Assembly: GCA_902806205.1 (NCBI GenBank)
Contig: CADCVR010000032.1
Span: 1 to 32,183, forward strand
Length of the DNA: 32,183 bases
Origin: an uncultured Solirubrobacteraceae bacterium
Lineage (GTDB): Bacteria; Actinomycetota; Thermoleophilia; Solirubrobacterales; Solirubrobacteraceae
Direction of reading: 5' to 3'
Part shown: in pieces, positions 1 to 32,183 of the stretch
Layout: the number at the start of each line of letters is the position of its first letter
How positions within the stretch are numbered: the stretch's first letter is position 1
Program-made: the position numbers and the translations under genes
The notes under the pieces: generated by a model
What the model was told of the DNA's origin: nothing
Database searches by the model: none
The model's input: the letters and a program-made list of their open reading frames with translations, nothing else

Positions 1-129
1 CCTCGCGCGCACCATCCGCCACACGACGACTCGCAGATCCAACCAGGATCTGCCACGTCATCGCGCGACGCCTGGCACGGGCGACGCGGCTCCCGGCGAC
101 CACACGGCGATACATCAACAGACTCCTAG
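1..129 (+). repeat. MITE-like inverted-repeat element, copy A (cut by window start)
   Basis: This is the right-hand 125 bases of the element seen whole at 1197-1358. It aligns without gaps to 1234-1358 with roughly nine mismatches by eye. It ends in the same terminal inverted repeat (reading inward from the right, GACTCC-less form GAGTCTGTTGATGTAT) followed by CTAG at 126-129. The left end lies outside the window. No protein is encoded. The following 95 bases up to the gene at 226 are GC-rich and hold no feature I recognise. Confidence 0.75.
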
Positions 130-225
130 CCTCCGCCTCGGACCGCCGCGCCCGTCAGGCGCGGCCGGGCCGCGGCCCGGCCGCCGCGGGTTCCGCGCGG
201 GCGTCGACCGGGCAACCGGACCCCC

Positions 226-1191
226 ATGGCGATCGGCTACAAGCTCCTGGCGGAGGCGTACGACCCCCGGGAGCTGGTGCGCCAAGCCGTGCGCGCCGAG
301 GAGGCCGGCTTCGACTTCGTCGAGGTCTCCGACCACTTCCTTCCCTGGCTTCCCGAGCACGGCCACTCGCCCTTCGCCTGGTCGGTCCTGGCGGCAGCGG
401 CCATGCGGACGGAGCGGATCGGCCTCGCCACGGGCGTCACCTGCCCGTTCATGCGCTACCACCCCGCGATCGTCGCCCAGGCCGCCGCGACCACCGCGGT
501 GCTCGCCGACGGACGCTTCTCGCTCGGCGTCGGCGCCGGCGAGCGTCTCAACGAGCACGTCGTCGGGGGCGGCTGGCCCTCGGTCCGCGTGCGCCACGAG
601 ATGCTCCGGGAGGCGCTCGAGATCATCCGGCTGCTGTGGCAGGGCGGCTCGCAGAGCTACGCGGGCAAGCACCTCACGCTCGAGGACGCCCGCCTCTACG
701 ACCTCCCGGAGGTCCCGCCGGAGATCGCGGTGGCGATCTCCGGGCCCAAGAGCGCGCGGATCGCCGCCGAGCTCGGGGACGCGATCTTCGCCACGGAGCC
801 CAAGCCGGAGCTCACGCAGGCCTACGCCGACGCGGGGGGCACCGGAGCGAGGTACGCCGAGGTTCCCCTGGCCTTCGCGCGCGACGAGCGGACGGGCGCC
901 GAGTCCGCCCATCGGCTGTTCCGGTTCGGCGTCCTCGGCTGGAAGGTGCAGGCCGACCTGCCGAACGTGGCGGGCTACGACGCCGCCACCGCGCTCGTCA
1001 CCCCGGACCACATGCGCGACGAGTTCGCGTGCGGGCGTGACGTCGAGCGCTTCGTCGAGGTCACCCGGGAGTTCGTCGACGCGGGCTTCGACCGCGTCGC
1101 GCTCGTAAACGCGGGCACGGACGTCGACGGGTTCTTCGACTTCTTCGAGCAGGAGCTGGCCGAGCCGATCCGCGAGCTGCTCGGCTCCTGA
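226..1191 (+). CDS. F420-dependent LLM-class oxidoreductase (G6PDH-like family)
   Basis: The 321-aa protein has the luciferase-like monooxygenase TIM-barrel pattern of the actinobacterial TIGR03557/FGD-type group. Visible landmarks are an N-terminal barrel strand ending in EVSDHF (about residues 34-39), the block TGVTCPFMRYHPAIVAQAAA (about 69-88), the glycine-rich cofactor segment SLGVGAGERLNEH (about 99-111), and the AISGPKSARIAAELGD segment (about 170-185). The family usually uses deazaflavin F420 to oxidise or reduce small substrates; the substrate here is unknown. ATG 226 is used; I see no clear Shine-Dalgarno before it. A repeat element begins two bases after the stop codon and separates it from the convergent ligase. 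Confidence 0.9.
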   Translation: MAIGYKLLAEAYDPRELVRQAVRAEEAGFDFVEVSDHFLPWLPEHGHSPFAWSVLAAAAMRTERIGLATGVTCPFMRYHPAIVAQAAATTAVLADGRFSLGVGAGERLNEHVVGGGWPSVRVRHEMLREALEIIRLLWQGGSQSYAGKHLTLEDARLYDLPEVPPEIAVAISGPKSARIAAELGDAIFATEPKPELTQAYADAGGTGARYAEVPLAFARDERTGAESAHRLFRFGVLGWKVQADLPNVAGYDAATALVTPDHMRDEFACGRDVERFVEVTREFVDAGFDRVALVNAGTDVDGFFDFFEQELAEPIRELLGS

Positions 1192-1192
1192 G

Positions 1193-1362
1193 CGAGGAGC
1201 CTGTTGAAGTATTCGCGCGCCCGCCGGAAACCACCTCGCGCGCACCATCCGCCACCCGACGACTCGCAGATCCAACCAGGATGTGCCACGTCATCGCGCG
1301 GCGCCTGGCACGGGCGATGCGGCTCTGAGCGACCACACGGCGATACATCAACAGAGTCCTAG
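1193..1362. repeat. MITE-like inverted-repeat element, copy B
   Basis: A 162-bp element at 1197-1358 lies between CGAG (1193-1196, apparently a decayed CTAG) and CTAG (1359-1362). Its ends are imperfect inverted repeats: GAGCCTGTTGAAGTATTCGC on the left and, read inward, GACTCTGTTGATGTATCGCC on the right. It encodes nothing plausible. It sits between two convergent genes, and the CTAG on its right supplies the TAG stop codon of the minus-strand ligase. Size, inverted ends and a 4-bp CTAG duplication fit a non-autonomous element mobilised by an IS5-like transposase; that parent family is inference. Confidence 0.8.
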
Positions 1363-2285
1363 GACTGCAGCTGATCCAGCGTGCACTCGGCCGGCGGCTT
1401 GTCCTCGCGCCACCGCTGGACCTTCGCGCCGTGGCGGATGCGGCCGTCGGAGACGTGGTCGAAGGTGACCTCGACGACGAGCTCCGGTCGCAGCTTGACC
1501 CAGGCCAGATCACGCGCGTTGTTCCAGCGCGACGGCTCGCCCGTGCCGCGCTCCCCGGTCGCGTAGGGCGCGAGGCTCTGCACGAGCTCGCGCTTCTCGC
1601 GCGCCTTGAAGCCGCTGGAGTGGCCGACCTCGCGAAGCGAACCGGCCTGGTCGTAGAGCCCCAGGATGATCGAGCCGACCGTGTCGTCCTCCTTGCCGGG
1701 CCGCCAGCCCAGAACGACGGCGTCGATCGTCCGGACGCGCTTGACCTTCACCATGCCGACGCGCTCCCCCGGCAGGTACGGCGCGCCCGCCTGCTTGGCG
1801 ATCACCCCCTCCTCCTCGCGCAGCCAGACCTCGGCCTCCTCGGGGGTCCGGGCCATCGGCGTGAGCCTGGCCGCGCCGAGGTCCCGTGCCTCCAGGCGGG
1901 CGCGCCGCTCGAGGAACGGCAGTTCGAGCAGGACCTCGTCGTCCTCGGCGAGCAGGTCGAACGCCATGAACGTCGCCGGGGTCTCGGCCGCGAGGCGCTC
2001 GACCCGTGAGGCCGCCGGGTGGATGCGCTGGCTCAGCGTGTCGAACGAGGAGGCGATCAGCTCGCCGTCGAGGACGTAGCGCCCGGGCGGGAACGCGATC
2101 TCGGGGAAGTAACGGGTCAGCTCCTTGCCGTTGCGTGACTGCAGGTGGACGGTGCCTCCGTCGACGAACGCGACGGCGCGGAACCCGTCCCACTTGGGCT
2201 CGTAGGCCCACGTCTCACCCGACGGGAGCTGGCTCGCCGACTTCGCGAGCTGGGGCAGGACGGGCGGCGACAGCGGCAGGCTCAT
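1359..2285 (-). CDS. ATP-dependent DNA ligase (LigC-like)
   Basis: The 308-aa protein is a minimal ATP-dependent DNA ligase of the actinobacterial LigC/LigD-ligase type. Motif I is EPKWDGFRA with the adenylated lysine at about residue 31. Further nucleotidyltransferase motifs are ELIAS, FMAFDLL (motif III region), EGVIAK (IV) and MVKVKR (V). The C-terminal OB-fold ends with the LigC-like RHGAKVQRWREDKPPAECTL segment. I place the start at the ATG before SLPLSPPV, so the gene still overlaps the 3' end of the upstream EamA gene by 71 bases and is probably co-transcribed with it. Its TAG stop lies in the CTAG that borders repeat copy B. There is no Ku or primase gene nearby, so a role in end joining is not shown by context. 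Confidence 0.88.
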   Translation of the reverse strand: MSLPLSPPVLPQLAKSASQLPSGETWAYEPKWDGFRAVAFVDGGTVHLQSRNGKELTRYFPEIAFPPGRYVLDGELIASSFDTLSQRIHPAASRVERLAAETPATFMAFDLLAEDDEVLLELPFLERRARLEARDLGAARLTPMARTPEEAEVWLREEEGVIAKQAGAPYLPGERVGMVKVKRVRTIDAVVLGWRPGKEDDTVGSIILGLYDQAGSLREVGHSSGFKAREKRELVQSLAPYATGERGTGEPSRWNNARDLAWVKLRPELVVEVTFDHVSDGRIRHGAKVQRWREDKPPAECTLDQLQS

Positions 2286-3243
2286 GGGCAGCTGGGACCC
2301 TAGGCGACCCGAGCTCGTCTCGGGGCGGCACTGCGGTGTGCCGCGCACCGCGGGGCCCGGCGAGCAGGGCCAGCGCGGCGAGGACCAGCGCGCCGCCGAC
2401 GAACTGCACGGGCGCGAGGCGCTCCCCGAGGACGACCAGGGCCAGGCCGACGGTGACCACGGGCTCGGCCGTGGAGAGGAGGGTCGCGGTGCCGACGCCG
2501 ACGAGCTGCATGCCCTTCAGGAACGCGAGGATCGGCACGACGGTGGAGAGGATGGCCAGCGAGAGCGTGGCGACCCACGCCTCGGCGCTCAGCGCCATGT
2601 CGATCGAGCGCGTGGCGACGCCGTAGCCCACGAAGCAGAGCGCGGCACCCGTGACGACCTGCGCCGAGACCATGAGGGGGTCGCGGTCGGCGACCACCCG
2701 GTCGGAGACCAGGACGTAGCCCGCGTAGAGGCAGGCGCTCGCGACCGCCGCCACGACGCCGAGCAGGTCGACCGTGGAGAGGTCGCCCGCGAGCAGCACG
2801 AGCACGATGCCGACCGTCGACAGGCCGAGCGCCTGCACGCGTCCGCGGGTCAGTCGCTCGCGCCCGAGGAGCGCGGCGCCGACGACGACGAGGGCGGGGT
2901 AGGCGTAGAGCAGCAGCTCGGCCAGGGCGGCGTCGATGCGGCTGAGCGCGACGAACCAGGCGCTTGCTTCCACGGCGTACAGGACGCCGAGGGCGAGGCC
3001 GGGAACCAGGCTCGAGGGCCGCCCCGCCGCCCGCCCGGTCCGCCGGAGGAAACCGGAGCGAGGCCTCAGGAGCAGCGCCCAGAGCACCGCCGCCGCGAGG
3101 GTGAAGCGGACCGCGAGGAGCGTCGGGATGCTCGCTCCGCCGGCGTAGGCCGCCTTGGCGAAGATCGCCATGGCGCCGAAGCCGACGGCGGACGCGAGGC
3201 AGAGCGCGACGCCGCGGGGGTCGGGGCGGGCCGGGTGCGGCAT
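2215..3243 (-). CDS. EamA/RhaT-family membrane transporter (DMT superfamily)
   Basis: The 342-aa protein is very hydrophobic, with about ten predicted membrane segments arranged as two EamA repeats, as in drug/metabolite transporters. The end of the first repeat carries ALAELLLYAYPALVVVGAAL and the second ends in LGERLAPVQFVGGALVLAAL. The last 50 residues are polar, rich in Ala, Pro and Arg, and overlap the start of the ligase gene. The substrate cannot be read from sequence; family members export amino acids, metabolites or drugs. The start ATG lies 24 bases after the stop codon of a 49-aa microprotein gene on the same strand, so the three minus-strand genes may be one operon, divergent from a LysR regulator. 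Confidence 0.85.
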   Translation of the reverse strand: MPHPARPDPRGVALCLASAVGFGAMAIFAKAAYAGGASIPTLLAVRFTLAAAVLWALLLRPRSGFLRRTGRAAGRPSSLVPGLALGVLYAVEASAWFVALSRIDAALAELLLYAYPALVVVGAALLGRERLTRGRVQALGLSTVGIVLVLLAGDLSTVDLLGVVAAVASACLYAGYVLVSDRVVADRDPLMVSAQVVTGAALCFVGYGVATRSIDMALSAEAWVATLSLAILSTVVPILAFLKGMQLVGVGTATLLSTAEPVVTVGLALVVLGERLAPVQFVGGALVLAALALLAGPRGARHTAVPPRDELGSPRVPAAHEPAAVAARPAPAREVGEPAPVG

Positions 3244-3267
3244 GACCGAAGGGGTGGGGTTCGACGG

Positions 3268-3417
3268 TCAGATCCAGCGACGGCTGCGGCTACCCCTCGG
3301 CGTGCCGCAGGCACCGTCCGGGGTGTCGACGCGCGAGTCGGTGCCGTACTTGACGGCGGCGATCTCGAAGGCGGCGATGCCTGCCGCGGTGAGGAGAAGC
3401 GTGACCATGAGCGCCAT
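3268..3417 (-). CDS. Small single-span membrane protein, 49 aa
   Basis: An ATG-started frame encodes one hydrophobic helix (MALMVTLLLTAAGIAAFEIA) followed by the polar tail VKYGTDSRVDTP and the basic end SRRWI. Short proteins of this plan, a helix then a K/R-Y/F-G-x-DSR motif and a terminal aromatic residue, are familiar to me from Thermoleophilia genomes; that recollection is not a database check. It lies just upstream of the EamA gene on the same strand and divergent from the LysR gene 85 bases away. Function unknown. The hydrophobic run and the motif support it as a gene despite its size. Confidence 0.6.
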   Translation of the reverse strand: MALMVTLLLTAAGIAAFEIAAVKYGTDSRVDTPDGACGTPRGSRSRRWI

Positions 3418-3502
3418 GATGGTCCCTTGTGCGGTATCGCGGTAGCCTTGATTGGCTAGAGCACCGAAAGGTTTTCCCTATACCAACCGTGACCGCCGCA
3501 CC

Positions 3503-4453
3503 ATGACCATCCAGCAGCTCACGTACTTCCTCGCGGCCCTCGACCACGGCTCCTTCTCCGCCGCTGCGGAAGCGCTGCACATGGCCCAGCCCTCCCTCTC
3601 CGAACAGGTCCGCCGGCTCGAGGCCGAGCTCGGCGTCCGGCTCTTCCAGCGCGGCGGCCGGGGCCTCGTGCCGACCGAGGCCGGCCGCTCGCTGCGCGAT
3701 CACGCGCAGCGCGTGCTCGACGACGTGGAGGTCGCGCGCGAGGCCGTCGCGGAGACCCGCGAGCTGCGCGGCGGCACCGCGACGTTCGGCACCTGGGGCG
3801 CCGCGCGCTTCTACCCCGGGACCCAGATCGTGGCCGACTTCCGGCGAAAGTTCCCGAAGGTGCGACTGCGCCTGCTCGGGCTGAACTCCGCGGACGTCGC
3901 CGAGGCGGTGCGCGAAGGGGAGCTGGAGGTCGGCATGGTCGCCCTGCCGATCGACGACCGCGGGCTCGACGTCCAGCCCATCATGCGCGACGAGCTCGTC
4001 TACGCCAGCGCCGATCCCGCGATGCTCCGCGAGCCGAAGACGATCCTCGACGTCGCCGCCGCGCCCCTGGTGATGTTCGACGCCTCCTACGCCGCCGAGG
4101 ACCCGACGCGCCGCCAGCTCGCGGCGCTCGCGCAGGCGGCCGGCGTCGCGCTGGAGCCGCAGATCGACGTGGAGGACGTCGAGATGGCGATCGAGCTCGC
4201 GGCGCGCGGGCTCGGCGACACCCTCGTCTCCCGCGGGATCATCCACTCCATGGGGCGCCGGATGCCCAGGCGCCTCGGCTGGGTGCCGTTCGCCGAGCCG
4301 GTCTACGACACGTTCGCCTTCATCCAGCGCCGGGACGCGCGGATCTCGCCGGCATCCCGCGAGTTCCTCGCCGTGGCCGAGGCGCGGCTGCGCGCGCTGG
4401 CGGCCGAGCTCGACGCGAAGCCGCCGCGGTCGCGGCTGCCCGATGTGGCCTGA
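3503..4453 (+). CDS. LysR-family transcriptional regulator
   Basis: The 316-aa protein has a typical LysR layout: an N-terminal winged helix-turn-helix at about residues 1-60 (MTIQQLTYFLAALDHGSFSA, with AQPSLSEQVRRLEAELG as recognition helix region), a linker helix, and a two-lobed periplasmic-binding-like effector domain to about residue 300. The ATG before TIQQLTYF is the natural LysR start. It is divergent from the 49-aa membrane protein and EamA transporter genes, so those are its most likely targets by the usual LysR arrangement (inference). Effector unknown. Confidence 0.9.
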   Translation: MTIQQLTYFLAALDHGSFSAAAEALHMAQPSLSEQVRRLEAELGVRLFQRGGRGLVPTEAGRSLRDHAQRVLDDVEVAREAVAETRELRGGTATFGTWGAARFYPGTQIVADFRRKFPKVRLRLLGLNSADVAEAVREGELEVGMVALPIDDRGLDVQPIMRDELVYASADPAMLREPKTILDVAAAPLVMFDASYAAEDPTRRQLAALAQAAGVALEPQIDVEDVEMAIELAARGLGDTLVSRGIIHSMGRRMPRRLGWVPFAEPVYDTFAFIQRRDARISPASREFLAVAEARLRALAAELDAKPPRSRLPDVA

Positions 4454-4470
4454 GTGGGCGCCGTGCGGGA

Positions 4471-4476
4471 TAGGAT
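4471..4476 (+). promoter_or_regulatory. Putative -10 box, leaderless start of DtxR gene
   Basis: TAGGAT lies 8 nt before ATG 4485, inside the intergenic tail of the LysR gene. A start point 6-8 nt downstream would coincide with the start codon, giving a leaderless mRNA. No convincing -35 box is visible. Confidence 0.45.
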
Positions 4477-4484
4477 CGGTCGTC

Positions 4485-5195
4485 ATGTCCACCGCCACGG
4501 TCGCCGAAGAGGAGTATCTGCAGACGTTGTTCTGGCTGCAGGAGGCGGGGCTGCCGATGACGGGGGCGAACCTCGCGCGGGCGATGCAGCTCTCCGCGCC
4601 GACCGTCCACGAGATGGTCCGCCGGCTGGAGAACGACGCGTACATCACGCGCGCGGGCGACAAGACGATCTCCTTCACCCCGTCCGGGGCCGAGCACGCG
4701 CGCGGCATCGTGTCGCGCCACCGGCTGATCGAGCGCTACCTCACCGATGTCGTCGGCGTGCCCTGGGACGACGTGCACGAGGAGGCCGAGAACCTCGAGC
4801 ACGCCATGTCCCCGCGCTTCGAGAAGTACATGCGCGAGGCGATCGGTGACGCGAAGACCTGCCCGCACGGCCACCCCATCGAGCTCGGCACGCGCATCGA
4901 GGGGGTCCCGCTCGCGGACGTCGAGATCGGCGCGACGGTGCAAGTCCTGCGCTTCGAGAACGAGGCGGAGGATCTGCTCCACGTCCTGAAGTCCTCCGGT
5001 CTCGAGCCCGGCATGCACGGCACGCTCGCGTCCCGGGACGGCGAGGCGGTCGTGGTCGAGGGGGCCGACGGGACGCGCGCCGAAGTGACCCCCTCCGTCG
5101 CGGCGACCGTCTCCGTGCTCGCCGACCCCTCGCCGCCCCCGCGCGTCACGCTTCCCGAGCAGCTCGTGCTCGCGGTCAAGCGCTACGGGCGCTAG
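4485..5195 (+). CDS. DtxR/MntR-family metal-dependent transcriptional regulator
   Basis: The 236-aa protein has the DtxR architecture. An N-terminal winged helix (about residues 5-65, with TGANLARAMQLSAPTVHEMV) is followed by a metal-binding and dimerisation domain with His79, the WDDVHEEAENLEHAMS segment (about 94-109) and CPHGHP (Cys126, His128, His130). The C-terminal part (about 145-225) resembles the FeoA/SH3-like domain of IdeR-type members. Such proteins repress iron or manganese uptake genes when metal-loaded; which metal cannot be decided here. No transporter gene is adjacent. The start follows a TAGGAT box and the gene ends with a TAG that is part of the CTAG bordering repeat copy C. 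Confidence 0.88.
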   Translation: MSTATVAEEEYLQTLFWLQEAGLPMTGANLARAMQLSAPTVHEMVRRLENDAYITRAGDKTISFTPSGAEHARGIVSRHRLIERYLTDVVGVPWDDVHEEAENLEHAMSPRFEKYMREAIGDAKTCPHGHPIELGTRIEGVPLADVEIGATVQVLRFENEAEDLLHVLKSSGLEPGMHGTLASRDGEAVVVEGADGTRAEVTPSVAATVSVLADPSPPPRVTLPEQLVLAVKRYGR

Positions 5196-5361
5196 GAGTC
5201 TGTTGATGTATCGCCGTGTGGTCGCTCAGAGCCGCATCGCCCGTGCCAGGCGTCGCGTGATGACGTGGCAGATCCTGATCGGATCTGCGAGTCGTCGGGT
5301 GGCGGATGGTGCGCGCGAGGTGGTTTGGAGCGGGCGCGCGAATACTTCAACAGGCTCCTAG
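5192..5361. repeat. MITE-like inverted-repeat element, copy C, perfect CTAG duplication
   Basis: A 162-bp element at 5196-5357 is flanked by CTAG on both sides (5192-5195 and 5358-5361). It is in the opposite orientation to copies A and B and has about ten mismatches to the reverse complement of copy B. Ends read inward are GAGTCTGTTGATGTATCGCC and GAGCCTGTTGAAGTATTCGC. The left CTAG contains the TAG stop codon of the DtxR-family gene. The element separates that gene from the amidohydrolase on the same strand. Confidence 0.85.
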
Positions 5362-5397
5362 ACCACACGGCTGTTCATCACGGCTCCTGACGCTAGG
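5362..5397. repeat. Degenerate end fragment of the MITE-like element
   Basis: Directly after copy C the sequence ACCACACGG, TTCATCA, CTCCT and CTAG appears in the order seen at the right end of copies A and B (ACCACACGG, TACATCA, CTCCTAG). It looks like the decayed end of an older copy into whose CTAG the newer copy C inserted. The alignment is short and gapped, so this is tentative. Confidence 0.4.
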
Positions 5398-5399
5398 TT
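5394..5399 (+). promoter_or_regulatory. Putative -10 box, leaderless start of amidohydrolase gene
   Basis: TAGGTT lies 7 nt before GTG 5407. Its first bases belong to the CTAG at the end of the degenerate repeat fragment, so the repeat may have supplied part of this promoter. Confidence 0.4.
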
Positions 5400-5406
5400 C
5401 CCCCGC

Positions 5407-6552
5407 GTGCCGATCCGGGGAGAAGCGCCCGTCGACGACCTCGGGAGGTTCTACGTCGACGGACGCGCGTGGCTGGGGCCGGCCGATTGGTTCGACGCCC
5501 ACACGCACATCGGCGCCAACGACCCCGATGGCGTACGCGGCACCCCGGCGGAGATCCTGGCCGGGCTCGACGCTGCGGGCCACCGGCGCGCGCTGCTGTT
5601 CGCGATGCAGGAGCCCGGGGGCTATCCGGAAGCGAACGACGTGGTGCTCGAGGCGTGCGCGGCTTCCGGCGGTCGGTTCGTGGCGCTGGTCCGAGTGGAC
5701 CCCAACGCCGCGGGAGCCGTTACCGAAGCGCGTCGCGGCCTCGACGCGGGCGCGCGCGGGATCAAGCTGCACCCCCGCTCGGACCGCTTCGGCCTACCGC
5801 ACCCCGTCGTCGACGAACTCGTCGCGCTGGCGGGGGAGCGCCGCGCCCTCGTGCTCTTCCACGCCGGCCGGGGCATCCCCGTACTCGGCCTGGCCGCGGC
5901 CGCCCTCGCGCGCAAGCACGCCGACGCGGCGATCGTGCTCGCCCACGCGGGGATCTCCGACCTCGGGCTGCTGCGCAACGAGGCCGCCGCACTGCCCAAC
6001 CTGTTCTTCGACACGGCGTGGTGGCAGGTCGCCGACATGCTCGCGCTGATGACCAGCGTCCCGCCCGGTCGGATCCTGTACGCCAGTGACATGCCCTATG
6101 GGCCAGGGCGCTTCACCGCCTTGCTGCTGCTGCGCACGGCGCGCGCCGCCGGCCACACACCGGAGGCGGTGCGCGCGATGGCGGGCGGGCAGCTCGGGCG
6201 CCTGGTCGCCGGGGAGGCACCGCTCGACCTCGGGCCCGCCCGGGGCACCGCGGCACTCGCTCCTCGTGAGCCGGCGCTCGAGCGCGTCGTCGTCCACGCG
6301 TCGGCGGCGGCGTCGGTCGCCTTCCGCGACGGCGATCCGACGGAGGCGCTCGCGCTCGCCCGCCTCGCCTGCCAGACCGCGAGCGGGGAGCCGAACGCCG
6401 CGTTGCTCGCGGCGGCCGACGACGTGCTCGGACGGACGCAGGCCCACGCCGCCCGGGTGCCGGGCGACCCCCTCGCGGTGCTGGCGGGCGCCCTGGTCGC
6501 CCAGGCGCTCTGCGGCACCCCGGAAGCCGGCGTCCCCGCCCGTCCGGTGTGA
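5407..6552 (+). CDS. Amidohydrolase-family metal-dependent hydrolase
   Basis: The 381-aa protein is an amidohydrolase of the PF04909 kind with a TIM-barrel metal site. The HxH is in FDAHTHIG (His32, His34). Other metal or catalytic landmarks are GIKLHPR, LVLFHAGRG, IVLAHAGISD and the late aspartate in ILYASDMPYG. The last 130 or so residues are Ala-rich and helical and extend past the usual barrel. Substrate unknown; relatives act on cyclic amides, decarboxylate aromatics or hydrolyse lactones. GTG 5407 is chosen because it follows a TAGGTT box by 7 nt and precedes the conserved region. Confidence 0.82.
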   Translation: MPIRGEAPVDDLGRFYVDGRAWLGPADWFDAHTHIGANDPDGVRGTPAEILAGLDAAGHRRALLFAMQEPGGYPEANDVVLEACAASGGRFVALVRVDPNAAGAVTEARRGLDAGARGIKLHPRSDRFGLPHPVVDELVALAGERRALVLFHAGRGIPVLGLAAAALARKHADAAIVLAHAGISDLGLLRNEAAALPNLFFDTAWWQVADMLALMTSVPPGRILYASDMPYGPGRFTALLLLRTARAAGHTPEAVRAMAGGQLGRLVAGEAPLDLGPARGTAALAPREPALERVVVHASAAASVAFRDGDPTEALALARLACQTASGEPNAALLAAADDVLGRTQAHAARVPGDPLAVLAGALVAQALCGTPEAGVPARPV

Positions 6553-6583
6553 CGCGTCGCACAGCGTCCGCCGGCGCAGCGGC

Positions 6584-6589
6584 TACTGT
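6584..6589 (+). promoter_or_regulatory. Putative -10 box for the riboswitch-RlpA transcript
   Basis: TACTGT lies just upstream of the riboswitch aptamer. A start near 6596 would give a leader of about 210 nt before the RlpA-like gene. Confidence 0.4.
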
Positions 6590-6602
6590 GCGCGCGTACG
6601 TT

Positions 6603-6786
6603 CGATCGCCGAGTCGTACCCACACCCGTGGGCACGAGCGGGGGACCCATTGCCAGGAGGCGAACCGCCGGACCTGGATGGGGCGAATCGCCGGCCACGA
6701 GCCGGCGTAGCGTCCGGATCGCCGTCGCCCACGCGGCGTACGACCGGCTGCGAGCCCGACAGCTAACCCCGTAGGCGGCAGAGACC
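6603..6786 (+). ncRNA. c-di-AMP riboswitch (ydaO/yuaA class)
   Basis: The leader of the RlpA-like gene carries the hallmark segments of the ydaO-yuaA class in the right order: GGGGGACCCA (6650-6659), GGGGCGAATCGCC (6680-6692), a GC-rich stem with GGCGTAGCG, and the highly conserved 3' part CCGACAGCTAACCCCGTAGG (6757-6776) followed by GCGGCAGAGACC. In actinobacteria this class commonly controls resuscitation and cell-wall hydrolase genes and binds cyclic di-AMP, which fits the gene below. Exact ends are estimated. The 3' flank contains two mutually exclusive pairings over the Shine-Dalgarno (see findings), suggesting translational control. Confidence 0.85.
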
Positions 6787-6790
6787 TGAG

Positions 6791-6805
6791 AAGGAGGTCG
6801 ACCTC
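6791..6805 (+). promoter_or_regulatory. Shine-Dalgarno within competing hairpins
   Basis: AAGGAGGT (6791-6798) is a strong ribosome-binding site 10 nt before ATG 6809. Its AGGTC (6795-6799) can pair with GACCT upstream (6783-6787) or with an identical GACCT downstream (6800-6804), the latter forming the GAGGTCGACCTC palindrome. It is probably the expression platform of the riboswitch. Confidence 0.6.
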
Positions 6806-6808
6806 GAT

Positions 6809-7585
6809 ATGGGGCCGATGAACCACACTCGCGGCGCGCTTGCCGCCGCGGGCGCAGTCAGCATCGCCGCCGTGGCTCCCGCCATGGCGCAGACGGCCGC
6901 GCAGCGACCCGCCGGCGACCCGGCCCGAGTGGCCACCGGCAAGGGCGGCGCCGAGGCGCCGGGGGATCCCCGTTCCGGCGCCCCGGGCCTCATGGCCACC
7001 AAGCCCGCAAGACCCACCAAGTCCACCAAGAACCGCGGTTGGTTCTCGATCCGCTCGGCCCGGCGCAACGTCACGCTCGGCGACCGGACGCTGGTCAAGG
7101 GGTCGCTGCGGCCCGCGAGGGCCGGTCGCCGTGTCCAGTTGCAGGTCCGGGCCGGCGACACGTGGAAGACGGTGGCGCGCGACGTCACCGACCGGCGCGG
7201 TGCGTGGCGACTGCGGTACACCGCGGATCGCCCGAGCGCGTCGCGCACCCGCGTCGCCTTCGCCGGCGATGCGCGGACCCGAGCCGTCGCCCGCAGTCTC
7301 GGAACCGTGAACGTCTTCCGCCGGGCGCTGGCGTCCTGGTACGGTCCGGGCCTCTACGGTGGCCGGCTGGCCTGCGGGGGGCGCCTCTCCCCGGGAACGC
7401 TCGGTGTCGCCCACAAGGCGCTGCCGTGCGGCACGAAGCTCACTCTGCGCCACCAGGGGCGGAGTGTCCGTGTGGCGGTGGTCGACCGCGGCCCGTATGT
7501 CGGCTCGCGCGAGTTCGACCTCACGAGCGCGACGCGCAACCGGCTCGGGTTCGCGGGCACGGGCACGGTCCTCAGCACCAAGTAG
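6809..7585 (+). CDS. Secreted RlpA-like double-psi beta-barrel protein
   Basis: The 258-aa protein begins with a signal peptide (hydrophobic about residues 9-27, cleavage probably after AMA). A low-complexity linker rich in Ala, Pro and Lys and an Ig-like or beta-sandwich region (about 80-165) follow. The C-terminal RlpA-type double-psi beta-barrel covers about 174-256 and contains ASWYGPGLYGGRLACGG, the AHKALPCGTKL strand and VVDRGPYVGSREFDLT with the Asp and Tyr typical of lytic RlpA domains. RlpA proteins cleave or bind denuded peptidoglycan; lytic activity is likely but not shown. It sits behind a c-di-AMP riboswitch, as wall hydrolases often do in actinobacteria. ATG 6809 has the better Shine-Dalgarno spacing; ATG 6818 is an alternative. 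Confidence 0.85.
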   Translation: MGPMNHTRGALAAAGAVSIAAVAPAMAQTAAQRPAGDPARVATGKGGAEAPGDPRSGAPGLMATKPARPTKSTKNRGWFSIRSARRNVTLGDRTLVKGSLRPARAGRRVQLQVRAGDTWKTVARDVTDRRGAWRLRYTADRPSASRTRVAFAGDARTRAVARSLGTVNVFRRALASWYGPGLYGGRLACGGRLSPGTLGVAHKALPCGTKLTLRHQGRSVRVAVVDRGPYVGSREFDLTSATRNRLGFAGTGTVLSTK

Positions 7586-7620
7586 GTCAGGAACCCAAGG
7601 CGATCATCCGCCGGGCCACG

Positions 7621-7626
7621 TAGCCT
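7621..7626 (+). promoter_or_regulatory. Putative -10 box, leaderless start of dinB
   Basis: TAGCCT lies 9 nt before GTG 7636 in the short gap after the RlpA-like gene, suggesting dinB has its own leaderless transcript. No SOS-box-like palindrome is evident. Confidence 0.35.
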
Positions 7627-7635
7627 CCGCGGAGC

Positions 7636-8703
7636 GTGGCCCGGTTGATCGCCCACCTGGACCTCGACGCGTTCTACGCGACGGTCGAGCTGCAACGCCG
7701 GCCCGAGTTGCGCGGACTGCCCGTCATCGTCTCGGGCAGCGGTCCGCGCGCCGTGGTGACCACCGCGTCCTACGAGGCGCGCAGGTTCGGCGTCGGCTCG
7801 GCGATGCCGACCTCGCGTGCGCTGCGCCTGTGCCCTGACGCGGTGCTCGTGCCGCCGGACTTCGAGGCCTACCGCGCCGTGTCACAGAAGGTCATGACCC
7901 TCGTGCGCGGCACGGTGGACGTCGTGGAGGTGCTCGGACTCGACGAGGCCTACCTCGACTTGAGCGGCATGCACTCGCCCAAGGCCGCGATGCGCCGCCT
8001 CGTCACCCAGATCCGTGAGCAGACCGGCATGAGCGCCTCGGTCGGCATCGGGCCGAACACGCTGGTGGCGAAGGTCGCCTCCGACGCGGAGAAGCCGCGA
8101 GGGTTCGTCGTGCTCACGCGCGAGGAGGCCTGCCTGCGGTTCGCCCACGCCTCGCCCTCGCTCGTGCCGGGCATCGGGGCGAAGACCGCCGAGAAGCTAG
8201 AGCGCCTGGGCATCACCACCCTGCAGCAGCTCGCGGCGACTCCCGGGGAGGTGCTCGCGCAGCACTTCGGTGGCCGCCAGGGGCCGTGGCTGCGCTCACG
8301 CGCGCGCTTCGAGGCCTCCGATCAGATCACGCCCGTTCGGGTGGCCGTCAGCGAGTCGCGGGAGACGACCTTCGACATCGACGTCACCGACGGCGAAGAG
8401 CTCGCGGCGGCATTGCGGCGGTTGAGCGAGAATCTCTGCGACGGCCTCGCCCGGCACCGCCGCTCGGGCCGGACGATCGCGATCAAGGTGCGCCTCGACG
8501 ACTGGACGACGGTCACCCGTGCCCGCACGGTGGAGCAGCCGACGAACGACGTCGAAGTCGTCTACGACGTCGCGCGCGGGCTGCTGTGCGAATACGCCCC
8601 GTCGCGGCCCGTCAGGTTGCTCGGCGTGCGGATGGCGACCTTCGCCGACGAGGCAGAGGACGCACCTCGGCCGCCGGGCGGCCAGCTCGCGCTGCCCTGG
8701 TGA
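7636..8703 (+). CDS. dinB: DNA polymerase IV (Y family)
   Basis: The 355-aa protein is a complete Y-family translesion polymerase. The catalytic aspartate is in HLDLDAFYATVE (Asp9) and the second acidic pair in VLGLDEAYLDLSG (Asp103, Glu104). SVGIGPNTLVAKVASDAEKP follows, then a helix-hairpin-helix thumb (LVPGIGAKTAEKLERLGI) and the little-finger domain. The C-terminus QLALPW resembles a beta-clamp-binding motif. The usual SVDE around the catalytic pair reads GLDE here. It is error-prone and acts in bypass of damaged bases. GTG 7636 gives the normal N-terminus. Confidence 0.95.
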   Translation: MARLIAHLDLDAFYATVELQRRPELRGLPVIVSGSGPRAVVTTASYEARRFGVGSAMPTSRALRLCPDAVLVPPDFEAYRAVSQKVMTLVRGTVDVVEVLGLDEAYLDLSGMHSPKAAMRRLVTQIREQTGMSASVGIGPNTLVAKVASDAEKPRGFVVLTREEACLRFAHASPSLVPGIGAKTAEKLERLGITTLQQLAATPGEVLAQHFGGRQGPWLRSRARFEASDQITPVRVAVSESRETTFDIDVTDGEELAAALRRLSENLCDGLARHRRSGRTIAIKVRLDDWTTVTRARTVEQPTNDVEVVYDVARGLLCEYAPSRPVRLLGVRMATFADEAEDAPRPPGGQLALPW

Positions 8704-8732
8704 ACGCGACGGCTTCGCTGCTCTGGTGAGCG

Positions 8733-8742
8733 AGGCTCCTAG
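8733..8742. repeat. Possible residual end of the MITE-like element at a TAG stop
   Basis: AGGCTCCTAG is identical to the ten bases that close copy C (5352-5361). The CTAG provides the TAG stop of the minus-strand thioredoxin-TPR gene, the same placement as at the full elements. Ten bases can match by chance, so this is only suggestive. Confidence 0.3.
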
Positions 8743-9482
8743 AACAGCGCGGCGGCGAGGCGGCGGCGCGCGTCGCGCGCGAGCGGATGGTCGACGCCGA
8801 GCTCGTCGAGGACGCCGACGACGGCGGCGCGCAAGTCGTCCCGACTGCCGTTCGATGCGGGAATCGCCGTGAGCAGGCCGTCGAGCCCACGCTCGGTGTC
8901 GCCGGCGTCGAGTGCCGCGAGCGCGTCCGTCACGTCCACCTCTCCGGCGTCGGCCAGCCGCAGGCGCGCCGCGAGGCCGTCGGCCTGGAAGGAGCCACGG
9001 ACGCGGCTGAGGAGCGTCAGCGCCTCATCGCGCTCACCGCGGGCGACGAGGAGCTTCGCGAGCGCCACGGTCGCGTCGGGGCGCCCCGGCTCGAGCTCGA
9101 GCGCGCGGCGCAACGACGCTTCGTCGCCTGTGGCGACCAGCCCGTCCGCCTCGCTCGGCACGAGGCCGGCGAAGAAGCGCTCGGCCACCACCGGGGAGAC
9201 CGCGCCGACGAACTCGTCGACGACCTCACCGCGGTCGAACGCCTTGACGGCCGGGATGCCCGAGATGCCGAAGCGCGCCGAGAGGCCCGGGTTGGCGTCC
9301 GTATCGACCTTGGCCAGCACGACCTGGCCCTCGAACTTGGCGGCTTGCTTCTCGAGCAGCGGGGTGAGCTGGCGGCACGGCCCGCACCACGCTGCCCAGA
9401 AGTCCACGACCACGGGGGTGGTGGCAGAGCGGTCGAGGACCTCGGCCTGGAAGGTCGCTTCGGAGACGTCGATCACGGTCAT
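8739..9482 (-). CDS. Thioredoxin domain-TPR protein (CnoX/YbbN-like)
   Basis: The 247-aa protein joins a thioredoxin fold (about residues 1-108, redox motif WCGPC with Cys33 and Cys36, cis-proline in GIPAVKAF) to a C-terminal tetratricopeptide-like helical region (about 120-245) as in YbbN/CnoX. CnoX proteins act as chaperedoxins that protect cytosolic proteins from oxidation and hand them to chaperones. Some CnoX lack a working active site, but this one keeps both cysteines. The start is the ATG of MTVIDVSEATF. The gene is convergent with dinB and divergent from the hydrolase whose start lies 25 bases away. Confidence 0.88.
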   Translation of the reverse strand: MTVIDVSEATFQAEVLDRSATTPVVVDFWAAWCGPCRQLTPLLEKQAAKFEGQVVLAKVDTDANPGLSARFGISGIPAVKAFDRGEVVDEFVGAVSPVVAERFFAGLVPSEADGLVATGDEASLRRALELEPGRPDATVALAKLLVARGERDEALTLLSRVRGSFQADGLAARLRLADAGEVDVTDALAALDAGDTERGLDGLLTAIPASNGSRDDLRAAVVGVLDELGVDHPLARDARRRLAAALF

Positions 9483-9490
9483 GGGCCGCG

Positions 9491-9496
9491 TAGGGT
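9491..9496 (+). promoter_or_regulatory. Putative -10 box for the alpha/beta hydrolase
   Basis: TAGGGT lies 11 nt before GTG 9508 in the divergent gap. It favours GTG 9508 over the in-frame ATG 9481, which would lie upstream of the box. Confidence 0.4.
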
Positions 9497-9507
9497 ACGA
9501 GGTCGCC

Positions 9508-10293
9508 GTGGCCGCTCCCGACCTCTTCGTGGCCGACGCCGGCGACGGCCCGCCCATCGTCCTGCTCCACGGGTTGACCGCGAGCCATCGCTACGTCGTG
9601 ATGGGCTCCAAGGCGCTCGCGCGTGCGGGCCACCGCGTCATCGCCTACGACGCCCGCGGGCACGGCGCGAGCGCCCCGGCCGACGTCTACGCCTATCCCG
9701 AGCTGGCCGCCGACCTGCGCGACCTGCTCGACCGTCATGGCCTGGAGCGGGCGGTGCTCGCGGGCGCCTCGATGGGCGCGCACACCGCGCTGCGGCTCGC
9801 GCTCGACGCACCCGGGCGCGTCGCGGGCCTCGTGGTGATCACGCCCGCGGCGCATCCGGGCTCGCCACCCGGCCTCGAGCGCTGGGACCGCCTCGCCGAG
9901 GGGCTGCGGACCCGCGGCGTCGAAGGCTTCGTCGCCGCGTACGGGCTCGACGCCGTTCCCGAGCGGTGGCGTCCGACGACGGAGAGGGTGCTACGGCAGC
10001 GCCTGGGCGAGCACGAGCACCCGGAGGCCGTCGCGGACGCGCTGCAGCAGGTTCCGCGCTCGCAGCCGCACGCCCTCGACGAGCTGCGCTCGATCGCCTG
10101 CCCGACCGTGGTGGTCGCCGACCGCGACGAGGCCGATCCCGGCCACCCGCTGTGGATCGGCGAGGCGTACGCCGAGCTGATCGACGGTGCGTCGCTCGTC
10201 GTCGAGGACGAGGGTGAGAGCCCGCTGGCCTGGCAGGGCGGCCGGCTGTCGCGGGTCATCGCACAGCTCGCAGACCGGGCGTGGGCGGCCTGA
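9508..10293 (+). CDS. Alpha/beta-fold hydrolase
   Basis: The 261-aa protein has an alpha/beta hydrolase core: oxyanion region IVLLHGLTAS (about residues 17-26), DARGHGAS, nucleophile elbow GASMGAH with the serine at about residue 90, an acid region near CPTVVVADRDEADPGHP, and a late segment with no obvious catalytic histidine in the usual H(A)xF setting. The polar stretch VVEDEGESPLAWQG replaces the position where the histidine is expected, so catalysis is uncertain. Substrate unknown. GTG 9508 is chosen from its -10 box and because it gives the compact family N-terminus. Confidence 0.82.
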   Translation: MAAPDLFVADAGDGPPIVLLHGLTASHRYVVMGSKALARAGHRVIAYDARGHGASAPADVYAYPELAADLRDLLDRHGLERAVLAGASMGAHTALRLALDAPGRVAGLVVITPAAHPGSPPGLERWDRLAEGLRTRGVEGFVAAYGLDAVPERWRPTTERVLRQRLGEHEHPEAVADALQQVPRSQPHALDELRSIACPTVVVADRDEADPGHPLWIGEAYAELIDGASLVVEDEGESPLAWQGGRLSRVIAQLADRAWAA

Positions 10294-10432
10294 GGAACTC
10301 AAAGGAGCAGGCGGCTCGGGTCACCGTCAGCTCGCGGCACGCTGCTCGAACCCAGCCGTCAGCAGACATGCTCCGTAGCTGCGCGTGATGACCGGCGCCG
10401 AGCGCAGGTGCCGGCCCGCCGGCGTGTGACCT

Positions 10433-11665
10433 TCAGCGGTAGGTGGCGGCAGTCCTCGAGCGCTCGGCGGCCCGCGCGCGGGCGGCCTGGCGGACCAGGT
10501 GGTCGCGCTCGGCGACGTTCGTGGCCCGGCGGGCGGCCTCGGCGTAGGCCGTGGCGGCGGCGGGCAGGTCGCCGCCCAGCTCGTGCAGGTGGCCGCGAAC
10601 GGCGTGCCAGCGGTGCCGTTCGCCGATCGGGTCGCGCAGCCGGTCGGTCTCGCGCAGCCCGGCGGCGGCGCCGAGAACGTGGCCGACCGCGACCGCGCGC
10701 CCGAGCACGGCGGCGGGATCCTGGCGCACCGGGTCGTCGGTGAGGGCGACCAGGTCGTCGTACCAAGCGAGGATCTGCGGCCAGTCGGTCTCCTCGGCGC
10801 TTGCCGCGTCGTCGTGCAGGGCGGCGATGGCGGCCTCGACCTGGTAGCGCCCGGGGCGCCGTTCCTCCGACTGCATGGCCAGCGCCGACTGGAGGACGCG
10901 CACACCCTCGGCGGTCTCGCGCCTGTCCCACAGGCCGCGGTCCTGCCGGTCGAGCGTGACGATCCGGCCCTCGCGGTCGAGCCGCGCCGGCAGGCGCGCG
11001 TGGTTGAGGAGCATCAGCGCGAGCAGCCCCCCCGCCTCCGGCTCTTCGGTGGCGAGGGTGAGCTGGCGGGCCAGCCGGATCGCCTCGCCGGCCAGGTCCA
11101 TCCGGCCCGCGTGACCGGCCGTGTAGGCGAGGTAGAGCACCCGCAGCACGACGGCGAGGTCGCCGGGCTGGTCCAGGCGGCGCCCCTGCAGGGCGCGCTT
11201 GGCCCGGCTGATCCGCTGCGCCATCGTCGCCTCCGGCACGTAGAAGGCGTCGGCGATCTCCCGGGTGGTGAGGCCGCCGACGGCGCGCAGGGTCAACGCC
11301 ACCTGGGAGGCGGGCGCGAGCGCCGGGTGGCAGCAGCAGAAGAGCAGGAAGAGGGTGTCGTCGCCCGCCTCCGTGGCGGCGGGCCGCGGCTCCGCGTACG
11401 TCTGCTCCTCGCGGCGGTGACGGGCGACCTCGCTGCGGCGGGCGTCGACGAGCCGCCGGGTCGCGACCGTGGCCAGCCACGCTTGCCCGTCGCGCGGCGG
11501 ATGCTCGGGCCACGCCCGCAGCGCCTCCAGCAGCGCCTCCTGGAGCGCGTCCTCGGCGGCGTCGAAGTCCTCGCCCCGCCGGACCAGCCCTGCGAGCACC
11601 CGCGGGACGAGGGCGCGTAACGCGCCCTCGTCCAGCCGTCGCGCCGATTCGTCGAGCGCGCTCAC
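10433..11665 (-). CDS. RNA polymerase sigma factor, ECF42-type with C-terminal TPR-like domain
   Basis: The 410-aa protein has ECF sigma region 2 (about residues 15-85, with AEDALQEALLEALRAWP) and region 4 (about 120-185). Region 4 carries the signature LTLRAVGGLTTREIADAFYV followed by TMAQRISRAKRAL, which marks the COG4941/ECF42 group. A long helical C-terminal domain (about 190-400) replaces a separate anti-sigma factor. The start is GTG 11665, one base after the stop of the upstream YCII gene (TGA-C-GTG), so the two are translationally coupled. ECF42 factors control DGPF/YCII-type neighbours, which agrees with this context. Confidence 0.88.
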   Translation of the reverse strand: MSALDESARRLDEGALRALVPRVLAGLVRRGEDFDAAEDALQEALLEALRAWPEHPPRDGQAWLATVATRRLVDARRSEVARHRREEQTYAEPRPAATEAGDDTLFLLFCCCHPALAPASQVALTLRAVGGLTTREIADAFYVPEATMAQRISRAKRALQGRRLDQPGDLAVVLRVLYLAYTAGHAGRMDLAGEAIRLARQLTLATEEPEAGGLLALMLLNHARLPARLDREGRIVTLDRQDRGLWDRRETAEGVRVLQSALAMQSEERRPGRYQVEAAIAALHDDAASAEETDWPQILAWYDDLVALTDDPVRQDPAAVLGRAVAVGHVLGAAAGLRETDRLRDPIGERHRWHAVRGHLHELGGDLPAAATAYAEAARRATNVAERDHLVRQAARARAAERSRTAATYR

Positions 11666-11666
11666 G

Positions 11667-12077
11667 TCAATCGTCCGACGGCGACCCCGACATGACTTCC
11701 CGGACGTCAATCCACTCGTACAGCGGCCCGCCGCCCGGGCCGGGCTCGGAGGAGATGTAGGCCGCGACCTCGACCGCGCGCTCGTGCGACTCGACGTCGA
11801 TCATGTACCCGCCCGCGACCAGGTCGCTGGTCTCGGGCAGCGGACCGTCGGTGGTCACCGGCGCGGCGTCCGGGCCGCCGTAGCGCACCCACGTCTGCGC
11901 CGGCGTGAGCGCCTGCACCCCGACGAGCTCGCCGCGCTCCTCGAGCAGCTCGCCGACGTGCCGCAGGAAGGCCATGTGCGCCTCCACGTCCTCGGGCGCC
12001 CACTCGACCATCGGGGGGAAGGGATGGTGCGGCTCCGGGCCGCCGCGGTAGTGCTTGAGGAGCAGGTACTTCGGCAT
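11667..12077 (-). CDS. YCII/DGPF-domain protein
   Basis: The 136-aa protein is a YCII-related (dimeric alpha-beta barrel) protein of the group encoded next to ECF42 sigma genes. Visible are the N-terminal strand MPKYLLLKHYRGG, the segment TDGPLPETSDLVAGGYMIDV with the DGP motif, and a helix ERAVEVAAYI. No enzyme activity is established for the group; a sensor or effector role in the ECF42 regulon is inference. The start ATG has an AGGAG 9 bases upstream. It is the first gene of a two-gene unit with the sigma factor. Confidence 0.87.
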   Translation of the reverse strand: MPKYLLLKHYRGGPEPHHPFPPMVEWAPEDVEAHMAFLRHVGELLEERGELVGVQALTPAQTWVRYGGPDAAPVTTDGPLPETSDLVAGGYMIDVESHERAVEVAAYISSEPGPGGGPLYEWIDVREVMSGSPSDD

Positions 12078-12398
12078 GGTGGTCTCCTGGTGTCGTGGGC
12101 CGCGCCTGTCGTGGCCCTTCACCTGGTGAGCGGAGCCGGTCGGAGCTTCTCGACATGGAATCACTGATCGAGCTCCGAGGCAGTCCCGTAGGGAACCCCT
12201 TCGGCCCGCCGGGCGTCGTCAAGCCCTCTCGGCCCGCCACCGATCTGCGGTTCCCGCTGTAACAGGGCGGTGGCTCACGGGAGGCTCACGACGGCCGGCC
12301 CGGCCCCCTCGAAGGTCAAGCGGGCCGATCGACGCGATCCGTCCTGGCGGCGGCGCGGGAGTGACCCGCGCCGCCGCCCGGCCTACTGTTCTCCCGCG
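12078..12398. promoter_or_regulatory. Gap upstream of YCII/sigma pair, with ECF42-like -35 motif
   Basis: This 321-base stretch separates the minus-strand YCII gene from the plus-strand decayed gene at 12399. On the minus strand TGTCGA occurs at 12155-12150, about 73 bases before the YCII start; TGTCGA is the -35 motif reported for ECF42 promoters. A clear partner -10 at 16-18 bases is not obvious. I see no other feature besides GC-rich inverted segments. Confidence 0.35.
12384..12389 (+). promoter_or_regulatory. Putative -10 box of the decayed thioesterase gene
   Basis: TACTGT lies 9 nt before ATG 12399 and matches the leaderless pattern of intact genes in this window, so the promoter has survived longer than the reading frame. 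Confidence 0.35.
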
Positions 12399-12900
12399 AT
12401 GAGCGATCTCGCGATCTTCACCCGCCACGGCGAGCGCTTCGTCCCGACCGCGCACGCCGTCGGGCCCTGGGACCCGGGCCAGTTGCACGGTGGCGCACCC
12501 GCCGGGCTGGCCCCCAAACCCCGGCGACGAGGGCTTTCACCTGACGGGCATGGAGATTCGCTTCGGCGGCGGAACCCGCTTCGGCGGCGGTCGCTCCCTG
12601 GGCTGGTTTGAGTCCCGCGGGCCCGCTCGTCGCCGGCGAGGAGACGAGCCCGGCGGGCCGCGTGGTCGCCGCGGCGGACTTCGGCAACGGCATCTCGCAC
12701 GTCCTGGACTTCCGGACGCATCTGTTCGTCAACACGGACCTCACCGTCACGCTCCTGCGCGACCCCGAGGGTTCATGGGTGCTGCTCGACGTGCGGACCC
12801 GGATCGCCCCGGAGGCATCGGCTCCTCGAGTTCCGTCCTCTACGACGAGCGCGGCCCGATCGGATTCGCACAGCAGACGCTCTTCGTCGCGGCCCGCTGA
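12399..12900 (+). pseudogene. Decayed acyl-CoA thioesterase-like (double hotdog) gene
   Basis: Pieces of one thioesterase-family protein appear in order but in different frames. The N-terminus MSDLAIFTRHGERFVP and GPWDPGQLHGGAPAGL is in the frame of ATG 12399. GDEGFHLTGMEIRFGGG through SLGWFE follows in a second frame (from about 12520). LVAGEETSPAGRVVAAADF, GNGISHVLDF and THLFVNTDLTVTLL are in a third (about 12617-12810). The C-terminus SSVLYDERGPIGFAQQTLFV is back in the second, ending at 12900. The family is normally about 260-280 aa, whereas only about 167 codons of space remain, so roughly 100 codons are missing after GGAPAGL. A large deletion plus two further shifts rule out a single sequencing slip. 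Confidence 0.82.
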
Positions 12901-12950
12901 GCGGGTCCTCGCGAGTGCTTGCGCGCCGACGTGCCTGCGAGAATCGGCGC

Positions 12951-13859
12951 GTGGGTTCGGCCATCTCCCTACGCGGCGTCGTGAAGCGCTACGGCGACCT
13001 GCGCGCCGTCGACGGGCTCGACCTCGACGTGCCCGAGGGCAGCTGCGTCGGCCTGCTCGGGCCCAACGGGGCGGGCAAGTCGACCACCATGAAGCTCCTG
13101 ACCGCCCAGGCGATCGCGGACGCGGGCGAGCTCGTGGTCCTGGGCTGCGTGCTGCCGGGCGAGAGCAAGCAGGCGCGTGCCCAGATGGGCGTCGTGCCGC
13201 AGCTCGACAACCTCGACACCACGCTCAGCGTCCGCGACAACCTGCGGGTCTTCGCCAGGCTCTACCGGGTGGCGAAGGGCGAGCGCGAGGCGGCGGTGCG
13301 CGGCGCGCTCGAGCTCGCGACGCTCACCGATCGTGCCGACGAACGCGCGGACAAGCTCAGCGGAGGCATGCGGCGGCGGCTGCTGATCGCCCGCGCGCTC
13401 GTGCACCGGCCGCGGCTCGTGCTCATGGACGAGCCGACCGTCGGCCTGGACCCACAGGTCCGCCAGGAGCTCTGGGCGCTCATCGCCCGCCTCCGCAGCG
13501 AGGGGACGTCGATCCTGATGAGCACGCATTACATCGACGAGGCCGAACGGCTGGCCGACTCGGTGACGATCATGAGCCACGGCAAGGCGGTCTCCGTCGG
13601 CGAGCCCGGCGCACTGATCGCCGAGCACGCCGGCCGGGAGGTGCTCGAGGTCTACGGCCCGCCCGACCGGCTGCGCTCCGTCGAGGCCGACGCGCAGGCG
13701 CGCGGACACGCCACGCGGCGAACCGGTACCAGCGTGGCGATCCTGGGCGTCGAGGCGGCCCGGTCAGACGCGACCAACGGAACCTTCCCTGAAGGCCACC
13801 GCCGCGCAGCGAACCTCGAAGACGTCTTCGTCCACCTCACCGGGGAGGAGATCGCCTGA
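12951..13859 (+). CDS. ABC transporter ATP-binding protein (ABC-2/NodI-DrrA type)
   Basis: The 302-aa ATPase has all nucleotide-binding motifs: Walker A GPNGAGKST (residues 37-45), Q-loop in MGVVPQLDNLDTTL, signature LSGGMRRR, Walker B LVLMDEPTVGLDP and the switch histidine in MSTHYIDEAERL. The C-terminal part (about 230-302) is the extra domain of NodI/DrrA-like exporters. It powers the permease encoded next, whose ATG overlaps this stop codon (TGATG). GTG 12951 gives the expected N-terminus. Substrate unknown. Confidence 0.92.
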   Translation: MGSAISLRGVVKRYGDLRAVDGLDLDVPEGSCVGLLGPNGAGKSTTMKLLTAQAIADAGELVVLGCVLPGESKQARAQMGVVPQLDNLDTTLSVRDNLRVFARLYRVAKGEREAAVRGALELATLTDRADERADKLSGGMRRRLLIARALVHRPRLVLMDEPTVGLDPQVRQELWALIARLRSEGTSILMSTHYIDEAERLADSVTIMSHGKAVSVGEPGALIAEHAGREVLEVYGPPDRLRSVEADAQARGHATRRTGTSVAILGVEAARSDATNGTFPEGHRRAANLEDVFVHLTGEEIA

Positions 13860-14653
13860 TGGCCACCCCGGCTCCCGCGCGGCGCCTGCGCCGCCTCGAG
13901 CGCGCCGCGATCGGCGGCGTCGTCTTCCGGGAGGTCGTGAACTTCGGCTCCTACTGGAAGGCGACGACGTTCTCCTCGACCGTAGAACCGACGATCTACC
14001 TCCTCGCGTTCGGCTTCGGCTTCGGCACGCTGGTCTCCGAGGTCGGCGGCTTCGACTACGTCGACTTCGTCGGCACGGGCACAGTCGCGACGGCGGTGCT
14101 GTTCTCCAGCGCGTTTCCTGCGATGTTCGGGACCTTCGTCAAGCACCGCTTCCAGCGCACCTACGACGCGATCCTCGCCGCGCCCGTCGACGTCGAGGAG
14201 CTCGTCACCGCCGAGGCGCTGTGGATCGCGGTGCGCGCCGGCGTCTACGGGTGCACGCCGATGCTCGTCGCGATCCTCTTCGGCCTGGACCCGTCGCCCG
14301 GGATGCTCCTCGTGCCGTTCGTCGGCTTCGTCACCGGCCTCGGCTTCGCCTGCTTCGGGATCTTCGTCGCCGCGGTCGTGTCGGCGATCGAGAACTTCAA
14401 CTACATCGTCAGCGCGGTGCTCACCCCGCTGTTCCTGGTGGCGGGGACGTTCTTTCCGATCGAAGGGCTCCCGCAGTGGGCGCAGGTCGCCGCGGAGCTC
14501 AACCCGCTGCACCACTGTGTCGAGCTCGTGCGCGACTGCGTGTTCGGCTTGAAGCCGGGAACCGACGCCCTGCGGCTGCTCGCGCTTGCGCTCTTCGCCC
14601 TCGTCATGTGGCGCACCGCGATCAACCGGATGCAGAAGCGGCTGATCGACTGA
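13859..14653 (+). CDS. ABC-2 type transporter permease (NodJ-like)
   Basis: The 264-aa membrane protein has about six predicted spans. It shows the ABC-2 pattern VVFREVVNFGSYWKATTFSS near the N-terminus, then the TFVKHRFQRTYDAILAAPV coupling region, PLFLVAGTFFPIEGLPQWAQ and NPLHHCVELVRD near the C-terminus, the last two typical of NodJ/DrrB permeases. It overlaps the ATPase gene by one base and forms the membrane half of that exporter, probably for a lipid, polysaccharide or drug-like substrate. Confidence 0.9.
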   Translation: MATPAPARRLRRLERAAIGGVVFREVVNFGSYWKATTFSSTVEPTIYLLAFGFGFGTLVSEVGGFDYVDFVGTGTVATAVLFSSAFPAMFGTFVKHRFQRTYDAILAAPVDVEELVTAEALWIAVRAGVYGCTPMLVAILFGLDPSPGMLLVPFVGFVTGLGFACFGIFVAAVVSAIENFNYIVSAVLTPLFLVAGTFFPIEGLPQWAQVAAELNPLHHCVELVRDCVFGLKPGTDALRLLALALFALVMWRTAINRMQKRLID

Positions 14654-14728
14654 TCCGCCGATCGTCTTGTCACCGGTTAAACACGTTCGTCTCGTTAATT
14701 GCCTCGCGTGCGCGGGAACGCACCCCTC

Positions 14729-15829
14729 ATGGCTTCCCCGGATGTGACCGCCCTGGACCCTGAGGTTCGCTCGCGCATCGACGCGCTCGTCGTCGGCGCC
14801 GACGCTCAGGAGTGCGTCAGCCTCTCGCAGCTCGCCGAGATCGCTGAGGATCTCGAGCTCGACGACGAGCAGGCGCACATCGTGCACGACTATGTCGAAT
14901 CGGTCGGCTTCGACGTGTCCGATGACTGCGCGCGCGTCGAGCTTCCCGCCCTGCCTCCGGGCGCCGGCCGCGGGACGAAGGTCGGCTACCGCGGGTGGGC
15001 GGGCAGCACCACCGATGCGCTCCAGCTGTTCCTCAACGAGATCGGCCGCCATCCCCTGCTGACCAAGTCCCAGGAGCAGGCCTTGGCCAAGCGCGTGGAG
15101 GACGGCGACGAGGCTGCCAAGGAGCAGATGATCAACGCGAACCTGCGCCTGGTCGTGTCGCTCGCCCGCCGGTACCAGGGCCACGACCTGCCGCTGCTCG
15201 ACCTCATCCAGGAGGGGATCTTCGGGCTGATCCGCGCCGTGGAGAAGTTCGACTGGCGCAAGGACTTCAAGTTCTCGACCTACGCGACGTTCTGGATCCG
15301 GCAGGCCATCCAGCGCGGCATCGAGAACAAGGCACGCACGATCCGCATTCCCGTCAACGTCTCCCAGCGCGAGCGGCGCGTCGCCCGTGTGGAGCGAGAG
15401 CTGGCGATCAAGCTCGGCCGCCCGCCGGCCGACGAGGAGGTCGCTCAAGCCGCCGAGCTCTCCCTCAACCAGCTCGCTGACGTCCGCGACCTCGCCCGGA
15501 CCGTGACGTCACTCGACAAACCCGTGGGCGAGAGCGACGAGTCCGCCCTCGGCGAGCTGCTGCCCGCCAGAGGCGCCTCGACCGAGGAGGAAGTGATCGT
15601 CGGTCTGCAGGAGGACGCGATAAGACGCGCGCTGGAGGGCCTGCCCGACGTCGAGCGCAACGTGCTGCGGCTGCGCTACGGCATCGCGGGAGGCGACGGC
15701 CCGCACCCGCTGACCGAGACGGGCCGGCGCCTGGGGATCTCCGCAGACCGCGTACGCGAGGTCGAGCGCCGGGCGCTCGAACGCCTCTCGGTCAACCGCG
15801 AGATCGGAGCGCTGCGCCAGGCAGCGTGA
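14729..15829 (+). CDS. RNA polymerase sigma factor, sigma-70 family (RpoD-like)
   Basis: The 366-aa protein (from ATG 14729) has an acidic N-terminal extension (about 1-90) with a short region-1.1-like helix set. Region 1.2 is [20 protein letters not shown], region 2 is [20 protein letters not shown] to [17 protein letters not shown], region 3 is [20 protein letters not shown], and region 4 (about 305-360) has a helix-turn-helix in [20 protein letters not shown]. It resembles group 1/2 sigma factors in full-domain architecture but is short for a housekeeping factor, so a secondary (SigB/HrdB-like paralogue) role is likely. GTG 14708 and TTG 14699 are in-frame alternatives; TTAATT at 14695-14700 could be a -10 box that would favour GTG 14708. 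Confidence 0.88.
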
Positions 15830-15830
15830 C

Positions 15831-15852
15831 GGGGTCCCCGCTGACCGTCAGC
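15831..15852. terminator. Inverted repeats between convergent genes
   Basis: GGGGTCCCC (15831-15839) and GCTGACCGTCAGC (15840-15852) lie directly after the sigma stop codon and overlap the stop of the convergent methyltransferase. Both are symmetric and could fold on either transcript. There is no T-run, so a bidirectional intrinsic terminator is uncertain. Confidence 0.35.
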
Positions 15853-16594
15853 GCTTGACACCGACCATCGCGATGTAGTGCAGCGGCTCGCCGCGGACGT
15901 CGAGCCGGTGCTGGTAGCGCCGGCGGGCGCGCTCCTGGAGCTGTCCCTCGCCGAGGAGCCGCAGGATGTGGGCGGAGAAGCCGGAGGCGTCCGTGGTCTC
16001 GAGGAAGTCCTCCTTGATGGTGAAGGCGATCCAGCCGCCGGGGCGCACACAGTCGAACGCGGCCCCGAACACCTCGGGCGGGACATCGCCGAAGCCGAGC
16101 GCCGCCACGGACGTCATCGCGGCGAAGTCCGCGACCTCCAGCTCCGCGCGGACGTCCGCGGGCGGGGACAGCAGGTCGCAGACGAAGTAGTCGGCGTAGA
16201 CGCCGGGGCGATCTCGTTCGGTGGCCTCGCCCGCCGCGGGCACGATGTCCACGCCCACGACCTGCCCGAACCCGCGCCGGCGAAGCTCCTCGCCGACCAT
16301 GCCGTTGCCCGCGCCGAGGTCCAGCACGCTCATGGACGCCGGATCCTGTCCCGCGCCGGTCACCTGCTCGGCCAGCAGATCGGTCACGACCGTGGGCGAC
16401 TGGCACTCCAGGCGCTCGTAGAACAGGTGCTCGTAGAGCCCTTCGACGGCGAAGATCTCGTCGTAGTCGTGGAAGCGGATCCGGCGGCGGGCGCCGTGCT
16501 GCTGCACCTCGCACCACTCCTCGTCCTGACTCAGGGCCAGCTCGGATCGCGAGGGGAAATGGACAGTCAGCGAGGCACTCGGGGAAGTGGGCAT
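15848..16594 (-). CDS. Class I SAM-dependent methyltransferase
   Basis: The 248-aa protein has a Rossmann methyltransferase core with motif I VLDLGAGNGMVGEEL (about residues 90-104), the acidic end of strand 2 in VVGVDIVPAAGEA, and later strands in AAMTSVAALGFGDVP and VRPGGWIAFTIKEDF. Substrate unknown. ATG 16594 is preferred over the ATG at 16612 because it has an AGGAG 7 bases upstream. It lies 58 bases behind the AarF-like gene on the same strand and is probably its operon partner. Confidence 0.87.
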   Translation of the reverse strand: MPTSPSASLTVHFPSRSELALSQDEEWCEVQQHGARRRIRFHDYDEIFAVEGLYEHLFYERLECQSPTVVTDLLAEQVTGAGQDPASMSVLDLGAGNGMVGEELRRRGFGQVVGVDIVPAAGEATERDRPGVYADYFVCDLLSPPADVRAELEVADFAAMTSVAALGFGDVPPEVFGAAFDCVRPGGWIAFTIKEDFLETTDASGFSAHILRLLGEGQLQERARRRYQHRLDVRGEPLHYIAMVGVKR

Positions 16595-16652
16595 GGACGG
16601 GCTCCTACCCATATTCTCGATTCTGGCGTCCTGGGCACCGTCCCGGTGCTCC

Positions 16653-17837
16653 TCACCACCCGTCCTGCGCGGCCTGGCCGTAGAGCGCCGGCCAGTCCTC
16701 CTCGACGTCCAGGCGGGCCAAGAGCGTGGCGAGGCCCACCAGCATGCGCAGCGGCCAGAGGTCCTCGGGCGGCACGGAGGTCACCTGGGCCAGCGGCCAG
16801 AGCGCCTCGGCGTGGGCGGCGGCGCGCTTCCCGGTCTCCACGAGGGCGGAGGCGTCCATCCGCGAGGGACCGTCGAGGCGGCCCGCGAGGATGTCCTGAC
16901 CGAGGACGAGTGTCGTGGCGCCGACCTCGGCGGGGAGCCACCCGAGCAGCTCGAGCGAGGCGCCGAGCGTCTCGGCGTCCTGAGCGAGGAACGCGTCGAG
17001 CGCGATCAGCCCCTCGTCGACGCGCGTGGCCGACATCTGGCGCGTCGCGCCGAAGTCGAGAAAGGCGAAGCGGCCGTCGGCCATCCGCACCGCGTCAGCG
17101 GGATGCGGGTCGGCGTGGACGGTGCCAAAGCGCGCCGAGCCGACGTGGAAGAGCACGAGCGCGCGCGCCGCCGCCGCTCGCTGTCCGGGGTCGGTGAGCT
17201 CGCCGACGGGCGTTCCGTCGATCCAGGCGCTCACGAGCACCCGCTCGTGGCAGAGCGAGCTCACCGGCGCGGGAACGTGGAGTTGCTCGTGGCGTCGGAG
17301 CGCGCGGGCGAACGCCCGCTGGGTGGAGGCCACGTGCTCGAGATCGAGCTCGTCGAGGACCCGCTCGCGGACCTCCCGCAGCAGCAGTCCCGCGGCCATG
17401 GAGGGGAAGACCGCGCCGAGTGGCCGGATGAGCGTCTCGAGCAGGTTGAGATCAGAACGCACCTGGTCGGGAAGCCCGGGCCGCAGCACCTTGACCGCGA
17501 CGTCGGCGCCCTCGTGCACGCCGCGGTGCACCTGCGCGGCCGGGGTGCGGGCGACGGGCTCGGGGTCGAGCTCGTCGAGGACCTCTCCCGAAGGCTCCCC
17601 CCAGGCGTCGCTCAGTGCCTTCTCGACCTCGTCGAACGAGAGCTCCTGCGTCGCCTCGGCGTGCGCGCGCTCCATCTGTTCGACGGCGCGCCCGCGGAAC
17701 TCGGGCGACAGCGTCGCGGGGTCGACCACGTCGCGCAGTCCGGCCAGGGCGAGACGGGCGGTGGTGGTGCCGCGCGCGAGGCGCAGGCCGGTGTCGGCGA
17801 GGGCGCGGAGCGCGTCGCGGCGGGGATCGGTGGCCAT
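16653..17837 (-). CDS. ABC1/AarF/UbiB-family atypical kinase-like protein
   Basis: The 394-aa protein matches the ABC1 (AarF/UbiB/ADCK) family: a nucleotide-binding lysine in GADVAVKVLRPG, ERVLDELDLEHVA with the family's ExD-like helix, the catalytic loop HADPHPADAV and the metal-binding FLDFGATRQM. Two family hallmarks differ. No KxGQ motif is visible in the N-terminal extension, and the usual DPHPGN reads DPHPAD, so the metal-ligand Asn is Asp. The A-rich loop is shortened to TPAAQVHRG. Family members support isoprenoid lipid or quinone metabolism as ATPases; the role here is unknown. It is upstream of the methyltransferase gene and divergent from the glycoside hydrolase operon. Confidence 0.85.
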   Translation of the reverse strand: MATDPRRDALRALADTGLRLARGTTTARLALAGLRDVVDPATLSPEFRGRAVEQMERAHAEATQELSFDEVEKALSDAWGEPSGEVLDELDPEPVARTPAAQVHRGVHEGADVAVKVLRPGLPDQVRSDLNLLETLIRPLGAVFPSMAAGLLLREVRERVLDELDLEHVASTQRAFARALRRHEQLHVPAPVSSLCHERVLVSAWIDGTPVGELTDPGQRAAAARALVLFHVGSARFGTVHADPHPADAVRMADGRFAFLDFGATRQMSATRVDEGLIALDAFLAQDAETLGASLELLGWLPAEVGATTLVLGQDILAGRLDGPSRMDASALVETGKRAAAHAEALWPLAQVTSVPPEDLWPLRMLVGLATLLARLDVEEDWPALYGQAAQDGW

Positions 17838-18173
17838 CGACTTCTCAGCATGCCCGGTTCTGCGGCTCCCGGTACGGTGGCGCTGCCCGCTGGGGAAGCC
17901 GATCCGCGGTGTTACCTGCGCACAACCGCCACAGCGCGGAGCGGCACGGTACCCTCTCGGGGCAGATGGTCGCGGCCCACTGACGGGCGCGACACCGAGG
18001 GGGTTACCAGGCGACGCGATTCGGGCCAAGCCGCCGACCGCGTGGGTCTGTGTCCTCTGCGTGCGACATGGGGACGGTGTGCACTCCCCGCAAACGGGTA
18101 GGTCCACTTCCCATCGCAAGTCTGATCGCCGCGCCCCGCCGGACGGAACTTCTTGCACCGACCAGGAGATCAC
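17838..18173 (+). promoter_or_regulatory. Divergent gap with a long structured-looking leader for the glycopolymer operon
   Basis: This 336-base gap contains TACCCT (17950-17955), a plausible plus-strand -10 box. A start just downstream would give a leader of about 210 nt before TTG 18174. Complementary segments are visible, for example GTCGCG near 17969 with CGCGAC near 17988, and GGGGA near 18073 with TCCCC near 18085. I could not match it to a known riboswitch family. The leader ends with AGGAG (18164-18168), the ribosome-binding site that fixes the TTG start. Confidence 0.4.
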
Positions 18174-19592
18174 TTGGCAAGCGACCAGCACAGCACTGCG
18201 CCCCTCGAGCTGCTCGGCGCGTTCGAGAGCACCTACCTTCCGGTCCACGACGTCGACATCGTCGAGACATCGGGGCACGACCGCCGCTGGCGGGCCGACC
18301 TCGAGCTCATGAGCTCGATGGGGGTGTCGCGGCTCCGGTACCCCATCCGGTGGCACCGCGTCGAGCCGGTCGCCGGGCAGTACGACTGGGCGCACACCGA
18401 CGAGGTGATGGCGTTCATGCGCAGCGCGGGCCTGCGGCCGATCGTCGACCTCGTGCACCACACGAGCTACCCGCGATGGCTCGAGGCCGGCTTCGCCGAC
18501 CCGCGCTTCGGCCCCGCGTTCCTCGCGTACGCCGAGGCGTTCGCAAGACGCTACGGGTGGATCGAGGAGTACACGCTGTTCAACGAGCCGTTCGCGACGC
18601 TCTTCCTGTCCGGGCACGATGCCGTCTGGCCGCCGTACCACCACGGCGTCGAAGGCCTGGTGGGACTGATGCGAAGCGTGCTGCCGGCGGTCGCCGCCGC
18701 CAGTCGCCGCTACCGCGAGCTCCTGCCCGGTGCCCGCCACGTGTGGACCGACTCCTGCGAGGGTCACACCGCCCTCGACGAGCCGGCGAAGGCCTTCTCC
18801 GAGTACTGCGACGATCGACGCTTCTTCGCGATCGACGCGTTCCTCGGGAGGGCCTCGGACACGAGCCGGCCGTTCGTGGCCGCCGTCGTGGAAGCCGGCG
18901 GCAGCGACCTCCTCGAGATGGAACCCGGGGTCGTCGACATCGTCGGGCTGGACTACTACGCCCACCATGAGTGGAGCTACCGCGGCAGGACCGTCGCCCT
19001 GCCCGTCGAGGTCTCGAGCGGCTCCCGCCATCCCCTCGGCCCCGGCCACCCGCAGGAGGAGGCCGTCGAAGGACTGGTGCCCTCGTTGCGACCGCGCGGC
19101 CTCGCGGCGCTCGCCATCGAGTACCACGACCACCTGGCGCTCCCGATGATGCTCGGCGAGACCAACATCCAGGGAGCCACCTCGGACCGTGCGACCTGGC
19201 TGAAGCACACGCTCGAGCAGACCGAGGTCGCGCGGGCCGCCGGCGTCCCGATCGACGGCTACTGCTGGTTCGGCTTCCTGGACTCGCTGGACTGGAGCTC
19301 ACTGCTGGCCCGCTGCGACCGCGAGATCGACCCCGTCGGCGTCATCCGCCTCGACGAGCGCCTCGAGCGTCACGAATCGACCATGTCGCGGGCCTGGGCG
19401 CTCGCGGCCTCCGGCGCATCGTCGGCTGACCTGCCGGCCTACCGGCTGACTCCCAGGGTCGCCGAGTGGACGCAGCACCTCGCGCCGCTCATGGCGCACT
19501 TCGACTGGTCGGTTCCACCGCAGGACGAGGTCGACGTCTTCCACCAGGGCGCAAAAAGAGTCGCCGTCGAGCTGCAGGAGCAACCGGCATGA
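18174..19592 (+). CDS. Glycoside hydrolase, family 1/clan GH-A-like
   Basis: The 472-aa protein is a TIM-barrel glycosidase. Conserved sites are RYPIRWHRVEP (about residues 55-65), the acid/base pair in LFNEPF (Glu138) and the probable nucleophile in MMLGETNIQG (Glu329), in the positions expected for clan GH-A beta-glycosidases. A tail of about 60 residues follows the barrel. There is no signal peptide, so it probably acts in the cytosol or on a lipid-linked intermediate at the inner membrane face. TTG 18174 has AGGAG 5 bases upstream; another in-frame TTG at 18153 lacks one. It overlaps the next gene by 4 bases (ATGA), so it likely works with the glycosyltransferase and phosphotransferase that follow. 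Confidence 0.85.
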   Translation: MASDQHSTAPLELLGAFESTYLPVHDVDIVETSGHDRRWRADLELMSSMGVSRLRYPIRWHRVEPVAGQYDWAHTDEVMAFMRSAGLRPIVDLVHHTSYPRWLEAGFADPRFGPAFLAYAEAFARRYGWIEEYTLFNEPFATLFLSGHDAVWPPYHHGVEGLVGLMRSVLPAVAAASRRYRELLPGARHVWTDSCEGHTALDEPAKAFSEYCDDRRFFAIDAFLGRASDTSRPFVAAVVEAGGSDLLEMEPGVVDIVGLDYYAHHEWSYRGRTVALPVEVSSGSRHPLGPGHPQEEAVEGLVPSLRPRGLAALAIEYHDHLALPMMLGETNIQGATSDRATWLKHTLEQTEVARAAGVPIDGYCWFGFLDSLDWSSLLARCDREIDPVGVIRLDERLERHESTMSRAWALAASGASSADLPAYRLTPRVAEWTQHLAPLMAHFDWSVPPQDEVDVFHQGAKRVAVELQEQPA

Positions 19593-20722
19593 GCGTCCGC
19601 CCCGAGCTGGTCGTCTTCTCCCACCTGCCGTGGAACTTCGTCTTCCAGCGGCCCCAGCACCTCATCTCGCGTTTGGCGGTGGGGCGCAGGACCTGGTTCG
19701 TCGAGGAGTGTCGCGTCGTCGAGGACATCGAGGTGCCACGTCTGTGCGTCGAGGCCAGCGGGCCGGTGCAGCGCGTCTGGCTCGAGGTGCCCGGTCCGCA
19801 GCGACTGGCAGGCTTCGACGACTCGGCGGCCGGGGACTACCCGGACGCCATCGCTCAGCTCCTGGGCTCCCGCCCCGACCGGACGGTGTGGACGTACACC
19901 CCGATGGCCCTGCCGCTGATCGCGAAGCTGGACCGCTCTCTCCTGGTCTACGACTGCATGGACGACCTGGCGTCGTTCGCGTTCGCAGCGCCCACGATGC
20001 GCGACAACCAGGATCGGCTGCTGGCCGAGAGCGACCTCGTCTTCACCGGCGGGCGCACGATTCACGCCGGCGTGAAGGACCGCGCCGGCTGTCCGGTCCA
20101 CCTCTTCCCGTCCGGAGTAGAGCCAGAGCACTACGCGGCGGCGCACACGCAGCGCCGCGATCGCAGTCGTCCCGTCGCCGGCTACGTCGGGGTCATCGAC
20201 GAGCGCATCGACCTCGACATCGTCGCGGGGCTGGCAGAGCAGCTGCCCGGCTGGGACATCCAGATGGTCGGCCCCGTCTTCAAGGTCTCGCCCGCGGACC
20301 TGCCCCGGGCCCCGAACCTGCACTACCTCGGTATGCAGCCCTACGAGCGGCTCCCGGAGATCATGGCCGGCTTCGACGTCGCACTGATGCCCTTCGCGCT
20401 CAACGAGGCCACACGTTCGATCAGCCCCACCAAGACCCTGGAGTACCTCGCGGCCGGCCTCCCGGTGATCTCCACGCGCGTCGCGGACGTCGTGGCCGAC
20501 TACCGCGGGGTCGTCGCCTTCGAAGACGACGCCGAGGGGTTCGCGACGGCCTGCGACAGGGTGCTTCGGGACCGCCTGGAAGACCGGGAGACCCGGGTGG
20601 CACCGCTGCTGAAGCTCCACCACTGGGACACGATCGCCGACCGGATGCAGGCGCTCAAGGACGAGGCGCTCGGCATCGAGGACGAGGGCGAAGAGGCGGC
20701 CGTGGGGACGGCGCGGTCGTGA
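19589..20722 (+). CDS. Glycosyltransferase (GT-B, TuaH-like)
   Basis: The 377-aa protein has a GT-B fold. The N-terminal motif FSHLPWNFVFQRPQHLISRL (about residues 11-30) is typical of TuaH-like proteins of teichuronic-acid and related surface polysaccharide clusters. The C-terminal nucleotide-sugar domain has GYVGVIDERIDLDIV, FDVALMPFALNEATRSISPT and KTLEYLAAGLPVISTRV, with the acidic and glycine positions of GT4-like enzymes. Donor and acceptor cannot be assigned. It overlaps both neighbours (ATGA and GTGA), so the three genes are translationally coupled. Confidence 0.88.
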   Translation: MSVRPELVVFSHLPWNFVFQRPQHLISRLAVGRRTWFVEECRVVEDIEVPRLCVEASGPVQRVWLEVPGPQRLAGFDDSAAGDYPDAIAQLLGSRPDRTVWTYTPMALPLIAKLDRSLLVYDCMDDLASFAFAAPTMRDNQDRLLAESDLVFTGGRTIHAGVKDRAGCPVHLFPSGVEPEHYAAAHTQRRDRSRPVAGYVGVIDERIDLDIVAGLAEQLPGWDIQMVGPVFKVSPADLPRAPNLHYLGMQPYERLPEIMAGFDVALMPFALNEATRSISPTKTLEYLAAGLPVISTRVADVVADYRGVVAFEDDAEGFATACDRVLRDRLEDRETRVAPLLKLHHWDTIADRMQALKDEALGIEDEGEEAAVGTARS

Positions 20723-21792
20723 CGGCCGAGACCGTCGTCTTCTCGAGCTGGAACGGGCGCTGGTCCGACAGCCCGCGGGCGATCTCCGAGCACCTGGAGC
20801 GGACCGGGGCCCCGGTGCGCCAGCAGTGGATTCTGGCCCCGGGCGCCGGGGAGAGGCCGCGTGACGTCGAGTGCCTCGCGCCGGGAAGCCCCGAGGCACG
20901 CAGCGCGCTGGAAGCCGCGCGGTACATCGTCTCCAACGACGTGCTTCCGCTCGACTTCGTCAAGCGTGACGATGCCGTGTACGTCCAGACCTGGCACGGC
21001 ACGCCACTGAAGCGGATCGGCTACGACGTCATCGATCCGCAGTTCCCCGGCCACGAGCATCACTACGCCGTCGAGCTCGCGCGAGATGTCGCCCGCTGGG
21101 ACATCCTGCTGTCGCCGAACACCTACAGCACGAAGATCCTCCGGCAGGCCTTCCGCTTCGACGGCCGGATGCTCGAGAGCGGATATCCCCGCAACGACGC
21201 GCTCCTCGCGGCGACACGTGACGCGGTCCGGACGCGCGTACGCGCGGCGCTGGCCCTCGGCGACGACGCCTGCGTCGTCCTGTACGCGCCCACGTGGCGC
21301 GAGAGCTTCGAGATGACGCTGGAACTCGACCTGCGGCAGCTGCACGCCTCGCTGGGGGATGAGGTCGTCGTCCTGGTCAGAGCGCACGGCCTCACGGCTG
21401 ACAACGCGGTACTCACCGCCGGGCCGGGCCGGCGGGACGTGACGCGGTGGCCGGACATCGCCGAGCTGTACCTCGCCGCCGATGTGCTGCTCACCGACTA
21501 CTCCTCGGCGATGTTCGACTTCGCCATCACGACGAAGCCCCAGCTGTTCTTCACCTACGACCTCGAGGACTACCGCGACCGCCTTCGCGGGTTCTACTTC
21601 GACTTCGAACGCGAAGCACCCGGCCCGCTTCTGCGCACCACCGCGGACGTCGCCCAGGCCCTTCACGACCTTCCCCTCGTCACCGACACCTACCGCGACG
21701 CGTACGAGCGCTTCTCTCAGAGGTTCTGCGACCGCGACGACGGTCGAGCATCGGCTCGGGTCGTCGAGGCGGTCTTCGGGCACGTCCTCTGA
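20719..21792 (+). CDS. CDP-glycerol glycerophosphotransferase-like protein (TagB/TagF family)
   Basis: The 357-aa protein (GTG start overlapping the previous stop) belongs to PF04464. Landmarks are YVQTWHGTPLKRIGYDV (about residues 93-109) with the family's catalytic histidine, SPNTYSTKILRQAF, GYPRNDALL, VLYAPTWRESF and the late ADVLLTDYSSAMFDFA segment with a second conserved region. The family transfers glycerol-phosphate or other polyol-phosphate units from CDP donors when making teichoic-acid-like polymers. It lacks the long N-terminal membrane-targeting part of TagF polymerases, so a priming or single-transfer enzyme (TagB-like) is possible. A hairpin follows the stop. Confidence 0.88.
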   Translation: MTAETVVFSSWNGRWSDSPRAISEHLERTGAPVRQQWILAPGAGERPRDVECLAPGSPEARSALEAARYIVSNDVLPLDFVKRDDAVYVQTWHGTPLKRIGYDVIDPQFPGHEHHYAVELARDVARWDILLSPNTYSTKILRQAFRFDGRMLESGYPRNDALLAATRDAVRTRVRAALALGDDACVVLYAPTWRESFEMTLELDLRQLHASLGDEVVVLVRAHGLTADNAVLTAGPGRRDVTRWPDIAELYLAADVLLTDYSSAMFDFAITTKPQLFFTYDLEDYRDRLRGFYFDFEREAPGPLLRTTADVAQALHDLPLVTDTYRDAYERFSQRFCDRDDGRASARVVEAVFGHVL

Positions 21793-21829
21793 GGGACGAC
21801 GTGGCGTCGTCGCGCGCGCGAGTTCCCTC
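21791..21829 (+). terminator. Nested hairpin after the glycopolymer operon
   Basis: GACGACG-TGG-CGTCGTC (21795-21811) is a perfect 7-bp stem starting three bases after the stop codon. GAGGGA (21791-21796) can also pair with TCCCTC (21824-21829). There is no T-run, as is common in high-GC actinobacteria, so termination is inferred from position. Confidence 0.5.
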
Positions 21830-21850
21830 GTGTCGCGGGCGAGGCGCGCT

Positions 21851-22060
21851 AAGCTGACCGCTCAAGGTCGGCGCAGCCCGCCACGACGTCAATGGGTTCC
21901 GGTGAACCACGTCTCTCCGAGGGGAAGGGGTGGGGCCGACGAATCCGGCGGTGGCAAGGCTGGATCGATCTGGACTCATTCACTGCTACCCGCTCGGTCA
22001 GCCACGCCGCCTTCGCGTTGCGCCGGTTCGCCCTTCGAGCAGCCCACGCGGGAGCAACAG
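21851..22060 (+). promoter_or_regulatory. Promoter and long leader of the MpsC-family gene, possible structured RNA
   Basis: TAAGCT (21851-21856) could be a -10 box. The roughly 200-nt leader has strong local pairing: GGTTCCGGTGAACC (21893-21906) is a near-perfect hairpin and GCCGACGAATCCGGC (21934-21948) another. The order of a GGGG...GAATCC segment and a later CTCGGTCAGCCACGCC segment faintly recalls the c-di-AMP riboswitch at 6603, but the diagnostic GCTAACC core is absent. I therefore call it an unclassified leader. GGAG at 22051 serves the start at 22061. Confidence 0.4.
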
Positions 22061-22489
22061 ATGGCTGACGGGACGCAGCAAGACGAGCAGCGCAGCAACG
22101 AGCGTGAGGCGCCGTTCGGACTCATGGTCGCCATCTCCCGGGAGATGACCCAGCTCTACAAGGAGCAGTTCGGCCGTGGGCCCACGAAGGTCCGCAGCGA
22201 GTGGGCGGGCCCGGACGTGATCGTCGTACTACTCGAAGATACGCTCAGCCCGGCCGAGCGCAATCTGGTCAGGATGGGCGAGCACCAGCGGCTCCGCGAC
22301 ATCCGCATGTTCTTTCAGTACTCCACCGTCGCCGAGTTCTGCGAGCCGATCGAGCGGCTCACCGGCCGCAAGGTCCGGTCCTTCTTGAGCGGCATCGACA
22401 CCGAAGTCGGCGGCCTGTCCACGGAGACGTTCGTCCTGCACCCCGACGGCTACGACGGGCCCTCCAGGATCGCGTCCGCCCGGTCCTGA
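22061..22489 (+). CDS. MpsC-family (DUF2294) protein
   Basis: The 142-aa protein matches DUF2294, now named the MpsC family after a partner of the staphylococcal membrane-potential-generating bicarbonate transporter. Landmarks are ISREMTQLYKEQFGRGPTKV (about residues 25-44), the strand DVIVVLLEDTLSPAERNLV and the C-terminal FLSGIDTEVGGLSTETFVL. It is soluble, with no membrane span, and neither MpsA nor MpsB genes are nearby, so the link to bicarbonate is by family name only. ATG 22061 has GGAG 6 bases upstream. Confidence 0.87.
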   Translation: MADGTQQDEQRSNEREAPFGLMVAISREMTQLYKEQFGRGPTKVRSEWAGPDVIVVLLEDTLSPAERNLVRMGEHQRLRDIRMFFQYSTVAEFCEPIERLTGRKVRSFLSGIDTEVGGLSTETFVLHPDGYDGPSRIASARS

Positions 22490-22562
22490 CGCGTCGGGTC
22501 GACGAACCTCTCACGGGCGGGCGCACCGCGCGATCTGCGGGCCGGGCGCGCCTGCTTGGGAA

Positions 22563-22635
22563 CTTGGAGGCTCTCCATGTATCGCCGTGTGGGCGCCGGA
22601 AGCAGCGTCGCCCGCGAATCCCGACAGTCTCCTAG
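22563..22635. repeat. Shrunken copy D of the MITE-like element
   Basis: Both ends of the element are present but the middle is missing: GAGGCTCTCCATGTATCGCC starts at 22567 and the other end, GAATCCCGACAGTCTC, closes at 22631, giving 65 bp. CTTG (22563-22566) and CTAG (22632-22635) flank it. The CTAG carries the TAG stop of the minus-strand DUF4383 gene. The shared ATGTATCGCCGTGTGG core is identical to copy C. Confidence 0.7.
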
Positions 22636-23108
22636 CGGGCGGTCCGGCCGCCGTTCCCCGCCGGGCGGGCGTCCTTGTCCGACGAGACGGCACCGGCCGC
22701 CAGCGCCGCCACGGTCAGCGCGATGTGCAGCACGTTGTCGGCCGGGTTGACGGGAATCAGGCCGAGCACGTCGTTGCCGTCGATCAAGCCGATCAGCGTC
22801 ACGATCGCATACACGGCGCCGAAGGCCAGGACGCCAAGCCGGGCCGTGGCCCGCTTCGGCGCGACCGCCAGAAGCAGCAGTCCTGAAGCGAGGTGCACGA
22901 TGTTGTGGATGCCGTTGACCTCCAGGATGCCGAGCAGCTTGTCGCCGTCGATGTCGCTCCCCGTGTTGAACGAGCTGTCGGCCACGAAGCCGATCAGTCC
23001 GGCGAGGACGAGCACCGCGCCGGCGACGTATGCGAACAACTGAGCGGGCGTCTTGTCGCCCTCGGTGCTCTTGGCATCGGTTCGAGCGGTTCCGGCTGAG
23101 CTGGACAT
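22632..23108 (-). CDS. DUF4383-domain membrane protein
   Basis: The 158-aa protein has a polar N-terminus and four predicted membrane helices (about residues 26-44, 69-85, 91-110, 122-142). Between them is the conserved NGIHNIVHLASGLLLLA block and a second His motif, NPADNVLHIALTVAALA, typical of DUF4383. The paired NxxHxxxH-like histidines are characteristic, but no function is known. The start has a strong AGGAGGAG 8 bases upstream. The gene is convergent with the MpsC gene across repeat copy D. Confidence 0.87.
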   Translation of the reverse strand: MSSSAGTARTDAKSTEGDKTPAQLFAYVAGAVLVLAGLIGFVADSSFNTGSDIDGDKLLGILEVNGIHNIVHLASGLLLLAVAPKRATARLGVLAFGAVYAIVTLIGLIDGNDVLGLIPVNPADNVLHIALTVAALAAGAVSSDKDARPAGNGGRTAR

Positions 23109-24272
23109 GCGAATCTCCTCCTGGGTCAGAGCGGCTTCGGCTGAAGCGGCGTATCGCTTGCTACCCGTGCCGCGGAAACCTCACAACGCATGAAAGACCG
23201 CACCCATGATGCGCGGCAGCGGAGCTCTCGCGTGGTGGCGTCAGTCACCGTCACGTCCCTAGGGTTGGTGTAAGAGGCGGTCGAACAGCGCCGCGGAGGC
23301 GCTGCGGCAAGCAGCGCGCCCTCCACTCCGCTGCTCTGGATCGACCTCCTCGGCCGTTGCCGCACGTGCGCGACGACTCGGGCACCCGGTATCACTCAGC
23401 GGCGTGCGCTCCACGTGGGCGCGCTAGTTGCCAATCCTCATCACTTGCGGCCGCTGCTCTGACCGGCGGCGCGGGCGACGGCTGCGGCTATTGGGTATGG
23501 TCGATCTCCAACACGCGGTCGACCGTATCGGGCGCCGCGACACGGTTCTCGTCAAACGACTTACCGGGTCAGGCCGAGGACGGGCGAGTCGCTATACGCG
23601 CCGGGGGACAGGCCGCGCGTCGCTGGTCCAACGGAGCGCTACGCCGGCCACAAGTCCCCCCGCTTGGACGACAAGCGTTGGTCCTCTGCTGCCGTAACCG
23701 CCTCCGGTGTTGCCGGGCCAGTTGTCGCTGGTCTCCGACCACGGGGCCTTGTGCTTGGCCCGGCGATTGAAGGTGCCCGGTAGCCGCGGACGAGGTACAC
23801 GATTACTGCGCTCTACGGGCTGCACGCCGACGGCGGGAATTCGGCCGTTGAGCGAGTGTGACGCGGGGTCCCTGACCGCGATACGGGAGCCGCGTGCCGG
23901 AGACAGGGCGCCGCGCCAGTTGACGGGCCTATCGTGCGTACACCGATGTCAACAAGACATCGCCAAGGGCGCGCTCGGGTTCGCCTGGAGCGCGTCGGTG
24001 CGGCGCGCGGCGTAGGCCCGGGAGCTTGGGGGGCCAGATGGCGGCAAGCGAGGTCCTCGCGCGAAGGCGACCGCGGGCGCCTCGAAGACTGCGACGTCGC
24101 CCGAAACGGGGCCGGTCGAAACCTGACCCCTTACGCGGGTCGGGGCGCCGGAGTTGCTCGGTCTGCCGAGGGCCGCGACAAGGACTGCCTCGAGGACGAG
24201 GTTGCGGGGCCGCGCGCGGCCGCGAGCGAACGAGCTACGCGACGGCTGCCATCTGCGTAGGCTCGCCCGCGA
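23109..24272. other. 1.16-kb stretch without a recognisable gene
   Basis: I find no frame on either strand that matches a family I know. The longest clean frames (up to about 137 codons) have composition like out-of-frame GC-rich DNA. A minus-strand segment at about 23650-23770 (reading PGTFNRRAKHKAPWSETSDN) looks less random than the rest and could be a remnant. GGGTAT at 23494-23499 resembles a stress-sigma -10 box. The stretch is more AT-containing and less codon-structured than its neighbours, which suggests decayed genes or non-coding DNA. Confidence 0.4.
24258..24263 (+). promoter_or_regulatory. Putative -10 box, leaderless start of namZ
   Basis: TAGGCT lies 9 nt before ATG 24273, giving a leaderless or nearly leaderless transcript. 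No Shine-Dalgarno is present, which supports this reading. Confidence 0.4.
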
Positions 24273-25550
24273 ATGCGTGGTGCTCTGCTTCGAACGTTCT
24301 CGATCCTCGCATGCTTCGCCGCGGGCTGCGGCGGCGGCAACGCGCCATCGAGCACAGTCGAAGCCGACCCGCTGCCTGCCTCCGACCGAGCCGTCAACGC
24401 AGCGCCGGCGCGCGCTTCTGAGGCCGTAGTCACGATCGGCCTCGAGCGGCTCAACGGACCGGAGGCCAGCGTGCTGAAGGGCAAGCGCGTTGGCCTCATC
24501 GCCAACGGGGCGTCGGTGACGTCCGATGCAACGCCCTCCGCGGCAGCTCTGCGCGCTCAGGGCATCCGCGTCGTGCGGCTGTTCGCGCCCGAGCACGGCT
24601 TGTCCGGACGGCTCGCGGGCGGCGAGCGCGTCAAGGGCCGCGCTGACGTCGTGAGCCTCTACGAGCCCGGCCATCGCAAGCCGACGCGGGCCGATCTGCG
24701 CGGTCTCGACGCTCTCGTCTATGACATGCAGGACGCCGGAGTGCGCTTCTTCACGTACATCAGCACGATGATCTATGCCCAGCGCGCGGCGGCAGCCGCG
24801 GGCGTGACGTTCGTCGTGCTCGACCGTCCCAACCCGCTCGGAGGCGAGATGGTCGCCGGGCCCGTCGCAGATCTCCCCGACACGATCCTCAGCGTTGCGC
24901 CGGGACCGCTCGTGCACGGCTTGACGCCGGGGGAGATGGCGCGGCTCGTCCGGGAACGCAGCAGCCCTCGCGGGCGCCTCGTCGTCGTGCCGATGGAAGG
25001 CTGGCGGCGCGACATGACGTGGAAGGACACCGGGCGTCGTTGGGTGGCGCCGTCGCCGAGTCTGCGCTCCGCGCAGGCGGCACTGCTGTATCCGGGGATC
25101 GCGCTGCTCGAGGGGACAAATGCCTCCGACGGTCGTGGCACGGGCATGGCGTTTCGCAAGCTCGGCGCACCGTGGGCGCGGGTCGGTCGGTTGCTGAGGG
25201 CCGCGGACGTGCCGGGCGTCGAAGCGGTGCGAAGCAGCTTCACGCCTCACCCGACGCCGACGGGACCGCGCCCGAAGTTCAACGGCCAGCGCTGCCGCGG
25301 CATCGCGCTCGAGGTGACCGGCGACGGCGTCGACACCTTCGAGCTCGGCCTGCGACTGCTGCGGGCGCTGCGCTCGCAGCCGGGCTTCGAGTGGCTCCTT
25401 GGCGGCGCGTCGATCGACACACTCCTAGGCACCCGACGGCTACGACGAGCGCTTGACCGGGACGCATCTGTGGCGGCGATCGTCGCCTCGCAGCGTGGCG
25501 GCGTCGCCGCCTGGCGACGCGCGCGAAAGGCCTTCCTGCTCTACGACTGA
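24273..25550 (+). CDS. namZ: Exo-beta-N-acetylmuramidase NamZ family (DUF1343), probable lipoprotein
   Basis: The 425-aa protein matches DUF1343, shown in Bacillus to be the exo-lytic muramidase NamZ that removes terminal MurNAc from peptidoglycan fragments. Landmarks are LKGKRVGLIANGASVTSD (about residues 68-85), VRLFAPEHGLSGRLAGGE with the conserved Glu-His, SLYEPGHRKPT, LVYDMQDAGVRFFTYISTM and VVLDRPNPLGGEMVAGPV. The C-terminal GIALEVTGDGVDTFELGL domain completes the family length. The N-terminus has a hydrophobic stretch ending in AAGC (Cys19), a plausible but imperfect lipobox, so it is probably membrane-anchored outside the cell. It is monocistronic by spacing. Function is by family; a recycling role is inferred. 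Confidence 0.88.
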   Translation: MRGALLRTFSILACFAAGCGGGNAPSSTVEADPLPASDRAVNAAPARASEAVVTIGLERLNGPEASVLKGKRVGLIANGASVTSDATPSAAALRAQGIRVVRLFAPEHGLSGRLAGGERVKGRADVVSLYEPGHRKPTRADLRGLDALVYDMQDAGVRFFTYISTMIYAQRAAAAAGVTFVVLDRPNPLGGEMVAGPVADLPDTILSVAPGPLVHGLTPGEMARLVRERSSPRGRLVVVPMEGWRRDMTWKDTGRRWVAPSPSLRSAQAALLYPGIALLEGTNASDGRGTGMAFRKLGAPWARVGRLLRAADVPGVEAVRSSFTPHPTPTGPRPKFNGQRCRGIALEVTGDGVDTFELGLRLLRALRSQPGFEWLLGGASIDTLLGTRRLRRALDRDASVAAIVASQRGGVAAWRRARKAFLLYD

Positions 25551-26020
25551 CCCCAGATCAGTCAGCCGCCGGCCCCGGCGCGCCATGGACGTGCCTACCG
25601 ATCCGCCGGCGTCATGCTGAAAAGCCACGCGCGACGCGCGGCCCGCGGCGCTCCGCCTCTCGAGCGCGTGTCCCAGGCGTCCTTCGGCGAACAAACCCCC
25701 GCACGCTGGAAACCTCGGTCATGCCTCAGAGGACCAGCGTGCCGCGACCTCCCGAGCGGTCCGGTCGCTGCCCGTTTCAACGAAGCCCGCAGCTGGCGAC
25801 GGCGCCCCTCGACAGTTCGTATCGGTCCCTCGGGAGGCCTGCCGGGCTGATCGGACGGGCTGTCGAGCGGTTTCGCCGACGTCGAGGAGGTCGCACCCGA
25901 GGAGTGGCCGGCTTGCGAGTAGCGACGGCTGCTGCATCGAGGCCTCAAAGCAGCGCCGTTGCTCGGCGTCTGGCGGCGTCGCGGTGGTTGCGCCCGGCGC
26001 GGGCGGGGGTATGTCGTCGC
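25551..26020. other. 470-base gap between namZ and the PRC-barrel gene
   Basis: No gene is recognised here. GCTGCT (25928-25933) and AGCAGC (25949-25954) enclose a loop with GCCTC, a possible weak member of the hairpin repeat family described at 29087. GGGTAT at 26007-26012, with GGTTG 17 bases upstream, resembles a SigB-like stress promoter for the PRC-barrel gene. Confidence 0.35.
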
Positions 26021-26383
26021 ATGGATCACGGCGCTCCGAGTTCGTTCTTGCAGATCGGCCCGGGTGTTGACGTCGTCAGCGCAGATGGTGAGCGCGTCGG
26101 AAAGCTCGAGCACGTACTTGTCGACGAGCAGGCGGCGATCTTCGACGGCGTCGTGATTGACGTCGCGAGAGGTCCGGGCGGGCATCGCCTCGTCGATGCG
26201 CCCGAGGTGCTCGAGTTCCGTGAGCGCGCGGTTCTGCTGGCGTTACCGGCAGCCGTCGTCGATGAGCTGCCTACGCCCAGCGCGAACCCCGCGGTCGTCC
26301 AGCACGGCGGTGCCGAGGATTTCGAGAGCGAGCTCGTGCAGAAGCTGCGTCGCGCGTGGGACCTCATCTCGGGCCGCTACTAG
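26021..26383 (+). CDS. PRC-barrel domain protein
   Basis: The 120-aa protein has a PRC-barrel-like beta fold: IGPGVDVVSADGERVGKLEH (about residues 12-31), AAIFDGVVIDVARG and RLVDAPEVLEFRERAVLLAL. The C-terminal tail ends in LVQKLRRAWDLISGRY, probably a helix. PRC barrels bind RNA, other proteins or photosynthetic centres; in actinobacteria many small ones are stress-linked, but the role here is unknown. No Shine-Dalgarno precedes ATG 26021; a GGGTAT box 9 bases upstream suggests a leaderless transcript. A broken second PRC-barrel gene follows 14 bases later, so this was probably a tandem pair. Confidence 0.75.
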   Translation: MDHGAPSSFLQIGPGVDVVSADGERVGKLEHVLVDEQAAIFDGVVIDVARGPGGHRLVDAPEVLEFRERAVLLALPAAVVDELPTPSANPAVVQHGGAEDFESELVQKLRRAWDLISGRY

Positions 26384-26397
26384 CCGGCTGGCAGTCG

Positions 26398-26570
26398 GTG
26401 CCGGCTTCGTATCTGACGCTCGAGCGCGGAACGTCGGTCGTCGATCGTTTCGGCCACGCGGTCGGCCGCGTCAAGCGGGTGCTGATCGCCGAGGGCTTGT
26501 GCTTCGATGGCATCGTGGCGACACGAAGGCAGGCCTACGTTTCGTAGATGCGCCCCGAGCACCCGGGTCC
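26398..26570 (+). pseudogene. Frameshifted second PRC-barrel gene
   Basis: From GTG 26398 the frame reads ASYLTLERGTSVVDRFGHAV and GRVKRVLIAEGLCFDGIVA, a second PRC-barrel start, then breaks. The expected next strand, AGLRFVDAP, continues in another frame at about 26527-26556, parallel to HRLVDAPEV of the intact gene upstream. After that the sequence passes into phosphatase-like code. The gene is frameshifted and truncated. Confidence 0.65.
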
Positions 26571-26579
26571 GAAGGGCCC

Positions 26580-27096
26580 AAGTGCGGTGCGCGCCCTGGC
26601 GGCGACAGGACTCCCGCCTGGCCCGCTGCTCGATGCGCTGGGCAGCTACGTGCGGCGTCATAGCGTCGGCGAGATGACCACGCTGGTGTACGCCGACTGG
26701 ACGTCTGCTCGGGGCGCTGCTGCGATACGCGTGCGCCGGACACCCCCGCCGCTGATGACCAGCCCCGGTGCTCGGCCGTGTCACGCGTGGGGCGGACTCG
26801 ACTGCCGCCACGAGGTCATGAGCCGCGCGGAAGGGACCCAGTGGCCTCCCGCGGGGCGCCAGGCTGGTGCTCAACACCGACGGCCTGATCGAGCGACGTT
26901 CGCACACGCTGACCGACGGCCTGACCCGGCTCGCCGACGAAGCGTCGCGGCACCGTGGGCTCGCCCCGTCCGCCTTGATCCGCGCCGTCCTGCGTGCCCT
27001 TTCGAACCGGCTCACGCGGACGACAGCTGCCTGCTGGCCCTCCGGCGAGCCGGCACGGACCCCGTCGCGGCGGCGCCCGGCGATCGCCGCGAATAG
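26580..27096 (+). pseudogene. Remnant of SpoIIE/RsbU-type PP2C phosphatase C-terminal domain
   Basis: Parts of one PP2C-type (SpoIIE family) domain appear in order but across frames: GLPPGPLLDALGSYVRR and GEMTTLVYADW (frame ending at 27096), LLRYACAGHP in a second frame at about 26717, PPPLMTSPG back in the first, then GARLVLNTDGLIERR and LTDGLTRLADEASRHRGLAP in a third (about 26855-26985), and finally HADDSCLLALRRAGT in the first frame up to TAG 27094-27096. TDGL(I)E and DDxxLLxLR are the hallmark metal-site ends of these stress-regulator phosphatases. The N-terminal half of the domain and any sensor region are missing. Its end is 6 bases from the convergent ggt gene. Confidence 0.78.
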
Positions 27097-27102
27097 CACC
27101 GG

Positions 27103-28980
27103 CTACGGCGAGGGCCGCTCGACCATCGCGCTCCCGCCGCCCCGGCGGACCGGCTCGGCTGCGGCCACTACGCCGCCGCCCTCGAGGAGCTCGATCCCCG
27201 TGGCGGCGCCGATCTCGGCCGTCGAGGTGAAGCGGTGACCCTTCGCCTGCAGCGCGGCCGCTTCCGGCGTCTGCAGGAACGCCGGCTCCGCCTGCGTCGT
27301 GGCGGTGTTGCGCTGCGCGGTCCGCGGCGCGGCGATCGCCTCCGGCAGCGTCATCCCGTGGTCGATGCGATCGTTGAGCAGCTGCAGGACCGTGGTGATG
27401 ATCGTCGAGCCCCCGGGCGTGCCGAGGGTCAGCCACGGCCGCCCCGAGCGCAGCACGATCGTCGGGCTCATGGAGCTGCGCGGCCGCTTGCCCGCCTCGA
27501 CGCGGTTGGGGTGGGTCAGCGAGTCGTAGTTGAAGTCCGTCAGCTCGTTGTTGAGCAGGAAGCCGTAGCCCGGCACGACGAGGCCGGAGCCGCCGGTGGA
27601 CTCGATCGTGAACGTGTAGGAGACGACGTTGCCGGCGCGGTCGGTGACGGAGATGTGCGTCGTCGAGCCCGCGCGCTCGGTCGTGGCCGACATCTGGCCC
27701 TGGCGGCGGCCGGGCCGCTCGTCGTCGAACGGGTAAGGATCGCCGGGCGCGATGGGACTGGTGGCGGCGCTGTCGCCGATCAGCGCGCGCCGCGTGGCGG
27801 CGAAGCCGTCCGACAGCAGGCCCGCCAGCGGGACGTCGAAGTACGCCGGGTCGGCAAGGTACGCGTTCCGGTCGGCGAACGCCAAGCGCGACGCCTCCAG
27901 CCGGCGGTGGAGCGCCTCCGTGCGCGGCAGCGAACCGAGGGGATAGCCCTCGAGGATGTTCAGCGCCTCGCCGACGGTCGATCCGCCGCTGGAGGGCGGG
28001 CCCATGCCGAGGATCTCGAGGCCGCGGTAGCCGCTGCGGGTCGGCTCGCGGCGCTCGGCGTCGTACTTGCGCAGGTCACGCTCGTCCATGACGCCCGGCC
28101 GCCACGTGTGATTCGCCGTCGGGCTCACGGGCGGCCGACGCACGGTCTCGACGATCGCGTCCGCGATATCGCCGCGGTAGAAGGCCTTCGTGCCGCGCCA
28201 CGCGATCTGCGTCAGCGTGCGCGCGAGATCGGGGTTGCGGAAGACCGTGCCGACGTCGCGCGGCGTGCCGTCGGGATCGAGGAACAGCGCCTTGGTGGCC
28301 GGCGCGTCGTCGAAAAAGTCGAGGTTCTCCCGCGTCTGCGCCGCGAACGTCGCGTCGACGACGAAGCCCTCGCGCGCGATGCGGATCGCGGGAGCCAGCG
28401 CCCTGGCGAGCGAGATCGTGCCGTGGCGCTTGAGCGCCTGCGCCCAGCCCTCGACGGTCCCCGGAACGCCGACCGACAGGCCGCTGTAGCGGGCCGCGGG
28501 GAACGGCAGCGGGGCGCCGCCCTCCATGAACGACGCCGGGCCCATCGCGGCGGGCGCGGTCTCGCGATGATCGATCGTCGTGGCCCGCTGCTTGCGCGCG
28601 TCGTAGGAGAGCAGGAAGCCGCCGCCGCCGATGCCGCACGAGAACGGCTCCGTGACGCCGAGCACCGCGGCCGCGGTGACTGCTGCGTCGACGGCGTTGC
28701 CGCCTCGCGTCAGCGTCGCCATCGCCGCGCTCGTCGCGAGCCGGTCGACGGTCGCGGCGGCGCCGCCGGTTCCCGTGGACGTCGAGGGGCCGGTGGCCGG
28801 CTGGGTCTGCGCGGAGGCCACGGGCGCGAACGCCAGCGCCACCGTGATGGCGAGCGGGAGGAGCAGCGCGCGAACAGGCAAGCCGGCGGGCGAGCGCGTG
28901 CTGCGCAAGCCGACGGTCACGCCGGACCCGCGGTCGAGATCGCCTTGCCAGTCCGTCTTTGCTGAGCGCTCAAGCGCCAT
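27103..28980 (-). CDS. ggt: Gamma-glutamyltransferase precursor
   Basis: The 625-aa protein is a full-length gamma-glutamyltranspeptidase. A signal sequence covers about residues 37-57 (LPVRALLLPLAITVALAFAP, then SAQ). The large-subunit pattern GGNAVDAAVTAAAVLGVTEP and GIGGGGFLLSYDA follows. The autocleavage and nucleophile site is the Thr in GSTTHISVTD (Thr440), followed by SYTFTIESTGGSGLVVPGYG and FLLNNELTDFNY and a small subunit to the end. It cleaves gamma-glutamyl bonds of glutathione-like thiols or poly-gamma-glutamate outside the cell. ATG 28980 has GGAGG 6 bases upstream but leaves 36 residues before the hydrophobic core; GTG 28920 would give a more ordinary signal peptide. Confidence 0.92.
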   Translation of the reverse strand: MALERSAKTDWQGDLDRGSGVTVGLRSTRSPAGLPVRALLLPLAITVALAFAPVASAQTQPATGPSTSTGTGGAAATVDRLATSAAMATLTRGGNAVDAAVTAAAVLGVTEPFSCGIGGGGFLLSYDARKQRATTIDHRETAPAAMGPASFMEGGAPLPFPAARYSGLSVGVPGTVEGWAQALKRHGTISLARALAPAIRIAREGFVVDATFAAQTRENLDFFDDAPATKALFLDPDGTPRDVGTVFRNPDLARTLTQIAWRGTKAFYRGDIADAIVETVRRPPVSPTANHTWRPGVMDERDLRKYDAERREPTRSGYRGLEILGMGPPSSGGSTVGEALNILEGYPLGSLPRTEALHRRLEASRLAFADRNAYLADPAYFDVPLAGLLSDGFAATRRALIGDSAATSPIAPGDPYPFDDERPGRRQGQMSATTERAGSTTHISVTDRAGNVVSYTFTIESTGGSGLVVPGYGFLLNNELTDFNYDSLTHPNRVEAGKRPRSSMSPTIVLRSGRPWLTLGTPGGSTIITTVLQLLNDRIDHGMTLPEAIAAPRTAQRNTATTQAEPAFLQTPEAAALQAKGHRFTSTAEIGAATGIELLEGGGVVAAAEPVRRGGGSAMVERPSP

Positions 28981-29264
28981 CGTTGCCCTCCTGCAGTCGC
29001 CTGGCGCGAGCTTACCGCGGCATGGCCCGCCCGTGAACAGGCGCCTTCGTCGGCGAACTCGGCACGGCGATGGATGAGCGGGAGCTGCTGCTTTCGCCTG
29101 AGAGCGGGCACTCCGCTTCTGCCTCGAAGCGCAGAGTGCGATGCGCTGGACGGCGATCCACCCCGCCGTAGGGGGCGCGTCCCGACGCGGGCGTCGGGGC
29201 GTTAGGTCGCGTGGTCTTGGGCGCACGAGCGCATCGCGGCCTTGGCCCGGGTGTTGAGACCGGT
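28981..29264. other. Divergent gap between ggt and a secreted protein gene
   Basis: No gene is seen. The stretch contains hairpin repeat copy 1 (29088-29139). Promoters for both divergent genes must lie here, but I see no clear -10 boxes. Confidence 0.4.
29088..29139. repeat. TGCCTC-loop hairpin repeat, copy 1
   Basis: CTGCTTTCGCCTG (29088-29100) precedes a hairpin: GCACTC and CGCTTC on the left arm, loop TGCCTC (29120-29125), then GAAGCG, a CA bulge and GAGTGC. Twelve base pairs form. The lead-in and the loop recur at 29982-30034, and the loop with its closing stem at 31394-31413. Confidence 0.6.
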
Positions 29265-29903
29265 ATGCCATGTCGACCACTCCTCGTTTTGGTGGCCGTC
29301 CTCTTTGCGGGCGCGGTCGTCGTCGGGGCGTCGCTCGCTGAGCCCACCGCGCGCGCGGCGTCCCGCGAGCCCGCGTGCACCCCGCCCAGGACACGGACCG
29401 TCGCCCGCAGTACGACGGCTCGGCTGTTCCTGCGCCGCGGGCAACTCGCGGCCTGCGTCATCGCCGACGGCCGGATCGAGGACATCTCGGCGTACACCAC
29501 CGGCACGCTGCACGGTTCGCTGGCCGCGTACCCGGGCGTCTCCTACAAGGGCGACGGCATCGACGAGGTGGACTCGCTGGCGATCTACGTGCCCAGCCTT
29601 CGCCGGCGCAAGATCCTGCGCGTGGTCGAGGTGCCCGTGCAGTCTTATTCCGCCCGCGAGGTGGCAAGTCTTGCGCTGCTGGGCGACGGCACCGTCGCCT
29701 GGATCACCTGCCCGGCGAACCGTCGCGACGAGCCGTGCGCGAGCCGGGGACTGCGGCGAGTCATGCTCGAGCCGCTCGGCGGGCCGGTCCGGATCCTGGC
29801 GAGGAGCCCGAGCATTCGAGCGCGCGGGTTGCGGTTCAGCGACAGCGGCCGCGTCCTGCGCTGGCGCGAAGGCAGCCGCGTACGCCACACTCGCATCCGA
29901 TAG
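29265..29903 (+). CDS. Secreted hypothetical protein
   Basis: The 212-aa protein has an N-terminal signal peptide (RPLLVLVAVLFAGAVVVGAS, cleavage probably in the following Ala-rich stretch). The mature part is about 175 residues and has alternating short strands, for example ARLFLRRGQLAACVIADG, SAYTTGTLHGSLA, DEVDSLAIYVPSLRRRKILR and LALLGDGTVAWITCPANR. This looks like repeated beta-hairpins of a propeller or beta-sandwich with four cysteines. I do not recognise the family. ATG 29265 directly precedes the signal peptide. No Shine-Dalgarno is apparent. Confidence 0.7.
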   Translation: MPCRPLLVLVAVLFAGAVVVGASLAEPTARAASREPACTPPRTRTVARSTTARLFLRRGQLAACVIADGRIEDISAYTTGTLHGSLAAYPGVSYKGDGIDEVDSLAIYVPSLRRRKILRVVEVPVQSYSAREVASLALLGDGTVAWITCPANRRDEPCASRGLRRVMLEPLGGPVRILARSPSIRARGLRFSDSGRVLRWREGSRVRHTRIR

Positions 29904-29981
29904 CCCAACGACTGCCGGGGCGCCGCTGCTGCTCTGGCTACCGGGCCTGCCTCGGTGAGTAGCGAGGGCAAGACCAAAGTT

Positions 29982-30034
29982 CTGCTTTCGCCTGGAGGGG
30001 GCGCTGCCGCTCGTGTGCCTCAAAGCGGAAGCGC
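29982..30034. repeat. TGCCTC-loop hairpin repeat, copy 2
   Basis: CTGCTTTCGCCTG (29982-29994) is identical to copy 1. It is followed by GCGCT and CCGCT, loop with TGCCTC (30016-30021), then AGCGG and AGCGC. The arms differ from copy 1 but still pair, which is compensatory change. The copy ends 16 bases before the IS630 left end. Confidence 0.6.
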
Positions 30035-30048
30035 AGGAAACGCGCAGA

Positions 30049-31158
30049 TACTACTCCGACGGGTCATATAGCGGTCACGCTTGGGCGTAGGTGACGTGGC
30101 GTTCTCGGAAGTAGCGCGCGACGCGCCAGGGCTGCTTCTGGCGGGAGCGCAGCAGCGCGCGGATGTCTGCGACGAGTTCGGTCAGGGTGGTGGGGCGCTT
30201 GCGGCCCAGGGCGTTGGCTTTGACGTCGTTGTTGAGGCACTCGGCGGGGTTGAGCTCGGGGCTGTAGCCGGGCAGGAAGTGCAATTCGATCTGCTCGGGG
30301 TGCGCCTCGACGAACTCGCGAACGATCCGGGCGCGGTGGGCGGGGTGGCCGTCGACGATCAGCACGACCTTGCGGCCGTGGTTGCCGGCGATCAGGCGCT
30401 TGATGAAGTCGAGAAAGACGGGGCCGGTGAAGCGCTCTTCGAAGACGCGGAAGCGCAGCGTGCCCTTGTTGGAGATTGCGGCGATCATGTTGGTCTTGAA
30501 GCGCTTGCCGGTGCCCTTGACGACCGGGGTCTTGCCGACCGGCGCCCACGTCCTGCCGGCGGTGTGATCGAAGCGCATGCCCATCTCATCGGCCCACAGG
30601 ATCTCGGCGTTCTCGCGCCGCGCGGCGGCTTCGATCTCGGGGTAGCGCTCTTCAAGCCAGCGGCGCACCGCCTCATCGGACTGCTCATAGGCGCGGCGCA
30701 TCGGCTTCTGCGGGCTCATGCCCCACGCACGCAGGTAGCGCCCTGCGGTCTCCTCACCGACACGCAGGTCGAAGGTCTGCTCGATCAACAAGGCGACCAG
30801 CGCGCGCGTCCACAAGAAGCCGGGCAGCGAGAGCTGGTCGGGGTTCTTGCCCGCGACCAGGCCAGCGATCTTGAGCTGCTGGGCCTCGGTCAACTTCGTG
30901 TGCCCGCCGCGCCGCCCACGCCGCCGCGCCGCCAGCGCCTGATCGCCGCCCGCACGATGGGCCTTGACCCACCGTCCCACGGCCTGACGACGCACCCCGA
31001 CCACGCTTGCGGCCTGCTCCTGCGTGGCGCCCTCCTCCACGAGCCGAATGGCCGTCCGGCGCAGCTCCTCCTGAGCGATCTGCGGCAACGAACGAGCATC
31101 CCGCTTCACCCCCAGAACCCTACACCAAACGCCCGCTATTTACTACGCCGGAGTAGTA
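30049..31158 (-). mobile_element. Complete IS630-family insertion sequence
   Basis: The element at 30051-31156 (1106 bp) is flanked by a TA duplication (30049-30050 and 31157-31158), the standard IS630/Tc1-mariner target. Terminal inverted repeats read CTACTCCGACGGGTCATATA on the left and, inward from the right, CTACTCCGGCGTAGTAAATA; both continue into AGCGG. It carries one intact transposase gene on the minus strand. It inserted in the promoter region of the small ORF at 31170. Confidence 0.88.
30075..31109 (-). CDS. IS630-family transposase
   Basis: The 344-aa protein has an N-terminal helix-turn-helix region (about residues 15-60, TQEQAASVVGVRRQAVGRWV) and a winged second DNA-binding part, then a DDE catalytic core. 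The three acidic residues are in ILWADEMGMRF (Asp174), VLIVDGHPAH (Asp253) and LPGYSPELNPAE (Glu290), with the DDE spacing of IS630. There is no frameshift, unlike many IS630 members that split the gene. The frame is intact, so the element may be active. Confidence 0.93.
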   Translation of the reverse strand: MKRDARSLPQIAQEELRRTAIRLVEEGATQEQAASVVGVRRQAVGRWVKAHRAGGDQALAARRRGRRGGHTKLTEAQQLKIAGLVAGKNPDQLSLPGFLWTRALVALLIEQTFDLRVGEETAGRYLRAWGMSPQKPMRRAYEQSDEAVRRWLEERYPEIEAAARRENAEILWADEMGMRFDHTAGRTWAPVGKTPVVKGTGKRFKTNMIAAISNKGTLRFRVFEERFTGPVFLDFIKRLIAGNHGRKVVLIVDGHPAHRARIVREFVEAHPEQIELHFLPGYSPELNPAECLNNDVKANALGRKRPTTLTELVADIRALLRSRQKQPWRVARYFRERHVTYAQA

Positions 31159-31169
31159 GCTTCTCGGTG

Positions 31170-31319
31170 ATGGACCCACGACGATTCGAACTGGTGCCCG
31201 AAGTTGCGCCTGACGTGACGATCCACGTCGAAGATGACCGCGGGAGCATGTCGCCAGACGAGGACTTGATCGAAATCGGGTTCAGTGCAGACCGTGAGCC
31301 CGGCTTGGATTCGGAGTGA
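31170..31319 (+). CDS. Small acidic hypothetical protein, 49 aa
   Basis: The frame from ATG 31170 (or GTG 31167) encodes an acidic peptide starting MDPRRFELVPEVAPDVTIHV and ending EPGLDSE. No family is recognised. TAGCTT (31157-31162) lies 7 nt before the start, so it may be a leaderless gene whose -10 box begins with the IS630 target TA. Its stop overlaps the start of a second small frame (GTGA), hinting at a coupled pair or one gene broken by a frameshift. Confidence 0.45.
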   Translation: MDPRRFELVPEVAPDVTIHVEDDRGSMSPDEDLIEIGFSADREPGLDSE

Positions 31320-31390
31320 CGCTCAGCGTCGATGAAGTTGTGCGCCTTCGCGACGCGCTCACCGACGTCATTGAGACTCCCCTGCCGTAG
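31316..31390 (+). CDS. Micro-ORF, 24 aa, overlapping the previous gene
   Basis: GTG 31316 overlaps the stop of the 49-aa frame and encodes VTLSVDEVVRLRDALTDVIE plus four residues. The predicted helix LSVDEVVRLRDALTD resembles short C-terminal helices of small actinobacterial proteins. It could be the shifted C-terminus of the preceding gene rather than a gene of its own. Confidence 0.3.
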   Translation: MTLSVDEVVRLRDALTDVIETPLP

Positions 31391-31393
31391 ACG

Positions 31394-31413
31394 CCGCTTC
31401 TGCCTCGAAGCGG
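31394..31413. repeat. TGCCTC-loop hairpin repeat, copy 3 (hairpin only)
   Basis: CCGCTTC, loop TGCCTC, GAAGCGG: a perfect 7-bp stem with the same loop as copies 1 and 2. CCGCTTCTGCCTCGAAGCG is shared exactly with copy 1. The CTGCTTTCGCCTG lead-in is absent. It lies four bases after the micro-ORF stop and may act as its terminator. Confidence 0.5.
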
Positions 31414-31522
31414 GGGTTCCCGGACACGTGCGTTAGCTGCTCCAGAGGGTCGAAGTTAGCGTGACCCACAATCGGCAGGCTAGACTGCTGTTGTCAAGCG
31501 GAGGCGGTCTCGGGTGCCCGGC

Positions 31523-31528
31523 TAATCT
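31523..31528 (+). promoter_or_regulatory. Putative -10 box, leaderless start of CPCC gene
   Basis: TAATCT lies 7 nt before GTG 31536. It decides the start among several in-frame GTG codons (31461, 31536, 31548). Confidence 0.4.
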
Positions 31529-31535
31529 TCGCCGC

Positions 31536-32006
31536 GTGTTCAACAGGGTGCGCGTCTTGAAGCTCGGTGACGATCATGTTATTCGCCTGGGATATGGTGG
31601 AGAGAACCACGGCTGGCATGCCTTCATTCCCGCCAGGCGCAACCCATTCAGGGGGACCACACCTGCTGAAGTAATCGCCCAGTACTTAGGGGTGAGTAAC
31701 GATCAGCTACCGCCTCAAGTGCGGCAATGGTCACAAAGCGTCGTACGCGAGTTGGACGAAGCTCCACGGTACGTCTGTCCGTGCTGCCACTACCGAACCC
31801 TTCTCAACGCCGACGATTACGACATCTGCCCGGTCTGCCGCTGGGAGGACGACCCGGACAGTAGGCGTCACGGCCCGGACGCTCACAGCGGCCCGAATCA
31901 CATGAGCCTGAACGAGGCGCGTGCCACCTACGCTCGCCTCGGTGTCGTCAAGGCCGATCAACGACCGTACGCGCGGGAGCCCAGACCAGAGGAGTCCACC
32001 TCGTAG
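31536..32006 (+). CDS. CPCC-domain (cysteine-rich, zinc-ribbon-like) protein
   Basis: The 156-aa protein has an N-terminal region of about 75 residues of unknown fold (KLGDDHVIRLGYGGENHGWH). The cysteine-rich CPCC domain follows, with YVCPCCHYRTL (Cys81, Cys83, Cys84) and YDICPVCRWEDDP (Cys98, Cys101), then GPNHMSLNEARATYARLG. The four paired cysteines suggest a metal site. CPCC domains (PF14206) occur in small standalone proteins of scattered distribution, sometimes beside polymorphic toxin loci; no toxin is visible here. Codon use is clearly less GC-rich than in the rest of the window, and it lies next to an IS, both hints of transfer. Confidence 0.75.
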   Translation: MFNRVRVLKLGDDHVIRLGYGGENHGWHAFIPARRNPFRGTTPAEVIAQYLGVSNDQLPPQVRQWSQSVVRELDEAPRYVCPCCHYRTLLNADDYDICPVCRWEDDPDSRRHGPDAHSGPNHMSLNEARATYARLGVVKADQRPYAREPRPEESTS

Positions 32007-32118
32007 GAGAAGAGCCACAAGTCGAGAGCGGCCATCCACGTGGCGTTGAGAGCGCCCACTGACGCCCTTTCGGAGGTTGTCCCGTTTGCCGTGGAACTTC
32101 GCGGTGGCGATCCGGTGG

Positions 32119-32183
32119 TCAGGTGACGGGCGCGAGCGTAGCGGCCGCCTCGGTCGGGATGTCGATGTTGGTGGGTGGGGTGG
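32119..32183 (-). CDS. C-terminal end of an unidentified gene (cut by window end)
   Basis: On the minus strand an open frame enters from the window edge and ends at TGA 32121-32119, reading TPPTNIDIPTEAAATLAPVT. It is too short to identify. The 112 bases between it and the CPCC gene show nothing recognisable. Confidence 0.3.
   Translation of the reverse strand, partial: TPPTNIDIPTEAAATLAPVT

What the first reader, a model, noticed from the sequence alone, without database searches (positions are those of the whole stretch)
6603..6811. c-di-AMP riboswitch with two identical anti-SD arms flanking one SD
After the ydaO-type aptamer, GACCT occurs at 6783-6787 and again at 6800-6804, and both can pair with AGGTC (6795-6799) in the ribosome-binding site. 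The upstream GACCT touches the 3' strand of the aptamer's closing stem, so ligand binding could decide which hairpin forms. This points to control at translation. Both hairpins block the SD to a degree, so the logic (graded or on/off) is not obvious.
Basis: partly seen in the sequence, partly recalled or inferred. Interest (0 to 1): 0.6.

Follow-up and report, generated by a model that had tools for sequence, protein, structure and literature searches.

The report
c-di-AMP riboswitch before rlpA gene

Summary
Confirmed: an Rfam RF00379 c-di-AMP aptamer (6597-6792) lies in front of a secreted RlpA-type (DPBB) gene (ATG 6809) in a Solirubrobacterales genome (same genus as Paraconexibacter antarcticus), and GACCT/AGGTC/GACCT lie where stated.

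The mechanism needs revising. In 79 related leaders the upstream GACCT occurs only in the window, and it does not touch P1. The downstream arm abuts AGGTC, so a 5-bp hairpin is impossible. The conserved part is CCTC between SD and start. In 23 of 24 leaders with CCTC it is followed by N3-6 and GAGG across the start codon (window: GGGG). So it is mainly one arm of a start-codon hairpin, not an anti-SD.

The larger result lies upstream. The rlpA riboswitch promoter carries a CRP-like palindrome (33 of 36 leaders, against 2 of 58 other riboswitch leaders) and, in many genera, a perfect LexA box CGAACN4GTTCG directly after the -10 and 3-13 nt before P1 (20 of 36 against 2 of 58). The identical box precedes lexA in these genomes. 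In the window this LexA box is degraded (2 mismatches).

The only c-di-AMP synthase found is DisA, whose synthesis stops at damaged DNA, so SOS and c-di-AMP relief could act together. The circuit is inferred from sequence.

The parts
6548..6563 (.). CRP/FNR-type palindrome TGTGACGCGTCGCACA (one mismatch to TGTGAN6TCACA)
   Evidence: <=1 mismatch in 33/36 rlpA riboswitch leaders vs 2/58 other riboswitch leaders; 62/73 vs 0.2 expected in dinucleotide shuffles; fixed 26-30 nt spacing to the LexA box in most leaders that have one
6584..6589 (+). presumed -10 element TACTGT (TANNNT in relatives); TSS not mapped
   Evidence: listing: TANNNT ends 1-3 nt before the LexA box in most family-f1 leaders; the same arrangement at lexA
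6591..6604 (.). degenerate LexA (SOS) box CGCGCGTACGTTCG, 2 mismatches to CGAACN4GTTCG; perfect in many relatives
6597..6792 (+). c-di-AMP (ydaO/yuaA) riboswitch aptamer, extended variant of about 196 nt
   Evidence: RF00379, 47.1 bits; orthologous leaders also match
6606..6610 (+). P1 5' strand UCGCC
   Evidence: pair 4 of P1 varies compensatorily (CG 32, TA 17, TG 15 of 75)
6774..6778 (+). P1 3' strand GGCGG
6783..6787 (+). upstream GACCT arm; can pair with 6795-6799 but present only in this genome
6791..6798 (+). Shine-Dalgarno sequence AAGGAGGT
   Evidence: Sequence
6802..6805 (+). conserved CCTC: 5' arm of a start-codon hairpin, alternatively a weak anti-SD
6811..6814 (+). GGGG after the start codon (GAGG in relatives), 3' arm of the start-codon hairpin, with a G-U pair here
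6809..7585 (+). rlpA-type gene: secreted double-psi beta-barrel protein, 258 aa
   Evidence: PF03330 DPBB_1, E 6e-13; TIGR00413 rlpA, below its curated cut-off
7636..8703 (+). dinB, DNA polymerase IV, 51 nt after rlpA

Best explanation
A c-di-AMP riboswitch of the translation-acting actinobacterial kind controls an rlpA-type gene. When c-di-AMP is bound, P1 and the compact aptamer sit about 13 nt before a strong SD and should hinder 30S binding; without c-di-AMP the SD is usable (OFF switch; inferred). In this clade a small hairpin, CCUC-N3-6-GAGG across the start codon (weaker in the window, with GGGG), adds a constant brake on initiation; I find no sign that the ligand switches it. The upstream GACCT hairpin is a local addition of this genome. 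In the rlpA lineage as a whole the leader is transcribed from a promoter with a CRP-like site near the -35 region and, in many genera, a LexA operator over the presumed transcription start. DNA damage would then act twice: LexA loss turns transcription on, and DisA stops making c-di-AMP, which relieves the riboswitch. In the window's own genome the LexA box has decayed, so only the CRP-like and c-di-AMP inputs are well supported there.
For: Aptamer: with homologues throughout the order. P1 co-variation. No terminator. Start-codon hairpin: 23/24 CCTC leaders keep GAGG 3-6 nt further on across ATG/GTG/TTG, even when GAGG shifts to codon 3 (L197, L228); 2/104 control genes. CCTC 16/33 and TGAGG 18/33 vs 2/65 and 0/65 in control genes. 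LexA box: 20/36 vs 2/58 other riboswitch leaders, 24/73 vs 0.05 in shuffles; 3-13 nt from P1; 10-19 perfect boxes per genome vs 0-6 for the reversed pattern. The same box precedes lexA in seven genomes of the genus, including the window's, where it follows a -10 directly. CRP-like site 33/36 vs 2/58; CRP-type proteins present. One diadenylate cyclase found per genome in seven of eight genomes; in the window's genome it has the DisA linker. Precedents: translational c-di-AMP OFF riboswitch (PMC9960051); DisA synthesis suppressed at DNA damage sites (PMC6547438 abstract).
Against: Thermodynamic folding shows no consistent change in SD or start accessibility when the aptamer 3' strand is freed, so how the ligand reaches the SD is not shown. 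CCTC is absent from genus g14 and from families f2 and f3. LexA boxes are absent from many genera and degraded in the window. The TSS is not mapped, and LexA and CRP binding are untested.
Confidence: 0.68

Rival explanations
1. One reading: two identical GACCT arms compete for one AGGTC in the SD, and ligand binding chooses between them.
For: The sequences are present; the upstream hairpin alone folds at -5.5 kcal/mol.
Against: The upstream arm is unique to the window among 79 leaders and lies clear of P1. The downstream 5-bp pairing has no loop. The local fold is no better than shuffles.
Confidence: 0.06
2. CCTC is mainly a true anti-SD: it sequesters the SD, and GAGG at codon 2 acts as an anti-anti-SD that frees it.
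For: CCTC-SD pairing is predicted to dominate in L063, L071 and L084 and L228; the mirror geometry GAGG-CCTC-GAGG is conserved.
Against: In several leaders CCTC lies only 1 nt from the SD GAGG, too close for four pairs, whereas the CCTC-GAGG loop is always 3-6 nt. Mean pairing is 0.17 with the SD vs 0.65 with the start region.
Confidence: 0.2
3. The riboswitch acts on transcription (attenuation or RNA stability), as in B. subtilis ydaO, and the SD features are incidental.
For: PMC9960051 cites a report that an S. coelicolor riboswitch gave terminated transcripts in vitro.
Against: No terminator-like site in 6400-6900; the aptamer runs almost directly into the SD in nearly all leaders seen.
Confidence: 0.18
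4. The CGAACN4GTTCG palindrome at the riboswitch start is an RNA 5' hairpin or an unrelated regulator's site, not a LexA operator.
For: It would form a 5-bp hairpin if transcribed; LexA binding has not been measured.
Against: In the perfect copies the arms are identical to the box in front of lexA and, in 16 loci, to the core between rlpA and dinB, and the site directly follows a -10 in the same way at lexA.
Confidence: 0.08

Closest known systems
C. glutamicum nlpC c-di-AMP riboswitch (PMC9960051)
   Same: ydaO-type aptamer, actinobacterium, secreted cell-wall enzyme, translational OFF switch, CTCC/GGAG anti-SD proposed by its authors, cAMP-dependent GlxR also acts on the promoter
   Different: Target here is RlpA-type, not NlpC/P60; CCTC lies after the SD and pairs preferentially with codon 2; LexA operator at the promoter of many relatives
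Streptomyces coelicolor rpfA riboswitch (St-Onge et al. 2015, 2017, as described in PMC9960051)
   Same: c-di-AMP riboswitch of a muralytic enzyme combined with cAMP input
   Different: Attenuation of transcripts reported; target Rpf; I found no report of a LexA input
B. subtilis ydaO/kimA riboswitch (Rfam RF00379 prototype)
   Same: Aptamer family
   Different: Terminator-based transcriptional control; transporter gene
LexA/SOS regulon of Gram-positive type (CGAACN4GTTCG boxes)
   Same: Operator sequence and position after the -10, as at lexA in the same genomes
   Different: Applied to a riboswitch-controlled cell-wall gene; degenerate in the window

Membership tests
RF00379 c-di-AMP riboswitch | Covariance-model score above gathering cut-off | tested here: met
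   47.1 vs 38 bits, full model length
RF00379 c-di-AMP riboswitch | P1 closing stem conserved with compensatory changes | tested here: met
   pairs 1-3 formed in 75/75 leaders, pair 4 in 65/75 with CG/TA/TG types
RF00379 c-di-AMP riboswitch | Binds c-di-AMP | not testable with these tools
   Needs in-line probing or ITC
Translation-acting c-di-AMP riboswitch | No terminator; SD close after the aptamer | tested here: met
Translation-acting c-di-AMP riboswitch | Ligand-dependent sequestration of the SD | tested here: inconclusive
   Energy models show no consistent change between bound-like and free-like states
   Upstream arm only in the window among 79 leaders
LexA/SOS regulon | Perfect CGAACN4GTTCG at the promoter, window copy | tested here: not met
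   CGCGCGTACGTTCG, 2 mismatches
LexA/SOS regulon | Perfect CGAACN4GTTCG at the promoter, orthologues | tested here: met
   29 of 79 leaders carry one, across several genera and families
LexA/SOS regulon | LexA binds and DNA damage induces | not testable with these tools
   Needs gel shift, ChIP and mitomycin C induction
RlpA lytic transglycosylase | DPBB domain | tested here: met
   PF03330 above cut-off
RlpA lytic transglycosylase | Full-length RlpA subfamily model above cut-off | tested here: not met
   TIGR00413 45.1 vs 82.15 bits; so 'RlpA-type', not RlpA proper

The most novel reading that the evidence does not exclude
In Solirubrobacterales, a LexA operator and a c-di-AMP riboswitch are stacked on one leader so that DNA damage relieves both locks on a cell-wall enzyme (LexA cleavage releases transcription; DisA stalling lowers c-di-AMP and releases translation), with a CRP-type activator as a third input: a DNA-damage gate on peptidoglycan remodelling that I did not find described.
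Probability: 0.5. Interest if true: 0.72.

Novelty: new variant of a known kind. Interest (0 to 1): 0.5.

Why it matters
Whether the DNA-damage sensing of DisA ever reaches riboswitch-controlled genes is, as far as I know, open. Here a LexA operator and a c-di-AMP riboswitch lie on the same leader in many genera, often next to dinB, and in the window's genus DisA appears to be the only c-di-AMP synthase. That makes the question directly testable, for example in the cultured Paraconexibacter antarcticus. The conserved CCUC/GAGG start-codon hairpin is a second, simpler thing to test.

Tried and rejected
(1) Two-arm anti-SD: upstream arm not conserved. (2) Pairing of CCCCGUA (aptamer 3' strand) with UAUGGGG over the start codon, seen in the window's free fold: relatives have AUGAGG, which breaks it; not pursued. 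(3) Ligand-driven redistribution of SD pairing by energy model: no consistent effect. (4) Co-variation to separate CCTC-SD from CCTC-codon 2: judged uninformative by eye because the SD is fixed; loop length was used instead. (5) Terminator: none. (7) Papers: none held that combine ydaO, RlpA and riboswitch; the few that combine LexA with c-di-AMP riboswitch terms do not appear to report this (only PMC9960051 was opened).

Full report
What was claimed and what is there. The Rfam scan of the whole window gives one hit, the c-di-AMP aptamer RF00379 at 6597-6792 (47.1 bits, cut-off 38). GACCT 6783-6787, AGGTC 6795-6799 and GACCT 6800-6804 are present, with SD AAGGAGGT 6791-6798 and ATG 6809. The gene encodes a 258-aa protein with a signal-peptide-like N-terminus (by eye) and a C-terminal DPBB domain (PF03330). 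It resembles RlpA but stays below the full RlpA model's cut-off, hence 'RlpA-type'. dinB follows after 51 nt.

Where it comes from. Related loci are Thermoleophilia, mostly Solirubrobacterales. The window's genome holds five RF00379 hits, and all 61 genomes searched have some.

Testing the two-arm model. P1 is 6606-6610/6774-6778, so GACCT at 6783 starts 5 nt beyond P1. The two arms AGGTC and GACCT (6800-6804) touch, so only GAGG/CCUC with a UCGA loop can form (-3.3 kcal/mol; upstream hairpin -5.5). The local fold is not more stable than shuffles (z 0.29). Among 79 distinct related leaders the upstream GACCT occurs in the window only. An upstream anti-SD of >=5 bp of any sequence occurs in 3 of 61 leaders against 0.8 expected, and in 2 of 65 ordinary genes. 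The upstream arm is therefore a private feature of this genome.

What is conserved near the start. CCTC between SD and start occurs in 16 of 33 rlpA leaders with a GGAG-type SD against 2 of 65 control genes; TGAGG at the start codon in 18 of 33 against 0 of 65. In the enlarged set of 79 leaders (62 with such an SD), 24 have CCTC and 23 of these have CCTC-N3-6-GAGG across ATG, GTG or TTG. The 24th is the window, with GGGG. GAGG is kept even when it moves to codon 3 (L197, L228). Control genes show this pattern in 2 of 104. In several leaders CCTC is 1 nt from the SD's GAGG, too close for a 4-bp hairpin, whereas the loop to the codon-2 GAGG is always 3-6 nt. Predicted pairing of CCTC is 0.65 with the start region and 0.17 with the SD. 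I read it as a start-codon hairpin. The species are related, so the p-values overstate independence; CCTC is seen in at least nine genera of family f1 and is absent from genus g14 and families f2 and f3.

How the ligand might act. No terminator is seen, and the aptamer runs almost directly into the SD in nearly all leaders. The C. glutamicum nlpC riboswitch was found to act as an OFF switch most likely on translation, with a CTCC/GGAG pairing proposed by its authors (PMC9960051). By analogy P1 and the ligand-bound aptamer probably hinder 30S loading. Energy calculations with and without the aptamer 3' strand show no consistent change in SD pairing (0.66 vs 0.64) or start pairing (0.45 vs 0.50), so this step is inferred, not shown.

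The upstream region. rlpA riboswitch leaders carry a perfect CGAACN4GTTCG in 20 of 36 cases against 2 of 58 other riboswitch leaders, and in 24 of 73 against 0.05 in dinucleotide shuffles. It lies 3-13 nt before P1, directly after a TANNNT -10-like element. The identical box stands before lexA in seven genomes of the genus, the window's included, where it again follows a -10 directly. Such boxes number only 10-19 per genome against 0-6 for the reversed pattern. A CGAACN4GTTC core also lies between rlpA and dinB in 16 of the 54 loci with dinB just downstream (some loci are the same genome fetched twice). In a class-wide pattern scan 82 of 399 genomes matched box plus P1 motif against 46 for a swapped-halves control; 13 of the 19 candidates fetched from it proved to be this locus with a recognisable aptamer. 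The site is defined here by fixed arms, so its lack of co-variation is not an independent test; its identity to the lexA box is the stronger argument for a protein site. A CRP-like TGTGAN6TCACA with at most one mismatch is present in 33 of 36 rlpA leaders against 2 of 58 others, 26-30 nt before the LexA box in most family-f1 leaders. In the window the CRP-like site is 6548-6563 and the LexA box is degraded (CGCGCGTACGTTCG, 6591-6604, 2 mismatches); the closest relative L061 has 1 mismatch. dinB in the window has no box of its own.

Why the combination is interesting. Seven of the eight genomes of the genus show exactly one diadenylate cyclase and the eighth (68% complete) none; the window's copy has the DisA linker. 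In B. subtilis DisA's synthesis is suppressed at sites of DNA damage (PMC6547438 abstract). So DNA damage could release both the LexA lock on transcription and the c-di-AMP lock on translation. This is an inference from operator sequence and known biochemistry; no binding or expression data exist here. Held papers did not describe it, but subscription papers are not covered.

Verdict. The riboswitch is an ordinary member of a known family in an expected genomic setting. The start-codon hairpin and the LexA/CRP/c-di-AMP stacking are new variants worth testing, mainly in relatives rather than in the window's own genome.

Noticed in passing
window 6548-6604 and orthologous loci L062, L064-L069, L071, L074, L076, L077, L138-L152: CRP-like palindrome and LexA box at the promoter of the rlpA riboswitch; LexA box perfect in many relatives, degraded in the window.
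   Followed up: yes
window 7586-7635: The rlpA-dinB gap is 51 nt with no LexA box in the window, while 16 other loci have one there; dinB may have become part of the rlpA transcript.
   Followed up: partly
L044, L057, L168 (second DPBB paralogues with their own c-di-AMP riboswitch), also L002 and L037: A LexA-like palindrome (perfect in L044 and L168, 1 mismatch in the others) inside the 5' part of the aptamer itself, next to P1; may be chance from the P2 stem.
   Followed up: no
L005 (reverse strand), L059: c-di-AMP aptamers whose P1 is followed within about 10 nt by ATG with no recognisable SD.
   Followed up: no
L140, L146, L257 (genus g14 and relatives): Leaders without CCTC have other small inverted repeats between SD and start (GTTGTCAATCAAC, GTTTCAAAAC, GTTGTAAACAA).
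   Followed up: no
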